Assembly: GCF_000373585.1 (NCBI RefSeq)
Contig: NZ_KB891918.1
Location: 154,124-218,123 of the forward strand
From: Streptomyces sp. MspMP-M5
Lineage (GTDB): Bacteria; Actinomycetota; Actinomycetes; Streptomycetales; Streptomycetaceae
Direction: 5' to 3'
DNA: 64,000 nucleotides
The notes beneath the pieces were generated by a model. That model saw only the letters and a program-made list of their open reading frames with translations. It had not been told where the DNA came from and did no database searches. Made by a program: the position numbers and the translations under genes. Below, piece after piece: positions 1 to 64,000 of this stretch. Every line of letters begins with the position of its first letter. Positions within the stretch are counted from its first letter, which is position 1.

Positions 1-32
1 CCACCACCCCCGAACAGAACGAAGGACCTCCC

Positions 33-986
33 ATGAGCAGCAACTCCCGCCTCCGCTCCCTCGGCGACCGCGAGGTCGGCCCCGGCCGCCCCGTCTACAT
101 CACCGGCGAGATCGGCATCAACCACAACGGCGACCTGGAGAACGCCTTCGCGCTGATCGACGCCGCCGCCGACGCCGGCTGCGACGCCGTCAAGTTCCAG
201 AAGCGGACCCCGGAGATCTGCACCCCGCGCGACCAGTGGGACGTCGAACGCGACACCCCCTGGGGCCGGATGACCTACATCGACTACCGCCACCGCGTGG
301 AGTTCGGCGAGGACGGCTACCGCGCCATCGACGAGTACTGCACGAAGCGCGGCATCGCGTGGTTCGCCTCCCCCTGGGACGTGGAGTCCGTCGCCTTCCT
401 GGAGAAGTTCGACGTGCCCTGCTACAAGGTCGCCTCCGCCTCGCTCACCGACGACGAACTGCTGCGCGCCCTGCGCGCCACCGGCCGCGCCGTCGTCCTG
501 TCGACCGGCATGTCCACCCCGAAGCAGATCCGGCACGCCGTCGAGGTCCTGGGCAGCGACAACATCGTCCTCTGCCACGCCACCAGCACCTACCCGGCCA
601 AGGCGGAGGAGCTCAACCTCCGCATGATCCACACCCTCCAGGCCGAGTACCCCAACGTCCCGATCGGCTACAGCGGCCACGAGACCGGCCTGCAGACCAC
701 CCTCGCCGCGGTCGCCCTCGGCGCCGCCTTCGTCGAGCGCCACATCACCCTCGACCGCGCCATGTGGGGCTCCGACCAGGCCGCCTCCGTCGAGCCGCAG
801 GGCCTGACCCGGCTGGTCCGCGACATCCGCACCATCGAGGAGTCCCTCGGCGACGGCGTCAAGAAGGTCTACGAGAGCGAGCTCGGCCCGATGAAGAAGC
901 TGCGCCGGGTCGCCGGCGTGGTCGCCGAGGCCGAGGCGGAAGCCGCACCGGGTGCGGACGCCGACCGCGAGCCGGCCACCGTCTGA
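33..986 (+). CDS. neuB: N-acetylneuraminate/Kdn synthase family protein (NeuB-like)
   Basis: Predicted to condense phosphoenolpyruvate with a hexose-type acceptor to make a nonulosonic acid (sialic acid or Kdn) for a surface polymer. The 317-residue protein shows the NeuB barrel motifs: GEIGINHNGD near residue 25, STGMST near 155, GYSGHE near 211, and ERHITLDRAMWGSDQ near 237, which carries metal and substrate ligands. It stops shortly after the barrel with an Ala/Glu-rich tail, so the C-terminal antifreeze-like SAF domain of classical NeuB (about 346 residues) is absent. An AAGGAC ribosome site precedes the ATG. The next gene is a polysialyltransferase-like protein, which supports a polymer-making role; S. 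coelicolor makes a Kdn-containing teichulosonic acid (recalled). Exact substrate is not decided by sequence. Confidence 0.85.
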   Translation: MSSNSRLRSLGDREVGPGRPVYITGEIGINHNGDLENAFALIDAAADAGCDAVKFQKRTPEICTPRDQWDVERDTPWGRMTYIDYRHRVEFGEDGYRAIDEYCTKRGIAWFASPWDVESVAFLEKFDVPCYKVASASLTDDELLRALRATGRAVVLSTGMSTPKQIRHAVEVLGSDNIVLCHATSTYPAKAEELNLRMIHTLQAEYPNVPIGYSGHETGLQTTLAAVALGAAFVERHITLDRAMWGSDQAASVEPQGLTRLVRDIRTIEESLGDGVKKVYESELGPMKKLRRVAGVVAEAEAEAAPGADADREPATV

Positions 987-1014
987 CCGACCCCCGCCGA
1001 CAGGAGTTCGCCAC

Positions 1015-2229
1015 GTGGACTCACCCGAAGGGACCCGCGCCGCAGGCGGAGCGGTCCCACCCGAGGAGACGGCGGGGACTCCCGCCCGCCGTCTCCTCGG
1101 CATCCCCCGGCAGCGCAACCGGACCGAACCCACCGGTGACGACATGACCCCCGCCCCCGTGGACACCGGCACCCTCGCCTTCGTCGAGAGCCCGGTCCAG
1201 CTGCTGAACGTCCTCGAATGGGCGCACACCGCGGCCCGCACCGGCGAGCCCGCCGCCCTCACCGTCGCCGTGCTCGCCCCGCACGACCCGATGACCCGCG
1301 GCCAGCTGCGCCGGATGGCCGAACTCGCCCGCGACGAGGGCCACACCGTGCGCTGGGAGGAGGCCCGCGGCGGTACCACCGCGCCGCTGCGCACCGTCGG
1401 CGGCCTCGTCCCGCTGCTCCGCCGGGCCCACCGGATCGTCCTCGGCGACCCGTTCTCCCGCTACGTGCAGCTGCTGCTGGGGCTGGCCCGCGCCCGCGAT
1501 CTGGTGGTGGTCGACGACGGCACCGCCACCATGGAGTTCATCGGCCAACTCGCCCGCGGGGAACGGCTGGTGCGCTGGCACCGGCACGGCGCCGGACGCG
1601 GCCCCCGCGACCTGCTCTTCGCGCCGTTCGCCGGTGCCGCCCGCCGCCGCCTCACCCCCGGCCCCGACGGCGCCCGGCGCCGCCGCACCGTCGCCCTCTT
1701 CAGCTCCATGCCGGTCGAGGTGCCCGACGGGATGGCCGTCACCGCCAACGACTTCGCCTGGACCCGCGGCCGGTTCGGCCCGCCGCGGCTGACCCGCACC
1801 GCCGACATCGTCGGCACCTCGCTCGTCGAGACCGGCGTCGTCGACACCGACCGCTATCTCGCCGCGGTCGACCGGCTGGCCCGGACCCACGGCGCCACCC
1901 GCTACTTCGCGCACCGCCGGGAGCGCGCCGGCAAGCTCCACCGGCTCGCCACCGAGACCGGACTGGAGGTGGTCCGGCCCGACCTCCCCCTCGAACTGAT
2001 CGCCCGCCGCGGCCCGGTGGGCCGGCTGATCCTCAGCTTCCCCTCCACCGTGGTGCACACCCTGCCACTGGCCCTCCAGGGCACCGGAGTCCAGGTCGCG
2101 GTCTGCGACATCGACCCCGCCTGGCTCACCGCACACGCCTCCCCGCGCGCCCAGGGCTTCCTCGACGGCGTCACCGGCACCGCGCCGGATGTACGGCGAC
2201 TGTCCGAGGCAGATTCCGACCGAACCTGA
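1015..2229 (+). CDS. Polysialyltransferase-like glycosyltransferase
   Basis: Likely transfers or polymerises the sugar acid made by the upstream NeuB-like enzyme. After a variable N-terminus the protein has FVESPVQLLNVLEW, resembling the start of the GT52/POLYST sialyltransferase fold, then VVVDDGTATMEF and a C-terminal SFPSTVVHTLPLAL segment where these families place a conserved Ser/Pro-Ser-Thr motif. No signal peptide or membrane segment is obvious, so it is probably cytoplasmic. I chose the GTG at 1015 because AGGAG lies 8 nt upstream. The ATG at 1144 (GACGACATG) is an alternative that removes about 43 poorly conserved residues. The gap to neuB is 28 nt, so the two are probably cotranscribed. 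Confidence 0.65.
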   Translation: MDSPEGTRAAGGAVPPEETAGTPARRLLGIPRQRNRTEPTGDDMTPAPVDTGTLAFVESPVQLLNVLEWAHTAARTGEPAALTVAVLAPHDPMTRGQLRRMAELARDEGHTVRWEEARGGTTAPLRTVGGLVPLLRRAHRIVLGDPFSRYVQLLLGLARARDLVVVDDGTATMEFIGQLARGERLVRWHRHGAGRGPRDLLFAPFAGAARRRLTPGPDGARRRRTVALFSSMPVEVPDGMAVTANDFAWTRGRFGPPRLTRTADIVGTSLVETGVVDTDRYLAAVDRLARTHGATRYFAHRRERAGKLHRLATETGLEVVRPDLPLELIARRGPVGRLILSFPSTVVHTLPLALQGTGVQVAVCDIDPAWLTAHASPRAQGFLDGVTGTAPDVRRLSEADSDRT

Positions 2230-2391
2230 CAGCGAGCGACGAAGCCCTGACGAAGCCTTGATAAAAACTTCGTCCATACCCGTACCAAAAACCGTCCATG
2301 CACCCAGCTGCCTAAAATTTCTTCCCCTGAGGGGCTGAACTTTTGTTGATCGAGGGCCAGTTACCCCGTTCCGGCCCGTAACCTTCAACGG

Positions 2392-3618
2392 GTGAACCAA
2401 CTGATGTCCCGCGCCGTCGAAGCCCCGCACGCCCCCGCACTGCCCGGCACGCTCTCCGAGGTACTGCGCGCCGAACTCATCGCGTTCCGCCGCGACTTGC
2501 ACATGCACCCCGAGCTCGGCAACCAGGAGTTCCGGACCACCGCGGCGATCAAGGACCGCCTGGAGCAGGCCGGGCTGCGCCCCCGCGTCCTCGCCACCGG
2601 CACCGGCCTCGTATGCGACATCGGTTCGGACGGCGGCACCGCGGACGGCACGACCGGAGGGCGGCTGGCCTTCCGCGCGGACATCGACGCCCTCCCCATC
2701 CCCGACACCAAGACCGTCGACTACGCCTCCACGGTCCCCGGCCGCGCCCACGCCTGCGGCCACGACGTGCACACCACCGTCGTGCTCGGCACCGGTCTGG
2801 TCCTCGCCGAGCTGGCCCGGGAGGGCCGGCTGCCCCGCCCGGTGCGGCTGCTCTTCCAGCCCGCCGAGGAGCTCCTGCCCGGCGGCGCCGCCGAGGCCGT
2901 CGCCTGCGGGGTGCTGGACGGCGTCGGGCGGATCCTCGCGGTGCACTGCGACCCGCGGGTGGACGCCGGCCGGATCGGCCTGCGCACCGGCGCGATCACC
3001 TCCGCCTGCGACCGGCTGGAGATCACCCTCGAAGGGCCCGGCGGCCACACCGCCCGCCCGCACCTGACCACCGACATGGTCACCGCCGCCGCCCGGGTCG
3101 CCGTCGACGTCCCGGCGCTGCTCGGCCGCCGCGTCGACGCCCGGGCCGGCCTCGCCGTCACCTGGGGCCGCCTGGAGACCGGCCACGCCTGCAACGTCAT
3201 CCCGCAGCGCGCCGTGCTCGCCGGCACCGTCCGCTGCCTGGACATCGCCGCCTGGCGGCAGGCGCCCGACCTCGTCCACGCCGCGATCGACGAGGTCGCC
3301 ACCCTGTACGGCGCCAAGTCCCAGATCGACTACGTCCGCGGCATCCCGCCGGTCGTCAACGAACCGGGCAGCGCCCAGCTGCTGCACGACGCGATGGCCG
3401 CCCGGCGCGGCGCCGAGGCCGTCGAGGACACCCCGCAGTCCCTCGGCGGCGAGGACTTCTCCTGGTACCTCGAACACGTCCCGGGCGCCATGGCCCGCCT
3501 CGGCGTCCGCCCGCCCGGCGAGCTGAGCAGCCTCGACCTGCACCGCGGCGACTTCGACGTCGACGAGTACGCGATCACCGCGGGGGTGGAGCTGTTCACC
3601 GCGGCGGCGCTGCTCTGA
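2392..3618 (+). CDS. M20 family amidohydrolase (M20D)
   Basis: Metal-dependent hydrolase of the aminoacylase/IAA-amino-acid hydrolase type, expected to cleave an N-acyl or amide bond in the cytoplasm; the substrate is unknown. The 408 residues are full length for the family. Visible motifs are RRDLHMHPELGNQEF near residue 35, RADIDALPI near 94, ACGHDVHTT with the metal-binding Cys/His pair near 120, QPAEE with the general base Glu near 157, and GGEDFSWYL near 357. The GTG start sits 7 nt after TAACCT, so the transcript may be leaderless; an ATG at 2404 is the alternative. It is an unlinked unit between the polysaccharide and nucleoside genes and ends in a hairpin. Confidence 0.85.
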   Translation: MNQLMSRAVEAPHAPALPGTLSEVLRAELIAFRRDLHMHPELGNQEFRTTAAIKDRLEQAGLRPRVLATGTGLVCDIGSDGGTADGTTGGRLAFRADIDALPIPDTKTVDYASTVPGRAHACGHDVHTTVVLGTGLVLAELAREGRLPRPVRLLFQPAEELLPGGAAEAVACGVLDGVGRILAVHCDPRVDAGRIGLRTGAITSACDRLEITLEGPGGHTARPHLTTDMVTAAARVAVDVPALLGRRVDARAGLAVTWGRLETGHACNVIPQRAVLAGTVRCLDIAAWRQAPDLVHAAIDEVATLYGAKSQIDYVRGIPPVVNEPGSAQLLHDAMAARRGAEAVEDTPQSLGGEDFSWYLEHVPGAMARLGVRPPGELSSLDLHRGDFDVDEYAITAGVELFTAAALL

Positions 3619-3668
3619 GCCCCTAGGGCGGCGGCGACCGCAAAGATCGCGCCACACCCCGCCACCCC

Positions 3669-3695
3669 GGGCGGCCGGCCACTGGTCGGCCGCCC
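3669..3695 (+). terminator. Hairpin terminator after the M20 amidohydrolase
   Basis: Nine-base arms GGGCGGCCG and CGGCCGCCC are separated by 9 nt, about 50 nt after the amidohydrolase stop. There is no T-tract, as is usual in Streptomyces. Confidence 0.6.
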
Positions 3696-3766
3696 GCCGT
3701 GTTTCCGGCCGGTGCCCTGAGAGACGAATCGATAACGGCGACGCCATGGAGGGTTTTGCGCCAGGT

Positions 3767-3778
3767 CTACGCGCGTTA
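3767..3778. promoter_or_regulatory. Putative nucleoside-regulon operator (copy 1, upstream of Bmp lipoprotein)
   Basis: CTACGCGCGTTA matches the palindrome CTACGCGCGTAG, found perfect upstream of add, deoC and the purine nucleoside phosphorylase gene, at 10 of 12 positions. It lies 54 nt before the start of the nucleoside transporter lipoprotein gene. Confidence 0.6.
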
Positions 3779-3831
3779 ATCTCCCGACAAGCCAGCGCCA
3801 CTGGGGGCGCTTACAGCGAAGGGAAGGCCCC

Positions 3832-4869
3832 GTGCGTCGGGTCATCAGGGTTGTCGCCGCGGCCACCGCCACCGCGTGTCTCGCGCTCACCGCCACCGCC
3901 TGCGGCCAGAGTTTCGCCGAGGCCAACCGCGCGAAACACGCGGGCGTCGGGCTGGCCTTCGACATCGGCGGGCGGGACGATCACTCGTTCAACGAGGCTG
4001 CCGCCCGCGGTACGGAGAACGCCCGGCAGCAGCTGGGCGTCCAGGTCAAGATGCTCACCGCGAAGAACGGCGAGACCGAGGCGGACCGCGAGCAGCGGCT
4101 GACCTCCTTCGCCGAGGCCGGCTACAACCCGGTGATCGGGGTCGGCTTCGCCTACAGCCAGTCCGTGCAGAACGTCGCCAAGGACTTCCCGGACACCAAC
4201 TTCGGCGTCGTCGACGCGGTGCCGACCGGCAAGAACGTCGACGCCATGGTCTTCGCCGAGCACGAGGGGTCCTACCTGGCCGGCGTCGCCGCCGCGCTCA
4301 AGAGCAGGACGCACCGGGTCGGCTTCATCGGCGGCGTGAACAACGCGCTGATCCAGAAGTTCCAGGCCGGCTTCGAACAGGGCGTGCACGACACCGACCC
4401 CAGGGCCAAGGTCGTCTCGCAGTACCTGTACCCGAACAACGACAAGGGCTTCAACGACCCGGCCGCCGCCAAGGCCAAGGCCCAGGGCATGCTCGACAGC
4501 GGCATCGACGTGATCTACTCGGCCGCCGGGCAGTCCGGCGCCGGCTCGATCGAGGCGATCAGCAAGGTCAAGGGCGCCTGGGGGATCGGCGTGGACTCCG
4601 ACCAGTACCGCCAGCCGGGCCTGGCCCGCTACAAGAACCACATCCTGACCTCCGTGGTGAAGAACGTGGACGTGGCGGTCTTCGACCTCATCAAGAGCTA
4701 CCAGCAGCACCGGCCGCTGACCGGTGTCCACACCTACGACCTGAAGCACGGCGGCGTCTCGCTCGCCACCTCCGGCGGCTTCATCAAGGACATCCAGCCG
4801 CAGATCGACGCGGCCCGGAAGAAGATCATCGAGGGGCAGGTGAAGGTCAGGGAGACGCCGAAGTCGTAG
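3832..4869 (+). CDS. Bmp/PnrA family nucleoside-binding lipoprotein
   Basis: Extracellular substrate-binding lipoprotein of the ABC transporter encoded just downstream. The family (PnrA, BmpA) binds purine and pyrimidine nucleosides. The 345-residue protein starts with a lipoprotein signal, Arg residues, a hydrophobic stretch and TATACGQ with the lipidated Cys near residue 24, followed by the Bmp core (FDIGGRDDHSFNEAA, GFAYSQSV, HEGSYLAGVAAAL, GVDSDQYRQPG). AGGGAAGG precedes the GTG start. Its promoter carries a copy of the shared palindrome, pointing to induction by nucleosides. From memory, S. coelicolor has two Bmp genes here; only one is present in this window. Confidence 0.9.
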   Translation: MRRVIRVVAAATATACLALTATACGQSFAEANRAKHAGVGLAFDIGGRDDHSFNEAAARGTENARQQLGVQVKMLTAKNGETEADREQRLTSFAEAGYNPVIGVGFAYSQSVQNVAKDFPDTNFGVVDAVPTGKNVDAMVFAEHEGSYLAGVAAALKSRTHRVGFIGGVNNALIQKFQAGFEQGVHDTDPRAKVVSQYLYPNNDKGFNDPAAAKAKAQGMLDSGIDVIYSAAGQSGAGSIEAISKVKGAWGIGVDSDQYRQPGLARYKNHILTSVVKNVDVAVFDLIKSYQQHRPLTGVHTYDLKHGGVSLATSGGFIKDIQPQIDAARKKIIEGQVKVRETPKS

Positions 4870-4877
4870 CCCCTCCG

Positions 4878-4897
4878 GGGGCGCGCCCGGGCGCCCC
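4878..4897 (+). terminator. Hairpin between binding protein and ABC ATPase
   Basis: Seven-base arms GGGGCGC and GCGCCCC with a 6-nt loop lie 9 nt after the lipoprotein stop. It could be a partial terminator or mRNA stabiliser that keeps the binding protein more abundant than the transporter (inference). Confidence 0.4.
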
Positions 4898-4995
4898 GCG
4901 GGGCCGCCGCCGGCCCCTCGTCCCCCTCCACGCTCCGTCCCCGCGGCCGCCCACTTCTTCCGCTTCCGCTCCTTCGTCCCTGAGGGGAGTGCGCC

Positions 4996-6600
4996 ATCAA
5001 CGCAGCGCCCACCAGCAGCAGCCCGCCCGGTCCGGTCGCCCCTGCTGTAGAACTCCGGGGAATCACCAAAAGGTTCCCCGGCGTCGTGGCCAACCACGAC
5101 ATCCACCTCACCGTCCGCCGCGGTACCGTCCACGCCCTCTGCGGCGAGAACGGCGCCGGCAAGTCGACCCTGATGAAGATCCTCTACGGCATGCAGAAGC
5201 CGGACGAGGGCACCATCGCGCTCGACGGCGAACAGGTCACCCTGCACTCCCCGGGCGACGCCATCGCCCGCGGCATCGGCATGGTGCACCAGCACTTCAT
5301 GCTCGCCGACAACCTCACCGTCCTGGAGAACACCGTCCTCGGCGCGGAGAAGCTGCACGGCATCGGCGGCGCCGCCCGCGCACGGATACGCGAGCTGTCC
5401 GACGCCTACGGCCTCAACATCCGCCCGGAGGTGCTCGTCGAGGACCTCGGCGTCGCCGACCGGCAGCGGGTGGAGATCCTCAAGGTCCTCTACCGCGGCG
5501 CCCGGACGCTGATCCTCGACGAGCCGACCGCGGTCCTCGTCCCGCAGGAGGTCGACGCGCTCTTCGACAACCTGCGGGAGCTGAAGTCCGAGGGCCTGAC
5601 CGTCATCTTCATCTCGCACAAGCTGGGCGAGGTGCTCTCGGTCGCCGACGACATCACCGTCATCCGGCGCGGCACCACGGTCGCCTCCGTCGAACCGGCC
5701 GCGACCACCCCCAAGCAGCTCGCCGAGCTGATGGTCGGCAGCGAACTGCCGTCGCCGGAGACCCGGGAGTCGACCGTCACCGACGAGGAGATGCTCGCCG
5801 TCCGCGACCTGCGGCTGTCGGCCACCGATTCCGACGGCGTGGTCCGCACGGTGCTGGACGGCATCTCGTTCACCATCCGCAAGGGCGAGGTGCTGGGCGT
5901 CGCCGGCGTCGAGGGCAACGGGCAGGCCGAACTGGTCGAGGCCGTCATGGGCACCCGCACGCCCGACGGCGGCACCGTCACCCTCGACGGCAAGGACCTC
6001 TCGCGGTCCTCCACCCGCGCCCGGCGCGAGGGCGGCATCGGCTACGTCCCCGAGGACCGCCACCGGCACGGCCTGCTGCTGGACGCCCCGCTGTGGGAGA
6101 ACCGCATCCTCGGCCACGTCACCGAGCGCCCCAACAGCAAGGGCCGGCTCCTCGACCTGGCCGGCGCCCGCAAGGACACCGAGCGGATCGTCGCCGAGTA
6201 CGACGTCCGCACCCCCGGCATCGAGGTCACCGCGGCCTCGCTCTCCGGCGGCAACCAGCAGAAGCTGATCGTCGGCCGCGAGATGAGCCACCACCCCAAG
6301 CTGCTGATCGCCGCCCACCCCACCCGCGGGGTCGACGTCGGCGCCCAGGCGCAGATCTGGGAGCAGATCCGCGCCGCGCGCCGGGAGGGCCTGGCGGTCC
6401 TGCTGATCTCTGCCGACCTGGACGAGCTGATCGGGCTGTCCGACACCCTGCGGGTGATGTACCGGGGCCGACTGGTCGCCGACGCCGACCCCGCCGTGAT
6501 CACCCCGGAGGAGTTGGGCTCCGCCATGACCGGTGCCGCCAGCGGCCACCTCAGCGCGTCGGACGACACCGCCGTCGCCCAGGGGGGTGACGAGAAGTGA
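4996..6600 (+). CDS. Nucleoside ABC transporter ATP-binding protein, probable ATC start
   Basis: Double-NBD ATPase (RbsA/BmpA-system type) powering nucleoside uptake with the two following permeases. NBD1 has GENGAGKSTLMK (Walker A), LGVADRQRVEILK (signature) and LILDEPTAVL (Walker B). NBD2 has the degenerate Walker A GVEGNGQAELVE, intact LSGGNQQKLIVGRE, and LIAAHPTRGVDV where the catalytic Glu is His, as is common for the second half in this family. No ATG, GTG or TTG is in frame before 5086, and starting there would delete the first strand and A-loop (ELRGITKRFPGV). An ATC codon at 4996 sits 6 nt after GAGGGGAG, and an in-frame TGA at 4981 rules out anything earlier, so I take ATC as the start (534 residues). 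Its stop overlaps the next gene. Confidence 0.88.
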   Translation: MNAAPTSSSPPGPVAPAVELRGITKRFPGVVANHDIHLTVRRGTVHALCGENGAGKSTLMKILYGMQKPDEGTIALDGEQVTLHSPGDAIARGIGMVHQHFMLADNLTVLENTVLGAEKLHGIGGAARARIRELSDAYGLNIRPEVLVEDLGVADRQRVEILKVLYRGARTLILDEPTAVLVPQEVDALFDNLRELKSEGLTVIFISHKLGEVLSVADDITVIRRGTTVASVEPAATTPKQLAELMVGSELPSPETRESTVTDEEMLAVRDLRLSATDSDGVVRTVLDGISFTIRKGEVLGVAGVEGNGQAELVEAVMGTRTPDGGTVTLDGKDLSRSSTRARREGGIGYVPEDRHRHGLLLDAPLWENRILGHVTERPNSKGRLLDLAGARKDTERIVAEYDVRTPGIEVTAASLSGGNQQKLIVGREMSHHPKLLIAAHPTRGVDVGAQAQIWEQIRAARREGLAVLLISADLDELIGLSDTLRVMYRGRLVADADPAVITPEELGSAMTGAASGHLSASDDTAVAQGGDEK

Positions 6601-7775
6601 GCACGTCCACCACCACGCCGACGGCCCGGAAGAACCCGGCCGTCGACGCCCTCGCGCGCAGCGCCGCCCGCGACAAGGTCCTGCTGGCCCTGGCCGCGCC
6701 GGTGCTGGCGATCGTCGCCGCGATAGTGATCAGCTCGCTGGTCTTCCTGGCGTCCGGCGAGAACCCGTTCCGGGCCTACGGGATCATGGCCGACTACGGC
6801 CACTACAGCGACAGCCAGGTCTGGATCGTCAACAAGGCGGTGCCGTACTACCTTTCGGCGCTCGCGGTGGCCATCGGCTTCCGGATGAACCTGTTCAACA
6901 TCGGTGTGGACGGGCAGTACCGGCTGGCCGCCTTCGCCGCGGCCGCGGTCGGCGGCGCCGTCGCGCTGCCCGGCGCCCTCCAGATCATCCTGCTGATCGC
7001 CATCGCGATGCTGGTGGGCGCGATCTGGTCCGCCGTCGCGGGTCTGCTGAAGACCACCCGCGGGGTCAGCGAGGTGATCACCACGATCATGCTGAACTCC
7101 ATCGCGGCCTCCGTCATCGGCTACTTCCTCCAGGACGGGCGGCTCGCCGTCAAGGACGGCAACCTCCTGCACACCACGTTCCTGCCGGAGTCCGCCCACT
7201 TCTTCTCCTTCCCGACCCACCCCAAGCCGGTCGAGGGCTTCGTGGTGGTCGCGGTGATCGCCGGTGCCCTGTACTGGTTCCTGATCAACCGCACCCGCTT
7301 CGGCTTCGACCTGCGGGCGGTGGGCGCCTCCGAGCCGGCCGCCGAGGCCAGCGGCGTCAGCGTCAAGCGGATGGTCGTCATCAGCATGCTGCTGTCCGGC
7401 GCCGCCGCCGGCCTGGTCGGCATGCCGACCCTGCTCGGCGAGTCCTTCCAGTACGGCACGGACTTCCCGGCCGGCATCGGCTTCACCGGCATCGCCATCG
7501 CCCTCCTCGGCCGCAACCACCCGGTCGGCATGGCCTTCGGCGCACTGCTGTGGGCGTTCCTCGACCGCACCGGCTCCCGGCTGGAGTTCGAGGGCTACGC
7601 CCAGGAGATCGTCGGCGTCATCCAGGGCGTGATCGTGCTCTGCGTGGTCATCGCCTACGAGGTCGTCCGCCGCTACGGGCTGCGCCTGCAGCAGCGCAAG
7701 GTCGGCGAGGAGCTGGCCGTACTGGCCCGCACGACGAACTCTGACCAGAGCGACAAGCCGGAGGTGTCGGCGTGA
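6597..7775 (+). CDS. Nucleoside ABC transporter permease 1
   Basis: Integral membrane permease of the BPD_transp_2 (branched-chain/ribose/nucleoside) family. The 392 residues have about nine or ten hydrophobic segments starting at VLLALAAPVLAIVAAIVISS. The family hallmark FRMNLFNIGVDGQYRLAAFAA lies near residue 95, and GVSEVITTIMLN near 156 is the cytoplasmic loop that contacts the ATPase. The start overlaps the ATPase stop by 4 nt (GTGA) and its own stop overlaps the next permease the same way, so translation of all three is probably coupled. Confidence 0.9.
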   Translation: MSTSTTTPTARKNPAVDALARSAARDKVLLALAAPVLAIVAAIVISSLVFLASGENPFRAYGIMADYGHYSDSQVWIVNKAVPYYLSALAVAIGFRMNLFNIGVDGQYRLAAFAAAAVGGAVALPGALQIILLIAIAMLVGAIWSAVAGLLKTTRGVSEVITTIMLNSIAASVIGYFLQDGRLAVKDGNLLHTTFLPESAHFFSFPTHPKPVEGFVVVAVIAGALYWFLINRTRFGFDLRAVGASEPAAEASGVSVKRMVVISMLLSGAAAGLVGMPTLLGESFQYGTDFPAGIGFTGIAIALLGRNHPVGMAFGALLWAFLDRTGSRLEFEGYAQEIVGVIQGVIVLCVVIAYEVVRRYGLRLQQRKVGEELAVLARTTNSDQSDKPEVSA

Positions 7776-9055
7776 GTACGGAACTCAAGTCCGCGACCAA
7801 GCTCGCGGCCCCCGGCACGGGCGGCGGCAAACGGAAGCTGACCTACCCCTGGATCCTGCTGATCGTCGCCGGCGCGCTGGTCGCGGTCTCCGTCCTGCGG
7901 GCTGTCACCGGCGCCCAGGACCTCACCTCCGCCGGCCAGTTCGGGGCCGCGCTGAGCGCCGCCGTACCGATCGGGCTGGCCGGTCTGGGCGGTCTCTGGG
8001 CCGAGCGGGCCGGCGTGATCAACATCGGCCTCGAAGGCATGATGATGCTCGGCTCGTTCGCGGCCGGCTGGGTGGGCTGGCAGCACGGCCCCTGGCTGGC
8101 GGCCGCGGCCGGCATCGTCGGCGGCGCGCTCGGCGGCCTGGTGCACGCCGTCGCCACCGTCACCTTCGGCGTCGACCACATCGTCTCCGGCGTCGCGATC
8201 AACATCCTGGCGCTGGGCGCCACCCAGTACCTGGCCACCCTCGTGTTCGGACAGGAGGGCAGCGCCGCGATGCTGGCCGGCGGCAACGACAAGCAGTCCC
8301 CGCCGATGTCCGACATCCCGACCTTCACCGTCCCCGGCCTCGCGGACTGGCTGAACGGCATCGAGGGCCACCACTGGTTCCTGGTCTCCGACCTCGCCGG
8401 GGTGCTCGGCGCCGCCGTCACCGGCGTCCCCTGGCTGACCCTGGTGACCGTCGGCCTCTTCGCCGGCACCTTCTTCCTGCTCTGGCGCTCGTCGTTCGGT
8501 CTGCGACTGCGGTCCTGCGGCGAGGCCCCGCTCTCCGCCGAGACCCTGGGCGTCAACGTCTACGCGTACAAGTACGCGGCGGTCCTGGTCTCCGGCGCGC
8601 TGGCCGGCCTGGGCGGCGCCTTCCTGGCGATCAGCGTGCACTTCTACCAGGACGGCCAGACCGGCGGCCGCGGCTACATCGGCCTGGCCACGATGATCTT
8701 CGGCAACTGGCGGCCGGGCGGCGTCGCCCTCGGCGCCGGCCTGTTCGGCTTCATGGACGCCATGCAGCTGCGCAGCGGCGGCCCCACGGTGCACGCCCTG
8801 CTGCTCGGCCTGGCCGCGCTGCTCGCCGGGCTGGCACTGGTGCGGCTGCGGGCCGCCAAGCGGGCCCAGGCCGCGGTCGCCGCGGTGGCCGCCGTCGTCC
8901 TGGTCGTCTGGTACGCCCTCTCCGACAGCGTCCCGCTGGAACTCGTCGAGGCCAGCCCGTACATCGCTACGCTGCTGGTCCTGGCGCTCTTCTCGCAGCG
9001 CCTGCGGTCCCCGAAGGCGATCGGCAAGCCGTACCGCCGCGGCCAGGGGCACTGA
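7772..9055 (+). CDS. Nucleoside ABC transporter permease 2
   Basis: Second permease of the transporter, partner of the preceding gene. The 427 residues contain GVINIGLEGMMMLGSFAAGW near residue 88, the conserved permease motif, and GVDHIVSGVAINILALG near 134, the ATPase-docking loop. About ten membrane segments are apparent, plus an extra C-terminal pair after residue 350. It overlaps the upstream permease by GTGA and is followed after 40 nt by cdd, so uptake and deamination are probably coexpressed. Confidence 0.9.
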   Translation: MSTELKSATKLAAPGTGGGKRKLTYPWILLIVAGALVAVSVLRAVTGAQDLTSAGQFGAALSAAVPIGLAGLGGLWAERAGVINIGLEGMMMLGSFAAGWVGWQHGPWLAAAAGIVGGALGGLVHAVATVTFGVDHIVSGVAINILALGATQYLATLVFGQEGSAAMLAGGNDKQSPPMSDIPTFTVPGLADWLNGIEGHHWFLVSDLAGVLGAAVTGVPWLTLVTVGLFAGTFFLLWRSSFGLRLRSCGEAPLSAETLGVNVYAYKYAAVLVSGALAGLGGAFLAISVHFYQDGQTGGRGYIGLATMIFGNWRPGGVALGAGLFGFMDAMQLRSGGPTVHALLLGLAALLAGLALVRLRAAKRAQAAVAAVAAVVLVVWYALSDSVPLELVEASPYIATLLVLALFSQRLRSPKAIGKPYRRGQGH

Positions 9056-9095
9056 CGGACGACGTGAAGAAAGACACGAAGGAAGAACCGCACAC

Positions 9096-9497
9096 ATGAC
9101 GCACCAGGTGCCGGTCGACTGGCCCGCGCTGCGGACGCAGGCCCGGGACGCGATGTCCCGGGCCTACGCCCCGTACTCCGGCTATCCCGTCGGCGCCGCC
9201 GCCCTGGTGGACGACGGCCGCACGATCACCGGCTGCAACGTCGAGAACGCCTCCTACGGCCTGGCGCTGTGCGCCGAATGCGGCCTGATCTCCGCCCTGT
9301 TCGCCGGCGGCGGGGGCCGGCTGACCGCGTTCACCTGCGTGGACGGCAGGGGCGAGCTGCTCGTCCCGTGCGGCCGCTGCCGCCAGCTCCTCTACGAGCA
9401 CGGCGGCCCGGAACTGCTGGTCGACACCCGGGCCGGCATCCGCCCCCTGTCGGAACTCCTCCCGGACGCCTTCGGCCCGGCGCACCTCGCGGAGTGA
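9096..9497 (+). CDS. cdd: Cytidine deaminase
   Basis: Converts cytidine and deoxycytidine to uridine and deoxyuridine in pyrimidine salvage. At 133 residues it is the size of the small homotetrameric Zn enzymes. The substrate loop CNVENASYGLALCAE has the catalytic Glu after the first Zn Cys, and VPCGRCRQ supplies the other two Zn cysteines. GAAGGAAG lies about 12 nt before the ATG. It follows the transporter closely and precedes deoA, which would consume its deoxyuridine product. Confidence 0.95.
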   Translation: MTHQVPVDWPALRTQARDAMSRAYAPYSGYPVGAAALVDDGRTITGCNVENASYGLALCAECGLISALFAGGGGRLTAFTCVDGRGELLVPCGRCRQLLYEHGGPELLVDTRAGIRPLSELLPDAFGPAHLAE

Positions 9498-9562
9498 CGG
9501 CGGGCGGGGCTGCCCGCGCGAGAGGCGGCGCCGCCCGCCGCCCGCCCTGGCGACCCCCGCGT

Positions 9563-9574
9563 CTATGCGTGTAG
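9563..9574. promoter_or_regulatory. Putative nucleoside-regulon operator (copy 2, upstream of deoA)
   Basis: CTATGCGTGTAG matches CTACGCGCGTAG at 10 of 12 positions and lies 32 nt before the deoA start, in the gap after cdd. This suggests deoA has its own promoter in addition to any readthrough from the transporter operon. Confidence 0.55.
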
Positions 9575-9605
9575 AACGGACCTACCCGTTCGAAAGGAAT
9601 GCCCG

Positions 9606-10889
9606 ATGTCCATGGACGCCATCTCCGTCATCCGCACCAAGCGCGACCGCGGCGAGCTGACCCCCGCTCAGATCGACTGGGTCATCGACGCCTACACCCG
9701 CGGCGAGGTCGCCCACGAACAGATGTCGTCGCTGGCCATGGCCATCTTCCTCAACGGCATGAACCGCACCGAGATCGCCCGCTGGACCGCCGCCATGATC
9801 GCCTCCGGCGAGCGGATGGACTTCTCCTCCCTCGCCCGCCCCACCGCCGACAAGCACTCCACCGGCGGCGTCGGCGACAAGATCACCCTGCCGCTCGCCC
9901 CGCTGGTCGCCGCCTGCGGCGCCGCCGTCCCGCAGCTCTCCGGCCGCGGCCTCGGCCACACCGGCGGCACCCTCGACAAGCTGGAATCGATCCCCGGCTG
10001 GCGCGCCACGCTGAGCAACGACGAGATGCTGAAGGTCCTCCGCGACGTCGGCTCGGTCATCTGCGCCGCCGGCGACGGCCTCGCCCCCGCCGACAAGAAG
10101 CTCTACGCCCTCCGCGACGTCACCGGCACCGTCGAGTCCATCCCCCTCATCGCCTCCTCCATCATGTCCAAGAAGATCGCCGAGGGCACCGGCTCCCTCG
10201 TCCTGGACGTCAAGGTCGGCTCCGGCGCCTTCATGAAGCACCTCGACGACGCCCGCGAACTCGCCTCCACCATGGTCGAGTTGGGCACCGACCACGGCGT
10301 CAAGACGGTCGCCCTGCTCACCGACATGTCCACCCCGCTCGGCCTGACCGCCGGCAACGCCCTCGAAGTCCGCGAGTCCGTAGAGGTCCTGGCCGGCGGC
10401 GGCCCGCAGGACGTCGTCGACCTCACCCTCGCCCTCGCCCGCGAGATGCTCGACGCGGCCGGCCTGTCGGACGCCGACCCCACCAAGGCCCTGGCCGACG
10501 GCTCCGCCATGGACCACTGGCGCCGCATGATCACAGCCCAGGGCGGCGACCCCGACGCCGCACTCCCCGTCGCCCGCGAGACCCACGTCGTCCCCGCCCC
10601 GTCCTCCGGCGTGCTCACCACCCTGGACGCCTACGCCGTCGGCCTCGCCGCCTGGCGCCTGGGCGCCGGCCGCGCCCGCAAGGAGGACCCGGTCCAGGCC
10701 GGCGCCGGCATCGAACTCCACGCCAAGCCCGGCGACCAGCTCACCGCCGGCCAGCCCCTCCTCACCCTCCACACCGACACCCCGGAGAAGTTCGACTACG
10801 CGCTGGCGGCGCTGGAGGGCGGGGTGGAGATCGGCGCGCCCGACGCGGCCTTCACCGCGGGCCCGGTGGTCCTGGAACGGATCGGCTGA
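9606..10889 (+). CDS. deoA: Thymidine (pyrimidine-nucleoside) phosphorylase
   Basis: Phosphorolyses thymidine or deoxyuridine to the base and 2-deoxyribose-1-phosphate. The 427-residue protein has the family phosphate-binding segment KHSTGGVGDK near residue 83, the signature SGRGLGHTGGTLDKLE near 113, and the C-terminal PYNP domain ending at residue 427. GAAAGGAA lies 7 nt before the ATG at 9606; a second ATG two codons later is less well spaced. Its product feeds a pentomutase activity and DeoC, both encoded later in the window and sharing the same upstream palindrome. Confidence 0.95.
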   Translation: MSMDAISVIRTKRDRGELTPAQIDWVIDAYTRGEVAHEQMSSLAMAIFLNGMNRTEIARWTAAMIASGERMDFSSLARPTADKHSTGGVGDKITLPLAPLVAACGAAVPQLSGRGLGHTGGTLDKLESIPGWRATLSNDEMLKVLRDVGSVICAAGDGLAPADKKLYALRDVTGTVESIPLIASSIMSKKIAEGTGSLVLDVKVGSGAFMKHLDDARELASTMVELGTDHGVKTVALLTDMSTPLGLTAGNALEVRESVEVLAGGGPQDVVDLTLALAREMLDAAGLSDADPTKALADGSAMDHWRRMITAQGGDPDAALPVARETHVVPAPSSGVLTTLDAYAVGLAAWRLGAGRARKEDPVQAGAGIELHAKPGDQLTAGQPLLTLHTDTPEKFDYALAALEGGVEIGAPDAAFTAGPVVLERIG

Positions 10890-11070
10890 GCTTGAGTCGG
10901 GGTGCCGCTGCCCTGGGGGCACGGCACCCCCGCCGCCCACCCCGCCCCGGACCGGCACAGGACTCATACGGGCGCAGGACCCGTACGGGCGAACGAGGGC
11001 CATGAACCGGCGCGGCCCTCGTTCCACGTGGTGCAATCACCCGCGTCCCGCCGAGAGGAGCCCGCCCGCC

Positions 11071-11661
11071 GTGAAAGAACTCACCATCGACCACTACCCG
11101 ATGACCGGGCGCGAGTGGGATGCCCTCGTCCGGATCTGGGAGGACACCGACGCCCCGCCCGGCTGCATGGTGGAGATCGTGGACGGCGTCATCACCGTCG
11201 CCCCGCCCCGCGACGCCCGGCAGAACCTGATCGCCGCCGAACTCAGCAGGGCGTTGTACGCGGTGATCCCGGAAGACCGGGGCGCATACCAGAAACTCGC
11301 CGTAGCCGTCCCTGCCCATCACGGGCTCTACGTCCCCAACCTCGTGGTGGCACCGGAAGCCGCGCTCCGCGGCGCGGGGTACTTCGTCCCCGCCGCTGTA
11401 GCCGAACTGGCCGTCGAGATCACCGCGAAGACCTCCGCGCACCACGACCGGTTCGACAAGCGTGCCGGATACGCGTCCGCGGGAGTTCCGCTGTACCTCC
11501 TCATCGACCTCTGGGCACCTGACGAGCCGGTCATCACGCTCTATGGCGAGCCGAAGGGCGACGCATACCAGGTGTTTCAGACCGCGAAGTTCGGCGACGA
11601 GCTGGTGCTTCCCGCGCCCTTCGAACTCACCCTGGACACGGGCGTCTTCCCCCTCGATTGA
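11071..11661 (+). CDS. Uma2 family (DUF820) putative endonuclease-fold protein
   Basis: Member of the large actinobacterial Uma2 family, which has a restriction-endonuclease-like fold; its cellular role is unknown. The roughly 196 residues show MVEIVDGVITVAPPRDARQ near residue 33, LVVAPEA near 92, LAVEITAKTSAHHDR near 112 and KRAGYASAGVPLYLLID near 130, covering the Glu...Asp/Glu-x-Lys-like active-site pattern. I chose the GTG at 11071 because GAGAGGAG lies about 10 nt upstream; the longer frame from 11002 adds unconserved sequence. It stands alone after deoA and ends at a hairpin shared with the convergent MFS gene. Confidence 0.8.
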   Translation: MKELTIDHYPMTGREWDALVRIWEDTDAPPGCMVEIVDGVITVAPPRDARQNLIAAELSRALYAVIPEDRGAYQKLAVAVPAHHGLYVPNLVVAPEAALRGAGYFVPAAVAELAVEITAKTSAHHDRFDKRAGYASAGVPLYLLIDLWAPDEPVITLYGEPKGDAYQVFQTAKFGDELVLPAPFELTLDTGVFPLD

Positions 11662-11675
11662 CGGCGTAGGACGAC

Positions 11676-11718
11676 GAAGGACCCGCCCCACCAGGACAGG
11701 TGACGGGGCGGGCCCTTC
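11676..11718. terminator. Bidirectional hairpin between Uma2 gene and MFS gene
   Basis: Fourteen-base arms (GAAGGACCCGCCCC against GGGGCGGGCCCTTC, one mismatch) with a 15-nt loop lie between two convergent genes. Confidence 0.65.
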
Positions 11719-11781
11719 GGTTCCGGGGGCCGCGGGAGCCGACCGGGCGGCCGGACTGCGCGGCGCGGTTGGGTGGCCGGG

Positions 11782-13104
11782 TTACGCCGCCTTGCTCAGG
11801 CTCAGCAGGCGGCGTTCGGCGACCGCCTTGCGGGTGGCGTAGAGGGTGATGGCGGCGGCGCCGACCATCGCCGCGAGGCCGAGGAGGACGGTGCCCGACC
11901 AGCCGGCGGCGTGGAAGGCGGCGGCGCCGAGCGCGCCGCCCAGGCTGCTGCCGATGTAGTACGCGCACTGGTAGAGCGCGGACGCCTGGGCCCGGGCGGT
12001 CTTGGCGGTGCGGCTGACCGAGGACGAGGCGACCGCGTGGCCCGCGAAGAAGCCCGCGGTGATCAGGACCAGGCCCGCCAGCACCGCGGCCACCGTGGCG
12101 GCCAGGGTCAGCAGCAGGCCCGCTGCGGTGGTGCCGACGGCCAGGTAGAGGGCGCCGCGGCGGCCGACCCGGCCGACCAGCTTCCCGGCCGCGGCCGAGG
12201 AGACCGTACCGACGAGGTAGACGACGAAGATCGAGCCGACGATGCCCTGCGGGAGGTGGAACGGCTCGGCGACCAGGCGGTAGCCGATCACCGTGTAGAC
12301 CGCGCCGAAGACCGTCATGAACAGGGCGCCGATGGCGTAGAGGCGGCGCAGCAGCGGGTCGGCGAGGTGGCCGCCGAGTGTACGGGCCAGCGCCCGCGGC
12401 CCGACCGAACGGGAGACGAAGTGCCGGGCCCGGGGCACCAGCAGCCGGAACGCCACCGCGCACACCACGGCCATCAGCCCCACCGCGCCGAGCGCCACCC
12501 GCCAGCCCCACGCCTGGGCGACCCAGCCGGTGACGATCCGCCCGGACATCCCGCCGATGCTGTTGCCGGCCACGAACAGGCCGATCGCCGCCACCAGCGC
12601 CTTGGCCCGTACCTCCTCGGCCAGGAACGCCATCGCCGACGCGGGCAGCCCGGCCAGCGCGACGCCCTGGACGGCGCGCAGCGCGATCAGCGTGCCGAGC
12701 GAGGGGGCGAAGGGGACCAGGAGCGCGATCACCGCGGCGACGGTGAGGGAGGCCGTCATCAGGGTGCGGCGGCCGAACCGCTCGGAGAGCGCACTGAGCG
12801 GGATCACGCCCAGGGCCAGCCCGAGGGTGGCCGCGGAGACCGTCCAACTGGCCTGGTCCGGCGCGACGTCGAGGTCCGCGGAGATGGCCGGCAGCAGCGC
12901 CTGGGTGGAGTACAGGAGGGCGAAGGTGGCCACTCCGGCGGCGAAGAGGGCGAAGCTCATCCGGCGGTAGCCGGGGCCGCCCGGCCGCAGCTTGTCCGAC
13001 TCGGGGTCGGCCGGTGCGGCGGGAGAAGAGGAGGAAGAAGAGGAGGACGGGGGAGAGGCGGCCGCACGGTCGGTGACGGACGCCCCGGTATCAGCGGGAG
13101 GCAT
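11782..13104 (-). CDS. MFS transporter, YnfM-like
   Basis: Twelve-helix major facilitator exporter in the inner membrane; the substrate is unknown. After a Ser-rich N-terminus of about 35 residues the core begins at RRMSFALFAAGVATFALLYS. The A-motif-like LSERFGRRTLMTA is near residue 105 and the central loop is around RFLLVPRARHFVSR. The 440 residues fit the family. The E. coli homologue YnfM also sits beside a LysR regulator (YnfL), as here, where the LysR gene is divergent across 62 nt. A Ser/Pro low-complexity tract near residues 10-33 is unusual. Confidence 0.85.
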   Translation of the reverse strand: MPPADTGASVTDRAAASPPSSSSSSSSPAAPADPESDKLRPGGPGYRRMSFALFAAGVATFALLYSTQALLPAISADLDVAPDQASWTVSAATLGLALGVIPLSALSERFGRRTLMTASLTVAAVIALLVPFAPSLGTLIALRAVQGVALAGLPASAMAFLAEEVRAKALVAAIGLFVAGNSIGGMSGRIVTGWVAQAWGWRVALGAVGLMAVVCAVAFRLLVPRARHFVSRSVGPRALARTLGGHLADPLLRRLYAIGALFMTVFGAVYTVIGYRLVAEPFHLPQGIVGSIFVVYLVGTVSSAAAGKLVGRVGRRGALYLAVGTTAAGLLLTLAATVAAVLAGLVLITAGFFAGHAVASSSVSRTAKTARAQASALYQCAYYIGSSLGGALGAAAFHAAGWSGTVLLGLAAMVGAAAITLYATRKAVAERRLLSLSKAA

Positions 13105-13166
13105 GCTTCGAAGGTAGAGCCGCTCAGTTCATGCGTCCAATGCATCAAAACGCGATAATCGATGCT

Positions 13167-14183
13167 GTGGCACATGATCGCAGTTCACAAGCGTCCCTGT
13201 TGCACGTCCGCAACAGAAAAGACATTCCGGAACGGCTTAGGACGGTCCCGCCGGGCGGGCCGGAGGTCGCCGAGCTGGGCGCCGACTCCTGGGCGCTGGC
13301 GCTCGCCCCGCGGCTCGCCCAGTTCGCCGCCGTCGCCCGGCACGAGCACGTCACCCGCGCCGCCCACGAACTCGGCATGCCCCAGCCGACCCTCAGCCGC
13401 GCCCTGGTGCGGCTGGAGGACGACCTCGGGGTGGCGCTGTTCGCCCGGCACGGCCGGACGCTCTCCCTCACCCCGGCCGGGCGCGCCTTCCGCACCGCCG
13501 CCGAACGCACCCTGACCGACCTGGAACGGGCCACCGAATCCCTCCGCGCCGACGCCGACCCGGCCACCGGCAAGGTCGCCTTCGGCTTTCTGCACACCCT
13601 CGGCCCGGAGACCGTCCCCGGCCTGATCCGCAGCTTCCGCGCCGACCACCCCGGCATCCGCTTCCAGCTCGTCCAGAACTACGGCGAGGCGATGATCGAA
13701 CGGCTGCGCGCCGGCGACCTCGACCTCTGCCTGACGTCGCCGGTCCCGGACTACCCGGACCTGGCCGCCCGCCGCCTCGACGAGCAGAAGCTCCGCCTGG
13801 TCGTACCGGACGACCATCCGCTGGCCGGCCGCAAGCGGATCCGCCTCGCCGAGGCGGCCGGCGAACTCTTCGTCACCCTCGAACCGGGCTACGGCCTCCG
13901 CCGGATCACCGACGCCCTGTGCGCCGAGGCCGGCTTCACCCCGCGCGTGGCGTTCGAGGGCGAGGAGGCCGAGACCCTGCGCGGCCTGGTCGCCGCCGGC
14001 CTGGGCGTCGCCCTGCTCCCGCCGCCCGCGGTCCCCCGCCCCGGCGTCGCGGAACTGACCGTCACCGCCCCCCGAGCCGTCCGCGAAATCGGCGTCGCCT
14101 GGCTCGACGGCCGGGTGGACACCCCGCCGGTCGCCGCCTTCAAGAAGTTCCTCCTGAGCCGCCGGGGGGATTTGTTGTCGTGA
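13167..14183 (+). CDS. LysR family transcriptional regulator
   Basis: DNA-binding regulator, probably of the divergent MFS gene. An N-terminal extension of about 48 residues precedes the winged HTH (LAQFAAVARHEHVTRAAHEL, then PQPTLSRALVRLEDDLGVALF), followed by a substrate-binding domain starting near VAFGFLHTLGPETVPGLI. The GTG at 13167 (MAHDRSSQ) is chosen over the upstream start at 13131, which lies in the shared promoter. The intergenic region contains GCATC (13142-13146) and GATGC (13161-13165) as an inverted pair that may be its site. About 338 residues, slightly longer than usual because of the extension. Confidence 0.85.
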   Translation: MAHDRSSQASLLHVRNRKDIPERLRTVPPGGPEVAELGADSWALALAPRLAQFAAVARHEHVTRAAHELGMPQPTLSRALVRLEDDLGVALFARHGRTLSLTPAGRAFRTAAERTLTDLERATESLRADADPATGKVAFGFLHTLGPETVPGLIRSFRADHPGIRFQLVQNYGEAMIERLRAGDLDLCLTSPVPDYPDLAARRLDEQKLRLVVPDDHPLAGRKRIRLAEAAGELFVTLEPGYGLRRITDALCAEAGFTPRVAFEGEEAETLRGLVAAGLGVALLPPPAVPRPGVAELTVTAPRAVREIGVAWLDGRVDTPPVAAFKKFLLSRRGDLLS

Positions 14184-14255
14184 GCGCCGGGAGGCTACCC
14201 CCGACACCCCCGCCCCGCACGGGAGTTGGGGGCCGGGGGCCAGGGGCCGGGGGCC

Positions 14256-15023
14256 TCAGTGGCGGAGGGAGGTGCCGAAGCCGGAGGCCAGGGGCATGCG
14301 GAGGCCCAGGGGTGGGGGAGCGGCGAGGGCGTCTTTGACGGGGCGGGCGTAGGCGTGGGTGAACAGGGCGCCGAGGAGGAAGTCGGTGGCGAGGGCGTGC
14401 ACCTCGGAGCGGTGCTGGTGGAGCGAGTGGCCGTCGGAGTGGACCTCGAAGCGGCAGGTGTCGCGGTTGATCTTCTTGGCGCGCTGGGCGTAGCGGTAGG
14501 AGAGGTCGGGGTCGACACGTTCGTCGTTGGTGCCGTGGACCAGCAGGACCTGGCGGCCGATCAGCTGCTTCACGGGGTCGGGGGCGGTGCCGTACTGGCA
14601 CGGATCGGCGAGCCAGGGCGCCAGGCCCAGTACGGCGTGGACGGCCGGGTGGCCGGCGGCGTGCAGGGCGGCGCGGGCGCCCATACCGGTGCCGACCAGC
14701 GCGACCGGGACGTCGCCGTAGCGGCGGACCACCTCGTCGACGGCCCAGGCGGCGTCCTGCGCCGGGTGCGCCGCGGTGCCGTTCCAGCCGCGGCAGCGGT
14801 AGTGCACCACGTGGGCGGCCAGGCCCTCCGGGCGGCCGGCCCGCGCCAGCCGGGCGGCCAGCGGGCGGACGGCCAGGGCCGGTACCGGCGACGGCCGGCG
14901 CAGCCCGTTCGGTCCGCACCCGGGGAGAAGGAGGGCGACGGCGTTCACCGTCCGGTCCGTGCCGCCCGCTCCCAGCGGTTTTCCCAGCCGGGCCTCGCGC
15001 ACCGGCAGCGCTTGCTGAGCCAT
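14256..15023 (-). CDS. Alpha/beta hydrolase, dienelactone-hydrolase-like
   Basis: Cytoplasmic alpha/beta hydrolase of unknown substrate. It has an early LLLPGCGP segment, [23 protein letters not shown], where the nucleophile elbow normally reads GxSx[14 protein letters not shown] with the acid Asp, and DGHSLH with the catalytic His. In the elbow the nucleophile position is Gly-Thr-Gly-Met-Gly, so the usual Ser is replaced by Met; activity is uncertain. I placed the start at the ATG at 15023 ([14 protein letters not shown]); GTG codons at 15035 and 15071 are alternatives, and no clear ribosome site supports any. It is divergent from add. Confidence 0.7.
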
Positions 15024-15103
15024 CGGAGGAGTCACGACGAGAACGATGGCAGAACGCGGCGTGCTGTCCACCCTGCGGACGGGTCACTGTTACGTATCGT
15101 TCG

Positions 15104-15132
15104 GTGAGATCTACGCGCGTAGGGTCTACAGT
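15104..15132 (+). promoter_or_regulatory. add promoter with embedded operator
   Basis: GTGAGA (15104-15109), 17 nt, then TACAGT (15127-15132). The add ATG follows 6 nt after the -10, so the mRNA is probably leaderless. The perfect palindrome CTACGCGCGTAG occupies 15111-15122, within the spacer, where a bound repressor would block RNA polymerase. Confidence 0.65.
15111..15122. promoter_or_regulatory. Putative nucleoside-regulon operator (copy 3, upstream of add)
   Basis: Perfect 12-bp palindrome CTACGCGCGTAG, identical to the copies before deoC and the purine nucleoside phosphorylase gene. Confidence 0.7.
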
Positions 15133-15138
15133 GCGGAA

Positions 15139-16299
15139 ATGACGAGCGAGTTCAGCAACCTCCCGACCGCAGAACAGATCCGCCGCGCACCCAAGGTGCT
15201 GCTCCACGACCACCTCGACGGCGGGCTGCGCCCCGGCACCGTCGTCGATCTGGCCCGTGACACCGGCTACAGCGGACTCCCGGAGACCGACCCCGAGAAG
15301 CTCGGGGTCTGGTTCCGCGAGGCCGCCGACTCCGGCTCGCTGGAACGCTATCTGGAGACCTTCGCGCACACCTGCGCCGTCATGCAGACCCGCGAGGCGC
15401 TCTTCCGGGTCGCCGCCGAGTGCGCCGAGGACCTGGCGGCGGACGGCGTCGTCTACGCCGAGGTCCGCTACGCGCCGGAGCAGCACCTGGAGGCCGGCCT
15501 GAGCCTCGAAGAGGTCGTCGAGGCCGTCAACGAGGGCTTCCGGGAGGGCGAGCGGCGGGCCCGCGCCAACGGCCACCGGATCCGCGTCGGCGCCCTGCTC
15601 ACCGCGATGCGGCACGCCGCCCGCGCCCTGGAGATCGCCGAACTCGCCAACCGCTACCGCGACCTGGGCGTGGTCGGCTTCGACATCGCGGGCGCCGAGG
15701 CCGGCTACCCTCCCACCCGCCACCTCGACGCCTTCGAGTACCTCAAGCGGGAGAACAACCACTTCACCATCCACGCCGGCGAGGCATTCGGCCTGCCGTC
15801 CATCTGGCAGGCGCTCCAGTGGTGCGGCGCCGACCGGCTCGGCCACGGCGTCCGCATCATCGACGACATCGAGGTCGCCGAGGACGGGTCGGTCACCCTC
15901 GGGCGGCTAGCGTCCTACGTCCGGGACAAGCGCATCCCGCTGGAGCTGTGCCCGACCTCCAACCTCCAGACCGGGGCCGCCGCCTCGTACGCGGAGCACC
16001 CCATCGGGCTGCTGCGTCGGCTGCAGTTCCGCTGCACGGTCAACACCGACAACCGCCTGATGAGCGACACGACCATGTCCCGCGAATTCGAGCACCTGGT
16101 CCGGACGTTCCGCTACACCCTCGACGATCTCCAGTGGTTCACGGTCAATGGTATGAAGTCTGCTTTCCTTCCTTTCGATGAACGTCTGGCCATGATCAAT
16201 GACGTCATCAAGCCCGGATATGCGGAATTGCGCTCGGAATGGCTCTTTCGCCAGTCGGCCGCAACTCCCGCTGCCAGCACGGAGTCTGACGGGCAGTAA
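15139..16299 (+). CDS. add: Adenosine deaminase
   Basis: Zn enzyme converting adenosine and deoxyadenosine to inosine and deoxyinosine. Motifs: [10 protein letters not shown] (two Zn His; HxHLxG in most homologues) near residue 20, EVRYAPE near 110, IHAGEAFG (Zn His and catalytic Glu) near 212, RLGHG near 234, [11 protein letters not shown] near 270, and [13 protein letters not shown] with the metal Asp near 301. The start is the ATG at 15139, 6 nt after TACAGT; the frame extends upstream to 15046 but that part overlaps the promoter. About 386 residues. Its inosine product is the substrate of the purine nucleoside phosphorylase at 35.2 kb, which shares the same upstream palindrome. Confidence 0.95.
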
Positions 16300-16324
16300 G
16301 CAAGATCTTGACGGTGCCTAGCGC

Positions 16325-16353
16325 AACGGCCGGTGGATTGTCCACCGGCCGTT
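16325..16353 (+). terminator. Terminator of add
   Basis: A perfect 13-bp stem (AACGGCCGGTGGA and its complement) with a 3-nt TTG loop lies 25 nt after the add stop and is followed by TCCCC. One of the cleanest hairpins in the window. Confidence 0.85.
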
Positions 16354-16442
16354 TCCCCACACCCTGGGGGTGTTTGCGGCCGCGGCGGCGGAATCACTAG
16401 GTTTCCTAGCCGGTCAAGCCCCCAGCACGAGGACGTAATGCA

Positions 16443-16724
16443 ATGAAGCAGGGAACGGTCAAGACTCTCGGTGCCGTCGCGCTCGGCGCCGCCATCGCCG
16501 CCACCGCCGCCGGCACGGCCTCCGCCGCCCCGGTGGGCAACTCGATCGACACCAACGGCGTGCTGCACAGCCTGCCCGTGAAGGACGCCACCCGGACCAT
16601 CTCCGGGGCCACCAGCAACGGCGGCGGTGGGGGCGTCGTCCCCAAGGCCCACATGAACAGCCGGGGCAACGCGCCGCTGCTCGGTGGCCTGCCCGCCGAG
16701 GCGGTCAAGCTCCCCATCCGCTGA
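16443..16724 (+). CDS. Small secreted protein of unknown function
   Basis: A 93-residue exported protein not recognised as a defined family. A Sec signal peptide (MKQGTVKTLGAVALGAAIAA and on to ...TASAAP) predicts cleavage after ASA near residue 29. The mature part of about 64 residues has a Gly run (GGGGGV) and LLGGLPAEAVKLPIR at the C-terminus, with no Cys and no anchor motif. GAGGACG lies about 9 nt before the ATG. It is a single gene after the add terminator. A LLGGLP-type C-terminus also ends the secreted protein at 22.8 kb only loosely, so I do not claim homology. Confidence 0.75.
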   Translation: MKQGTVKTLGAVALGAAIAATAAGTASAAPVGNSIDTNGVLHSLPVKDATRTISGATSNGGGGGVVPKAHMNSRGNAPLLGGLPAEAVKLPIR

Positions 16725-16828
16725 CCAGGCCCGCGCCGTCCCTCAGGGGACACCCCAGGTCCGCCCCGGTCCGTACGCGGTATCCCGTACGGGTCGGGGC
16801 ATCGCCGTGTCCGGGGCCGGGCGCGCGC

Positions 16829-17038
16829 CTACCAGGCCGCGGCGTCGTGCGACCGATCCTCCGAGGGGAGGAGTATCCACAGCGCCAGATAGACCAGGAA
16901 CTGCGGACCGGGCAGCAGGCAGGAGAGCAGGAAGATCACTCGCATCGTCGCCGGGGACGTCCCGAAGCGGCGGGCGAGGCCGGCGCAGACACCGGCGATC
17001 ATGCGGTTCTTGACGGGTCGGACCAGTGCGGCGGCCAT
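16829..17038 (-). CDS. PspC domain protein
   Basis: A 69-residue membrane protein consisting of one PspC domain. RMIAGVCAGLARRFGTSPAT is the domain hallmark, followed by a hydrophobic hairpin (FLLSCLLPGPQFLVYLALWILL) and PSED. Such proteins are linked to phage-shock/envelope stress, or in actinobacteria to two-component sensors; this stand-alone version has no partner here. GAAGGAG is 9 nt before the ATG. Confidence 0.85.
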   Translation of the reverse strand: MAAALVRPVKNRMIAGVCAGLARRFGTSPATMRVIFLLSCLLPGPQFLVYLALWILLPSEDRSHDAAAW

Positions 17039-17084
17039 GACGGGCTACTCCTTCTCGACGATCCGGGGCGGCTGCCCCGATGCC

Positions 17085-17645
17085 TCAAAAGTAGGTCCGG
17101 CCGCCGGAGAAAACGTCAGCCTGCGGGGTCAGACCGACCCTGGGGATTCTCGGGGTCGCACCCCTGAGCCGCTCGTCCTGCCGGCGGAGCCGCGACCGGG
17201 CCCCGGGGACGATCAGCAGATGCGCCAGCGCCACCCCGAGCGTGTTCAGCAGCACCGAGTCGACGTCCGGCACCTGGCCCGGCACGGCGGTCTGCAGCAG
17301 CTCGATCGTCAGCGAGACCATCGCGCCGGCGAAGACCGTACGGGCCATCGAACCTAGCGGGGAAACGTTCAGTCGCCCGCCGGCCAGCGGCAGCAGCACC
17401 CCCAGCGGCGCCAGCAGCAGCACCGGCGCCCCCAGGTGCCACACCGCCGGCCAGCCGCCCCGCACCAGCTGGGCGTGGATCGACGCCAGCGGCTCCAGAT
17501 TCGCGGCCGGAACCCACGGCACCGTACGGGGACGCAGCGTCAGCCAGCCGACGATCAGCAGATGCGCCACGAGGAGGAGAACCCCGGTGGCGCGCAAACG
17601 GGGGGCGACGGTACTGCCGGGGCTGCCGGGGCCATGACGCTGCAC
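17085..17645 (-). CDS. VanZ family membrane protein
   Basis: VanZ-like integral membrane protein; VanZ confers low-level teicoplanin resistance in enterococci, but most actinobacterial members have no proven role. The 186 residues have four or five hydrophobic segments, with LLVAHLLIVGWLTLRP at the N-terminus, LAPLGVLLPL in the middle, and the typical SLTIELLQTAVPGQVPDVDSVLLNTLG, whose IELLQ and DVxDxxxNxxG pattern defines the family. The GTG start at 17645 is provisional. It is upstream of the PspC gene on the same strand with a 46-nt gap. Confidence 0.85.
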   Translation of the reverse strand: MQRHGPGSPGSTVAPRLRATGVLLLVAHLLIVGWLTLRPRTVPWVPAANLEPLASIHAQLVRGGWPAVWHLGAPVLLLAPLGVLLPLAGGRLNVSPLGSMARTVFAGAMVSLTIELLQTAVPGQVPDVDSVLLNTLGVALAHLLIVPGARSRLRRQDERLRGATPRIPRVGLTPQADVFSGGRTYF

Positions 17646-17727
17646 ACTGGCCAGGACGCCGGTAGCGGGGGCCGCGGTTCCGCCCCGTCGCGCCCGTCGT
17701 GCACGGAAGCGCTCAGGGGCGGGAGGT

Positions 17728-18336
17728 TCACCACAGGCCCCAGCCCGCGCGCTCGGCGACGTCGGGGTTGGCCTGCACGTCCGGCGAGCAGTCGTAGCGG
17801 TGCGGCGCCCCGTCGTCCGGGCCGCCCAGCAGCGCGCCCCCGGTACGGCCCAGCGCGGCGCTCCGGCCGAAGGTGCACACCAGCTGCGCCAGCGCGAACG
17901 ACGGCAGGTCGTCCGGCTCGACGGACAGCCGCAGCGCCTCCGGCGCGTCCCCGGCCCGCGGCCCGTCCACCCGCAGCGCCCTGGGCACCGCGGTACTGAA
18001 CCCGGCCCGGGCCTCCTCGGCCGTCGGCGGCTTCTGCAGCTCGGCCAGCAGCGTCCGGGCGGCCGGCAGCCGGACCGCGGCCCCCGGCGTCCCCTGCGGC
18101 CGCCCCACCGCCCGCTCCACCGTGGCCAGCGACGAGCCGCACACCAGATACACCGTGGCCCGCTGCGCCGCCGAGGCGTCCGGCCTCGGCGCCTGGCAGC
18201 TCACCCGCGACGGCGCGTCGCCCGCGTCGACCGGGACGGACGTGCCGCGGATCCCGCAGCCCGCCGCGGCCAGCGCCAGGACGGCCACCGCCGCGGCGCG
18301 CCGCGCGGCGGACCGCGCCCGACCGCGGCGGATCAT
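17728..18336 (-). CDS. Lipoprotein coupled to AfsQ2
   Basis: A 202-residue exported lipoprotein: Arg-rich start, AVAVLALAAAGCG lipobox with the lipidated Cys near residue 26, then a mature domain with four further cysteines (SCQAP, VCGS, VCTF, YDCSP) that could form disulfides. Its ATG overlaps the afsQ2 stop by 4 nt (ATGA), so it is translationally coupled to the sensor kinase and matches the lipoprotein gene that accompanies afsQ1-afsQ2 in S. coelicolor (recalled, SCO4905). It may modulate sensing at the membrane; this is inferred from position only. A GerMN-like fold is possible but not demonstrable here. Confidence 0.8.
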   Translation of the reverse strand: MIRRGRARSAARRAAAVAVLALAAAGCGIRGTSVPVDAGDAPSRVSCQAPRPDASAAQRATVYLVCGSSLATVERAVGRPQGTPGAAVRLPAARTLLAELQKPPTAEEARAGFSTAVPRALRVDGPRAGDAPEALRLSVEPDDLPSFALAQLVCTFGRSAALGRTGGALLGGPDDGAPHRYDCSPDVQANPDVAERAGWGLW

Positions 18337-20024
18337 CGCCGGCCCTCCGCGCCCTCGTCCCCGGGCCGCTCGCCGCCTGTGGACGGCCCGTCGCCGTCGG
18401 CCAGCCGGGAGGCGTCCCGCGGCAGGCGCAGGGTGAACACCGCGCCGCCCTCGGGGTCGTTGGCGGCGCTGATCCGGCCGCCGTGGATGTGCGCGTTCTC
18501 CTGCGCGATCGACAGGCCCAGGCCGCTGCCCTCGGAGCGCGGCCGGGACGCGCTCGCCTTGTAGAAGCGGTCGAAGACGTGCGGCAGCACCTCCTCGGGG
18601 ATGCCGGGGCCGTGGTCCCGCACCCGGATCACCAGCTCGCCGCCGGCCGGTGCCCCGGCCGCGGACTCGTCCGGCGACCCGGCCCCGGCCTCCTCGGGCG
18701 CGCCCTCCGTCGGCTCCGTGCGGACCGACACCCGCACCGGCGAACCGCCGTGCTTGAGGGCGTTGCCGATCAGGTTCGCCAGGATCACGTCCAGCCGGCG
18801 CGGGTCCAGACGGGCCATCGTGCCGCGGTCGGCGTCCAGCTCCACCGCGTCCAGCCACGCCCGGGCGTCGATGCAGGCGGTCACCTGGTCGGCCACGTCG
18901 ACGTCGTCCAGCACCAGCCGGGCCGTCCCCGCGTCGAAGCGGGTGACCTCCATGAGGTTCTCCACCAGGTCGTTCAGCCGCCGGGTCTCGCTGACCACCA
19001 GCTGCACGGCCGGCGCGATCATCGGGTCGAGGGAGTCCGCCTCCTCCTCCAGCACCTCGGTGACCGCGGTGATCGCCGTCAGCGGCGTCCGCAGCTCGTG
19101 CGACATGTCGGCGACGAACCGGCGGGACGCCGCCTCCCGCCCGCTCAGCTCCTCGACCCGCTGCTGGAGCTGCTCCGCGGCGCGGTTGAACGTGCGCGAC
19201 AGATCCGCCAGTTCGTCGCTGCCGGTCACCCGCAGCCGGGTGTCCAGCCGTCCCTCGCCCAGCTGCCGCGCCGCGAAACCGAGCCGCTGCACCGGCCGCA
19301 GCACGGTCGTCGCGGCGGCCTGCGCCAGCAGCGCCGAGCCGACCAGCGCCAGCGCGGTGGCGATCCCCAGCGACCAGCCCAGCGACGTCAGGTCCTGCCG
19401 CTCGGTGGACAGCGACTTCATCATGTAGCCGGTCGGCCCGCCGCCGATCACCTTCGCCCCGGCGACGAGGTACGGGACGTCCCCGACCTCCTTGCGCTGC
19501 CAGTACAGGTGGTGCGCGGCGTGGTTGTTCTCGTCGACCGGGCGCACCTGGTCGACGGCGTTGCGCAGCGACTGCGGGACCACCGCGAGCGTCAGCAGGT
19601 CCTTGTCGGTGGTGGCCGCGCACTCCTTGCCCTCGCGGTCCACGCCGATCAGCAGCACCGTGTAGTTCTGCGGACCGGCCGCCATCTGCCGTGCCGCGTC
19701 CTGGAGTTCGGCGCACCGCGGACGCAGCGGCAGCGTGCGGGTGTTGTCCTCCAGGGACTTGCGGAAGTCCTTCAGGGCGGCGTTCTGCGTACGGTCCAGG
19801 ACGGTGTTGCGGTTGAGCCAGTACGCGATCCCGGACGCCGAGACCGCCGCGGTCAGGGCCACCAGCGCGAACACCACGACCAGCCGCAGCCGCAGACTCG
19901 TCAGCCGCAGCAGACCCGCGGCCCGGCGCAGCAGCCGCACCAGCCGGCCGCCGACCGGCGTACCGCCCTGCCCCTGCCCGTGCTCCTCCCCGGTCCCGCC
20001 GCCCTGCGGGGTGCCTGCCGTCAC
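18333..20024 (-). CDS. afsQ2: Sensor histidine kinase AfsQ2
   Basis: Membrane sensor kinase of the AfsQ1-AfsQ2 system, which in S. coelicolor adjusts antibiotic production and nitrogen metabolism on glutamate-based media. The 563 residues contain TM1 (VVVFALVALTAAVSASGIAY, 50-69), an extracellular sensor region (70-210) with two Cys, TM2 (about 216-236), HAMP to about 290, the phosphoacceptor MSHELRTPL with His309, NLIGNALKHGG (N box), and DHGPGIP and GSGLGLSIA (G boxes). A Pro/Ala/Glu insertion of about 30 residues splits the ATPase domain between the N and G1 boxes. The GTG start overlaps the afsQ1 stop by 4 nt. Confidence 0.95.
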   Translation of the reverse strand: MTAGTPQGGGTGEEHGQGQGGTPVGGRLVRLLRRAAGLLRLTSLRLRLVVVFALVALTAAVSASGIAYWLNRNTVLDRTQNAALKDFRKSLEDNTRTLPLRPRCAELQDAARQMAAGPQNYTVLLIGVDREGKECAATTDKDLLTLAVVPQSLRNAVDQVRPVDENNHAAHHLYWQRKEVGDVPYLVAGAKVIGGGPTGYMMKSLSTERQDLTSLGWSLGIATALALVGSALLAQAAATTVLRPVQRLGFAARQLGEGRLDTRLRVTGSDELADLSRTFNRAAEQLQQRVEELSGREAASRRFVADMSHELRTPLTAITAVTEVLEEEADSLDPMIAPAVQLVVSETRRLNDLVENLMEVTRFDAGTARLVLDDVDVADQVTACIDARAWLDAVELDADRGTMARLDPRRLDVILANLIGNALKHGGSPVRVSVRTEPTEGAPEEAGAGSPDESAAGAPAGGELVIRVRDHGPGIPEEVLPHVFDRFYKASASRPRSEGSGLGLSIAQENAHIHGGRISAANDPEGGAVFTLRLPRDASRLADGDGPSTGGERPGDEGAEGRR

Positions 20025-20698
20025 TGGGGCGCGTCCAGTCGGTAGCCGACGCCGCGGACCGTACGGATCAGCGTCGGCGAGGACGGCACGTCCTCCACCT
20101 TCGCGCGCAGCCGCTGCACACAGGCGTCCACCAGCCGCGAGTCACCGAGGTAGTCGTGCTCCCACACCAGCCGCAGCAGCTGCTGCCGGGACAGCGCCTG
20201 ACCGGGCCGCCGGCTCAGCTCCAGCAGCAACCGCAGCTCGGTCGGGGTCAGTTGCAGATCCTTGCCGTCCTTGGTGACGGTCATCGCCGACCGGTCGATC
20301 ATCAGCGAGCCGAACGTCGCCGAATCGCTGGACTCCCGCTCCCCGCGCCGCAGCACCGCCCGGATCCGGGCGTCCAGCACCCGGCCCTGCACCGGCTTGA
20401 CGACATAGTCGTCCGCACCGGACTCCAGCCCCACCACCACGTCGATGTCGTCGCTGCGCGCGGTGAGCAGGATGATCGGCAGCTGGTCCGTCCGGCGGAT
20501 CCGCCGGCACACCTCGAAACCGTCGATACCCGGCAGCATGACGTCCAGCACGATCAGGTCCGGCCGCTGCTCGCGCAGCAGCTTCAGGCCGTCCTCGCCC
20601 GTCGCCGCGGTCATCACACGGTGACCCTGGCGGGACAGCGAGAGTTCGAGGGCCGTGCGGATGGCGTCGTCGTCCTCGATCAGCAACAGGAAAGGCAC
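20021..20698 (-). CDS. afsQ1: Response regulator AfsQ1
   Basis: OmpR-type response regulator phosphorylated by AfsQ2. The receiver domain has the acidic pair in LLIEDDD, the phosphoacceptor in LIVLDVMLPG (Asp52 counting from the GTG at 20698), LLTA and the Lys of VVKPVQGR. The C-terminal winged HTH runs from about residue 125 (LTPTELRLLLELSRRPG, RLVDACVQRLRAKV, TVRGVGYRL). The GTG at 20698 gives 225 residues, the length I recall for S. coelicolor AfsQ1; an ATG at 20707 would add three. First gene of a coupled afsQ1-afsQ2-lipoprotein operon, divergent from sigQ, with an AfsQ1-type box in the shared promoter region. Confidence 0.95.
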   Translation of the reverse strand: MPFLLLIEDDDAIRTALELSLSRQGHRVMTAATGEDGLKLLREQRPDLIVLDVMLPGIDGFEVCRRIRRTDQLPIILLTARSDDIDVVVGLESGADDYVVKPVQGRVLDARIRAVLRRGERESSDSATFGSLMIDRSAMTVTKDGKDLQLTPTELRLLLELSRRPGQALSRQQLLRLVWEHDYLGDSRLVDACVQRLRAKVEDVPSSPTLIRTVRGVGYRLDAPQ

Positions 20699-20829
20699 GT
20701 CCGCCATTCTGGCGCATGGGACGCGGGGAGAACGACCGGTGGCCTCCGGGTGCCGCCACGTGCCGGGCCGGACGGGCTCGGACGGGCTCGGACCGGGTGA
20801 CGCAGCCACGCCGGACCGCCACAGGCCCT

Positions 20830-20845
20830 GTGACACGTCTGTGAC
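20830..20845. promoter_or_regulatory. AfsQ1 box between afsQ1 and sigQ
   Basis: GTGAC, six bases, GTGAC exactly fits the GTnAC-n6-GTnAC direct repeat known for AfsQ1. It lies 131 nt upstream of afsQ1 and 129 nt upstream of sigQ, so it could serve both directions, as in S. coelicolor. Confidence 0.8.
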
Positions 20846-20974
20846 AGACGACGGACAACGCGATGAAACTGGCTTGGCAGTCTTTTGGTCAGCCGGGAGA
20901 GATCAACACCGCCGAGGCGGGATCCCGACCGGGACACACCGAACGAACTGGCTCGACCGACGGGGGGCAGCGCG

Positions 20975-21754
20975 ATGAACACTCTGCACGGCACGACTTC
21001 CGGCGCAGTCGTCACGCGCCTCCACGACATCGGGCGCGAGAAGTCCGGCGCTGCGGGAGGGCGGGGGTGCTCCCGCGGCACCGGGCGTCAGCGGCCGCCC
21101 TACATGGTGGCCGTTGACGCGGTGGTGGTGCCCAAGGGGCCCAACGGGGGAAACGGGGGCCAGGAGAGCGCCGACGGGGGAGCGGAGTACAGGGAGACGG
21201 GGGACCGGCGCACCGCGACGGAGGCGGCCGAGGCCGAAGCGGCCTTCACCGCCTACGTCCAGGAGCGCCGCGCCTCCCTGTACGCCACCGCCTACCACCT
21301 GACCGGTGACCGCTACGAGGCCGAGGACCTGCTCCAGAGCGCACTGTTCTCGACCTACCGGGCCTGGGACCGGATCAGCGACAAGGCCGCGCTCGGCGGC
21401 TATCTGCGCCGCACCATGACGAACCTGCACATCAGCGCCTGGCGCCGGCGCAGGCTCAACGAGTACCCGACCGAGGAACTGCCCGAGACCGCCGCCGACG
21501 CGGACGCCATGCGCGGCACCGAGCTGCGCGCCGTCCTGTGGCAGGCGCTGGCCCGGCTGCCCGAGACGCAGCGCACCATGCTGGTGCTGCGCTACTACGA
21601 GGGCCGTACGGACCCGGAGATCGCGGACATCCTCAACATCAGTGTCGGCACGGTGAAGTCCAGCATCTGGCGCTCGCTGCGCCGACTGCGCGAGGACGAG
21701 GTCCTCAGCTTCGGCCGTGACGAGGAGGAGTCCTTCGGCGCACTGGTCGCCTGA
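20975..21754 (+). CDS. sigQ: ECF RNA polymerase sigma factor SigQ
   Basis: ECF-type sigma factor divergent from afsQ1; in S. coelicolor it counteracts AfsQ1-dependent antibiotic activation. About 259 residues: an unusual, poorly structured N-terminal extension of about 85 residues rich in Gly and Arg, then region 2 (FTAYVQERRASLYATAYHL, with DLLQSALFSTYRAWDRI) and region 4 (LARLPETQRTMLVLRYYEG, then NISVGTVKSSIWRSLRRLR). It is a SigE-group (SigE70) ECF by sequence. The ATG at 20975 follows a G-rich ribosome site. No anti-sigma gene is adjacent, so control is probably transcriptional through the AfsQ1 box. Confidence 0.9.
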   Translation: MNTLHGTTSGAVVTRLHDIGREKSGAAGGRGCSRGTGRQRPPYMVAVDAVVVPKGPNGGNGGQESADGGAEYRETGDRRTATEAAEAEAAFTAYVQERRASLYATAYHLTGDRYEAEDLLQSALFSTYRAWDRISDKAALGGYLRRTMTNLHISAWRRRRLNEYPTEELPETAADADAMRGTELRAVLWQALARLPETQRTMLVLRYYEGRTDPEIADILNISVGTVKSSIWRSLRRLREDEVLSFGRDEEESFGALVA

Positions 21755-21755
21755 G

Positions 21756-21890
21756 GACGGGAGTAAACGGGGGAGCAAGGCCCGAGGGGGATCCGGGGGG
21801 AGAGCCCGAGGGGGGTACGGGGAACACGGGGGCAAACGGGGGAACACGGGGAAGCGAGCGGGTTCGGGCGGCCGGGGGGTCTGTCCGAGC
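21756..21890 (+). repeat. G-run tract downstream of sigQ
   Basis: About nine runs of four to six G occur on the + strand within 135 bp, several in the repeated context AC-G(4-5)-aacacg or similar, immediately after the sigQ stop and before the convergent uridine kinase gene. The + strand, and therefore the sigQ 3' UTR, could fold into G-quadruplexes. Confidence 0.6.
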
Positions 21891-21927
21891 CCGCTCGTCC
21901 GTGTGCGGCACCGGGCCGGGCCGGGGC

Positions 21928-22581
21928 TCAGGACCGCACCGCGGCCCCCGCCAGTCCCGCCGTCCGTGCCGTCGCTATCCGGTCCAGCGCCTCCGGCCGC
22001 GCGCACGGATGGGCGCCCAGCGCGGTGAGCCGGGCCACGATCGTCCGCTCGTCGCGCAGCAGCCGCAGACCCCGCCGCACCAGATACACCGCCGGTTTGC
22101 GGCCCTCCCGCAGGTCCCGCGCCAGCCGCCGCCGGAAGGTGGTGGTGGGCCGCCCGCGCAGGCACAGCGCGTCCGCCAGCAGACCCGCCTCCCGGCACCG
22201 CCCGATGACGTCGGCGGCGAAGACGCCCTCCGCGATGAACAGCGGCGCCCCGTCGAGCGCCAGCTCCGCGGCGCCGGTCCGGGCACTGGCCGCGATGTCG
22301 TACGACGGCACCGTGGTCCGCCCCGCGCGGCACAGCTCCTCGATGGCCGCGACCGCGGCGTCCGCGTCCCAGGAGAGCGGCGAGTCCCAGTCCGCGCCGC
22401 CGCCGTCGGGCAGTTGGGGCAGCGACGGGTCCGTGCCGTCCTTGTAGAAGTCGTCGAGATTGAGGACCGGCAGGCCGGTGACGGCGGCCAGGGAGGTCTT
22501 CCCGGAGCCGGACGGGCCCGTCAGCAGGAGGACGCGGGCGGGCGAGGACGGCCGGGCGGGCGAATGGGAGTTCACGGGCAC
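21928..22581 (-). CDS. udk: Uridine kinase family protein
   Basis: P-loop kinase expected to phosphorylate uridine or cytidine in pyrimidine salvage. The 217 residues contain Walker A GPSGSGKTSL near residue 22, LNLDDFYKDGTDPSLPQLPDG near 40 (uridine-kinase-like substrate region with DDFYK), PSYDI near 92, and FIAEGVFAADV near 114. The C-terminal RRRLARDLREGRKP forms the lid. The start is GTG at 22581, with GTG at 22575 equally possible. It converges on sigQ and belongs functionally with the nucleoside genes of the window, but no copy of the shared palindrome lies in front of it. Confidence 0.85.
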   Translation of the reverse strand: MPVNSHSPARPSSPARVLLLTGPSGSGKTSLAAVTGLPVLNLDDFYKDGTDPSLPQLPDGGGADWDSPLSWDADAAVAAIEELCRAGRTTVPSYDIAASARTGAAELALDGAPLFIAEGVFAADVIGRCREAGLLADALCLRGRPTTTFRRRLARDLREGRKPAVYLVRRGLRLLRDERTIVARLTALGAHPCARPEALDRIATARTAGLAGAAVRS

Positions 22582-22757
22582 TCATTGTCGGGCATTGCGC
22601 CGTGGGAGGTACCCCTGGCGCGCGAGGTGGAACCCCCGCCACCGCTCAACTACTCTACGCAGTCGAACGATTACCCAGATGGACGGAATCCGGCCCGCGC
22701 GGCCGGTGGCGCACCCGCGCATCCGCTCCGCTCCCGAACCACAGGCAGGTGGCACAG

Positions 22758-23174
22758 ATGCCCTCCCACGCACGTCCCAGGCCCAGCCGCGTCCCCCGCG
22801 GTCTGCTGCGCGCCGGGCTGGTGATCTCCGCGGCCGGCGCCGCACTCTCGGGCGGTGCGGCGGCGGCGAGCGCGGCCGCCCCCGTGCCGGCCGGCACGGC
22901 CAAGGAGAAGCCCGCGGCGGACGACGGCGTCGTGGGCCAGGCGCTGGCCCGCGCGATGACGGACTCCACGGGCCGCGGCCTGGCCCCCGTCAAGAACCTC
23001 AAGCTGGACCCGATGTCGCACACCGGCGTCGATCCGCTGGACAACGGCGTCGGCACCCAGGTCGCCGACTTCAAGTCGGTGAGCACCAAGCAGGTCACGG
23101 ACCCGGTCACCAAGGGCGGTTCGCTGCGGACCCTGCCGGTGACCGGCACCGCGATGCGGGTACTGCCCGGCTGA
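22758..23174 (+). CDS. Secreted protein of unknown function
   Basis: An Arg-rich N-terminus (RPRPSRVPRGLLRAG) precedes a hydrophobic, Ala/Gly-rich signal sequence ending in AAAASAAAPVPA, so cleavage near residue 40 is likely. The mature part of about 98 residues has GVVGQALARAMTDSTG and LKLDPMSHTGVDPLDNGVGTQVADF, with no Cys and no transmembrane or anchor segment. I recognise the type as a small Streptomyces secreted protein but not a function. The ATG at 22758 is chosen because the signal peptide starts there; the frame runs further upstream without similarity. It is divergent from udk. Confidence 0.7.
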   Translation: MPSHARPRPSRVPRGLLRAGLVISAAGAALSGGAAAASAAAPVPAGTAKEKPAADDGVVGQALARAMTDSTGRGLAPVKNLKLDPMSHTGVDPLDNGVGTQVADFKSVSTKQVTDPVTKGGSLRTLPVTGTAMRVLPG

Positions 23175-23203
23175 CGGACCGCCGCCGCCCCGTTGGACGC
23201 ACG

Positions 23204-23243
23204 ACGGCGCGGGACCCGCCCCGAGGGCGAGGTCCCGCGCCGT
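23204..23243. terminator. Bidirectional terminator, secreted protein / aldehyde dehydrogenase operon
   Basis: Thirteen-base perfect arms (ACGGCGCGGGACC and its complement) with a 14-nt loop lie between the secreted-protein gene and the convergent deoC operon. Confidence 0.8.
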
Positions 23244-23278
23244 TCGTCCTGCCGGCCCGGACGGGGGCCGGCAGGACG

Positions 23279-24166
23279 TCAGACCCCCATCGGGTGCCAG
23301 ACCGTCTTGGTCTCCAGGAAGGCCAGCAGCCGGTCGGTGCCCGGGTCGGCGGACCAGTCGGCAGCCCGTGGGCGCAGCACCCGCTTGAGGTTGTCGGCCG
23401 CCGCGGTCTCCAGCTCCTTCGCCAGGTCGGCGCCGGCGCCCGTCAGGTCCAGGGCGTTGACGTCCTGGTGGGCGGCGAGCGGCGCGCCGAGCTCCGCCGT
23501 ACGGCCGGAGAGGAGGTTGACCACCCCGCCCGGCAGGTCCGAGGTGGCCAGCACCTCGGCCAGCGACAGCGCCGGCAGCGGGGCCCGCTCGGACGCCACG
23601 ACCACCGCCGTGTTGCCGGTGACGATCACCGGGGCGAGCACCGAGACCAGGCCCAGGAACGACGACTCCTGGGGCGCCAGCACGGCCACCACGCCGGTCG
23701 GCTCGGGCGCGGAGAGGTTGAAGTACGGGCCCGCGACCGGGTTCGACGACCCGGCGATCTGGGCGACCTTGTCGGACCAGCCCGCGTACCAGACCCAGCG
23801 GTCGATCGCCGCGTCCACCTGCGCCGCGGCCTTGGCCTTCGACAGCCCCTCGGCGTCCGCCACCTCGGCGGCGAACTGCTCCCGGCGGCCCTCCAGCATC
23901 TCCGCGACGCGGTAGAGGATCTGCCCGCGGTTGTACGCCGTGGCGCCCGACCAGCCGCCGAACGCCTTGCGGGCGGCGACCACCGCGTCCCGCGCGTCCT
24001 TGCGGGAGGCCAGCGGGGCGTTGGCCAGCCACCGGCCGTTCTTTCCCGCCGCGTCAGCGGCTGATGTTGCTGTGGTCACTGCGTACACCCGGCCGCTCTC
24101 GGAACGCGGGAACTTCCCGCCCACGTACAGCTTGTAGGTCTTGAGAACGCTCAAACGATCAGACAC
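23279..24166 (-). CDS. Truncated aldehyde-dehydrogenase-family protein without catalytic Cys
   Basis: The 295 residues cover only the N-terminal NAD-binding part of an aldehyde dehydrogenase. KLYVGGKFPRSESGRVY, FGGWSGATAYNRGQILYRVAEML and GPYFNLSAPEPTGVVAVLAP align with the normal enzyme encoded upstream, but the protein ends near PRAADWSADPGTDRLLAFLETKTVWHPMGV without the catalytic Cys or the C-terminal domain. The reading frame is intact and ends at a natural stop before a strong terminator, so it looks like a maintained short paralogue rather than decay. Its GTG start overlaps the full-length gene by 8 nt. A scaffold, regulatory or hetero-oligomer role is possible (inference). Confidence 0.8.
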   Translation of the reverse strand: MSDRLSVLKTYKLYVGGKFPRSESGRVYAVTTATSAADAAGKNGRWLANAPLASRKDARDAVVAARKAFGGWSGATAYNRGQILYRVAEMLEGRREQFAAEVADAEGLSKAKAAAQVDAAIDRWVWYAGWSDKVAQIAGSSNPVAGPYFNLSAPEPTGVVAVLAPQESSFLGLVSVLAPVIVTGNTAVVVASERAPLPALSLAEVLATSDLPGGVVNLLSGRTAELGAPLAAHQDVNALDLTGAGADLAKELETAAADNLKRVLRPRAADWSADPGTDRLLAFLETKTVWHPMGV

Positions 24167-25589
24167 TGAGGTACGCCTCCAGACCGTGCCGGCCGCCCTC
24201 GCGACCGAAGCCCGACTCCTTGTAACCGCCGAACGGCGAGGCCGGGTCGAACTTGTTGAACGTGTTGGACCAGATGACGCCCGCGCGCAGCTGGTTCGCC
24301 ATCCACAGCATCCGGGAGCCCTTCTCCGTCCAGATGCCCGCCGACAGGCCGTACGGCGTGTTGTTGGCCTTGGCCACCGCCTCCTCCGGCGTGCGGAAGG
24401 TCAGCACCGACAGCACCGGGCCGAAGATCTCCTCGCGGGCGATCCGGTGCGCCTGGGTGACGCCGGTGAACAGCGTCGGGGCGAACCAGTAGCCGGAGCC
24501 CGGCAGTTCACAGGCCGGGGACCAGCGCTCGGCGCCCTCGGCCTCGCCCGCCGCGGTCAGCTCGGTGATCCGGGACAGCTGCTCGGCGGAGTTGATCGCG
24601 CCGATGTCGGTGTTCTTGTCCAGCGGGTCGCCGACCCGCAGGGTCGCCATCCGGCGCTTGAGCGCGTCCAGCAGCTCGTCCTGGACCGACTCCTGGACCA
24701 GCAGCCGGGAGCCCGCGCAGCACACGTGCCCCTGGTTGAAGAAGATCCCGTTGACGATGCCCTCGACGGCCTGGTCGATCGGCGCATCGTCGAAGACGAT
24801 GTTGGCCGCCTTGCCGCCCAGTTCGAGGGTGAGCTTCTTGTCCGTACCGGCGACCGTGCGGGCGATCGCCTTGCCCACCTCGGTGGAGCCGGTGAAGGCG
24901 ACCTTGTCGATGCCGGGGTGGGCCACCAGCGCCGCGCCGGTCGAGCCGTCACCGGTGACGATGTTGACGACGCCCTTGGGGAGCCCGGCCTGGCGGCAGA
25001 TGTCCGCGAAGAAGAGGGCCGACAGCGGCGTGGTCTCCGCCGGCTTCAGCACGACGGTGTTGCCGCAGGCCAGCGCCGGGGCGACCTTCCACGCCAGCAT
25101 CAGCAGCGGGAAGTTCCAGGGGATGACCTGGCCGGCGACGCCCAGCGGCTTCGGGTCCGGACCGAAGCCCGCGTGGCCGAGCTTGTCCGCCCAGCCCGCG
25201 TAGTAGAAGAAGTGCGCGGCCACCAGCGGCAGGTCGGCGTCCCGCGACTCGCGGATCGGCTTGCCGTTGTCCAGCGTCTCCAGGACGGCCAGCTCGCGCG
25301 AGCGCTCCTGGATGATCCGGGCGATCCGGAAGAGGTACTTGGCGCGCTCGGCGCCGGGCAGCGCCGACCACTTCTCGAACGCCTTGCGGGCGGCCTGCAC
25401 GGCCCGGTCGACGTCCTCTTCGGTGCCCTGGGTGTACTCGGCCAGCACCTCCTCGGTGGCCGGCGAGACGGTCTTGCGCAGACCGCCGCCCGCGCCGTCG
25501 GCGAACTCGCCGTCGATGAAGAGCCCGTAGGAGGGCGCGAGGTCCACGACGGAGCGCGACTCCGGCGCCGGTGCGTAGTCAAAGGTCAT
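24159..25589 (-). CDS. NAD(P)-dependent aldehyde dehydrogenase
   Basis: Full-length 476-residue aldehyde dehydrogenase. Motifs: GLFIDGEFAD near the N-terminus, PWNFPLLMLAWKVAPALACGNTVVLKPAE, FTGSTEVGKAI, LELGGKAANIV with the general-base Glu, NQGHVCCAGSRLLVQ with the catalytic Cys, and EEIFGPVL. The second gene of the deoC operon, its ATG lies just 2 nt after the deoC stop. DeoC releases acetaldehyde, so oxidation of acetaldehyde to acetate is the most economical role (inference from context). The short catalytic-Cys-less paralogue follows with an overlapping start. Confidence 0.92.
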   Translation of the reverse strand: MTFDYAPAPESRSVVDLAPSYGLFIDGEFADGAGGGLRKTVSPATEEVLAEYTQGTEEDVDRAVQAARKAFEKWSALPGAERAKYLFRIARIIQERSRELAVLETLDNGKPIRESRDADLPLVAAHFFYYAGWADKLGHAGFGPDPKPLGVAGQVIPWNFPLLMLAWKVAPALACGNTVVLKPAETTPLSALFFADICRQAGLPKGVVNIVTGDGSTGAALVAHPGIDKVAFTGSTEVGKAIARTVAGTDKKLTLELGGKAANIVFDDAPIDQAVEGIVNGIFFNQGHVCCAGSRLLVQESVQDELLDALKRRMATLRVGDPLDKNTDIGAINSAEQLSRITELTAAGEAEGAERWSPACELPGSGYWFAPTLFTGVTQAHRIAREEIFGPVLSVLTFRTPEEAVAKANNTPYGLSAGIWTEKGSRMLWMANQLRAGVIWSNTFNKFDPASPFGGYKESGFGREGGRHGLEAYLSV

Positions 25590-25591
25590 GG

Positions 25592-26593
25592 TCAGTCCAC
25601 CGTGACGTAGTCGGGGCCGGAGTACCGGCCGGTGCTGAGCTTCTGACGCTGCATCAGCAGATCGTTGAGGAGGCTGGACGCGCCGAAGCGGAACCAGTCG
25701 GCGGTCAGCCACTCCTCGCCCAGCGTCTCGTTGACCATCACCAGGTACTTGAGCGCGTCCTTGGTCGTCCGGATGCCGCCGGCCGGCTTGACGCCGACCT
25801 GCACGCCGGTCGCGGCGGCGAAGTCCCGCACTGCCTCCAGCATCAGCAGCGTGACCGGGGGCGTGGCGTTCACCGCCACCTTGCCCGTGGAGGTCTTGAT
25901 GAAGTCGGCGCCGGCCAGCATCGCCAGCCAGGAGACCCGGCGGACGTTGTCGTAGGTCTGCAGCTCGCCGGTCTCGAAGATGACCTTCAGGTGTGCGGCG
26001 CTCCCGTCGGGCCGGGCGCACGCCTCCTTCACGGCCTTGATCTCCTCGAAGACCTCCAGGTAGCGGCCGGAGAGGAAGGCGCCCCGGTCGATCACCATGT
26101 CGATCTCGTCGGCGCCGGCGGCCACCGCGTCCCGGGTGTCGGCCAGCTTGACCGGCAGCGCGGCCCGGCCGGCCGGGAAGGCCGTGGCGACCGAGGCGAC
26201 GTGGATGCCGGAGTCGCCCAGCGCCTCCTTGGCGACTCCGACCATGTCCGGGTAGACGCAGATCGCGGCGACCTTGGGGGTGGTGCGGTCGGTGGGGTCG
26301 GGGTGGACGCCCTTGGCGCACAGCGCCCGGACCTTGCCGGGGGTGTCCGCGCCTTCGAGCGTCGTCAGGTCGATCATCGAGATGGCGAGGTCGATGGCGT
26401 ACGCCTTCGCCGAGGTCTTGATCGAGCGGGTGCCGAGCGTGGCGGCGCGGGCCTGGAGCCCTACCGCGTCGACGCCGGGGAGTCCGTGCAGGAAGCGGCG
26501 CAGCGCCCCGTCCGAGGCGGTCACGTCCGCCATCGATACCAGGCGCCCCGCGGCCTCTTTGCCGTATGCGGGAACAGTGGTGGGCATGGTCAC
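25592..26593 (-). CDS. deoC: Deoxyribose-phosphate aldolase
   Basis: Cleaves 2-deoxyribose-5-phosphate to acetaldehyde and glyceraldehyde-3-phosphate. Class I aldolase barrel with AICVYPDMV, EIDMVIDRGAF, LKVIFETGEL, ADFIKTSTGK (Schiff-base Lys) and GVKPAGGIRT (second active-site Lys). About 333 residues, the longer actinobacterial form with an N-terminal extension. I chose GTG at 26593 because TATGCT lies 6 nt upstream, so the mRNA would be leaderless; ATG at 26587 is the alternative. First gene of deoC-ALDH-ALDH-like, with a perfect shared palindrome in its promoter. Confidence 0.95.
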   Translation of the reverse strand: MTMPTTVPAYGKEAAGRLVSMADVTASDGALRRFLHGLPGVDAVGLQARAATLGTRSIKTSAKAYAIDLAISMIDLTTLEGADTPGKVRALCAKGVHPDPTDRTTPKVAAICVYPDMVGVAKEALGDSGIHVASVATAFPAGRAALPVKLADTRDAVAAGADEIDMVIDRGAFLSGRYLEVFEEIKAVKEACARPDGSAAHLKVIFETGELQTYDNVRRVSWLAMLAGADFIKTSTGKVAVNATPPVTLLMLEAVRDFAAATGVQVGVKPAGGIRTTKDALKYLVMVNETLGEEWLTADWFRFGASSLLNDLLMQRQKLSTGRYSGPDYVTVD

Positions 26594-26599
26594 GAGGGG

Positions 26600-26629
26600 A
26601 GCATATCTACGCGCGTAGCTTCCTGTCAC
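26600..26629 (-). promoter_or_regulatory. deoC promoter with embedded operator
   Basis: Read on the minus strand: GTGACA, 18 nt, TATGCT, then 6 nt to the GTG start. The palindrome CTACGCGCGTAG (26607-26618) lies in the spacer, abutting the -10, the same arrangement as at add. Confidence 0.7.
26607..26618. promoter_or_regulatory. Putative nucleoside-regulon operator (copy 4, upstream of deoC)
   Basis: Perfect 12-bp palindrome CTACGCGCGTAG, identical to copies before add and the purine nucleoside phosphorylase gene. Confidence 0.7.
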
Positions 26630-26854
26630 CCCCTGGATTTCGCCGTTCCTGCCGCCAGGGGGGGAGGGTCGTGAAGGGGAAGAAACCGGACGGATGGGTT
26701 TCTGTGGGCAATCTGTTACTGCCCCGTGGGAACACCATCAAGCAAGATCACTAGTGTTTCTTCTGTCGCGCTGCCCGAGGGATCGACGACCAGGGTCACC
26801 GGGGCGGTCCGCGCTCTCTTCGCCCAACCCGACATAGCAAACGGGGAGTTGCCG

Positions 26855-27751
26855 ATGTCCTCCATGTTCTCGCGCCGGGGCCGGGCCCTTCGCGTCGCCG
26901 CGACCTCCGCCGCGGTCGCGGCCGCCGTCCTCGGTCCGGCCTCCGGGGCGTTCGCCGCCCAGACCGGGGCCGACGGCGGCACCCCCGCCGCCGTCGGGAC
27001 GGACGCCACGGCAGCCCCGGCCAAGACCGCCCCCGCCCCCGTCAAGCCCGCCGCCAAGCTGCCGGCCTCCGACCGCTACGCCGGGCAGCCCGTCTACATA
27101 GGCAAGGGCTATGTGGCCGTCCTCCGGAACGACCCGGCCGCCGGCGGCCCCGAGGCGTGGATCCGCTACGTCGGCCCCCAGTGGAAGCCCGGCGACACCT
27201 ACATCGTCCGGGTCATCGACCTCCTCGACCGGGGACACCGCACCGCCTCCCTGGACGGGATGACCCTGCGCCTCCTCGGCGCCGACGGCAGCGCCCCCAA
27301 GCTCCAGGTCACCGGCCCCCAGGGCACCAAGACGTACGCCCTGCCCCGGTCCGCCGAGCCGGGCGGCGGCAAGTCGGGCGGCGCCAAGCCCGCCGGCGCC
27401 CAGCACACCGGCCACCGCAAGGACTGCATGGCCACCACGGCCCCGCAGGGCTGCTCGATCCCGGTGGGCAAGGTGACCGGCACGGGCGCCAAGCCCGCCA
27501 CCGCGACCGCCGGGACTGCCACCGCGACCGCCGCCACCGTCTCGGACGTCAAGGCCACCGTCTCCGACGTCAAGGCCACCGGCGGCCAGACCAAGGTCGT
27601 GCCCAACGGTTCGGTCGCGGCCGGTGCCGAGGGTGTCGGTGACTCCGGCCACACCCTGGTCCTCGCGGGCGGCGCCTTCGCCTCGGCCGGCGCCGCGGGC
27701 ATCGCGATCGCGGTGCTGCGCCGCCGCCAGGACGCGGGTTCGCAGGGGTGA
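26855..27751 (+). CDS. Surface protein with C-terminal membrane anchor, probable class F sortase partner
   Basis: Exported protein of 298 residues: signal peptide (RRGRALRVAATSAAVAAAVL...ASGAFAAQ, cleavage near residue 30), an extracellular middle with YIGKGYVAVLRND, AWIRYVGPQWKPGDTYIVRVIDLLDRG and a His/Lys/Cys segment, a Thr/Ala-rich stalk containing a tandem duplication (TVSDVKATVSDVKAT), then a hydrophobic stretch (LVLAGGAFASAGAAGIAIAV) and RRRQDAG tail. This is the layout of a sortase substrate, though I see no clean LPxTG; GDSGH precedes the membrane segment. The next gene, a class F sortase, overlaps its stop by 4 nt, so the two are coupled. Confidence 0.8.
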   Translation: MSSMFSRRGRALRVAATSAAVAAAVLGPASGAFAAQTGADGGTPAAVGTDATAAPAKTAPAPVKPAAKLPASDRYAGQPVYIGKGYVAVLRNDPAAGGPEAWIRYVGPQWKPGDTYIVRVIDLLDRGHRTASLDGMTLRLLGADGSAPKLQVTGPQGTKTYALPRSAEPGGGKSGGAKPAGAQHTGHRKDCMATTAPQGCSIPVGKVTGTGAKPATATAGTATATAATVSDVKATVSDVKATGGQTKVVPNGSVAAGAEGVGDSGHTLVLAGGAFASAGAAGIAIAVLRRRQDAGSQG

Positions 27752-28404
27752 GCCGTGGCCCGCAGGGGCGCCGGGCAGGCCGCCGGGCTCTGGCGGCCTG
27801 CCTGCTCGCGCTGGCGCTCGGCGGCACGCTGCTCGTCATCGGCCTGACGGAGGAGGACGGGCCCGCCAACGGCGTGCCGCCCGTCCACATCGCCTCGCAG
27901 GCCGTCCCCGCCGCGCCTTCGAAGACCGCGACGGCGTCCCCGATGCCCGCCGCCGCACCCGTCCGCGTACGGATCCCGGCCGCGGGCCTCGACACCGGTC
28001 CCGTCCTGCATCTCGGCCTCGCCGCGGACGGCACGGTCGAGGTGCCGTCCGTCCGGGACGCCGACCGCATCGGCTGGTACGAGGGGGGCGTCACCCCCGG
28101 CGAGACCGGCCCCGCCGTGCTCATCGGCCACTACGACACCGCCGAGGGCCCCGCCGTCATGAAGGACGTCGCCCGGATCAGGCCCGGGGACCGGATCCTC
28201 GTGGACCGGGCGGACGGCACCACCGCCGCCTTCGCCGTCCGCGCCCTCCAGCAGGTGGACAAGGCGCACTTCCCCACCCGGCAGGTCTACGGGAACACCA
28301 CGCGCCCCGAACTCCGCCTGATCACCTGCGGCGGCGACCTCCGCGACGGCCACCGCCCGGACAACATCATCGTCTACGCCGACCTGCTGCCCCGGGACGC
28401 GTAG
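27748..28404 (+). CDS. Class F sortase
   Basis: Membrane-anchored transpeptidase. One N-terminal membrane segment (LAACLLALALGGTLLVIGL), a Pro/Ala linker, then the sortase core: RIPAAGLDTGPV near residue 73, the catalytic His in VLIGHYDT near 129, the catalytic Cys in LRLITCGG near 193, and the Arg in RDGHRPDN near 201. HYDT and the 218-residue size are typical of class F in actinobacteria. It overlaps the preceding surface-protein gene by GTGA, so that protein is the likely substrate or partner. Confidence 0.9.
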   Translation: MSRGPQGRRAGRRALAACLLALALGGTLLVIGLTEEDGPANGVPPVHIASQAVPAAPSKTATASPMPAAAPVRVRIPAAGLDTGPVLHLGLAADGTVEVPSVRDADRIGWYEGGVTPGETGPAVLIGHYDTAEGPAVMKDVARIRPGDRILVDRADGTTAAFAVRALQQVDKAHFPTRQVYGNTTRPELRLITCGGDLRDGHRPDNIIVYADLLPRDA

Positions 28405-28470
28405 GGCCGCTCGGAGGGCCGTCTCGGAGGGCCGTATCCGCGGGGCGGGCGGCGGGCGGCTCGCGCCCCC

Positions 28471-28489
28471 GCATCGATCGCATCGATGC
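28471..28489. repeat. Inverted repeat upstream of PH-domain gene
   Basis: GCATCGAT and ATCGATGC flank CGC (8-bp arms), 46 nt before the ATG of the following membrane protein. It may be an operator; no partner regulator is evident. Confidence 0.45.
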
Positions 28490-28535
28490 CGTAACGCAAT
28501 GTCCGGCATCCGGACGGTCGGGCAGAATCGGCGGC

Positions 28536-29165
28536 ATGACGCGCCCGGAACCGTCCACCTCGTCCCGCCCGCAGTACGCGGAACGCAGCTACCGCCCGCC
28601 GGCGGCCCTCGCCGGCGGCGTGCTGCTCATCCTGCTCGGCCTGTGGCTCGGCGGCGACGCGCTGCTGCGCGGCACCGTCCACACCAAGCTCACCGCGGCC
28701 TTCGCGCTGCTCCTCGTGGTGCCCCTGGTCGCCGCCTTCTCCCTCCGCCCGCTGGTCCGGGCGAACGAGGACCGGCTGCTGGTGCGCAACCCGTTCCGGA
28801 CGATCACCCTGCCCTGGGCCGCCGTCGAGGACCTGCGTGCGCGCTTCTCGGCCGAGGTCTTCGTGAACGGCGGTGGCAAGTACCAGCTCTGGGCCGTCCC
28901 GGTCTCCCTCCGCCAGCGCAAGAAGGCGGCCCGCCAGGCGTCCCGCGGCCCGGGCGCGAACCGCCCCCGCTTCGGCCTCCACGCTGACGCCGGCCCGGCC
29001 CCGAAGGCAATGGCCGACCAGACCCTCGCCGAACTCCACGAGATCAAGGAACGCGCGACCGGCCGGGAAACCGCCCAGGGCGCCCCCCAGATCCGCTGGT
29101 CGTACGCGATCCTCGCCCCGGCCCTGGCGGGGGCGGTGGGGTTGGCGGTGATGGTGGCGCTGTAG
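28536..29165 (+). CDS. Membrane protein with bacterial PH-like domain
   Basis: A 209-residue inner-membrane protein. Two hydrophobic segments (GGVLLILLGLWLGGDALL and FALLLVVPLVAAFSL) precede a PH-type domain beginning LVRANEDRLLVRNPFRTITLPWAAVEDLRA, with YQLWAVPVSLRQRKKAARQA in its second half. A third hydrophobic segment ends the protein (YAILAPALAGAVGLAVMVAL). The domain type matches the DUF6 / bPH_6-style proteins common in Streptomyces; the function is unknown. It is a single gene after the sortase pair, with a good ATG but no strong ribosome site. Confidence 0.8.
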   Translation: MTRPEPSTSSRPQYAERSYRPPAALAGGVLLILLGLWLGGDALLRGTVHTKLTAAFALLLVVPLVAAFSLRPLVRANEDRLLVRNPFRTITLPWAAVEDLRARFSAEVFVNGGGKYQLWAVPVSLRQRKKAARQASRGPGANRPRFGLHADAGPAPKAMADQTLAELHEIKERATGRETAQGAPQIRWSYAILAPALAGAVGLAVMVAL

Positions 29166-29280
29166 GGCGCGGCACCGCCCTCCCGGCGTCGGTTCCCCGC
29201 CCGGCTGCCCCTGTCTGTCTGTGGACAACCGGGTTCCGTCGGCAACCGGGCGGGGCTTGATCACGTGACGTGTGCGTGAG

Positions 29281-29463
29281 CTACTTCCGGTCGCTGTCTC
29301 CGCCACTGGGCTGCGGGTCGCGCGGTGCCTCCGGAGGCATGGGCCCGCCGTCGTGCTTGCCGCCGTCCGCTTCCATGCCGTCCGGGTGGCGGAACGGGAT
29401 CCCGCGCCAGCCTGCGGCGTCGGGAGTGCGCGTCTGGTACGTCTCGACGGCTTCGACGCTCAT
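29281..29463 (-). CDS. Small hypothetical protein
   Basis: A 60-residue acidic, Pro/Gly-rich protein (MSVEAVETYQTRTPDAAGW then GIPFRHPDGMEADGGKHDGG) with no membrane segment. Support for it being real is a strong GAGGAGG ribosome site 8 nt before the ATG. It lies at the edge of the accessory patch, downstream of the XRE regulator gene on the same strand. I do not recognise a family. Confidence 0.5.
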   Translation of the reverse strand: MSVEAVETYQTRTPDAAGWRGIPFRHPDGMEADGGKHDGGPMPPEAPRDPQPSGGDSDRK

Positions 29464-29663
29464 CGATCAACCTCCTCTTTCGCGAGGGGCCACGCCGCCG
29501 TACTGTCGAGGGCATGACCCCGTAGGCCGCAGGGGATTCCCTGCGGGTGGTCACCCGCCCCGGCTGCTCGACTGTCCAGGTTTCCGCAGCCGGGGCCTCG
29601 TTGTCCCGAAGGTACGGAGGATGGAAACCCAGGCTCAACGAGCTTCTACGAACTTGCGCGCCT

Positions 29664-30518
29664 TCACCCGAGGGCATCGATCGCCGAGGTGATGAGCTTC
29701 CTGGCGGGCGCTCCGTAGACGGCGATGCCGGCGAGTTCGGTGAATGTCCTGGCGTACTCGGCGATTTCGCTCGGTTGCGTCACGGTCAGGCTGGCAGATA
29801 CCAGTTCGCAGGAGACCCGCTTGCCGTCGTACATGGAGAAGGATTCGCTCGGCCATGCGTTACCCCGTACGACACCCATGGGGATAACGCCAAGACTCAG
29901 CGAGGGAGTGGCAGTCATGCCAAGGAGATGCCCGAGCTGGTTGACCATCGTGGCCGGGCTGCCGATGACCGAGCGAAGGACCCATTCCTCGATGAGGAAG
30001 CTGAACCGGCGTCCACCGGTGTGAAGCACTCGTTGGCGACTCATGCGAGCTGACGCGGCATCCTCGACATCGTCGGGGACGTCTCGCAGCGCGACGACCG
30101 TATGGAGGATCGCCCTGGTGTAGTCCTGGGTCTGGAGCAGGCCGGGGATGACCTGAGACTGGTAGAAGCGGAACCAGCGGGTGCGCTCGAACAGCGGGAG
30201 CACGGACTCTTGGACACGCTTCAGCCCGGCGCTCTCCAAGCGGCGCCACTCGACGTACATGCCCTCGATGCCGCGAGCCGTTGCGATGAGGTCCGCGGCC
30301 TGGTCTTCTGCGTGGCAGATGCGCGTCCAGACCCGAATGTCCTCATTGGACGGCGGGGTCTTGCCGTTTTCTAGTCGGGAACTCTTCGACTCGTGCCACC
30401 CTGCCGCCGCCGCCAGGGCGCGAGCCGTCAGGCCGGAGTCCATACGGATCTCTCGGAGACGCTTCCCGAGCGCCTCCCTGGCCTGCCGAACGCTGGATGG
30501 CGGCGACGGTTGGGACAC
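29664..30518 (-). CDS. XRE-family regulator with DUF5753 (Scr1-type) domain
   Basis: A 284-residue regulator. The N-terminal HTH (LGKRLREIRMDSGLTARALA, GWHESKSSRLENGKTPP) is followed by the DUF5753 domain (WFRFYQSQVIPGLLQTQDYTRAIL near residue 116 and SCELVSASLTVTQPSEIAEYARTF near 238). This type is abundant in Streptomyces and usually accompanied by a small DUF397 protein; here the partner is a DUF6879 protein encoded 23 nt upstream. Short 10-bp-phased CGAACTTG-like repeats lie upstream of the operon and at 29639-29656, making autoregulation plausible. Confidence 0.9.
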   Translation of the reverse strand: MSQPSPPSSVRQAREALGKRLREIRMDSGLTARALAAAAGWHESKSSRLENGKTPPSNEDIRVWTRICHAEDQAADLIATARGIEGMYVEWRRLESAGLKRVQESVLPLFERTRWFRFYQSQVIPGLLQTQDYTRAILHTVVALRDVPDDVEDAASARMSRQRVLHTGGRRFSFLIEEWVLRSVIGSPATMVNQLGHLLGMTATPSLSLGVIPMGVVRGNAWPSESFSMYDGKRVSCELVSASLTVTQPSEIAEYARTFTELAGIAVYGAPARKLITSAIDALG

Positions 30519-30541
30519 AGCTGGTGAGCCTAGTCAGCGGT

Positions 30542-31069
30542 TCACACCGGCGTGTATTCCTCGTGCGGGATCGCTCTGTCCCACACAGCCTCGAAGGCCG
30601 TGGAGCAGAGGCGCACTACTGAAGGGGTGGCCGTACGTTCCTCATCGCCCTCCGGGGACAGCTCGCCGTCCCCCGTGAAGTGCAGAAACAGCACGAGGCT
30701 GTCGTCAAACAGCCAGAAGTCGTTGCCGGGGAGCGCCAGATCAGATGCCCTGCGGCGTGGCAACCAGCGAACCTGTTCACCGGCCCCCACATTGCTGGGC
30801 GTCAGATGGTGTTCGAAGCGGACGTAGTCGCTCATCGGCTCCGAGAAGATTCGAGCGCGGCGAACGGAAACGCCGCGGCTTGTGATCTCCTTCATCAGCG
30901 ACAGCCACGGACGCGAGTCCGGGTCACGCTTCGCCGGAATGCTGCGAGGGTCCTGCGACCAGGAGACGAAATCCGGGTCGGATCGCATATAGCCATCCCG
31001 CATCTCCAGGTGCACGGCGGAGTGCTTGGCCTGCTGGAACAACTCCTCAAACGTCGGCTCCTCCGCCAT
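30542..31069 (-). CDS. DUF6879 family protein
   Basis: A 175-residue soluble protein of the DUF6879 type. Features: FEELFQQAKHSAVHLEMRDGYM at the N-terminus, RGVSVRRARIFSEPMSDYVRFEH near residue 65, VRWLPRRRASDLALPGNDFW near 99, and DDSLVLFLHFTGDGE near 122. Members typically sit next to Scr1-type XRE regulators in actinomycetes; the biochemical role is unknown. Its ATG overlaps the upstream gene by 23 nt and the XRE gene follows after 23 nt, so the three are one operon. Confidence 0.8.
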   Translation of the reverse strand: MAEEPTFEELFQQAKHSAVHLEMRDGYMRSDPDFVSWSQDPRSIPAKRDPDSRPWLSLMKEITSRGVSVRRARIFSEPMSDYVRFEHHLTPSNVGAGEQVRWLPRRRASDLALPGNDFWLFDDSLVLFLHFTGDGELSPEGDEERTATPSVVRLCSTAFEAVWDRAIPHEEYTPV

Positions 31070-31274
31070 CGTTCACCTCCGGGAAGAACTTGACCATGTA
31101 CTTCGGAATCTCTACGACGGCCTCGTGGTCCGGGAGGTCCATCTGTGACAGCCGTTCGTCGTCGAGTACCTTCAGGCCCTGGACCAAGTATCGGTCCTTC
31201 ACGTCGTCGTAGTAGACGGTCGCGGACTTGCCCTCTTGGGAGTTGGGGTCTTTCCCGAGCATGTGCAGTGTCAC
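31047..31274 (-). CDS. Internal start: 75-residue protein upstream of DUF6879
   Basis: Alternative reading of the second half of the longer frame as a separate gene: GTG at 31274, ribosome site GAGGAG, product beginning MTLHMLGKDPNSQEGKSAT and ending FFPEVNDGGGADV. A promoter with three phased CGAACTTG-like repeats lies 70-100 nt upstream, which argues that expression of the 75-residue protein, DUF6879 and XRE genes starts here. No function recognised. Confidence 0.5.
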   Translation of the reverse strand: MTLHMLGKDPNSQEGKSATVYYDDVKDRYLVQGLKVLDDERLSQMDLPDHEAVVEIPKYMVKFFPEVNDGGGADV

Positions 31275-31730
31275 GGTGATCTCCTCGTTCACTGAAGATG
31301 ATCTCTGTGTGCGAGCTTGCCCCCACCTCATCCCGCGCCACACCGAACTTGCACGAACTTGCGCGAGTTTGAGGTGCATGGTCGACGCAGCAGGAATTCC
31401 TCGACCTGAATCGTCCTCGTCGTCCGTGTCGGGATCGTTTTCCAGCAGGAGCAGGCGGGCGCCCCGGCTCTCCGCCACCCGGTGCACCTTGGCCAGGTGG
31501 TCGTTCAACTCGACGGCCAGTAGGTGGATTTCGCCGGGTGTCCATGACCGGGCGGCGAGGATGTCTCCGGCGTCCTCGATGAGTTCGGCCGCCGCGTGCA
31601 TCTGCTCCGCCTCCACCTTGTCGGCGAGGCGGGAGACGTACCCGGTGCCGGTTCCGCCGAGGAGATAGCACGGCTTCCCGTCCGGGCTGGCCCACGGCAA
31701 CAGCCGGGCGGTGTCCATGGAGTTGGTCAC
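31047..31730 (-). CDS. Small actinobacterial protein, apparently fused in frame to a second small protein
   Basis: One uninterrupted frame of 227 residues that looks like two proteins. The first (about residues 1-105: MDTARLLPWASPDGKPCYLL, GTGYVSRLADKVEAEQMHAA, HRVAESRGARLLL) is a small Streptomyces protein usually found alone. The second (from residue 153: MTLHMLGKDPNSQ, ATVYYDDVKDRYLVQGLKVL) has its own GTG at 31274 with GAGGAG 7 nt upstream. The linker between (ASTMHLKLAQVRASSVWRG) does not look like a domain and overlaps three operator-like direct repeats. Either the stop of gene one has been lost or they are a true fusion. The start GTG at 31730 has AAGGTGG upstream and overlaps the preceding gene (GTGA). 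Confidence 0.55.
   Translation of the reverse strand: MTNSMDTARLLPWASPDGKPCYLLGGTGTGYVSRLADKVEAEQMHAAAELIEDAGDILAARSWTPGEIHLLAVELNDHLAKVHRVAESRGARLLLLENDPDTDDEDDSGRGIPAASTMHLKLAQVRASSVWRGMRWGQARTQRSSSVNEEITVTLHMLGKDPNSQEGKSATVYYDDVKDRYLVQGLKVLDDERLSQMDLPDHEAVVEIPKYMVKFFPEVNDGGGADV
31344..31371. promoter_or_regulatory. Three 10-bp-phased direct repeats, putative XRE operator
   Basis: CGAACTTG (31344-31351), CGAACTTG (31354-31361) and CGAGTTTG (31364-31371) are spaced exactly one helical turn apart, and the last two also form an imperfect palindrome AACTTGCGCGAGTT. A related pair, CGAGCTTC and CGAACTTG at 29639-29656, has the same phasing beyond the 3' end of the operon. Confidence 0.5.
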
Positions 31731-31930
31731 GCCGCCACCTTCACACCGTGAATCCGGCGGGGCCGGGCGTCGATGCCGTGTACGGCCAGCCACAGTGTCC
31801 GGTGCCGCTCGCGCTGCAAGGCATTCGCGCCCGCCGCACGAGGGCGGGTGGGGACGGCGCGATGGCAGCCCCGGCCGGGCAGTAACCAGCGCAAGAGCGG
31901 TTCGAAGAGCGTTCGGATATGTTGGGTCAT
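31727..31930 (-). CDS. Small hypothetical protein (WLAVHGIDxxPRxIHGV type)
   Basis: A 67-residue basic protein ending in LWLAVHGIDARPRRIHGVKVAA, a C-terminus I recognise from small Streptomyces proteins that precede an MDTARLLPW-type gene, exactly as here. The N-terminus is MTQHIRTLFEPLLRWLLPG. The stop overlaps the next start (GTGA), implying coupling. The ATG at 31930 is chosen because the conserved part begins there; the upstream extension to 32077 overlaps the terminator of the preceding gene. Function unknown. Confidence 0.65.
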   Translation of the reverse strand: MTQHIRTLFEPLLRWLLPGRGCHRAVPTRPRAAGANALQRERHRTLWLAVHGIDARPRRIHGVKVAA

Positions 31931-32026
31931 GTTCGTCAACCCCCAGACGGTTGATGGGCCGCGCCCCCGGGTCGCACGCGACGCGGCCGCGGGGGTCTTG
32001 CGCGTAACAGCTTGCCGACATGTGAA

Positions 32027-32061
32027 GGCCCGAGTGTTCCCGAACGAGGAACACTCGGGCC
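32027..32061 (-). terminator. Terminator of the XRE-TPR regulator gene
   Basis: A perfect 14-bp stem (GGCCCGAGTGTTCC and complement) with a 7-nt loop lies 31 nt beyond the stop of the upstream regulator. It separates that gene from the small-protein operon. Confidence 0.85.
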
Positions 32062-32092
32062 GTAACCAGGGGTACACGTCAACGGCTCCGGG

Positions 32093-33298
32093 CTACATGC
32101 CGATCCAAGCGGCCAGCGATGCCAGCCCCTGTGGCGCCCGGCGCTGCCGACGCACCAGTACGGCGATCGTCTCCCGCATCAGCGGGTGATACCGAGCCTG
32201 CTGGGGCGCAACCTCCCTTGCGCGGTGCAAGGACTTCTCGGCTGCCTCCGCCTTGCCCATCTGCGCGTACGCGCGCGCCATTTCGATGTAATACCGACCT
32301 ACCCTCATGCGGGGGTGTTCGGCGGGAAAATGCAGCTGTCGAGCGGCCTTGACCGCGTCGCCCAGCTTTCCCAACTCCACAGCGGTGGCGACTTCAAAGT
32401 GGGCAACGTTCGTTGTGCCGAACGAAGCCCAGTACGTGCGGGGCACGTCCCGGCCGATCTGTGTGGCGGCTTGTCGCGCCATCTCCAAATAGCCCTCGAC
32501 AGCGTTCTCGTTCCTGGCCTGGGCCGCGGCGATTGCACCGGCCAGATGCAGGCTCCCGGAGACGGCCAAGGCCGGTATCGACGCACTGTCGTCGTGCTGC
32601 TTGACCAGGTGGTGGCCGCGTTCGAGAACCTTCAGCGCCATCTGGTTGTTTCCCCTGCGCAGAAGCATGCTGCTGCGCTTGTTCAGCCGGATGGCGAGCA
32701 ACAGGGGATCTTGCGCTTGTTCCGCCATCCATCCCATTCGCTCCAGCGAGATGGAAGCGAGTTGGTGGTAGCCCAGTCTGTAGGCGAATTCGTAGGCGAC
32801 CCAATAGGACCAGCTCAGGGCGGATGCCACGCGTTGGCGGTCACTACCGATGGGAAGCAGGCCGAATGCTGTCGTCAACTCGCCCAAAAGCCCGGGTAGT
32901 TTTGAACCAACCCCCCTGTATTCCGTGGCGCAGGCGCCGGCGCACAGTGCGTCTACTTCGGCCTCCAACACCGCCACGGGCCTGGGGGTGATATCGGGGT
33001 CTGGCCCGAGGTCGTACAGGTCCAGCGCATCGGAAAGCGGGGCGATCATCCGGTCGAGACGGTCCTGCCGCATCTCTGACATATACGGCTGGCCGTTGAG
33101 CACCGCGACGTCGACTTCGAGGACTCTCGCGACGGCGGCAACGATGGCGGGGGTGGCGGGTGTCAGCCCCGCCTCCACCTTCGCGATCGTGCCGCGTGAG
33201 ACATAGGCGCGCTGCGCGAGGCCCGCTTGTGTCAGTTGGCGCAGCTTGCGGTGGTCGGCAATGCGCGCACCGATGTGGTCGTCATCAGGGGGTGACAT
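32093..33298 (-). CDS. XRE-family regulator with TPR-like C-terminal domain
   Basis: A 401-residue regulator. The HTH is at the N-terminus (IADHRKLRQLTQAGLAQRAY then VSRGTIAKVEAGLTPATPAI), followed by a large alpha-helical, TPR-like region with paired-helix units (AIRLNKRSSMLLRRGNNQMA, GYLEMARQAATQIG, YYIEMARAYAQMGKAEAAEK). This is the layout of regulators that respond to a peptide or small ligand. The ATG at 33298 is chosen since the HTH begins 10 residues later. A CCGTTCTG/CAGAACGG inverted repeat sits immediately upstream, suggesting autoregulation. Codon usage is less GC-biased than in flanking core genes, consistent with acquisition. Confidence 0.85.
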   Translation of the reverse strand: MSPPDDDHIGARIADHRKLRQLTQAGLAQRAYVSRGTIAKVEAGLTPATPAIVAAVARVLEVDVAVLNGQPYMSEMRQDRLDRMIAPLSDALDLYDLGPDPDITPRPVAVLEAEVDALCAGACATEYRGVGSKLPGLLGELTTAFGLLPIGSDRQRVASALSWSYWVAYEFAYRLGYHQLASISLERMGWMAEQAQDPLLLAIRLNKRSSMLLRRGNNQMALKVLERGHHLVKQHDDSASIPALAVSGSLHLAGAIAAAQARNENAVEGYLEMARQAATQIGRDVPRTYWASFGTTNVAHFEVATAVELGKLGDAVKAARQLHFPAEHPRMRVGRYYIEMARAYAQMGKAEAAEKSLHRAREVAPQQARYHPLMRETIAVLVRRQRRAPQGLASLAAWIGM

Positions 33299-33306
33299 GC
33301 ATAACT

Positions 33307-33333
33307 CCGTTCTGCATGGCGACAACAGAACGG
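33307..33333. promoter_or_regulatory. Inverted repeat at the XRE-TPR regulator promoter
   Basis: CCGTTCTG and CAGAACGG are perfect 8-bp arms separated by 11 nt, centred about 19 bp apart, and end 9 bp before the regulator's start codon. A likely autoregulatory operator. Confidence 0.55.
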
Positions 33334-33395
33334 TACCCCTGGCCACTTGCAGGGGGATGGCGACAGGTGCGGCCGTCGTGCGTCTGGACAACAGG

Positions 33396-33430
33396 CGAGG
33401 GCCGGACCCCCGTCGGGAGTCCGGCCCTCG
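33396..33430 (-). terminator. Terminator of the PNP-phosphomutase operon
   Basis: CGAGGGCCGGAC pairs with GTCCGGCCCTCG across an 11-nt loop, about 24 nt after the phosphomutase stop. It also marks the boundary between the conserved operon and the accessory patch. Confidence 0.8.
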
Positions 33431-33453
33431 TCACGCAATCGTCTGACCGGGCG

Positions 33454-35130
33454 TCAGATTCCTGCCGCCGCCGACAGGTCCTTCTTGATGGCCGTCAGGG
33501 TGGCGGTCGCCTTGGTGCGGGCGGTCGGCAGGCCGTTGGCGTCGGCCACCGGTACGACGACCTCCAGGTAGCACTTGAGCTTGGGCTCGGTGCCGCTGGG
33601 GCGGACCACGACGCGGGCCGCCTCGATGCCGTCCGCCGGGGCGCCCGCCAGGTAGTAGCGCAGCCCGTCGGTCGGGGGGAGGGCGGCGCTGCCTTCGTTG
33701 AGGTCGTCCGCGCGGGTGACCTCCAGGCCCGCCAGGGCCGTCGGCGGCTCGGCGCGCAGGCGGCGCATCGCGTCGGCGATCAGGGAGAGGTCCGTGACCC
33801 GCACCGAGAGCTGGTCGGTGGCGTGCAGGCCGAACTCCACGGCCAGTTCGTCGAGGAGGTCGGAGAGGGCGCGGCCGGACTGCTTGAGCTCGGCGGCCAG
33901 TTCGGTGATGAGCAGGGCGGCGGTGATGCCGTCCTTGTCGCGGACGCCCTCGGGGTCGACGCAGTAGCCCAGCGCCTCCTCGTAGGCGTAGCGCAGGCCG
34001 TCCACCCGGGCCAGCCACTTGAAGCCGGTCAGTGTCTCCTCGTACCCGGCCCCTTGTGCGCCGGCCGCGATACGGGACATGAGCTGGGAGGAGACGATCG
34101 TCGTCGCGAACGTGCCCGTCGCGCCCTTGCGGACCAGGTGCGCGGCGAGCAGCGCGCCGACCTCGTCACCGCGCAGCATCCGCCAGCCCTCCGGCGTCCC
34201 GGGGGCGGGGACGGCGACGGCGCAGCGGTCCGCGTCCGGGTCGTTGGCGATGACGATGTCCGGTTCGGCCGTTCGGGCGGTGGCGAACGCGAGGTCCATC
34301 GCGCCCGGCTCCTCCGGGTTGGGGAAGGCGACCGTGGGGAAGTCCGGGTCCGGCTCGGCCTGTTCGGCGACGACCGTCGGGGCCGGGAAGCCGGCGCGGG
34401 CGAACGCGGCGGTGAAGGTGTCGCCGCCGACGCCGTGCATGGGGGTGTAGACGACGTCGACGGAGCGGGGGGAGCCGGGGGTGAGGACGGCGTCGGTGCG
34501 CTCCAGGTAGGCGGCGAGGACGGAGTCGTCCAGGGTTTCCCAGCCGGTCTCCGGGCGGGGGACGTCGGCCAGGGAGCGGACCGCGGCGATCCGGTCGGCG
34601 ATCTCGCCGTCCGCGGGCGGGACGATCTGGGAGCCGTCGCCGAGGTAGACCTTGTAGCCGTTGTCCCGCGGCGGGTTGTGGCTGGCGGTCACCTCGACGC
34701 CGGCCACCGCGCCCAGGTGCCGGACGGCGAAGGCCAGGACGGGGGTCGGCAGCGGGCGGGGCAGGAGCGCGGCGCGCAGGCCCGCGCCGACCATCACCGC
34801 CGCGGTGTCCCGCGCGAAGTCGGCGCTCTTGTAGCGGGCGTCGTAGCCGACGACCACGAGGCCCCCGTCCTGCCCGCTGCCCTTCAGGTACGCGGCGAGG
34901 CCGGCCGCGGCCCGGATGACCACCGAGCGGTTCATCCGCATCGGGCCGGCGCCCAGCTCGCCGCGCAGCCCGGCGGTGCCGAACTGGAGGGTGCCGGCGA
35001 ACCGCGCCGCCAGCTCCTCGTGCCGGCCCGCCTCGATGAGGCCGGCCAGCTCGTCCCGGGTCTCCGGGTCGGGGTCCTCGGCCAGCCACGCCTGTGCCCG
35101 GCTGATCAGCTCCGCGGGAACGGTAGCCAC
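33454..35130 (-). CDS. Alpha-D-phosphohexomutase family enzyme, possible phosphopentomutase
   Basis: A 558-residue PMM/PGM-family mutase. Motifs: FGTAGLRGELGAGPMRMN near residue 50, the catalytic phosphoserine loop VTASHNPPRDNGYKVY near 147, the metal-binding ANDPDADRCAV near 293, and the phosphate-binding RPSGTEPKLKCYLE near 512. Annotated homologues are called phosphomannomutase. Here it lies 93 nt downstream of the purine nucleoside phosphorylase gene and inside a nucleoside regulon with no deoB-type phosphopentomutase visible, so interconversion of ribose/deoxyribose 1- and 5-phosphates is the likely role (inference). The start is ATG at 35130. Confidence 0.88.
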   Translation of the reverse strand: MATVPAELISRAQAWLAEDPDPETRDELAGLIEAGRHEELAARFAGTLQFGTAGLRGELGAGPMRMNRSVVIRAAAGLAAYLKGSGQDGGLVVVGYDARYKSADFARDTAAVMVGAGLRAALLPRPLPTPVLAFAVRHLGAVAGVEVTASHNPPRDNGYKVYLGDGSQIVPPADGEIADRIAAVRSLADVPRPETGWETLDDSVLAAYLERTDAVLTPGSPRSVDVVYTPMHGVGGDTFTAAFARAGFPAPTVVAEQAEPDPDFPTVAFPNPEEPGAMDLAFATARTAEPDIVIANDPDADRCAVAVPAPGTPEGWRMLRGDEVGALLAAHLVRKGATGTFATTIVSSQLMSRIAAGAQGAGYEETLTGFKWLARVDGLRYAYEEALGYCVDPEGVRDKDGITAALLITELAAELKQSGRALSDLLDELAVEFGLHATDQLSVRVTDLSLIADAMRRLRAEPPTALAGLEVTRADDLNEGSAALPPTDGLRYYLAGAPADGIEAARVVVRPSGTEPKLKCYLEVVVPVADANGLPTARTKATATLTAIKKDLSAAAGI

Positions 35131-35223
35131 GTGATGCTCCTGCCTGTGGATGCGGTGTGGGGGGTGCGGTGTGGAGGATGCGGGACGGGCCGGCCCCGCC
35201 CGGGCCGGTTCCGTCGGAAGCGG

Positions 35224-36039
35224 CTAGATCTTGCTGAGGACCTGGCCGAGCAGCGTGCCCATCGCGATCGCGGAGTCGCGGCCCGCCTGGAGCACCTCCT
35301 CGTGGTTCAGCGGCTCGCCCGTCATGCCGGCGGCGAGGTTCGTCACCAGCGAGATGCCCAGGACCTCGGCGCCGGCCTCGCGGGCGGCGATCGCCTCCAG
35401 GACGGTGGACATGCCGACGAGGTCGGCGCCCATGGTGCGGAGCATCCGGATCTCGGCCGGGGTCTCGTAGTGCGGGCCGGGGAGCTGGGCGTAGACGCCC
35501 TCCTCCAGGCTCGCGTCGACCTCCTTGCACAGCGCGCGCAGCCGCGGCGAGTACAGGTCGGTCAGGTCGACGAAGTTGGCGCCGGCGATCGGGGAGGTGG
35601 CGGTGAGGTTGAGGTGGTCGCTGATCAGGACCGGCTGGCCGGGGCGCATGCCGTCGCGCAGGCCGCCGCAGCCGTTGGTGAGCACCACGGTCTTGCAGCC
35701 GGCGGCGACGGCGGAGCGGACGCCGTGCGCGACCGCGGCGACCCCACGGCCCTCGTAGTAGTGGGTGCGGCCCAGGAAGACCAGGGCGCGCTTCTCACCG
35801 ATCTTGTACGAGCGGATCTTGCCGCCGTGGCCGGCGACGACCGGCGGCGGGAAGCCGGGCAGCTCGGTGACCGGGAACTCGTGCTCGGGGGCGCCCAGGG
35901 CCTCGGCGGCCGGGGCCCAGCCCGACCCCATGACCAGGGCGACGTCGTGGGTCTCGGCGCCGGTGAGCTCGCGGAGGCGGGCCGCCGCGGCGGCCGCGGC
36001 GCCCTTCGGGTCGATGTCCGGGGTAACAGATGCGTTCAC
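35224..36039 (-). CDS. Purine nucleoside phosphorylase
   Basis: Phosphorolyses inosine and guanosine to base and ribose-1-phosphate. The 271 residues match the trimeric 6-oxopurine class: [16 protein letters not shown] near residue 39, [10 protein letters not shown] near 95 (phosphate His), [13 protein letters not shown] near 121, [16 protein letters not shown] near 189 with the base-binding Glu, [11 protein letters not shown], and LVTNLAAGM near 240 with the specificity Asn. GTG at 36039 follows TACCCT by 7 nt, so the mRNA may be leaderless. The promoter carries the perfect shared palindrome. It would take the inosine formed by Add. Confidence 0.93.
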
Positions 36040-36064
36040 GCGGACGAGGGTAGCCGGTAATCCC

Positions 36065-36076
36065 CTACGCGCGTAG
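36065..36076. promoter_or_regulatory. Putative nucleoside-regulon operator (copy 5, upstream of PNP)
   Basis: Perfect palindrome CTACGCGCGTAG, 25 nt upstream of the GTG start. A -10-like TACCCT lies at 36047-36052 on the minus strand, so the palindrome falls over the -35 region here. Confidence 0.7.
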
Positions 36077-36166
36077 ATGTCGCTGCCCACGGGCCTGTGG
36101 GCGTTGACTTGTGGCTTTTGCCAAACGGCTTCCGGGCGCGGTCGCGGCCGGGCCGGAGCGGCCGCG

Positions 36167-36604
36167 TCAGCACGGGCGCTTGCGGATCTCCATGACGTAG
36201 TCGTGCGGGGCGCCGGCGGACTCGGCGGCATCGGCGATCTCGCCCAGATAGCGGGCCGAGGGGAGGCCGCCCTCGTAGCCGTTGAGGACGTAGATCCAGG
36301 CGGCCTCGTCGCCGTCGAGGGTGTGCGCCCGGACCCGCATCCGTCGGTAGATGCCCAGGCCGACGCCCTCCCAGCGGTCCATCGACTCCTCGTCCATCGG
36401 GGCGATGTCGTAGAGCGCGACGAAGAGCTGGGACCCGGGGTCCTCCACGACCGTCGCCAGGGCGCCCTCCCACCCCATCTGCTCCCCGCCGAACGTGAGC
36501 CGCCAGCCGTTCAGCCAGCCGGTGCCGCGCAGCGGCGAGTGCGGTGCGCGGCGGGACATCAGCCGCGCGTCGAGGTTGCCGGCGTACGCGGCGTAGAGCG
36601 ACAT
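36167..36604 (-). CDS. Gamma-glutamylcyclotransferase-like protein
   Basis: A 145-residue AIG2/GGCT-fold protein. [20 protein letters not shown] has the YxxYGxN-like substrate loop (YAAYAGN). [37 protein letters not shown] and [19 protein letters not shown] complete the fold, with the candidate catalytic Glu in DRWEGVG. It may open gamma-glutamyl peptides or be a related lyase; the substrate is not settled by sequence. It is divergent from the flavoprotein gene that follows. Confidence 0.8.
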
Positions 36605-36744
36605 GCTTCCGAGGGTACGGGAGGTTCCCCGTTGGGCTCGTGGTACCGGAGGTTCGTACGACCGGCTGGCGAGAGCACACGCCCGGCGCCCGTCCGGCAC
36701 TCTCCGCGCCCCCGGGGGAGAGCCACCGTCGGGCGTGCGGGACA

Positions 36745-38190
36745 ATGGAGTACGTGACTCGGATCGTGATCATCGGTGGTGGACCCGGCGGATACGAAGC
36801 GGCCCTGGTGGCGGCCTCGCTCGGCGCGGAGGTGACCGTCGTCGACTGCGACGGTCTGGGCGGGGCGTCGGTGCTGACCGACTGCGTCCCCTCGAAGACC
36901 CTCATCGCCACGGCCGAGGTGATGACGACGTTCGACTCCTCCTACGAGGAGCTGGGCATCATCGTCGAGGACGACACCCCGTTCAAGGAGCGTCCGGCGC
37001 GGGTGGTCGGGGTCGACCTCGGCAAGGTCAACCGACGGGTCAAGCGGCTGGCGCTGGCCCAGTCCCACGACATCACCGCCTCGGTCACCCGCGCCGGCGG
37101 CCGGGTGCTGCGCGGCCGCGGCCGGCTGGAGCCGGGCCAGGCGCCGGACGGCTCGCGCAAGGTCACGGTCACCGCCGCCGACGGCTCCACCGAGGGCCTG
37201 ATCGCCGACGCCGTGCTGATCGCCACCGGCGCCCACCCGCGCGAGATCCCCGACGCCCAGCCGGACGGCGAGCGGATCCTGAACTGGACGCAGGTCTACG
37301 ACCTCACCGAGCTGCCCGAGGAGCTCATCGTCGTCGGATCGGGCGTCACCGGTGCCGAGTTCGCCGGCGCGTACCAGGCGCTGGGGTCCCGGGTCACCCT
37401 GGTCTCCTCCCGCGACCGGGTGCTGCCGGGCGAGGACCCGGACGCCGCCGCCGTGCTGGAGGACGTCTTCCGCCGCCGCGGGATGAACGTCATGGCGCGC
37501 TCCCGGGCGCAGTCCGCCAAGCGGGTGGGCGACCGCGTCGAGGTCACCCTCGCCGACGGCCGGACGATCTCCGGCACGCACTGCCTGATGGCGGTGGGCT
37601 CCATCCCGAACACCGAGGGGATCGGCCTGGAGGGCGCCGGGGTCAAGCTGAAGGACTCCGGGCACATCTGGACCGACAAGGTCTCCCGCACCACCGCCCC
37701 CGGCGTCTACGCCGCGGGCGACTGCACCGGCGTCCTCGCGCTGGCGTCGGTCGCCGCGATGCAGGGCCGGATCGCGATGTACCACTTCCTCGGTGACGCG
37801 GTCACCCCGCTCAACCTCAAGACGGTCTCCGCCAACGTCTTCACCGACCCCGAGATCGCCACCGTCGGCTACTCCCAGGCCGACGTCGACAACGGCGTGA
37901 TCGACGCCCGGGCGGTGAAGCTGCCGCTGCTGCGCAACCCGCGCGCCAAGATGCAGGGCATCCGGGACGGCTTCGTGAAGCTGTTCTGCCGGCCCGGCAC
38001 CGGCATCGTCGTCGGCGGTGTGGTGGTCTCGCCGCGGGCGAGCGAGCTGATCCACCCGATCTCGATCGCGGTCGACAACAACCTGACGGTCGAGCAGATC
38101 GCCAGTGCCTTCACCGTCTACCCGTCGCTGTCCGGATCGATCGCCGAGGTCGCCCGGCAGCTGCACACCCGGAAGACGGCCGGCGCCTGA
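36745..38190 (+). CDS. NAD(P)H-quinone dehydrogenase (LpdA-like flavoprotein)
   Basis: A 481-residue FAD flavoprotein of the class I pyridine nucleotide-disulfide family. FAD motif IVIIGGGPGGYEAALVAASLG at the N-terminus, NAD motif IVVGSGVTGAEFAGAY near residue 193, GVYAAGDCTG near 317, and a dimerisation domain from about 350. The redox site reads GGASVLTDCVPSK: the first Cys of the CxxxxC pair is Ser, so it cannot act as a dihydrolipoamide dehydrogenase. This matches the mycobacterial LpdA (Rv3303c) quinone reductase type. ATG at 36745 is used; GTG at 36754 is equally plausible. Confidence 0.9.
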   Translation: MEYVTRIVIIGGGPGGYEAALVAASLGAEVTVVDCDGLGGASVLTDCVPSKTLIATAEVMTTFDSSYEELGIIVEDDTPFKERPARVVGVDLGKVNRRVKRLALAQSHDITASVTRAGGRVLRGRGRLEPGQAPDGSRKVTVTAADGSTEGLIADAVLIATGAHPREIPDAQPDGERILNWTQVYDLTELPEELIVVGSGVTGAEFAGAYQALGSRVTLVSSRDRVLPGEDPDAAAVLEDVFRRRGMNVMARSRAQSAKRVGDRVEVTLADGRTISGTHCLMAVGSIPNTEGIGLEGAGVKLKDSGHIWTDKVSRTTAPGVYAAGDCTGVLALASVAAMQGRIAMYHFLGDAVTPLNLKTVSANVFTDPEIATVGYSQADVDNGVIDARAVKLPLLRNPRAKMQGIRDGFVKLFCRPGTGIVVGGVVVSPRASELIHPISIAVDNNLTVEQIASAFTVYPSLSGSIAEVARQLHTRKTAGA

Positions 38191-38223
38191 CCGGTGCCCC
38201 GCAAGCCGGACCATGGAATATTT

Positions 38224-38240
38224 GTGCCCACGGTGGGCAC
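38224..38240. repeat. Inverted repeat downstream of the quinone dehydrogenase gene
   Basis: GTGCCCAC-G-GTGGGCAC, perfect 8-bp arms around one base, 33 nt after the stop and about 230 nt before the DeoR gene. It is tight for a terminator loop, so an operator is as likely. The rest of the 281-bp gap contains AT-richer sequence and probably the DeoR promoter, without a confident -35/-10. Confidence 0.45.
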
Positions 38241-38471
38241 TTGGGGTGAAACGGTCCTTCACGGGCATGACCGGACACCTCGGACCGGGGTCCGCGGTCG
38301 GTCGTCCAACACTGCAACTGACCAGGCAACGAGCGGGTTTGAACACGCACGGTAACGGGGATCGAGGCATGTGCATGCCGCATACCACGTGAAGCGACGC
38401 CGTGTGAACAACTTCCGTTAATTGGTGCAACGTGCTGAAAACAGACGGTCGTTGGCGTTACTGTCAGTTTC

Positions 38472-39446
38472 GTGTTCGCTGCAGAACGTCGCCAACTGAT
38501 CCTTGAAATGGTGCGCGCAAACGGAGCGGTTTCGCTCCGTGAGCTCGCCCGTGTCGTCCAGACCTCCGAAGTGACCGTACGGCGCGACGTGCGGGCGCTG
38601 GAGGCAGAGGGACTGCTCGACCGCCGGCACGGCGGTGCGGTCCTACCAGGAGGTTTCACCAGGGAGTCCGGCTTCCCGCAGAAGTCCCACCTCGCGACCG
38701 CCGAGAAGACGGCCATCGCCGATCTCGCGGCCGGCTTCGTCGAGGAGGGCGAGGCCATCGTCGTCGGCGCCGGGACCACCACCCAGGAACTCGCCCGCCG
38801 GCTGGCCAGGGTCCCCGGCCTGACCGTCGTCACCAACTCCCTCCTCGTCGCCCAGGCCCTGGCCCACGCCAACCGCGTGGAGGTGGTGATGACCGGCGGG
38901 ACCCTGCGCGGTTCCAACTACGCGCTGGTCGGCAGCGGTGCCGAACAGTCCCTCCAGGGGCTGCGGGTCTCCCGCGCCTTCCTGTCGGGCAGCGGCCTGA
39001 CCGCCGAACGCGGGCTCTCCACCTCCAACATGCTCTCCGCCAGCGTCGACCGGGCGCTGGTGCAGGCCGCGGGGGAGGTGGTGGTGCTCGCCGACCACAC
39101 CAAGCTCGGCTCCGACACCATGTTCCAGACCGTGCCGACGGACGTCATCACCCGGCTCGTGACCGACGAACCGCCCGCCCACGACGACCGGGCCGCCACC
39201 GAGTTGCAGGCACTGGCCGACCAGGGCGTCCAGATCGCCGTCGCCAGCGGCTCGCTCACCGGAGCGGCACCGGCCCAGCCGGGCATGGACGCCGCCCCGC
39301 CGGAGCGCCGGAACCCACGGCGGGACGTGCCGCTGCCGGGCCAGCGCCGCAACCACCCGGGCGCCGCGCCCGGGGCTCCGCAGCTGCGCTCGGCGGGCTC
39401 GCTCGGGGACGGCCGGGTGGCCGACCTGGCGCCCCGGCGCCGCTGA
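38472..39446 (+). CDS. DeoR family transcriptional regulator
   Basis: A 324-residue regulator. The winged HTH is FAAERRQLILEMVRANGAVS then LRELARVVQTSEVTVRRDVR, ending LLDRRHGGAVLPGG. The sugar-phosphate sensor domain has FVEEGEAIVVGAGTTTQELA near residue 93 and LADHTKLGSDTMF near 208. A C-terminal tail of about 60 residues rich in Pro, Arg and Gly is extra. GTG at 38472 has no ribosome site, so translation is probably leaderless. Nucleoside genes lie on both sides, but its own promoter lacks the shared CTACGCGCGTAG palindrome, so its target is unproven. Confidence 0.88.
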   Translation: MFAAERRQLILEMVRANGAVSLRELARVVQTSEVTVRRDVRALEAEGLLDRRHGGAVLPGGFTRESGFPQKSHLATAEKTAIADLAAGFVEEGEAIVVGAGTTTQELARRLARVPGLTVVTNSLLVAQALAHANRVEVVMTGGTLRGSNYALVGSGAEQSLQGLRVSRAFLSGSGLTAERGLSTSNMLSASVDRALVQAAGEVVVLADHTKLGSDTMFQTVPTDVITRLVTDEPPAHDDRAATELQALADQGVQIAVASGSLTGAAPAQPGMDAAPPERRNPRRDVPLPGQRRNHPGAAPGAPQLRSAGSLGDGRVADLAPRRR

Positions 39447-39561
39447 ACCGGCCGCGGGCACGGGCGCCGGCGGATGGGCCCGTGGCGTCGTCCGGCCCGG
39501 TGCCGCCGCACCGGGCCCGGCCGGGCGCCGCACGGCGGGCGGGGGCCTGACGCGCCAGGTC

Positions 39562-40224
39562 CTACGCCTCCGTATCCCGGTCCGCCGGGTCCGGCTTCAG
39601 TCCGCGCAGGGTCAGCGTCAGCAGCCGGTCGGCCAGCTCCGGATCGTCCGGGGACTCCTCGGCGGCCAGCGCGATGCCGTTGGTGAGCTGGAGCAGATCG
39701 CCGATGGCGACGCCCCGGCGCACCGCCCCGGCCTGCTGGGCCCGGGTCAGCAGCGCTGCCCCCGCCTCGCTCAGCGGGACGCGGCACCGCGCCATCCCCG
39801 AACTCTCGTCCGCCGACGCCGTCATCAGCGCCCGCGACAGGCCCCGGTAGGTGCCGGCGTGCGTGATCAGCGCGCGCAGCCAGTCCACCAGCGCGGTGCA
39901 CGGCTGCGGGGCGTCCGCCAGCTCCCGGGCGTAGCCGAGCAGCGCCTCCACCTCGCCCTGGAAGACCGCACCCATCAGGGCGGTGCGGTGGGGGAAGTGG
40001 CGGTAGAGGGTGCCGATGCCGACGCCGGCCCGGCGCGCGATGTCCTCCAGCGAGGTGTCCGTGCCGTGCTCCGTGAACGCCGTCCGGGCCTCGGCCAGCA
40101 GCCGCTCGTAGTTCCGGCGCGCATCGGCCCGCATGGGGCGCACCTCGGCCGCCCCCGCGGCCTCCGGCCCCGCCGCCGCGGCAGCCCGCCCCGCCCGCCG
40201 CCGCCCTGCCGTGTCGGTCGCCAT
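39562..40224 (-). CDS. TetR family transcriptional regulator
   Basis: A 220-residue regulator with a disordered Ala/Arg-rich N-terminus of about 30 residues, then the TetR HTH (NYERLLAEARTAFTEHGTDT, SLEDIARRAGVGIGTLYRHF) and a ligand-binding domain. The C-terminal GVAIGDLLQLTNGIALAAEE is typical of the TetR_C_33-like SbtR group. AGGACGG precedes the ATG. It is divergent from the esterase gene across 247 nt and may regulate it; no palindrome was pinned down. Confidence 0.85.
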   Translation of the reverse strand: MATDTAGRRRAGRAAAAAGPEAAGAAEVRPMRADARRNYERLLAEARTAFTEHGTDTSLEDIARRAGVGIGTLYRHFPHRTALMGAVFQGEVEALLGYARELADAPQPCTALVDWLRALITHAGTYRGLSRALMTASADESSGMARCRVPLSEAGAALLTRAQQAGAVRRGVAIGDLLQLTNGIALAAEESPDDPELADRLLTLTLRGLKPDPADRDTEA

Positions 40225-40471
40225 CCGCCGTCCTTCCTCGATCCCGCGTCCAGCATGCCATCGCGGTGCCGGCGGGCGGGCGGGGGCGTGGGCCCCGGCC
40301 CCCGGTGGACGCCCGGCGGCCGGCCGGTGACCGGGCGGCGTACCGGTGCCGTCGGGCCGGCGAACTCCTGGGAAAGGCCGCAACGCCGCCCTTCCGGTGG
40401 TCATCAAACCAGGCGCAAAGGGGCTTCCGGGGTCGTCCGGGAGCCGTCCGGGAACGTCTGGGGAACATCGC

Positions 40472-41656
40472 ATGGGACTGACCAGCCGGCCGCTGCTGTA
40501 CGCCGTGATCACCCTCGCCGTGGCCTGTGTGGGGCTCACCGTCTGGATCTGGCCGCGGTTCTCCGGGCGCGGGCCGCGCGCGGTGCTGGGGCGGCTCGGC
40601 GCGCTCGCCGGCACCCAGCTGGCCATCGTGGCCGCGCTCGGCCTGGTGGTGAACACCAACTTCCAGTTCTACGCCTCCTGGCACGAACTCCTCGGCATGT
40701 ACGACGGGGCGCCCGCCGCCGTCGGCAAATGGGGCGACGAGGGCAGCGCCGGGCCCGCCGGCGACCCGTCGAAGGGGCTGGTGCAGGCGTCCGGACCGGA
40801 GGGCCTGGACAAGGTCCACGGGGTGCCCAAGGGCCCGCCGGAGAAGAACGGCAAGGTCGAGACCGTGCGGATCGTGGGCAAGCGGACCAAGGTCGCCGAC
40901 GCCGCGTACGTCTATCTGCCGCCGCAGTACTTCCAGCAGCAGTACGCCCGCCAGAGATTCCCCGTCGTCGTGGCGCTCAGCGGCTACCCGGGCGGGATAT
41001 TCCTGCTCGGCCAGCACCTGCGGCTGCCGGAGACCGCCACCAAGCTGGTCCGCAACGGCACCCTCCAGCCGACGGTCATCGTGATGATGCGGCCCACCAT
41101 CGCGCCGCCGCGCGACACCGAGTGCGTCGACGTCCCCGGCGGCCCGCAGACCGAGACGTTCTTCGCGCAGGACGTCCCGGACGCCCTGAAGTCGCACTAC
41201 CGGGTGGGCCACGACCCGGGCGCCTGGGGCCTGCTCGGCTACTCCTCCGGCGGCAGCTGCGCCCTCCAGCTCGCCATGCGCCACCCGCGCACCTACACCG
41301 CCGCGGCCGCCCTCTCGCCCGACTACAAGATCACCAACGACCCCACCACCGGCAACCTCTTCGGCGACGGCAAGGACCGCGGCCGGCGGCGCGAGGAGCA
41401 CGACCTGATGTGGCGGCTGGCGCACCTGCCGGCCCCCGAGGTCAACGTCCTGATCGGCACCAGCCGCAGCGGCGAGAAGAACTACCCGGCGGCACGGGCG
41501 TTCCTGGCCGCGGTCCGCCCGCCCATGAAGGCGGACGCGATCGTCCTCGACCACGGCAGCCACAACTTCGCCACCTGGCGACGTGAACTGCCCGCCGCGC
41601 TCCAGTGGATGAGCCGGACGCTGCTGTTCCCCGAGGAGGTCGTGGGCAAGTCGTAG
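40472..41656 (+). CDS. Membrane-anchored alpha/beta hydrolase (esterase family, mycolyltransferase-like fold)
   Basis: A 394-residue protein: two or three N-terminal membrane segments (LLYAVITLAVACVGLTVWIW and AGTQLAIVAALGLVVNTNFQ), then an extracytoplasmic alpha/beta hydrolase domain of the esterase D / antigen-85 superfamily. VYLPPQYF, VVALSGYPGG, the nucleophile elbow LLGYSSGGSCALQLA near residue 258, and HGSHNFATWRRELPAALQWM with the catalytic His near 365 are visible. The substrate is probably an envelope lipid or ester (inference). ATG at 40472 is preferred; the 42-residue upstream extension lacks similarity. It ends at a strong shared terminator. Confidence 0.85.
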   Translation: MGLTSRPLLYAVITLAVACVGLTVWIWPRFSGRGPRAVLGRLGALAGTQLAIVAALGLVVNTNFQFYASWHELLGMYDGAPAAVGKWGDEGSAGPAGDPSKGLVQASGPEGLDKVHGVPKGPPEKNGKVETVRIVGKRTKVADAAYVYLPPQYFQQQYARQRFPVVVALSGYPGGIFLLGQHLRLPETATKLVRNGTLQPTVIVMMRPTIAPPRDTECVDVPGGPQTETFFAQDVPDALKSHYRVGHDPGAWGLLGYSSGGSCALQLAMRHPRTYTAAAALSPDYKITNDPTTGNLFGDGKDRGRRREEHDLMWRLAHLPAPEVNVLIGTSRSGEKNYPAARAFLAAVRPPMKADAIVLDHGSHNFATWRRELPAALQWMSRTLLFPEEVVGKS

Positions 41657-41704
41657 CGGCCGTCGCCGGCGACGACGGAAGACGGGCGACGAAGGAAGAC
41701 GCAG

Positions 41705-41752
41705 CAAAGGGGCGGGCCCCGGTACGCGGTGTACCGGGAGCCCGCCCCTTTA
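41705..41752. terminator. Bidirectional terminator, esterase / accA2
   Basis: Long stem built from AAAGGGGCGGGC...CCGGTAC and GTACCGG...GCCCGCCCCTTT around GCGGT, between convergent genes. Because it starts AAA and ends TTT it gives a short T-run on both strands. Confidence 0.85.
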
Positions 41753-41787
41753 TGACGGCCCGAGGGCCGATCGGTCCCTGCTCTCGT

Positions 41788-43557
41788 TCAGTCCTTGATC
41801 TCGCAGATCACCGCGCCGGAGGTGAGCGCCGCGCCCACCTCGGCGGTCAGGCCCTTGACGGTGCCCGAGCGGTGCGCGTTGATCGGCTGCTCCATCTTCA
41901 TCGCCTCCAGGACGACGACCAGTTCGCCCTCGGCGACCTGCTGGCCCTCCTCGACGGCGACCTTGACGATGGTGCCCTGCATCGGGGAGGCCAGGGTGTC
42001 ACCGGAGACCGCGCTGCCGCTCTTCTTGGTGGCCTTGCGCTTGGGCTTGGCACCCCCGGCGACCGCGGCCCGCGCCAGCGGCATGCCGAGCGACGCCGGC
42101 AGCGAGACCTCCAGCCGCTTGCCGCCGACCTCGACCACGACGGTCTCGCGGGTGTCCGTCTCGCCCTCCTCGCCACCGGGCGCGGTGAACGGCGGGATCT
42201 CGTTGACGAACTCGGTCTCGATCCACCGGGTGTGGACGGTGAACGGCTCGGCGGAACCGGCCAGTTCGGGGGCGAACGCCGGGTCCTTGACGACCGTGCG
42301 GTGGAACGGGATGGCGGTGGCCATGCCCTCCACCTGGAACTCGTTCAGCGCCCGGGCGGCCCGCTGGAGGGCCTGCTCGCGGGTGGCGCCGGTGACGATC
42401 AGCTTGGCCAGCAGGGAGTCCCAGGCCGGGCCGATGACCGAGCCGGCCTCCACGCCCGCGTCCAGGCGGACGCCCGGGCCCGCCGGCGCGTCGAACCTGG
42501 TGACCGTGCCGGGCGCCGGGAGGAAGTTGCGGCCCGGGTCCTCGCCGTTGATGCGGAACTCGAAGGAGTGGCCGCGCACCGCCGGGTCGTCGTAGCCCAG
42601 TTCCTCGCCGTCGGCGATCCGGAACATCTCGCGGACCAGGTCCAGGCCGGTGACCTCCTCGGTGACCGGGTGCTCCACCTGGAGGCGGGTGTTGACCTCC
42701 AGGAAGGAGATGGTGCCGTCCTGGCCCACGAGGAACTCGCAGGTGCCGGCGCCCTCGTAGCCGGCCTCCTTGAGGATGGCCTTCGAGGCGCGGTACAGCT
42801 CGGCGTTCTGCTCGTCGCTCAGGAACGGCGCGGGGGCCTCCTCGACGAGCTTCTGGTGGCGGCGCTGGAGCGAGCAGTCACGGGTGGAGACGACCACGAC
42901 GTTGCCGTGCTTGTCGGCCAGGCACTGGGTCTCGACGTGCCGCGGGCGGTCGAGGTAGCGCTCGACGAAGCACTCGCCGCGGCCGAAGGCGGCGACCGCC
43001 TCGCGGACCGCGGAGTCGTAGAGCTCGGGGACCTCTTCCAGGGTGCGGGCGACCTTCAGGCCGCGGCCGCCGCCGCCGAACGCCGCCTTGATCGCGATCG
43101 GCAGGCCGTGCTCCTGGGCGAACGCGACGACCTCGTCGGCGCCGGAGACCGGGTCCGGGGTGCCGGCGACCAGCGGGGCACCGGCCCGCTGGGCGATGTG
43201 CCGGGCCGCGACCTTGTCACCGAGGTCGCGGATGGCGTGCGGCGGCGGGCCGATCCAGGTCAGGCCGGCGTCGAGCACGGCCTGCGCGAACTCGGCGTTC
43301 TCGGAGAGGAAGCCATAGCCGGGGTGGATGGCGTCCGCGCCGGAATCGGCGGCCGCCTGGAGGACCTTGGCGATGTCCAGGTAGCTGGTGGCAGGGGTGT
43401 CACCGCCCAGGGCGTATGCCTCGTCCGCGGCACGGACGTGCAGAGCGTCCCGGTCCGGGTCGGCGTAGACCGCTACGCTCCCGATCCCGGCATCCCGGCA
43501 TGCACGGGCAACGCGGACAGCGATTTCGCCACGGTTGGCGATGAGCACCTTGCGCAC
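41788..43557 (-). CDS. accA2: Acyl-CoA carboxylase alpha subunit (biotin carboxylase plus BCCP)
   Basis: Carboxylates its own biotin for transfer to acyl-CoA by PccB/AccB. The 589 residues are the size of S. coelicolor AccA2. The biotin carboxylase domain (1-450) has [18 protein letters not shown], the ATP-grasp loop [13 protein letters not shown] and [17 protein letters not shown] linker (about 450-510) includes a Lys/Ala segment, and the C-terminal BCCP has the biotinyl Lys in [12 protein letters not shown] at 43557 has GGAAGGA 6 nt upstream. The beta, epsilon and biotin-ligase genes are 4-6 kb away on the same segment. Confidence 0.95.
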
Positions 43558-44044
43558 GATGGGTCCTTCCTTGGCGCTACGCCGCAACACACTGAACGCA
43601 GCGAGTTTAGGGACTGGCGACACCACGTGCCGACCCGTTCCCAGGGGTGAGCTTGCCCACACGGAGCGTGCACGCGGCGGTGGTGAGGGACCAAAGTCCG
43701 TTGGAATCCCAGGGTAGGCCCGGATTCCGGGGCTCCGGCGCGCGGCACGGTGTGGCCTAGGTCTCGAACTGCGGACGCCCGGCGGACCGTCAATTCTTTG
43801 TGGAGTCCCTACGAATGGGCGAGTGAAAGTTTTCGGGTGGGCGCGGCGGTCGGGGGCATGCCGGAGGGGGGTCGAACGCGGTGGTGCAGACCCCTTGCCG
43901 TGACCATTACCCGTTAGTAGCGTGCCTGACGCCTTCTGTACTCCTGGTAACGGCTCGTACTGCTGGGAATGGCTCGTAACGACGGCGCGCGGCGGCGCAG
44001 GGCGGCGCACGACCGCGCATGACGGCGGAAGTGGGGTGGGCGAG
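43558..44044. other. Intergenic region between accA2 and a divergent membrane protein
   Basis: About 487 bp without a convincing gene. It must hold the accA2 promoter. I see no strong hairpin, repeat or RNA element; GC content is lower than in the genes from 43740 to 43960. The frame starting at 43922 is an upstream extension of the following gene with no supporting start signal. Confidence 0.5.
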
Positions 44045-44500
44045 GTGGTGGCGGCACGCAGACCGGCGGCCCTGGTGGCGGCGGTGCTCCTGGCCCTGGA
44101 AGCGGCCGGGGTCCTGCTGCTGAACTGGATCCTGAGCATCGTGGTCGACCGGCAGCAGATGTCCCTGGCCGGGCTGCGGCCGGGCGCCATGTCCACCGGT
44201 GCCTGGGCCGGCGGCGCGGTCCTCGCCCTCTTCCTGCTCTGCTGCGCCGCGCTGCTGGCGTACGGCGCACTGCGCGACCGGGCGCCCGGCCGCCTGGCGC
44301 GGATCGCGCTGATCTGCTGCGCGGTGGTGCAGGGCGTCGTCGGCGCACTCTCCGTCGGCCTGGTCGGCTGGCCCGCGTTCGCCGCCATGGCCGTACCGCT
44401 CGCGCTCCTGGTCTTCGCCCTGATCGCCTACGGGGACCAGGCCCCGGAACCGACCGGGAGGCCGGCCGAGGGGCCGACGAGGGACGGCGCGCCGGCCTGA
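44045..44500 (+). CDS. Small integral membrane protein of unknown function
   Basis: A protein of about 151 residues with four hydrophobic segments: [58 protein letters not shown] and [19 protein letters not shown] short polar C-terminal tail ([19 protein letters not shown]) follows. No family recognised. Two adjacent GTG codons at 44045 and 44048, and one at 44036, compete as starts; G-rich sequence lies upstream of all. It converges on maf. Confidence 0.65.
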
Positions 44501-44596
44501 GCCCGGCCGGGGCGGGGCGGGCCCGACCCGCACGCACCGGGCGAACTCCCGCCGCAGCGGGCTCCGTTCGGCCTCAACCGCCGACCCGCCGGCCCC

Positions 44597-45214
44597 TCAC
44601 GCCCACAGGTCGGTGATCGTCACGCCCAGGTCGGCGAGCAGACGGCGGAACAGCGGCAGCGAGAGGCCGATGACATTGCCTGGGTCGCCGTCGATGCCGT
44701 CGATGAACGGCGCCGAGCGGCCGTCGAGGGTGAACGCGCCCGCCACGTACAGCGGTTCGCCGCTCGCCACGTAGGCGGCGATCTCGGCGTCGCTGGGCTC
44801 GCCGAACCGGACCGTGGTGGAGGCGGTGGCGGAGACCCGCCGGCCCGACACGGTGTCGATCACGCAGTGGCCGGTGCGCAGGATCCCGGACCGGCCGCGC
44901 ATCGACTTCCAGCGGGCCGTGGCGTCCTCGGCGTCCGCCGGCTTGCCGAGCGCCCGCCCGTCCAGCTCCAGCACCGAGTCGCAGCCGACGACCAGCGCGC
45001 CCGTGGCCTCCGGCCGGGCCGCCACCGCGGCGGCCTTCGCCTCGGCCAGCACGCGGGCCAGCTCCTCCGGGGTGGCGGCGGTGAGCGCGTCCTCGTCGAC
45101 CCCGCTCACCAGGACCTCGGGCGCCAGTCCGGCCTGCCGGAGCAGACCGAGACGGGCCGGGGACTGGGAGGCGAGGACGAGGCGGCGGCGGGAAGCGTCG
45201 GTCATGTCCGCCAT
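44597..45214 (-). CDS. maf: Maf-type nucleoside triphosphate pyrophosphatase
   Basis: Hydrolyses non-canonical or specific nucleoside triphosphates to the monophosphate and PPi. The 205 residues have [18 protein letters not shown] near residue 12, the VSGVDEDAL region, [18 protein letters not shown] near 75 with the catalytic Asp, and [18 protein letters not shown] near 147. ATG at 45214 is used; ATG at 45205 is possible. It lies downstream of a penicillin-binding protein gene on the same strand, consistent with Maf's association with cell-wall and division genes elsewhere. Confidence 0.92.
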
Positions 45215-45305
45215 CGTACGGACGCGGCGGACGCGAGCGGGCCGGGGGCCGACCCGACCCCCGGCCCACTGACGTCCGCCGCGTCCGGGCTCCCCCTACT
45301 TACCG

Positions 45306-46790
45306 CTACTTGTTCAGCACCGCCTGCATCACCGACTTCGCGATCGGGCCGCCCAGCGAGCCGCCGGCGATGTCCGCACGCGGAATGTCCATGTCCTTCG
45401 GGTCGACGAAGACCGCCACCGCCACCGGCGAACTCCCGTCGGGCAGCTTCGCGTAGGAGACGAACCAGGCGTATGGCCGCTCGTCATCCACATTCACGCC
45501 GTGCTGCGCGGTCCCGGTCTTGCCGCCGACCGTCACCCCGTCGATCTTCGCCTTCGACGCGGTGCCGTCCGAGACGGTGTACTCCATCATTTCCTGCACC
45601 TTCTTCGCGGTGCCCTCGGAAACCGCCTGCGGGTCCTTCGGATGCAGCGGCTCCGGGTCGAACTTCTCGATCGTGGAAAGATCCGGGCCGCGCAGTTCCT
45701 CGACCATGTACGGCTTCATCACCTTGCCGTTGTTGGCGATACCGGCGGCGACCATCGCCATCTGGAGCGGGGTGCTGGTGAGATCGCCCTGGCCCATACC
45801 GGTCAGCGCGGTCTTCGGCTGGTCGAGCTTGGCGGGATAACCGCTCTTCGCGGCACGGACCGGGACGAACAGCTCCTCGTTGAAGCCGAACTTCTCCGCC
45901 GTCTCCCGCATTCTGTCCGTCCCGAGCTTGTGCGCGGCGTCCAGGAAGACGTTGTTGCAGGACCACTGCATACCGGTCTTCAGCGACGCCTTGTCGCAGG
46001 GCGCCGACTTGATGTCGTTGGGGACCTGGGTGCGGGTCTGCGGCAGGGTGTACGGGGCGGGCGCGCCGGAGGAGGCGTTGATGTCGGTGACCGTGCCGTG
46101 CTCCAGGGCGGCGGCCGCGGTGAGCACCTTGAAGGTCGAGCCGGGCGGGTAGATCTCGCGCAGCGCCCGGTTGTTCATCGGCTTGGACTTGTCGCCCTCC
46201 AGGGCGAGGTACTTCTTGCCCTCCGCGCCGGTCAGCCCCGCGAAGCTCGACGGGTCGTAGGACGGCGTGCTCGCCATCGCCAGGATCTTGCCGCTGCGCG
46301 GGTCGAGGGCGACCACCGCGCCGGTCGCGTGCAGATCGGTCAGCCCCTTGTACGCGGCCTTCTGCGCCTTCTCGCTGATGGTGGTCAGGACGTCCCCGCC
46401 GCGCGGCTTCTCACCGGTCAGCATCCCGCGCGCCCGGTTGAAGAACAGCCGGTCGTCCTTGCCGCTGAGCACCTTGCGGTAGACGCCCTCCAGCATGGTC
46501 TCGCCCGCCGCCTGCCGGGCGTAGCCGGTGATCGGCGCGTACATGGCGCCGTCGGTGTAGGTGCGCTTGTACTTGAAGTCACCGCTGGTCTCCGTGGACC
46601 CGGTGATCGGTTTGCCGTCCACGATGATGTTGCCGAGCGGATACGAGTACGCCTCGATCTTGACCCGCCGGTTGTTGGTGTCGTTCGCGAGCTGGTCCGC
46701 CTGCACGAACTGCACCCAGGTCACCCGGACCAGCAGGGCGAGTATCAGCACCCCGCAGAAGACGGCTATGTGTCTGAGCGGCCTGTTCAT
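45306..46790 (-). CDS. Penicillin-binding protein, D,D-transpeptidase (class B, PbpA-like)
   Basis: Peptidoglycan transpeptidase anchored by one N-terminal segment (HIAVFCGVLILALLVRVTWV). The 494 residues show a PBP dimerisation region, then the penicillin-binding domain with the active-site Ser in YPPGSTFKV near residue 219, SxN as WSCNN near 288, and KTG as VGGKTGTAQ near 425. GGAGGGGAG precedes the ATG. Its size and motifs fit the FtsI/PbpA-like paralogues common in Streptomyces, which act in growth or sporulation rather than being the essential division enzyme; which one is not decided here. Confidence 0.93.
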   Translation of the reverse strand: MNRPLRHIAVFCGVLILALLVRVTWVQFVQADQLANDTNNRRVKIEAYSYPLGNIIVDGKPITGSTETSGDFKYKRTYTDGAMYAPITGYARQAAGETMLEGVYRKVLSGKDDRLFFNRARGMLTGEKPRGGDVLTTISEKAQKAAYKGLTDLHATGAVVALDPRSGKILAMASTPSYDPSSFAGLTGAEGKKYLALEGDKSKPMNNRALREIYPPGSTFKVLTAAAALEHGTVTDINASSGAPAPYTLPQTRTQVPNDIKSAPCDKASLKTGMQWSCNNVFLDAAHKLGTDRMRETAEKFGFNEELFVPVRAAKSGYPAKLDQPKTALTGMGQGDLTSTPLQMAMVAAGIANNGKVMKPYMVEELRGPDLSTIEKFDPEPLHPKDPQAVSEGTAKKVQEMMEYTVSDGTASKAKIDGVTVGGKTGTAQHGVNVDDERPYAWFVSYAKLPDGSSPVAVAVFVDPKDMDIPRADIAGGSLGGPIAKSVMQAVLNK

Positions 46791-46955
46791 GGTCTCCCCT
46801 CCACCGCGGCACCGCGGTCCGGCCGGTCACCGCGCGGCCGCTTGCCCGAATTGCACTGTCGAGAGAGAAAGAGGCAATTTGGGACGCTGTGGTTGCGGGG
46901 GGTGATGAGGGCCATGGGGAGGAGGGGGTGGGAACCGTGGGAACCCCGAGCGGCG

Positions 46956-47084
46956 TCAGCGCATCAGGAGCACCAGCGTCCCGACCATGATCGCCGTGGC
47001 CAGCACGAAGCCCATCCGACGGAGCTTCGCCTGCACCTCGCGCAGCTCCTCGGGCGGTTCGTCGGGCGGATCGGACCACAGCAT
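46956..47084 (-). CDS. 42-residue membrane protein (MmpB-like)
   Basis: A tiny protein: MLWSDPPDEPPEELREVQAK followed by LRRMGFVLATAIMVGTLVLL and MR. An acidic amphipathic N-terminus, a basic turn (KLRR) and one membrane helix predict an N-in single-span protein. Its position just before the acyl-CoA carboxylase epsilon gene and its sequence match what I recall being annotated in Streptomyces as morphogenic membrane protein MmpB; that name is from memory and uncertain. It lies between the PBP gene and a 28-bp palindrome. Confidence 0.7.
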   Translation of the reverse strand: MLWSDPPDEPPEELREVQAKLRRMGFVLATAIMVGTLVLLMR

Positions 47085-47114
47085 GGCCTCGATCCTCCCG
47101 CCCCTCACGGCGAC

Positions 47115-47142
47115 GGCGCCTGAGTACGCGTACTCAGGCGCC
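47115..47142. repeat. Perfect 28-bp palindrome
   Basis: Fourteen-base arms GGCGCCTGAGTACG and its exact complement with no spacer, centred on GTACGCGTAC. It lies between the epsilon-subunit gene and the 42-residue membrane protein gene, 30 nt upstream of the latter's start and about 50 nt after the former's stop. It may be an operator for the membrane protein or a cruciform-type terminator. Confidence 0.75.
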
Positions 47143-47192
47143 GCCTCACGAAGGACTAGTCAGTGCATCGTGCACCGACCGATTCCGCCAGG

Positions 47193-47408
47193 TCACCGCG
47201 GCCAGAAGCTGGTCCGCCAGGCCCGCGGTCCCGGGTGGGGCATCCGGGACCGGCGCGGAACCGTCGCCGCCGGATCCGACCACTCGCCGCTGTGCCCGCG
47301 CTCCTCCGGGGCGACGCCGGCGGCCACCGCCGCCGCCCGGGCCTGCACCACCGCCAGCGCGGCGGCCAACTCCTCGGGTGTGGGATTGCCCCGTACGACC
47401 TTGATCAT
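47193..47408 (-). CDS. pccE: Acyl-CoA carboxylase epsilon subunit
   Basis: A 71-residue actinobacterial epsilon subunit that stabilises the alpha-beta carboxylase complex. The conserved helix IKVVRGNPTPEELAAALAVV is at the N-terminus, and the C-terminal tail ends in basic, Trp-containing AWRTSFWPR, typical of the family. It follows pccB by 33 nt on the same strand. GGAGG lies about 10 nt before the ATG; a TTG two codons earlier (47414) is closer to it and could be the start. Confidence 0.9.
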   Translation of the reverse strand: MIKVVRGNPTPEELAAALAVVQARAAAVAAGVAPEERGHSGEWSDPAATVPRRSRMPHPGPRAWRTSFWPR

Positions 47409-47441
47409 CGTCAACCGACCTCCTACGGCCCTGTGGCGGGA

Positions 47442-49031
47442 CTACAGCGGGATGTTGCCGTGCTTCTTCGGCGGCAGCGCCTCCCGCTTGTTGCGCAGCG
47501 TGCGCAGCCCGCGGACGATGTGCCGCCGGGTCTCGGACGGCATGATCACCGCGTCGACATAGCCCCGCTCGGCCGCGACGTACGGGTTCAGCAGGGTGTC
47601 CTCGTACTCCTGGATCAGCTCCTGGCGGCGCGTCTCCAGCGCGGCCGGGTCCTCGATCGCCGCCAGCGTCCGGCGGTGCAGGATGTTCACCGCGCCCTGC
47701 GCGCCCATCACCGCGATCTGCGCGGTCGGCCAGGCGAGATTCAGGTCGGCGCCCAGGTGCTTGGAGCCCATGACGTCGTACGCGCCGCCGAACGCCTTCC
47801 GGGTGATCACGGTGATCAGCGGAACCGTCGCCTCCGCGTAGGCGTAGATCAGCTTGGCGCCGCGCCGGATGATCCCGTCGTACTCCTGGTCCGTCCCCGG
47901 CAGGAAGCCCGGGACGTCGACGAACGTCAGCACCGGGATGTTGAACGCGTCGCAGGTCCGCACGAACCGCGCGGCCTTCTCGCTCGCCTTGATGTCCAGG
48001 CAGCCGGCGAACTGCATCGGCTGGTTCGCCACCACGCCGACCGAATGGCCCTCGACCCGCCCGAACCCGGTGAGGATGTTCGGCGCGAACAGCGCCTGGG
48101 TCTCCAGGAATTCACCGTCGTCCAGCACATGCTCGATCGCGGTGTGCATGTCGTAGGGCTGGTTGGCCGAGTCCGGGATCAGGGTGTCCAGCTCGTGGTC
48201 GGCGTCGGAGACCGCCAGGTCCGCCTCCTCCGGGAAGGCCGGCGGATCGGAGAGGTTGTTGGACGGCAGGTACGACAGCAGCCCCTTGACGTACTCGATG
48301 GCGTCCTTCTCGTCGCCCGCCATGTGGTGCGCCACACCCGAGGTGGTGTTGTGCGTACGGGCCCCGCCCAGCTCCTCGAAGCCGACGTCCTCGCCCGTCA
48401 CCGTCTTGATGACGTCCGGGCCGGTGATGAACATGTGCGACGTCTGGTCGACCATCACCGTGAAATCCGTGATGGCCGGCGAATACACCGCACCGCCCGC
48501 GCACGGCCCCACGATCAGGGAAATCTGCGGCACCACACCCGACGCATGCACATTCCGCCGGAAAATCTCCGCGAACAGCCCGAGCGCGGCCACGCCCTCC
48601 TGAATGCGCGCCCCGCCGCCGTCATTGATCCCGATGACCGGGCAGCCGTTCTTCAGCGCGAAGTCCATCACCTTGACGATCTTCTCGCCGTAGACCTCGC
48701 CCAGTGAGCCGCCGAAGATGGTGAAATCCTGCGAATACACGCACACCGGCCGTCCGTCGACGGTCCCGTATCCCGTGACGACACCGTCTCCGTACGGCCG
48801 GTTCTTCTCGATCCCGAAATTCGTCGACCGGTGCCGGGCGAACTCGTCGAGCTCGACGAACGAGCCCTCGTCCAGGAGGAGATCGATACGCTCACGCGCC
48901 GTCAACTTCCCCTTGGCGTGCTGCTTTTCCACCGCGCGGGCGGAGCCGGCATGGGTGGCTTCATCGATCCGCCGCTGCAGATCCGCCAATTTGCCCGCGG
49001 TGGTGTGGATGTTTGCTTCCGGTTCGGACAT
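47442..49031 (-). CDS. pccB: Propionyl-CoA carboxylase beta subunit (carboxyltransferase)
   Basis: Transfers carboxyl from biotin to propionyl-CoA to make methylmalonyl-CoA, a polyketide precursor. The 529 residues have both crotonase-like halves: [19 protein letters not shown] near residue 133, with [12 protein letters not shown] near 175, and [20 protein letters not shown] near 370 with [10 protein letters not shown] near 412. The Asp in AYDVM (residue 419 here) corresponds to Asp422 of S. coelicolor PccB, which favours propionyl-CoA over acetyl-CoA. ATG at 49031 is used because MSEPEA starts there. It is divergent from birA. Confidence 0.95.
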
Positions 49032-49163
49032 CGGGATGCGGCTCCTGCTCGTCCTGGACTGGCACTCGTAACCGAGGGAGGTACGGGTGTGGCTACCGAC
49101 TCGTAGCGTATCGGCGGGACTGCTCTCCGGCACTGCGTCGTTGACCACACCTAGGCTGGGGCC

Positions 49164-50030
49164 ATGACGCCTCAACCACCGGAAAACCGGGACAAAGAAG
49201 CCGGTCGCTGGAGCGATCTGGGCCGCCCGCCGCTGAACGCCACTGCGCTGCGCCGGGCCCTCGTCCGCCCCGGCTCGCTCTGGTCCTCACTGGACGTCGT
49301 TCCCGCCACCGGGTCCACCAACACCGACCTCGCCGAGCGGGCGGCGGCCGGCGGGCTGCGCGAAGGGACCGTCCTCGTCGCCGAGGAGCAGTCCGCCGCC
49401 CGCGGCCGGCTGGACCGCCGCTGGTCGGCGCCGCCGCGCTCCGGCCTCTTCGTCTCCGTCTACCTCACGCCGGCCGTGCCGCCGGCGCGCTGGGGCTGGC
49501 TGCCGCTGCTCGCCGGGGTGGCCACGGCCGCCGCGCTCGCCCGCACCGCCGGCGTCGACACCTCGCTGAAGTGGCCCAACGACCTGCTGGTCACGGTGGA
49601 CGGCGCGGAACGGAAGGCCGGCGGCATCCTCGCCGAACGCGCCGGCGACGGCGTCGTCCTCGGCATCGGCCTCAACGTCTCGCTCACCGCCGACGAACTC
49701 CCCGTCCCCACCGCCGGGTCGCTCGCCCTCGCGGGCGCCGCCAACACCGACCGGGACCCGCTGCTGCGGGCCGTGCTCCGCTCCCTGGAGGAGTGGTACG
49801 GCGAATGGCAGGCGGCGGACGGGGACCCGGCGGGGTGCCGGCTGCAGGGGGCGTATGCGGCGGGGTGCGCGACGCTGGGGCGGAAGGTGCGGGCGTTGCT
49901 GCCGGGCGACCGCTCGATCGAGGGCGAGGCGGTCGCGCTCGACGCGGACGGACGACTCGTGCTGGCCACGGCGGACGGGGTCCAACAGCCGGTGGACGCC
50001 GGGGACATCGTGCATCTGCGCCCGGCGTAG
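49164..50030 (+). CDS. birA: Biotin-[acetyl-CoA-carboxylase] ligase
   Basis: Attaches biotin to the Lys of the BCCP domain of AccA-type subunits. The 288 residues contain [17 protein letters not shown] near residue 37, the adenylate loop [20 protein letters not shown] near 75, LKWPNDLLV near 134, KAGGILAE near 151 and a C-terminal SH3-like domain. There is no N-terminal DNA-binding HTH, so it is a mono-functional ligase without the E. coli repressor role. ATG at 49164 follows TAGGCT by 6 nt, so it may be leaderless. Divergent from pccB, the partner pathway gene. Confidence 0.95.
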
Positions 50031-50150
50031 GCTTTTTCTTCCCACGTTGTGGTGGCGGCGGGTTCCCATTCCGCCGGACCCTGGCGGCCTTGGGTTGCTC
50101 GCCGTGGCGGCGGAAGGTGTGTTTGTGGCCGCCCCACGTTGTCGGCTGCC

Positions 50151-50191
50151 GCCGGCGGGGCGCCGGCGGGGCGCCGGCGGGGCGCCGGCGG
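50151..50191 (+). repeat. 11-bp tandem repeat in left arm
   Basis: The unit GCCGGCGGGGC is repeated about 3.7 times. It is absent from the equivalent place in the right arm. Confidence 0.85.
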
Positions 50192-50874
50192 TTCGTGTGC
50201 GGCTGTGGTGGGGCGGAGGTGGCCTCGGCTTCCCGCCGTAGGGCGCGCGTCGTCCGCAGCCTCGGTGGGGGCGGGCGCTTGCGGCTTCCCGCCGTGGGTG
50301 GGGCCGGAGGGGCTGCCCCGGGGTACGTCCTCGGTGCGGGCGCATCTGCTCAGTCAATTGATGATTACCCCGGCGTTCGCTCCAGATCCTGCGGGCGCAC
50401 CCCGGGACATCCCCTCCGGCCTACGCCGTCGCCGACTCTCCCGCCACTTGGCACCAGACCGTCCCCCCGCCACAGCCGTACCGTCATCGGCGCCCGCGGG
50501 CCCGTCGCTAGCGCGCATGCGGCGCCAGGGTGGGAGTCCGGTCCGGGTCGGTCGCTCTCCCCCTACGGGGCGCCTCCTGGGGGCGCGTCCGTGTAGCCGA
50601 CTGCCAGCCCACGCATAGGCGAGCTCCCTAGGCGGCGAGGCCATAGGGAGGGCGGCGCGACCGCGTGGTTGCCAGCCGTAGAGACGGCCATCGCCCCGGA
50701 GAGCTGCACCCGGCCGCCTCACCTCAGGGGGCGCCTCGCCTAGCCGACCGGTACCGGGGCGGCGGGACAGTCGCCGACGGCGCCGGGTCGGAGGGGATGT
50801 CCCGGAGCCCGCCCGCAGGATCTGGAGCGAACGCCGGGGCATTCGTCATCTGACGGAGCAGATGCGCCCGCACC

Positions 50875-50911
50875 GTGGGGGCACCTCCCGGCCGAAGGCT
50901 GGGGGAGGGTT
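50875..50911. repeat. Interspersed hairpin element in right arm
   Basis: About 37 bp, starting GTGGGGGCACCTCCCGGCCG and ending in GGGGGAGGGTT, with CCTCCC and GGGAGG arms. The left arm lacks it (CCCCGGGGTACGTCCTCGGTGCG instead). I recognise the sequence as a short repeat seen between genes in many Streptomyces genomes (from memory). Confidence 0.65.
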
Positions 50912-51169
50912 CCGGGGCAGCCCCTCCGACCCCACCCACCAGCCGTAGGCGAAGAGACCCCAGCCGACACGGCACCACGCAGCCGACAACGGGGGGCGGC
51001 CACAATCACACCCCCCGCCGCCACGGCGAGCAACCCGAAGCCGCCAGGGTCCGGCGGAATGGCCAGCTCACCGTAACCACAGCGTGGGATGCCAAACCAA
51101 GCGCAGCGACTACGTGAGGCAGAGCACACCTGCCGTATCGTTGAGGCGATCCGTCGCAGGGAGCGGATC

Positions 51170-52462
51170 ATGGGCGAGCAGCGAGATCGGAAGGGCCGTG
51201 CGCAGGGAACGGACAGGGAGCGGCCGGTGACCGCCGACGAGTCGGGAGCCACCCCGCGCGGCGCGGACGCCGGGGGCGAGGCGGTGGGGGAGGCCCCTGC
51301 GGGCGAGCCCGCGGGCGACCCCGCGAGGAGCGACGGCGCCACCGAGGGAGCCACCGGCGGCAGCGGCGAGAGCGGCAGCGATGAGAACGGCGACGGCGAC
51401 GGCCCGGAGAACGGCGAGAACAACATCGCCGTCAAGCTCGAACAACTCATCCTCGGGGCCGAGCGCCGCTACACGCCGTTCCAGGCGGCCCGCAGCGCTG
51501 GCGTCTCGATGGACCTCGCGGCCCGCTTCTGGCGGGCCATGGGCTTTGCGGACATCGGCCAGGTCAAGGCCCTCACCGAGGCCGATGTGCTGGCCCTGCG
51601 CCGGCTGGCCGGTCTCGTCGAGGCCGGGCTGCTGAGCGAGGCGATGGCGGTGCAGGTCGCCCGTTCCACCGGTCAGACCACGGCGCGGCTCGCCGACTGG
51701 CAGATCGACTCGTTCCTGGAGGGGCTGACCGAGCCCCAGGATTCCGGCCTGACCCGTACGGAGATCACGTACCCCCTGGTCGAGCTGCTGCTGCCGGAGC
51801 TGGAGGAGTTCCTGGTCTACGTCTGGCGGCGGCAGCTCGCCGCGGCCACCGGGCGCGTCGTCCAGGCCCAGGACGACGCGGAGATGGTGAACCGTCGGCT
51901 GGCCGTCGGCTTCGCCGACCTGGTCGGCTTCACCCGGCTGACCCGGCGGCTGGAGGAGGAGGAACTGGGCGAGCTGGTCGAGGCGTTCGAGACCACCGCC
52001 GCCGACCTGGTCGCCGCGCACGGCGGCCGGCTCATCAAGACCCTCGGCGACGAGGTGCTGTTCGCGGCGGACGACGCGGGCATCGCCGCGGAGATCGGGC
52101 TGCGGCTGATCGAGACGATGGGCCACGACGAGACGATGCCCGAGCTGCGGGTCGGCATCGCGTTCGGCACGGTCACGACGCGGATGGGCGACGTCTTCGG
52201 GACGACCGTCAATCTGGCCAGCCGGCTGACCTCGATAGCGCCGAAGGACACCGTGCTGGTGGACGAGGCGTTCGCGGAGGAGCTGGGGCGCACCGGTGAC
52301 GCCCCGGTGTCCGAGGCGGACGCCGCGGCCGCGGAGAAGGCCGCCCAGGAGGGCACCGGCAGCCCGCCGCCCCCGTACCGCTTCGCGCTGCAGCCGATGT
52401 GGCAGCGGCCGGTGCGCGGTCTGGGCGTCGTCGAGCCGTGGATGCTGACCCGGCGCGGATGA
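51170..52462 (+). CDS. cya: Adenylate cyclase, class III
   Basis: Makes cAMP, which in S. coelicolor acts in germination and development. About 430 residues: an acidic, Gly-rich disordered N-terminus to residue 85, a helical regulatory domain (LEQLILGAERRYTPFQAARS, then VSMDLAARFWRAMGFADIGQ) to about 235, and the C-terminal cyclase domain with FADLVGFTRLTRRL (first metal Asp) near 247, LIKTLGDEVLF near 288 (Lys and second metal Asp), and GTTVNLASRLTS (transition-state Asn) near 345. ATG at 51170 has AGGGAG upstream; the frame to 51089 runs into the inverted repeat. Soluble, as no membrane segment is seen. Confidence 0.92.
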   Translation: MGEQRDRKGRAQGTDRERPVTADESGATPRGADAGGEAVGEAPAGEPAGDPARSDGATEGATGGSGESGSDENGDGDGPENGENNIAVKLEQLILGAERRYTPFQAARSAGVSMDLAARFWRAMGFADIGQVKALTEADVLALRRLAGLVEAGLLSEAMAVQVARSTGQTTARLADWQIDSFLEGLTEPQDSGLTRTEITYPLVELLLPELEEFLVYVWRRQLAAATGRVVQAQDDAEMVNRRLAVGFADLVGFTRLTRRLEEEELGELVEAFETTAADLVAAHGGRLIKTLGDEVLFAADDAGIAAEIGLRLIETMGHDETMPELRVGIAFGTVTTRMGDVFGTTVNLASRLTSIAPKDTVLVDEAFAEELGRTGDAPVSEADAAAAEKAAQEGTGSPPPPYRFALQPMWQRPVRGLGVVEPWMLTRRG

Positions 52463-52561
52463 GCGCACGGGGCCGGGCCGCCCCTGCCGTAAACCGCCGC
52501 GAGCTGACATGATCCTCAGCGGTCGGGTAAGCGATCGTTAACCCGGAATCGGGAGGGCGGT

Positions 52562-53374
52562 ATGAGCGACACGAACGGTATGCGGCGGTTCGGCGCGGAG
52601 GAGTGGGTCGGCGTCCGGCGCCACGACTTCGTGGCGGAGCTGGTCCTGGACCGGCCGAAGGCGATGAACGCGGTGTCGACGGCGATGGCCGACGCGCTGG
52701 CGGAGGCGTGCGCCGCGCTGGCCGACGACCGGTCCGTGCGGGCGGTGGTCCTCACCTCCACCCATGAGCGGGCGTTCTGCGTGGGCGCCGATCTGAAGGA
52801 GCGGAACTCCTTCACCGACGCGGATCTGATGCGGCAGCGGCCGCGCGCCCGGGCCGCGTACACCGGCGTACTGGAGCTGCCGATGCCGACGATCGCCGCC
52901 GTGCACGGCTTCGCACTGGGCGGCGGCTACGAGTTGGCGCTGGCCTGCGATCTGATCGTCGCGGACGGCACCGCGGTGGTGGGGCTGCCGGAGGTGTCGG
53001 TGGGGGTCATCCCTGGCGGCGGCGGGACGCAGCTGCTGCCGCGCCGGGTGGGTGCGGCGCGCGCCGCCGAGCTGGTGTTCACCGCGCGCCGGGTGGCGGC
53101 GGCGGAGGCCGGCGAGCTGGGGCTGGTGGACCGGGTGGTGGCCGACGGGCAGGACCGCGCGGAGGCGCTGGCGCTGGCCGCGGCGATCGCCCGCAACTCC
53201 CCGGTCGGGCTGCGCGCCGCCAAGCGCGCCATGCGGCTCGGTCAGGGCCTGGACCTGCGGGCCGGGCTGGATCTGGAGGACGGTGCCTGGCGGAGCGTGG
53301 CGTTCTCGGGGGACCGGGCCGAGGGCGTCGCGGCCTTCAATGAGAAGCGGGATCCCGACTGGCCGGGGGAGTGA
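52562..53374 (+). CDS. Enoyl-CoA hydratase/isomerase family protein
   Basis: A 270-residue crotonase-fold protein. LVLDRPKAMNAVSTAMADAL near residue 22, the oxyanion segment AFCVGADLKE near 72, IAAVHGFALGGGYELALACD near 103, and LPEVSVGVIPGGGGTQLLPR near 140 carrying a catalytic Glu at the LPE position. The C-terminal KRDPDWPGE is typical. The substrate is unknown; beta-oxidation or a biosynthetic side pathway are both possible. AGGGCGG precedes the ATG. It follows cya by 99 nt on the same strand and ends at a clear hairpin. Confidence 0.88.
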   Translation: MSDTNGMRRFGAEEWVGVRRHDFVAELVLDRPKAMNAVSTAMADALAEACAALADDRSVRAVVLTSTHERAFCVGADLKERNSFTDADLMRQRPRARAAYTGVLELPMPTIAAVHGFALGGGYELALACDLIVADGTAVVGLPEVSVGVIPGGGGTQLLPRRVGAARAAELVFTARRVAAAEAGELGLVDRVVADGQDRAEALALAAAIARNSPVGLRAAKRAMRLGQGLDLRAGLDLEDGAWRSVAFSGDRAEGVAAFNEKRDPDWPGE

Positions 53375-53411
53375 CCTTCGGTCCGTTCCCCCGGGTGGCG
53401 GTTGACCGGCC

Positions 53412-53448
53412 CGCCCCTTCCGAGGGCCGCTGACCAGCGGAAGGGGCG
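53412..53448 (+). terminator. Terminator after the enoyl-CoA hydratase gene
   Basis: CGCCCCTTCCG pairs with CGGAAGGGGCG across a 15-nt loop, about 38 nt after the stop. Confidence 0.8.
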
Positions 53449-53484
53449 AATCGGGTCAAACATTCCTACGCTGTCCTACAGAGC

Positions 53485-54666
53485 GTGTTCACGGTGACGG
53501 AATGTGAGGCTCCGGTGACGGGCGAGGCTGACGCGCGGTTGCGGGCCGTGGTGGAACTGGCGCAGGCGATGGCCGCCGCGCCGGCGCTGCGCGACTCGGC
53601 CCGGGCCGCGGCGCAGGGCGCGCGGCTGGCGCTGGGCGGCTCCTTCGCGGCGATCTCCAAGTGGGAGCGCGAGCGGGGACGGCTGCGGGTGCTGGCGAAC
53701 GTCGGCGAACTCACCCCGGGGGAGCGGGAGTTCCCCGAGGGCGAGGCGTACCCGGTGCACGAGTTCCCGGAGATCGTCGGGTTCCTGCACGAGCAGTGGG
53801 CCGGCGGCCGGGAGCCGGGCGCCTGGGTGGAGGTCGCCGAGGGCGAGGCGAGTGGCGGCGCGGGCGGTCTCTACAACCACCAGCGGGTGGCCGCGCTGCG
53901 GCGCCGCGGCCGGGGGTGCTGCGTGGTGGCCCCGATCGTGCTGCACGGCCGGGCCTGGGGCGAGCTGTATGTGGCGCGGCGGCCCGGCGAGCCGGTGTTC
54001 GGGCGGGCGGACGCCGAGTTCGCGACGGTGCTGGCCGCCGTCACGGCCGCCGGGATCGCCCAGACCGAGCGGCTGGCGGAGGCCCGCCGGCTGGCGTTCA
54101 CCGACGCGCTGACCGGACTGGCCAACCGCCGCGCCGTCGACATGCGGCTGGACGAGGCGCTGGAGCAGCACCGGGCGGACGGGGCGGTGGTCAGCCTGGT
54201 GGTCTGCGATCTGAACGGGCTGAAGGAGGTCAACGACTCGCAGGGGCACGCGGTCGGCGACCGGCTGCTGGAGCGCTTCGGGTCGGTGCTGTCGCTGTGC
54301 GGCGCGATGCTGCCGGGGACGCTCGTGGCGCGGCTGGGCGGGGACGAGTTCTGCCTGCTGGCGGTCGGTCCGGCCGCCGACGAGGTGGTGAAGGTGGCCG
54401 GCGAGCTGTGCGGGCGGGCCGCGGAGCTGGACGTGGGTGACGGCGTCGCGGTGGGCGTCGCCTCCACCGGCGACCCGATCGGCCCGGTGCACAGCGCCCG
54501 CCGGCTGTTCCGGCTCGCGGACGCCGCCCAGTACCGGGCCAAGGCGGCCAAGTCCGGCGGGCCGGTGGTGGCTGGGCGGCACGGCGGCGCGGACGATCCG
54601 GTGGTGCGGCTGGCGGACGCGCCGGAGCCGGCACCCGGCCCGGAGCGGCGCAGGTTCCGGAGGTGA
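53485..54666 (+). CDS. GAF-GGDEF domain protein, putative diguanylate cyclase
   Basis: A 393-residue soluble protein. A GAF-like sensor domain covers about residues 10-195, with LYNHQRVAALRRRGRGCCVV then APIVLHGRAWGELYVAR. The GGDEF domain follows, with FTDALTGLANRRAVDMRL near 203, GLKEVNDSQGHAVGDRLL near 245 and an intact LGGDEFCLL near 284. The usual RxxD inhibitory site before GGDEF is missing, as the sequence there reads LPGTLVAR. It probably makes c-di-GMP, the BldD ligand that controls Streptomyces development. It corresponds by position to SCO4931 in S. coelicolor (recalled). GTG at 53485 is tentative; a GTG at 53515 lies just before the conserved part. Confidence 0.88.
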   Translation: MFTVTECEAPVTGEADARLRAVVELAQAMAAAPALRDSARAAAQGARLALGGSFAAISKWERERGRLRVLANVGELTPGEREFPEGEAYPVHEFPEIVGFLHEQWAGGREPGAWVEVAEGEASGGAGGLYNHQRVAALRRRGRGCCVVAPIVLHGRAWGELYVARRPGEPVFGRADAEFATVLAAVTAAGIAQTERLAEARRLAFTDALTGLANRRAVDMRLDEALEQHRADGAVVSLVVCDLNGLKEVNDSQGHAVGDRLLERFGSVLSLCGAMLPGTLVARLGGDEFCLLAVGPAADEVVKVAGELCGRAAELDVGDGVAVGVASTGDPIGPVHSARRLFRLADAAQYRAKAAKSGGPVVAGRHGGADDPVVRLADAPEPAPGPERRRFRR

Positions 54667-54735
54667 GCGGGGTGCGGGTGGTACGGCCCGCCGGCGCGGG
54701 CGATGATCGGTAAGGGGTGATCCCGAAATCCGGTG

Positions 54736-54764
54736 GTGACATCCGGCGATTCAGTCTCTAGGGT
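54736..54764 (+). promoter_or_regulatory. hutH promoter
   Basis: GTGACA, 17 nt, TAGGGT, then 8 nt to the ATG, a good housekeeping-type promoter giving a probably leaderless hutH mRNA. Confidence 0.7.
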
Positions 54765-54772
54765 GCCTGAAT

Positions 54773-56317
54773 ATGGATATGCACACTGTGGTGCTGGGGA
54801 CGTCCGGCACCACCGCACAGGACGTCATCGCGGTGGCCCGCGGCGCGGCCCGGGTCGAGCTGTCCGACGAGGCCCGCACCGCCGTCGCCGCCTCGCGCGC
54901 CTTCATCGACGAACTCGCCGCCAAACCCGACCCGGTCTACGGCGTCTCCACCGGCTTCGGCGCCCTCGCCGTCCGGCACATCAGCCCCGAGCTGCGCGCC
55001 CAGCTCCAGCGCAACATCGTGCGCTCGCACGCGGCCGGCATGGGCCCGCGGGTCGAGCGCGAGGTGGTCCGCGCCCTGATGTTCCTGCGGCTGAAGACCC
55101 TCGCCTCCGGGCACACCGGCGTCCGCCCGCTGGTCGTCGAGACCATGGCCGCCCTCCTGAACGCCGGCATCACCCCGGTCGTCCACGAGTACGGCTCGCT
55201 CGGCTGCTCCGGCGACCTCGCGCCGCTCTCGCACTGCGCGCTGACGCTGATGGGCGAGGGCGAGGCGGAGGGCCCCGACGGCGTCGTCCGCCCGTCCGCC
55301 GAGCTGCTGGCCGCGCACGGCATCGCGCCCGTCGAACTCCGCGAGAAGGAGGGGCTGGCGCTCCTCAACGGCACCGACGGCATGCTCGGCATGCTGGTGA
55401 TGGCCTGCGCCGACCTGGCCCGGCTGTTCACCTCCGCGGACCTCACCGCCGCGCTCTCCATGGAGGCGCTGCTGGGCACCGACAAGGTCCTCGCACCCGA
55501 GCTGCACGCCATCCGGCCGCACCCGGGCCAGGCCGCCTCGGCCGCCAACATGCTGGCGTTCCTGGAGGGTTCCGGCCTCACGGGCCACCACCAGGACGAC
55601 GCCCCGCGCGTCCAGGACGCCTACTCCATCCGCTGCGCCCCCCAGGTCGCTGGCGCCGGCCGGGACACCCTCGCGCACGCCCGTCTGGTCGCCGAACGGG
55701 AGCTGGCCGCCGCCGTCGACAACCCCGTCGTACTGCCCGACGGCCGGGTGGAGTCCAACGGCAACTTCCACGGCGCGCCGGTGGCCTACGCGCTGGACTT
55801 CCTGGCCATCGCCGCGGCCGACCTCGGCTCGATCGCCGAGCGCCGCACCGACCGGCTGCTGGACAAGAACCGCTCGCACGGGCTGCCCGCCTTCCTCGCC
55901 GGCGACCCGGGCGTCGACTCGGGCCTGATGATCGCCCAGTACACCCAGGCGGCGCTGGTCAGCGAGTTGAAGCGGCTGGCCGCACCGGCCTCGGTGGACT
56001 CCATCCCGTCCTCCGCCATGCAGGAGGACCACGTCTCGATGGGCTGGTCGGCGGCGCGCAAACTGCGCACCGCGGTGGACAACCTCACCCGGATCATCGC
56101 CGTGGAGCTCTACGCCGCGACCCGCGCCGTCGAACTGCGCGAGGGTCTGTCGCCCGCCCCGGCCACCCGCGCGGTGCTGGCCGCGCTGCGCGCCGCCGGT
56201 GTGCAGGGCCCCGGCGAGGACCGCTTCCTCGCACCGGACCTGGAGGCCGCGTACGCCTTCGTCCGGGACGGGAAGCTGGTGGCGGCGGCGGAGTCGGTCA
56301 CGGGGGAGCTGGCCTGA
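54773..56317 (+). CDS. hutH: Histidine ammonia-lyase
   Basis: Deaminates histidine to urocanate, the first step of histidine use. The 514 residues contain YGVSTGFGALA near residue 59 (catalytic Tyr), the MIO-forming segment GSLGCSGDLAPLSHCALTL near 141, KEGLALLNGTDGMLG near 192, and EDHVSMG near 418. The MIO tripeptide is Cys-Ser-Gly instead of the usual Ala-Ser-Gly. ATG at 54773 is used and ATG at 54779 is possible. It stands alone here; the other hut genes are not in the window. Confidence 0.94.
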   Translation: MDMHTVVLGTSGTTAQDVIAVARGAARVELSDEARTAVAASRAFIDELAAKPDPVYGVSTGFGALAVRHISPELRAQLQRNIVRSHAAGMGPRVEREVVRALMFLRLKTLASGHTGVRPLVVETMAALLNAGITPVVHEYGSLGCSGDLAPLSHCALTLMGEGEAEGPDGVVRPSAELLAAHGIAPVELREKEGLALLNGTDGMLGMLVMACADLARLFTSADLTAALSMEALLGTDKVLAPELHAIRPHPGQAASAANMLAFLEGSGLTGHHQDDAPRVQDAYSIRCAPQVAGAGRDTLAHARLVAERELAAAVDNPVVLPDGRVESNGNFHGAPVAYALDFLAIAAADLGSIAERRTDRLLDKNRSHGLPAFLAGDPGVDSGLMIAQYTQAALVSELKRLAAPASVDSIPSSAMQEDHVSMGWSAARKLRTAVDNLTRIIAVELYAATRAVELREGLSPAPATRAVLAALRAAGVQGPGEDRFLAPDLEAAYAFVRDGKLVAAAESVTGELA

Positions 56318-56475
56318 CGCGGTGACATCCTGAAGTGGTGACGTGGCGTCAAATGGCTGGCCGGTTGGCCCGTTGGTCGTCTGGCTGACCGTCTGGCTGG
56401 CCGGCCGGCCGGATCGGGCTGGGGCTGCGGCGCGCCGGCCGGGGCGGGCTCGGCTCCCGGCCCCGGGCCCCGGCC

Positions 56476-56895
56476 TCAGGCGGTCTCGTCGCGGGTGCGG
56501 TGTACGGAGTAGCCGACCAGCGCCGCGCCGAGCCCCAGGAAGGCCACGCCGCCGACCGCATAGGGCGTGGTGTCCGGGCTGCCGGTGTCGGCGAGGTAGT
56601 GCACCGGGCCGTCGTCCTCGGCCCCTTCGCCGCCGGGCCGGGTCGTGGTGGAACCGCCGCCGGATTCCCGCGCGGCGGAATTCCTTTTGTCGGCGGTGCC
56701 CCCGATGCGCCCCTCGGAACGGGCCGAGTGCGCCACATTCGCCTGGTCCCGCTCGGCCGCGGCGGATTCCGCCCGGACGCCGGAATGCGGCGCTCCGCCC
56801 TCTCCCACGATCGCGTTGGCGGACGGTACGAACCACAGGGCGAACAGCACCGATCCCGCGGCAGCGGCGGTCAGTAGTGGTCGTCGCGCGGTCAC
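56476..56895 (-). CDS. Small cell-wall-anchored protein with LAxTG sortase motif
   Basis: A 139-residue exported protein: signal peptide (RRPLLTAAAAGSVLFALWFV...SANA, cleavage near 28), a hydrophilic Ala/Glu/Arg/Ser-rich region with no Cys, then LADTG, a hydrophobic segment (YAVGGVAFLGLGAALVGYSV) and the basic tail HRTRDETA. LAxTG is the motif of Streptomyces class E sortases, so wall attachment is likely. The class F sortase at 27.7 kb is far away and not the expected partner. AAGGGGG lies about 10 nt before the GTG start. It converges on hutH. Confidence 0.8.
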   Translation of the reverse strand: MTARRPLLTAAAAGSVLFALWFVPSANAIVGEGGAPHSGVRAESAAAERDQANVAHSARSEGRIGGTADKRNSAARESGGGSTTTRPGGEGAEDDGPVHYLADTGSPDTTPYAVGGVAFLGLGAALVGYSVHRTRDETA

Positions 56896-57003
56896 GAAAG
56901 CGATCCCCCTTGTGGGTTCGGCGAATTGGCCGTTGACCGCAGATGTTAGTGACCGCCGCGGGTCGCGCGGTAGTCGGGACCCGGACGTGCATACCCTCCG
57001 TTC

Positions 57004-57342
57004 ATGAGCAATGGCGAGACATCACGCTTTGTACGGCTTCACGTCGAACTGGTCATGGAGGTCACCGACGCCGCCGAGCTGACCGGCGCCGCCCTCGCCC
57101 GTATCGACGGCGACCCCGCCCTCCCCGACGACGAACGCCGGCAGTCACGCGAAACGGTCAGAGACGACCCGGCGGAGGCCCTGGCCCATCTGATCGACCC
57201 CTTCGACCTGGTCACCGGGGTGCCTGGCACCGAACTCGCGCACGCCTCCTGGAGCAGCGAGGAGATGACCGACTACGACCCCGACACCGCATGGGACGCG
57301 GCGGAGTGGGACCTCGCGGACGACGCGGACGGGGACGGCTGA
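57004..57342 (+). CDS. Hypothetical acidic protein
   Basis: A 112-residue, strongly acidic soluble protein (FVRLHVELVMEVTDAAELTG at the N-terminus, AAEWDLADDADGDG at the C-terminus). No motif or membrane segment. A beta-strand-helix start (RLHVELVMEVTD) suggests a small alpha/beta fold. The ATG is the first in frame. From memory an orthologue lies at the same place in S. coelicolor between hutH and the L,D-transpeptidase gene, which supports it being real. Confidence 0.7.
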   Translation: MSNGETSRFVRLHVELVMEVTDAAELTGAALARIDGDPALPDDERRQSRETVRDDPAEALAHLIDPFDLVTGVPGTELAHASWSSEEMTDYDPDTAWDAAEWDLADDADGDG

Positions 57343-57831
57343 CCGCCACCGCACCCCACCGCACACCCACCCAGGCCCCCGGACGGCTCCCCGCCGCCCG
57401 GGGGCCGCAGACTGCCCGCGTCCGCCCGGCCGGACATCCCGTCCAGTCGCCGCCATTCGGCTCCGGCGACGCCGGCGTCACGCGCTACGCCGTTCGATAT
57501 CCGCACCTCGCGTGATATCCGCACGTCACACGGCATTCCCGCGCGCCCCGCGCACCGTCTTCGCCCGCCCGCGCCCCGCCTTCACCCCGCCCGCGCACCG
57601 TCATGCGGCACTCCGCAGCACTATGCGTGCGCTATGTCATAAACCCCTGATGGCCGTTTTGCCCGTGATTACGTGTCCTTCCCCACATTTCTGCCAGGAA
57701 TGGGGTGCGTGAAACGGATAAGGCGTTACCAATGAGAGTCGGCCGGAATGCCTGCGTCCAGATATGCCGGGTTCCGTCGGCCGTTCGCTCGGGGAATTTT
57801 CGCGAAATCGGTAGCAATGGAGAAGCGTGTG
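57343..57831. other. Intergenic region upstream of the L,D-transpeptidase gene
   Basis: About 489 bp without a convincing gene. The first half (to about 57620) is GC-rich low-complexity sequence; the second half (57620-57831) is AT-richer and should contain the transpeptidase promoter, but I cannot assign a -35/-10 pair with confidence. No strong hairpin or repeat seen. Confidence 0.5.
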
Positions 57832-59124
57832 ATGACGGACCGCAAGCGCCGCAAGGGCCTCATAGCCAGCGCCGCGCTGCTCGGGGGCGTGCTGACGGTC
57901 GCCGCGTGCGGCGCCAGCAGTGCCTCCGGCCACGGTGAGGGTGGTCAGGGCGGACGTCCGGACGGCGCCCAGCACGAGAACTCCCAGCAGGTGGACGAGG
58001 CGGCCGCCCAGGACGCCTCGCAGGCGAAGATCACCATCACCCCGCCCGACGGCTCGACGGACACCGGCCTCAACGACGCCAAGGTGACCGCCAGTGGCGG
58101 CAAGCTCACCGACGTCACTATGACGAAGGTCGTCGCGCACCAGGACGAGAAGAACCACCCGCAGACCGTCAAGGGCACGCTCTCCGCCGACGGCTCCTCC
58201 TGGAAGCCCGGCCAGGCGCTGTCCCGCGCGACCACCTACAAGGTCACCGCACACGCCGTGGACGCCCAGGGCCGCGTGGCGGTGGAGAACTCGACCTTCA
58301 CCACCGTCGCCCCGACCAACAGCTTCATCGGGAACTTCACGCCCGAGGACGGTTCGACGGTCGGCGTCGGCATGCCGGTGTCGATCAACTTCGACAAGCC
58401 GGTCAAGAACCGCCAGGCCGTCCAGTCGGCGATCACGGTCGCCTCCAGCAGCAACCAGCAGGTCGTCGGCCACTGGTTCGGCAACAAGCGGCTGGACTTC
58501 CGCCCCAAGGACTACTGGAAGCCGAACTCCCAGGTCACGATGAAGCTCGCCCTCGGCGGCGTCGAGGCGTCGCCGGGCGTGCAGGGCATCCAGAACAAGA
58601 CCGTCCACTTCACCGTCGGCCACTCCCAGGTCAGCACCGTCGACGCCAAGACGCACCTGATGACGGTGGTCCGCGACGGCAGGACGATCAAGACCATCCC
58701 GATCTCCTCGGGCAGCGCCGAGCACCCGACCTACAACGGCGCGATGGTCATCTCCGAGATGTTCAAGCAGACCCGGATGAACGGCTCCACCGTCGGCTTC
58801 ACCAAGACCGACGGCAAGGGCGAGTACGACATCCCGGACGTCCCGCACGCGATGCGGCTGTCGAACTCCGGCACCTTCATCCACGGCAACTACTGGGGCA
58901 AGGGCATCTTCGGCAAGGTCAACACCAGCCACGGCTGCATCGGCCTGAAGGACGTCAAGGGCGGCAACGACCCGTCCACCGACGGCGCGTGGTTCTTCGC
59001 CCACTCGCAGCTCGGCGACGTCGTCAAGGTGATCAACTCCCCGGACAAGGCCATCCAGCCGGACAACGGCCTCAACGGATGGAACATGTCCTGGTCCCAG
59101 TGGGTCGCGGGCAGCGCGGTCTGA
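57832..59124 (+). CDS. L,D-transpeptidase lipoprotein
   Basis: Makes 3-3 peptidoglycan cross-links outside the membrane. About 430 residues: lipoprotein signal with LTVAACGASS (lipid Cys near residue 26), two Ig-like domains (about 60-150 and 155-265; AKITITPPDGSTDTGL and NFTPEDGSTVGVGMPVSI), then the YkuD domain from about 270 with GTFIHGNYWG, its His, and the active-site Cys in TSHGCIGL near 370. It ends in Trp-rich NGWNMSWSQWVAG. ATG at 57832 is chosen because GGAGAAG lies 8 nt upstream; ATG at 57817 is the alternative. This is the architecture of mycobacterial LdtMt2-type enzymes. Confidence 0.92.
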   Translation: MTDRKRRKGLIASAALLGGVLTVAACGASSASGHGEGGQGGRPDGAQHENSQQVDEAAAQDASQAKITITPPDGSTDTGLNDAKVTASGGKLTDVTMTKVVAHQDEKNHPQTVKGTLSADGSSWKPGQALSRATTYKVTAHAVDAQGRVAVENSTFTTVAPTNSFIGNFTPEDGSTVGVGMPVSINFDKPVKNRQAVQSAITVASSSNQQVVGHWFGNKRLDFRPKDYWKPNSQVTMKLALGGVEASPGVQGIQNKTVHFTVGHSQVSTVDAKTHLMTVVRDGRTIKTIPISSGSAEHPTYNGAMVISEMFKQTRMNGSTVGFTKTDGKGEYDIPDVPHAMRLSNSGTFIHGNYWGKGIFGKVNTSHGCIGLKDVKGGNDPSTDGAWFFAHSQLGDVVKVINSPDKAIQPDNGLNGWNMSWSQWVAGSAV

Positions 59125-59148
59125 TCCCACGGGCCGAGGCCCCACCGG

Positions 59149-59206
59149 CACGCTCACGACGGGCGGCACACTGCAGCGCTGCGGTGTGCCGCCCGTCGTG
59201 AGCGTG
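59149..59206 (+). terminator. Strong terminator of the L,D-transpeptidase gene
   Basis: Perfect 23-bp arms (starting CACGCTCACGACGGGC) with a 12-nt apex that itself contains CAGCGCTG, about 25 nt after the stop. The longest clean stem in the window. Confidence 0.9.
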
Positions 59207-59275
59207 TGCGTCCGCCCCCTTCGCGTGCGCCCGTCCCCTTCGTGTTCGCGTTCGCCGTCTTCGTACAGTGGCCGG

Positions 59276-60733
59276 GTGAGTGAGCACGCGAGGAACGACG
59301 GCCGGAAGCGCAGCGGGAAGGGCCGCGGACGCGACGGCGGAACGGGCGCCGGCGCCCGCCCCGACGCCCGCCGCGCCGCCGAGGCCACCGAACTGCTCGG
59401 CACGATCCTCGGCACCGTCCGCTACGCGGCGGACGGCCCGGCAGCGGAGGACGCCATCGAGGCCGGCGCCTCGATGCTGGCCGCCGCGGCACCCGGCCGG
59501 GAGGCGATGAGCGCGGCCGTGGTCGGCGCCGCCGCGGAGGCCGTCCGGCGGTGCTGGACGGGCGGCTGGCAACCCGCCGACCTGGAGCGCATCGTCCGGC
59601 GGGACGCACCGGACGCCGCGCCGGCGGCCCTGGTCGTCGACGCCATCGCCGCCGAGCAGGCCCGTCGGCCGCGCGCGCCGGAGCCGTCCCGGGACCCCCG
59701 CTGGCGCGCCCAGCTGGACCGCCTCGACGCCCGGGTCTGGTGGGACTCCGACCCCGGCTACCTGGACGCCCTGGCCGCCCGCCGCCGCACCTCCGCCTTC
59801 GAGACCGCGTACGACGTCCTGACCCTGCTGCGGCTGCTCGCCCGGCTGCCCCGGATCACGCCCCTGCCGCCGCCCCCGTCCCCGTCCCCGTCCGCGGCGT
59901 CCGGCGCGGCACGCGGAGCAGGCCCCGGCGGCACCCCCACGGCATCCCGGATACTCGGCCGGATTCGCGGTCTGCTCGCCAAGGCGGAGGCGACCACCTT
60001 CGCCGAGGAGGCCGAGGCGCTGTCCGCCAAGGCCCAGGAGCTGATGGCCCGTCACAGCATCGACGAGGCCCTCCTCGCGCACTCCCACACCCAGGCCCAC
60101 GGCCCCGGGCGCAACCGCCCCGCCGACGGCCCCTCGGCGATCCGCATCGGCGTCGAGGGCCCCTACGAAGAGGCCAAGGCCCTGCTCCTGGACGCCGTCG
60201 CGGCCGCCAACCGCTGCCAGGCCGTCTGGGCCGCCGACGTCGCCTTCTCCACCGTCGTCGGCTTCCCGCCCGACCTGGAGGCGACCGAACTCCTATACAC
60301 CTCGCTGCTCCTCCAGGCCACCACCGCGATGAACCGCGCGGGCGACGAGCGCCCCCGAGCCCTCAAGGAGCAGGGTGGCGCCCCCGCCGCCCGCGGCCGT
60401 TCCCTCCGCACCCGCGACTTCCGCCGGACCTTCCTCGTGGCCTACGCGGACCGCATCCGCACCCGTCTCACCGCGGCCACCGCCGCCGCCACGGCCGCGG
60501 CCTCCGCCGAATCCACTGCCCCCGACCGGCTGCTCCCGGTCCTCGCCGCCCGCGAACTCGCCGTCGAGGAGACCACCGGCACGCTCTTTCCCGACACCGC
60601 CCCGGTCCGCCTCCGCGGCATCCGCGACGCCGCCGGCTGGGACCAGGGCACCGCCGCCGCCGACCGCGCCCACCTGTCCCGGCCGGGCAACCAGGCAGCC
60701 AGGCAATCGGGCAACCACGGGCGGCGGAACTGA
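59276..60733 (+). CDS. DUF2786 domain protein
   Basis: A 485-residue soluble protein. The DUF2786 hallmark RILGRIRGLLAKAEATTFAE, then AEALSAKAQELMARHSID, lies near residues 224-261. Before it is an Ala/Arg-rich segment and a region with WQPADLERIVRR; after it is an alpha-helical part (EEAKALLLDAVAAANRCQAV, then TELLYTSLLLQATTAM) and a C-terminal low-complexity tail. GTG at 59276 lies 7 nt after TACAGT, so it may be leaderless. The domain is widespread but has no settled function. A Pro/Ser run (PPPPSPSPSAAS) splits the two halves. Confidence 0.85.
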   Translation: MSEHARNDGRKRSGKGRGRDGGTGAGARPDARRAAEATELLGTILGTVRYAADGPAAEDAIEAGASMLAAAAPGREAMSAAVVGAAAEAVRRCWTGGWQPADLERIVRRDAPDAAPAALVVDAIAAEQARRPRAPEPSRDPRWRAQLDRLDARVWWDSDPGYLDALAARRRTSAFETAYDVLTLLRLLARLPRITPLPPPPSPSPSAASGAARGAGPGGTPTASRILGRIRGLLAKAEATTFAEEAEALSAKAQELMARHSIDEALLAHSHTQAHGPGRNRPADGPSAIRIGVEGPYEEAKALLLDAVAAANRCQAVWAADVAFSTVVGFPPDLEATELLYTSLLLQATTAMNRAGDERPRALKEQGGAPAARGRSLRTRDFRRTFLVAYADRIRTRLTAATAAATAAASAESTAPDRLLPVLAARELAVEETTGTLFPDTAPVRLRGIRDAAGWDQGTAAADRAHLSRPGNQAARQSGNHGRRN

Positions 60734-60850
60734 CGTTCCACCAGCGGCGTGCAGCCAGGCATGCGGATCTCTCTGAGACGTGTTGCAGGGGACTTCGCCG
60801 GCGCGACGACGAAGCGCGACGGGGTCTCGGCCCGCGGGGCACCCGCGCCC

Positions 60851-62062
60851 TTACCCGGCGGGCAACTCGGCCTCGATGAGGTCGGCCGCTCTCCGGGTGC
60901 CGCCCTCGGTGGCCATCTCCCGCTGGATGGCCGCCAGGCGGCGTCCCACCTCCGGGTCGGTGACGAGCGCGAGCACCGCCTCGCGGAGGGTGGCGGCGTC
61001 CGCCTGGTCCATCGGGAGGTGGCGGGCCACGCCGAGTCCCTGGAGCATGTCCGCGTTGCCGAACTGGTCGACGGCCTGCGGGACGGCCACCATGGGCGTG
61101 GCGGTGGCCAGGCCCTCCTGGCTGCCTCCTGCGCCGGCGTGCGTGATGAAGGCGTCGGCCTTCTTCAGGATCTCCAACTGCGGTACCCAGTGGTGCACTT
61201 CGACGTTCCCGGGTATCTCCCCCAGCTCGTCGGCGGTGACGTGCTTGCCTACCTGGAGCACGACGTGCCAGCCCGGCAGGTCGCCGAACGCCTTGATGCA
61301 CTCGCGGTAGAAACCGGGTTGCTTGGTGAAGGACGAGCCGAGCGAGACGAGCAGTACGCGCTCGGCGCCCGCGGGCCGCTCCCAGCCGCCCTGTGCCGTG
61401 CGGTCGCCCTGGCAGGCGCCGACGAAGGAGTGGACGTTCTCGTCGACCCGGTCGGCGTGCGGCTGGAGCGCCTTGGGGATGAGCACGATCGACCGGCCGG
61501 GGCGCCCGACGAACGGGTCGGGGTGCTGCGTGATCCCGTTCTCCGCAAGCCAGTTGGTGAACTTCTCGTCGTACGCCCTGCCGCGCTCGGTCGCCTTGGC
61601 TTCCGCCCACATCGACGCGGCGACCTCCTCCTCGTACCCCTCCCACGCGACGAGGTTCGGCGAGAGGGAGATCGCGGGCACGCCCCAGCGGTGAGCGAGG
61701 ACGCGCGCCGGGTACGAGGTGATGTCATGCAGCACGAGGTCCGGCTCGTCCCCTCGATACGCCTCGACGAGCTGCGGCAGTGCCTGGATCGCGTCGTCCA
61801 GGAACGGCTCCATGTTGTCGAGGAGCGTCGTCCCCCAGGCCGAGGGGTCGCTGTCGGGCGACGGCAGGATCGTGCGGTACAGCACCGGCTCGGCCCCGGT
61901 CTCGGCGACCTCCTCCGCCAAGCGGGGCGGAATCGCATACGTGACGCGGTGCCCTCGCGCGACAAGCTCCCGGATCACTTCGAGGCTCGGGTTCACATGC
62001 CCGTAGGCGGCGATGGAGAACATGGCGATATGGGCGCGCTTGCCGCGCTCGTCGTTCGTCAT
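60851..62062 (-). CDS. Macrolide-type glycosyltransferase (GT1, Mgt/OleD-like)
   Basis: UDP-sugar-dependent glycosyltransferase of the group that inactivates macrolides by adding glucose (OleD, OleI, Mgt). The 403 residues have the acceptor-domain start [20 protein letters not shown] near 11, with the catalytic His in AYGHVNPS, a central linker, and the donor domain with [20 protein letters not shown] near 237, [40 protein letters not shown], and [12 protein letters not shown]. The last parts form the PSPG-like sugar-binding motif. No macrolide cluster is visible, so it is probably a resistance or detoxification gene. The promoter contains a tight TetR-like palindrome and the ATG appears leaderless. 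Confidence 0.9.
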
Positions 62063-62068
62063 GCCCTC

Positions 62069-62098
62069 ACCCTAAGAGAGACGAGACGTCTCGTTCAA
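62069..62098 (-). promoter_or_regulatory. Glycosyltransferase promoter with palindromic operator
   Basis: On the minus strand: TTGAAC (62098-62093), 18 nt, TAGGGT (62074-62069), 6 nt, ATG. The palindrome ACGAGACGTCTCGT (62081-62094) overlaps the -35 and fills most of the spacer, an arrangement typical of a repressor operator. Confidence 0.75.
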
Positions 62099-62142
62099 TC
62101 TCTTTTCAGGCCCGCGCAAGCCCCGAAGCCCACGCCGTGACG

Positions 62143-62808
62143 TCAGCCGTCGGCCTTGGCCACGCCGACGGGGCAGGAGACCCCGGTCCCGCCCAGGCCG
62201 CAGTAGCCCGCCGGGTTTTTGTCGAGGTACTGCTGGTGGTATGGCTCGGCCGGGTAGAAGGGGCGGGGGGCGGCGGGGAGGATTTCGGTGGTGATGTCGC
62301 CGTAGCCGGAGGAGTGGAGGACGGTGCGGTAGGCGTCGCGGGAGGCTTCGGCGGCCTGTTGCTGGGCGGGGGAGTGGGTGTAGACCGCCGAGCGGTACTG
62401 GGTGCCGACGTCGTTGCCCTGGCGGAAGCCCTGGGTGGGGTCGTGGGACTCCCAGAAGAGCTTCAGAAGTGCGGTGTACGGGACGACCGAGGGGTCGAAG
62501 ACGACGCGGACGGCCTCGGTGTGGCCGGTGTGGCCGCTGCACACCTCGTCGTAGGTGGGGTTGGGGGTCTGGCCGCCCTGGTAGCCGACGAGGGTGGTCC
62601 AGACGCCCTCGGTCTGCCAGAACTTCCGCTCGGCCCCCCAGAAGCAGCCCAGCCCGAAGTCGGCGATCTCCAGGCCCTCCGGGTACGGGCCGAGCAGCGG
62701 GTTGCCGAGGACGGTGTGCCGGTCGGGGACGGTGAAGTCCGGCTCCGGGCGTCCCTTCAGCGCTTCCTCGGGGGTGGGCAGGTGGTTCTTGAAGCGGGAG
62801 AACAGCAT
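62143..62808 (-). CDS. msrA: Peptide methionine sulfoxide reductase A
   Basis: Repairs methionine-S-sulfoxide in proteins. The 221 residues have the catalytic [10 protein letters not shown] near residue 54, [43 protein letters not shown] and [23 protein letters not shown], which supplies C-terminal resolving cysteines. ATG at 62808 is chosen because the family N-terminus [17 protein letters not shown] starts there; the 40-residue upstream extension is Pro-rich and lacks similarity. It is downstream of the hypothetical gene at the window edge. Confidence 0.93.
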
Positions 62809-62989
62809 CTGGGCGCTCCAGGGAAGGCGAGGAGGGAAGGTGAGGAGGGGAGGACGAGGAGAGGGGGCGAGGTGCGGGTGCGGGGGCGGGTGCGGTTGTT
62901 GGGGGAACGTTCGGGGGGCGGTCGGCATTCCGGCCGGTGGGGTGCCGTGTGACGTGGGCCCGTGTGACGTGGGGCCCGCGTGGTGGGGG

Positions 62990-64000
62990 TCAGTTCTGGG
63001 GGCGGAAGCCCGTCGAGGTGCCGCCGAGCTGTTCCCAGCCGGCGATCGCCACGGCGCGGTAGGCGGCGTATTCGGCGGCGGGGCTGCGGCCGTAGGACCA
63101 GGGGACGGCGCCCACGTGGCCGTCGACGAGGCGGAGCTGTTCCATCGCCTCGGCGTAGCGCTCCGCGCGGACCAGGAACCAGACGAGCAGATGGCGGACG
63201 TGCGGCGCCATGGGGTGGTCGGCGGGGGCCTCCCGGAGGGCGAAGTGGGCGCCCTCGATGGCGCGCTCGACGACCGCGCTCTGGAAGAGGCTGCGGACCA
63301 TGTTGGCCTCGGGCAGGTGCTCGTAGACCGCGAAGAGCGGCAGGGCCGGCAGCAGGCTCTTCGCCGGGGCCTCGGCGGCCGCGCGGGCGGCGAAGTCCTC
63401 GGCGTCCTTACGGGAGCCGTGCCACTTCTCCGACCAGTACGGGAGCGCCGCCAGATGCGCGCCCATGTGGTGCGGTGCCCGCTGGCGGACCTTGGACCAC
63501 AGCTCTTCGTAGTCGGCGCGGCGCTCGCCCAGGCCGCGGGCTACGGCCAGCTCCGTGATGTACGGGATCGGGCTGCCGGGGGCCAGCAGCGCCGCCTCCC
63601 GGCAGACCGTACGGGCCTCCTCCAGGATCATGCGGAAGTCCTGCGAGCCGGGGTCCCGCAGCGCCTGGACGACCAGGAACTGGGCGTGCGTCTGCGCGCC
63701 GCCGGGGTCCTTGGGGGCCTCTGCGCGCCAGGTGCGCAGCCAGATGCCGCCGGTGCGGACACCGCCGGGGGCGGCGGGGTCCGGGGGCGTCTCGGCGAGC
63801 TCGAACGCGGCCGCGCCGGCCAGCGTCTGCACCCGCTGCCAGCGCAGCTCCCAGTCGTCCCCGGTGGCCCGGAGCAGCTCGGCGGCCGGTCGCCAGTCGT
63901 GCGTACGGCGCATCTCGGCGAGCGCCCCGGCCAGCTCCTCGTCGGGGCCGGGCAGCCGCGCGTCGAGCTGCTCCAGGGGCACGAAGCCGTAGCCGGCCAT
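62990..64000 (-). CDS. Hypothetical helical-repeat protein
   Basis: A 336-residue soluble protein made of helical pairs, resembling tetratricopeptide-like folds: [20 protein letters not shown] near residue 27, [20 protein letters not shown] near 131, [20 protein letters not shown] near 162, and [20 protein letters not shown] near 268. No catalytic motif. I see resemblance to Streptomyces proteins annotated as DUF4034 but am not certain. The ATG coincides with the last three bases of the window, so a longer start upstream cannot be excluded. Confidence 0.7.

Follow-up and report, generated by a model that had tools for sequence, protein, structure and literature searches.

The question raised by this locus in Streptomyces sp. 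MspMP-M5 is what fills the gap between birA and cya, and how it came to lie there. Within the window, by which we mean the whole 64000-nucleotide stretch analysed, the gap spans positions 50031–51169, and two facing copies of a repeat fill approx. 50036–51093 of it, beginning 6–8 bases beyond the birA stop codon (Table 1). According to the first-pass annotation, the region is free of genes and consists of an extended, imperfect inverted repeat. This was borne out when the left half was aligned locally, with gaps allowed, to the reverse-complemented right half: the score was 265, compared with a best score of 60 and a mean of 30 for tiled stretches of the rest of the window. The alignment joins 50040–50445 with 51089–50761, and the ungapped complementarity of the arms is 93% over the outer 84 bp, 84% over an inner block of 107 bp and 96% over a block of 28 bp. 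Over the outer ~110 bp we measured 87% identity, close to the ~88% claimed earlier, but the centre, previously put at ~275 bp, amounts to ~315 bp between the aligned arms. From outer end to core, arm L exceeds a single unit by ~105 bp, which makes the two arms unequal.

A huge hairpin had been proposed should the block be transcribed, and the predicted RNA fold of 1060 nt agrees with this at -819 kcal/mol (plus strand) and -830 kcal/mol (minus strand), whereas the predicted folds of 20 other stretches of equal length from the window range from -455 to -615 kcal/mol. The block is also gene-free as described, since a codon model calls genes only at 49164–50030 and from 51227; mechanical ORFs are present inside it. 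A coding gene or pseudogene was rejected on two grounds: gene calling yielded none in the block, and other intergenic gaps contain the unit as well. Neither unique arms nor a coding gene conserved in relatives was found, the outcome that the first-pass annotation had taken as refuting. In a search of the block against Rfam, no family exceeded its gathering cut-off, the best being mir-615 with 31.9 bits against a cut-off of 90.

Table 1. Features of the birA–cya region, in window coordinates
Feature	Position	Strand	Basis
birA (biotin protein ligase)	49164..50030	+	Pfam BPL_LplA_LipB and BPL_C
Left unit (arm L), outer end facing birA	50036..50463	+	Matches to single copies
Left palindromic core	50302..50421	+	Core model and covariance model; predicted fold -72.8/-73.7 kcal/mol, z -5.1/-5.5
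Tail (43 bp) of arm L, from the 3' coding end of an HATPase gene, reading TVWCQVAGESATA-stop	50421..50463	-	Identity to HATPase genes; HATPase_c_2
Centre between the units	50464..50691	.	Outside the coverage of the unit model
Right unit (arm R), outer end facing cya	50692..51093	-	Full-length unit match, 338 bits
Right palindromic core, with the 31-bp palindrome inside	50786..50931	-	Core model match; limits read from the sequence
31-bp REP-like palindrome within the right core	50877..50907	+	One exact occurrence in the window, none in shuffles
Putative Crp/GlxR box of cya, GTG(N)8CAC, 20 bp beyond the element	51114..51127	+	Motif after the accessible part of PMC10033298
cya (adenylate cyclase)	51170..52462	+	Pfam Guanylate_cyc; start codon chosen, alternatives possible

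The suggestion that the block represents an interspersed repeat present as two copies in inverted orientation, or else a non-autonomous element, was supported by three single copies elsewhere in the 8.6-Mb draft host genome (C49:67317-67688, C33:352011-352382 and C33:7042-7409, ~370 bp each) and by single or facing copies in relatives. By alignment, the unit is ~370–400 bp long and has three parts: an outer arm (~110 bp), a core that is a palindrome of ~120 bp, and a tail. The host genome holds five cores, and the predicted folds of single cores lie between -72.8 and -82.4 kcal/mol, with z values of -5.1 to -6.5 (two cores, two strands). At two further host loci (L047:2482-2534 and L048:2128-2179) the match is confined to the ~53 bp at the outer extremity of the unit, and these are perhaps remnants of lost copies. 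A 31-bp REP-like palindrome, or a longer form of it, occupies the same core position in 14 of 58 distinct cores. This palindrome is common in the genus and, among the matches listed for other Streptomyces, most of those to the block fall on it. A copy was also seen on an S. chartreusis plasmid, inside a TnpB-like gene and beside an IS200-type transposase gene. A plasmid or phage origin of the repeat was rejected, as just ~45 bp around the 31-bp palindrome occurred in two plasmid records and there was no phage match.

The core pattern was present in nine of 392 Streptomyces genomes and the reversed pattern in none. A covariance model built from 27 cores (E up to 1e-5) recovered the same nine; it scored nine candidates per genome under strict filters, so that the copy numbers are minimum values and weakly related members may have escaped it. 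In addition, a slightly longer pattern found 25 stretches in GTDB contigs from five named strains, namely NRRL F-4489, CT34, CB02959, S. albospinus and S. rhizoryzae. When genomes were ranked by cya protein score, the nine hosts stood above 16 non-hosts picked for comparison, and from this ranking the repeat looks like a clade-level family. A core-less unit from the sister genome G335, used as a query, matched in four of the nine genomes and not in G215, G414, G372, G318 or G064. In the open-access literature, as covered by listings and abstracts, we found no such family for Streptomyces, and a description outside it is possible.

Comparison of the birA–cya gap across relatives, which the first-pass annotation had proposed as a check, gave filled, partly filled and empty states depending on the genome. 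The gap of 1139 bp in the host corresponds to 447 bp with a left-type core in G335, whose cya is 98% identical with that of the host, and to 478 bp with a core in G414. In G289 the contig ends within an outer arm adjoining cya, and in NRRL F-4489 a core and outer arm lie between birA and cya. Gaps without a model match measured 309 bp (G318), 232 bp (G372), 217 bp (G199), 166 bp (G215) and 153 bp (G064), those of G372 and G318 perhaps retaining remnants judged by eye. Outside the clade, the gap was 34 bp in both G051 and G060, 51 bp in G006 and 548 bp, without a unit match, in G044. The gap value is unreliable for G009, G080, G049, G015, G068 and G058, where the cya alignment begins inside the protein, and G047 and G031 gave no value. 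Because repeat material occurs in this same gap in G335, G414, G289 and NRRL F-4489, an assembly artefact is an unlikely source of the block.

The same comparison bears on the effect on cAMP synthesis that the first-pass annotation thought possible, and on the idea that the block arose as a leader or insulator with a tuning role in this synthesis. Family material does occur in the gap of the host and of those four relatives, and the element appears able to change the cya promoter. Upstream of cya a motif, GTGAG(G/C)CAGAGCACACCTGCCGTATCGTTG, at 51114–51146, is conserved with minor differences in 12 of 20 loci from relatives. This motif includes the GTG(N)8CAC box, differs by one base in G318 and may be the cya promoter. 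Both motif and box are outside the element in the host. In NRRL F-4489 (L119) the outer end of the element directly abuts CCGTATCGTTG of the motif and the GTG(N)8CAC box is missing; as read from sequence, this strain is a natural change of the putative cya promoter. In S. tsukubaensis, according to the accessible part of PMC10033298, the cya promoter region was bound by GlxR, no shift was obtained with purified Crp, and cya expression changed when crp was overexpressed. However, the repeat unit also lies behind many unrelated genes, and the gap of G318, G372, G215, G199 and G064, all of the same clade, has no unit match. We therefore regard an origin of the block as a cya regulator as highly improbable.

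The placement of the elements relative to genes was assessed with codon-model calls of neighbours on 44 fetched elements, which are a subset of all (G064 has 17 pattern matches, and five of its elements were included). Where both neighbours were called (n=38), 28 elements lie between tandem genes, ten between convergent genes and none between divergent genes; the automatic output was 27/10/1, the lone divergent case (L044) being an antisense call with the true gene on the other strand. Background gaps of at least 100 bp (n=119) comprised 64 tandem, 23 convergent and 32 divergent cases; these were taken from the window and longer contig loci, where a caller of this kind was run with a higher cut-off, and some of them contain elements. 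The elements are partly non-independent: judged by protein ends, no fewer than eight sites are shared by two or more hosts, e.g. those at the birA, meaB, EamA-type and asparaginase genes (Pfam). Six of ten distinct full outer ends start no more than ~8 bases past a stop codon and four do not; cores for which the protein-end reading found no outer gene were counted neither way. Behind the cores, no terminator tail rich in T was found; the terminator-like sites detected sit at both ends of the gap. This result and the four outer ends away from a stop codon speak against the explanation preferred below.

Two scored cores were present in 14 of the 44 fetched elements, in every case facing each other with outer ends outward, and some of the other 30 retain part of a second arm. 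For each of the 14 facing pairs, the tree placed other arms closer than the partner, which ranked 8 to 55; the tree thus gives no support to a local fold-back copy, and this candidate was rejected. In the window, arm R is nearest to a single copy in its own genome and arm L to a copy in G199; judged from the tree, the two arms are different sub-lineages. At the meaB site, which is filled in G064, G318, G414, G372 and NRRL F-4489, the meaB-side arms of G064 and G372 group with arms from their own genomes (supports 100/99 and 100/94); the corresponding grouping in G414 is weak (support 89/18). This pattern suggests either that arms evolve in concert inside a genome or that one site has been reached more than once.

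How copies reach new sites is indicated by the tail of arm L. Read on the minus strand (50463–50421), it is identical at 42 of 43 positions to the 3' coding end of an HATPase_c_2 gene in G335 and at 41 of 43 to the counterpart of that gene in the host genome. The codons TVWC in the captured stretch are kept in seven other loci (G199, two of G215, G289, G372, G414 and G009), and the captured DNA therefore originated from the HATPase gene, which sets the direction of copying from the HATPase locus, or a copy of it, to the birA–cya gap. Judged from these identities, the captured end shows copying between loci. The HATPase gene of G335 is followed directly by a core, and the same gene in the host has no core and reads on for 11 residues. 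At the protein level, the host gene (L049:1840-2244) ends in ...GESATA plus these 11 residues and that of G335 (L154) in ...GESATA-stop ahead of the core. In G199 (L169) a different gene ends in ...SATA-stop ahead of a core. As the HATPase and G199 gene ends adjoin cores, the repeat tail can supply the last codons of a gene.

Copies at the same sites vary in presence and completeness between close relatives. At the sites of the three single copies in the host genome, the outer arm is kept in G335 and the core is absent, with nearly the same junctions at two of them by eye. Since the core occurs in a similar context in G064, we read the G335 state as core loss by slippage; a gain of the core in the host genome is possible.

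The matching of the two stem sides was examined over 56 cores and 24 stem pairs against shuffles that ignore relatedness. Cells changed on both sides numbered 168, compared with a shuffled mean of 58; the covariation score was 0.323 compared with 0.114, and 96.9% of cells were paired compared with 84.4%. Sliding the partner along gave at most 59.6% paired cells and a covariation of 0.114. The mismatch between sides was 6.3% within one core and 22.3% between different cores, and left-side and right-side distances correlate at 0.91. Of the 24 pairs, 15 are variable; those with two-sided changes number 11, barely above the 9.6 of the shuffles (7 of the 500 shuffles attain 11), and additional pair types are less numerous than in shuffles (15 compared with 19). 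Tree parsimony gave equal counts of left, right and pair changes in four of ten pairs and unequal counts in six, for example 12, 12 and 16 at 15/180 and 9, 4 and 9 at 34/161. One-sided changes occur on the tree at 15/180, 34/161 and 35/160; these, and the limited number of variable pairs, count against the explanation that we favour. Template switching is described in yeast genes, in the accessible part of PMC8604942, as homogenizing inverted-repeat arms and inverting spacers. The joint stem changes fit template switching between the sides, and selection on structure would fit them too.

Selection of this kind would mean a structured RNA whose transcript needs the stem, e.g. as an RNase III substrate or a 3'-UTR regulator. 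The strong two-sided covariation and predicted folds with z values of about -5 to -6.5 are consistent with such an RNA, as is the lean among mismatch changes in the outer stem, where, with pair 39/156 left out, 15 are of the A.C type and one of the G.T type; these would be G.U wobbles on the strand opposite the unit. This lean is an outcome that plain template switching does not predict. However, T.G is the commonest state at 39/156 (42 of 55 cells) and, on the unit strand, almost every core has G.U at 100/138 and 101/137, two inner pairs of the predicted fold; both observations point the other way. Moreover, the search pattern disallowed T at stem column 163, where one of the 15 A.C changes lies. 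For these three reasons the strand behind the lean cannot be named. The absence of cores at the three sites in the sister genome G335 also speaks against selection for the stem, and we consider a structured RNA unlikely as the explanation.

A miniature element driven by a transposase, either a REP with its RAYT or a MITE that has terminal repeats and duplicates its target, would fit presence and absence at the same sites and outer ends that face outward in 14 of 14 facing pairs. Against it, the Y1 transposase model PF01797 had no match in eight of the nine hosts, some of which are drafts, and the match in the host genome is partial, covering the last 45 positions (77–121) of 121. A REP driven by a Y1 transposase was accordingly rejected, as no intact gene was found with PF01797 in the nine hosts. 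No target duplication was evident by eye at birA–cya, where empty sites are too diverged for base-exact comparison. A transposase-driven origin thus seems to us decidedly improbable.

We therefore favour, with a probability of roughly 70%, the reading that the block consists of two facing, unlike units (a heterodimer) of an intergenic palindromic repeat, restricted to one clade, that is copied ectopically, maintained by template switching and able to act as a 3'-end hairpin. The unit would spread by gene conversion or template-switch synthesis, either of which could carry flanking DNA along; its stem would stay palindromic mainly via template switching between the sides, and cores would be lost through slippage across short repeats. 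In the cell, the hairpin may form a 3'-end structure or roadblock that ends or stabilizes the birA transcript and separates birA from cya. A stabilizer or roadblock role of this type is proposed for REPs (PMC3733652, as far as its accessible text goes) and, by analogy, the position behind genes and the strong predicted hairpin would fit it here.

A more far-reaching version, which we regard as doubtful, is that these repeats are one lineage of large palindromes that move with no transposase of their own. They would be copied between loci by hairpin synthesis and template switching, which would also carry gene 3' ends along and keep both the stem palindromic and the copies within a genome alike; facing pairs would be heterodimers because near-identical facing arms are removed, and promoters would be rewired in some strains, as at cya in NRRL F-4489. 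For the heterodimer of a clade-limited repeat, the reading that we prefer, the filled, partly filled and empty sites in close Streptomyces offer a natural series for tracing, base by base, how long palindromes are copied and lost. The repeat also offers a test of whether the sides of a genomic hairpin are matched via selection on RNA or via replication itself. Locally, the element separates a cAMP gene, cya, from the gene preceding it, and the putative Crp box is gone in one relative.

Among known systems, the repeat works like REP/BIME. Like REP, BIME and REPIN sequences, as described in the accessible parts of PMC3733652 and PMC6006769, it is palindromic and extragenic, lies behind genes in tandem and convergent arrangement, occurs singly or as two inverted units of different sub-types and is present in several copies. 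REP/BIME elements are rarely placed between divergent genes, and the 28/10/0 distribution of the 38 elements found here, against 32 divergent gaps of 119 in the background, follows the same rule; the frequent inverted pairing of REP units likewise has its counterpart in 14 of 44 elements, all facing. We nevertheless do not file the repeat as REP/BIME, on account of unit size and foot tag, and because no intact RAYT was found with PF01797. REP units measure 20–40 bp in the accessible part of PMC3733652, whereas the core here spans ~115–120 columns, and the GTAG tag of REPs stands at the tail-side foot in only eight of 55 cores, where GCAG is found in 13. The few copies per genome (five cores in the host) and the captured gene end are further differences from REP, BIME and REPIN. 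With regard to RAYTs, published REP genomes can likewise be without them (PMC3733652, in its accessible part). The likeness extends, in other respects, to a second group of repeats. ERIC and NEMIS are intergenic, ~100 bp long, form long hairpins and are transcribed with genes. The present repeat resembles them in its intergenic position, its size of around 100 bp and its long predicted hairpin folds, but differs in that a facing pair of two sub-types is typical; ERIC and NEMIS are named as MITE-like hairpin repeats in the accessible part of PMC1590033. Finally, quasipalindrome correction, which is a process rather than a family, makes inverted-repeat arms alike (PMC8604942, accessible part), as the joint stem changes suggest for this repeat; it was described for yeast genes, and we infer it here across a Streptomyces repeat family.
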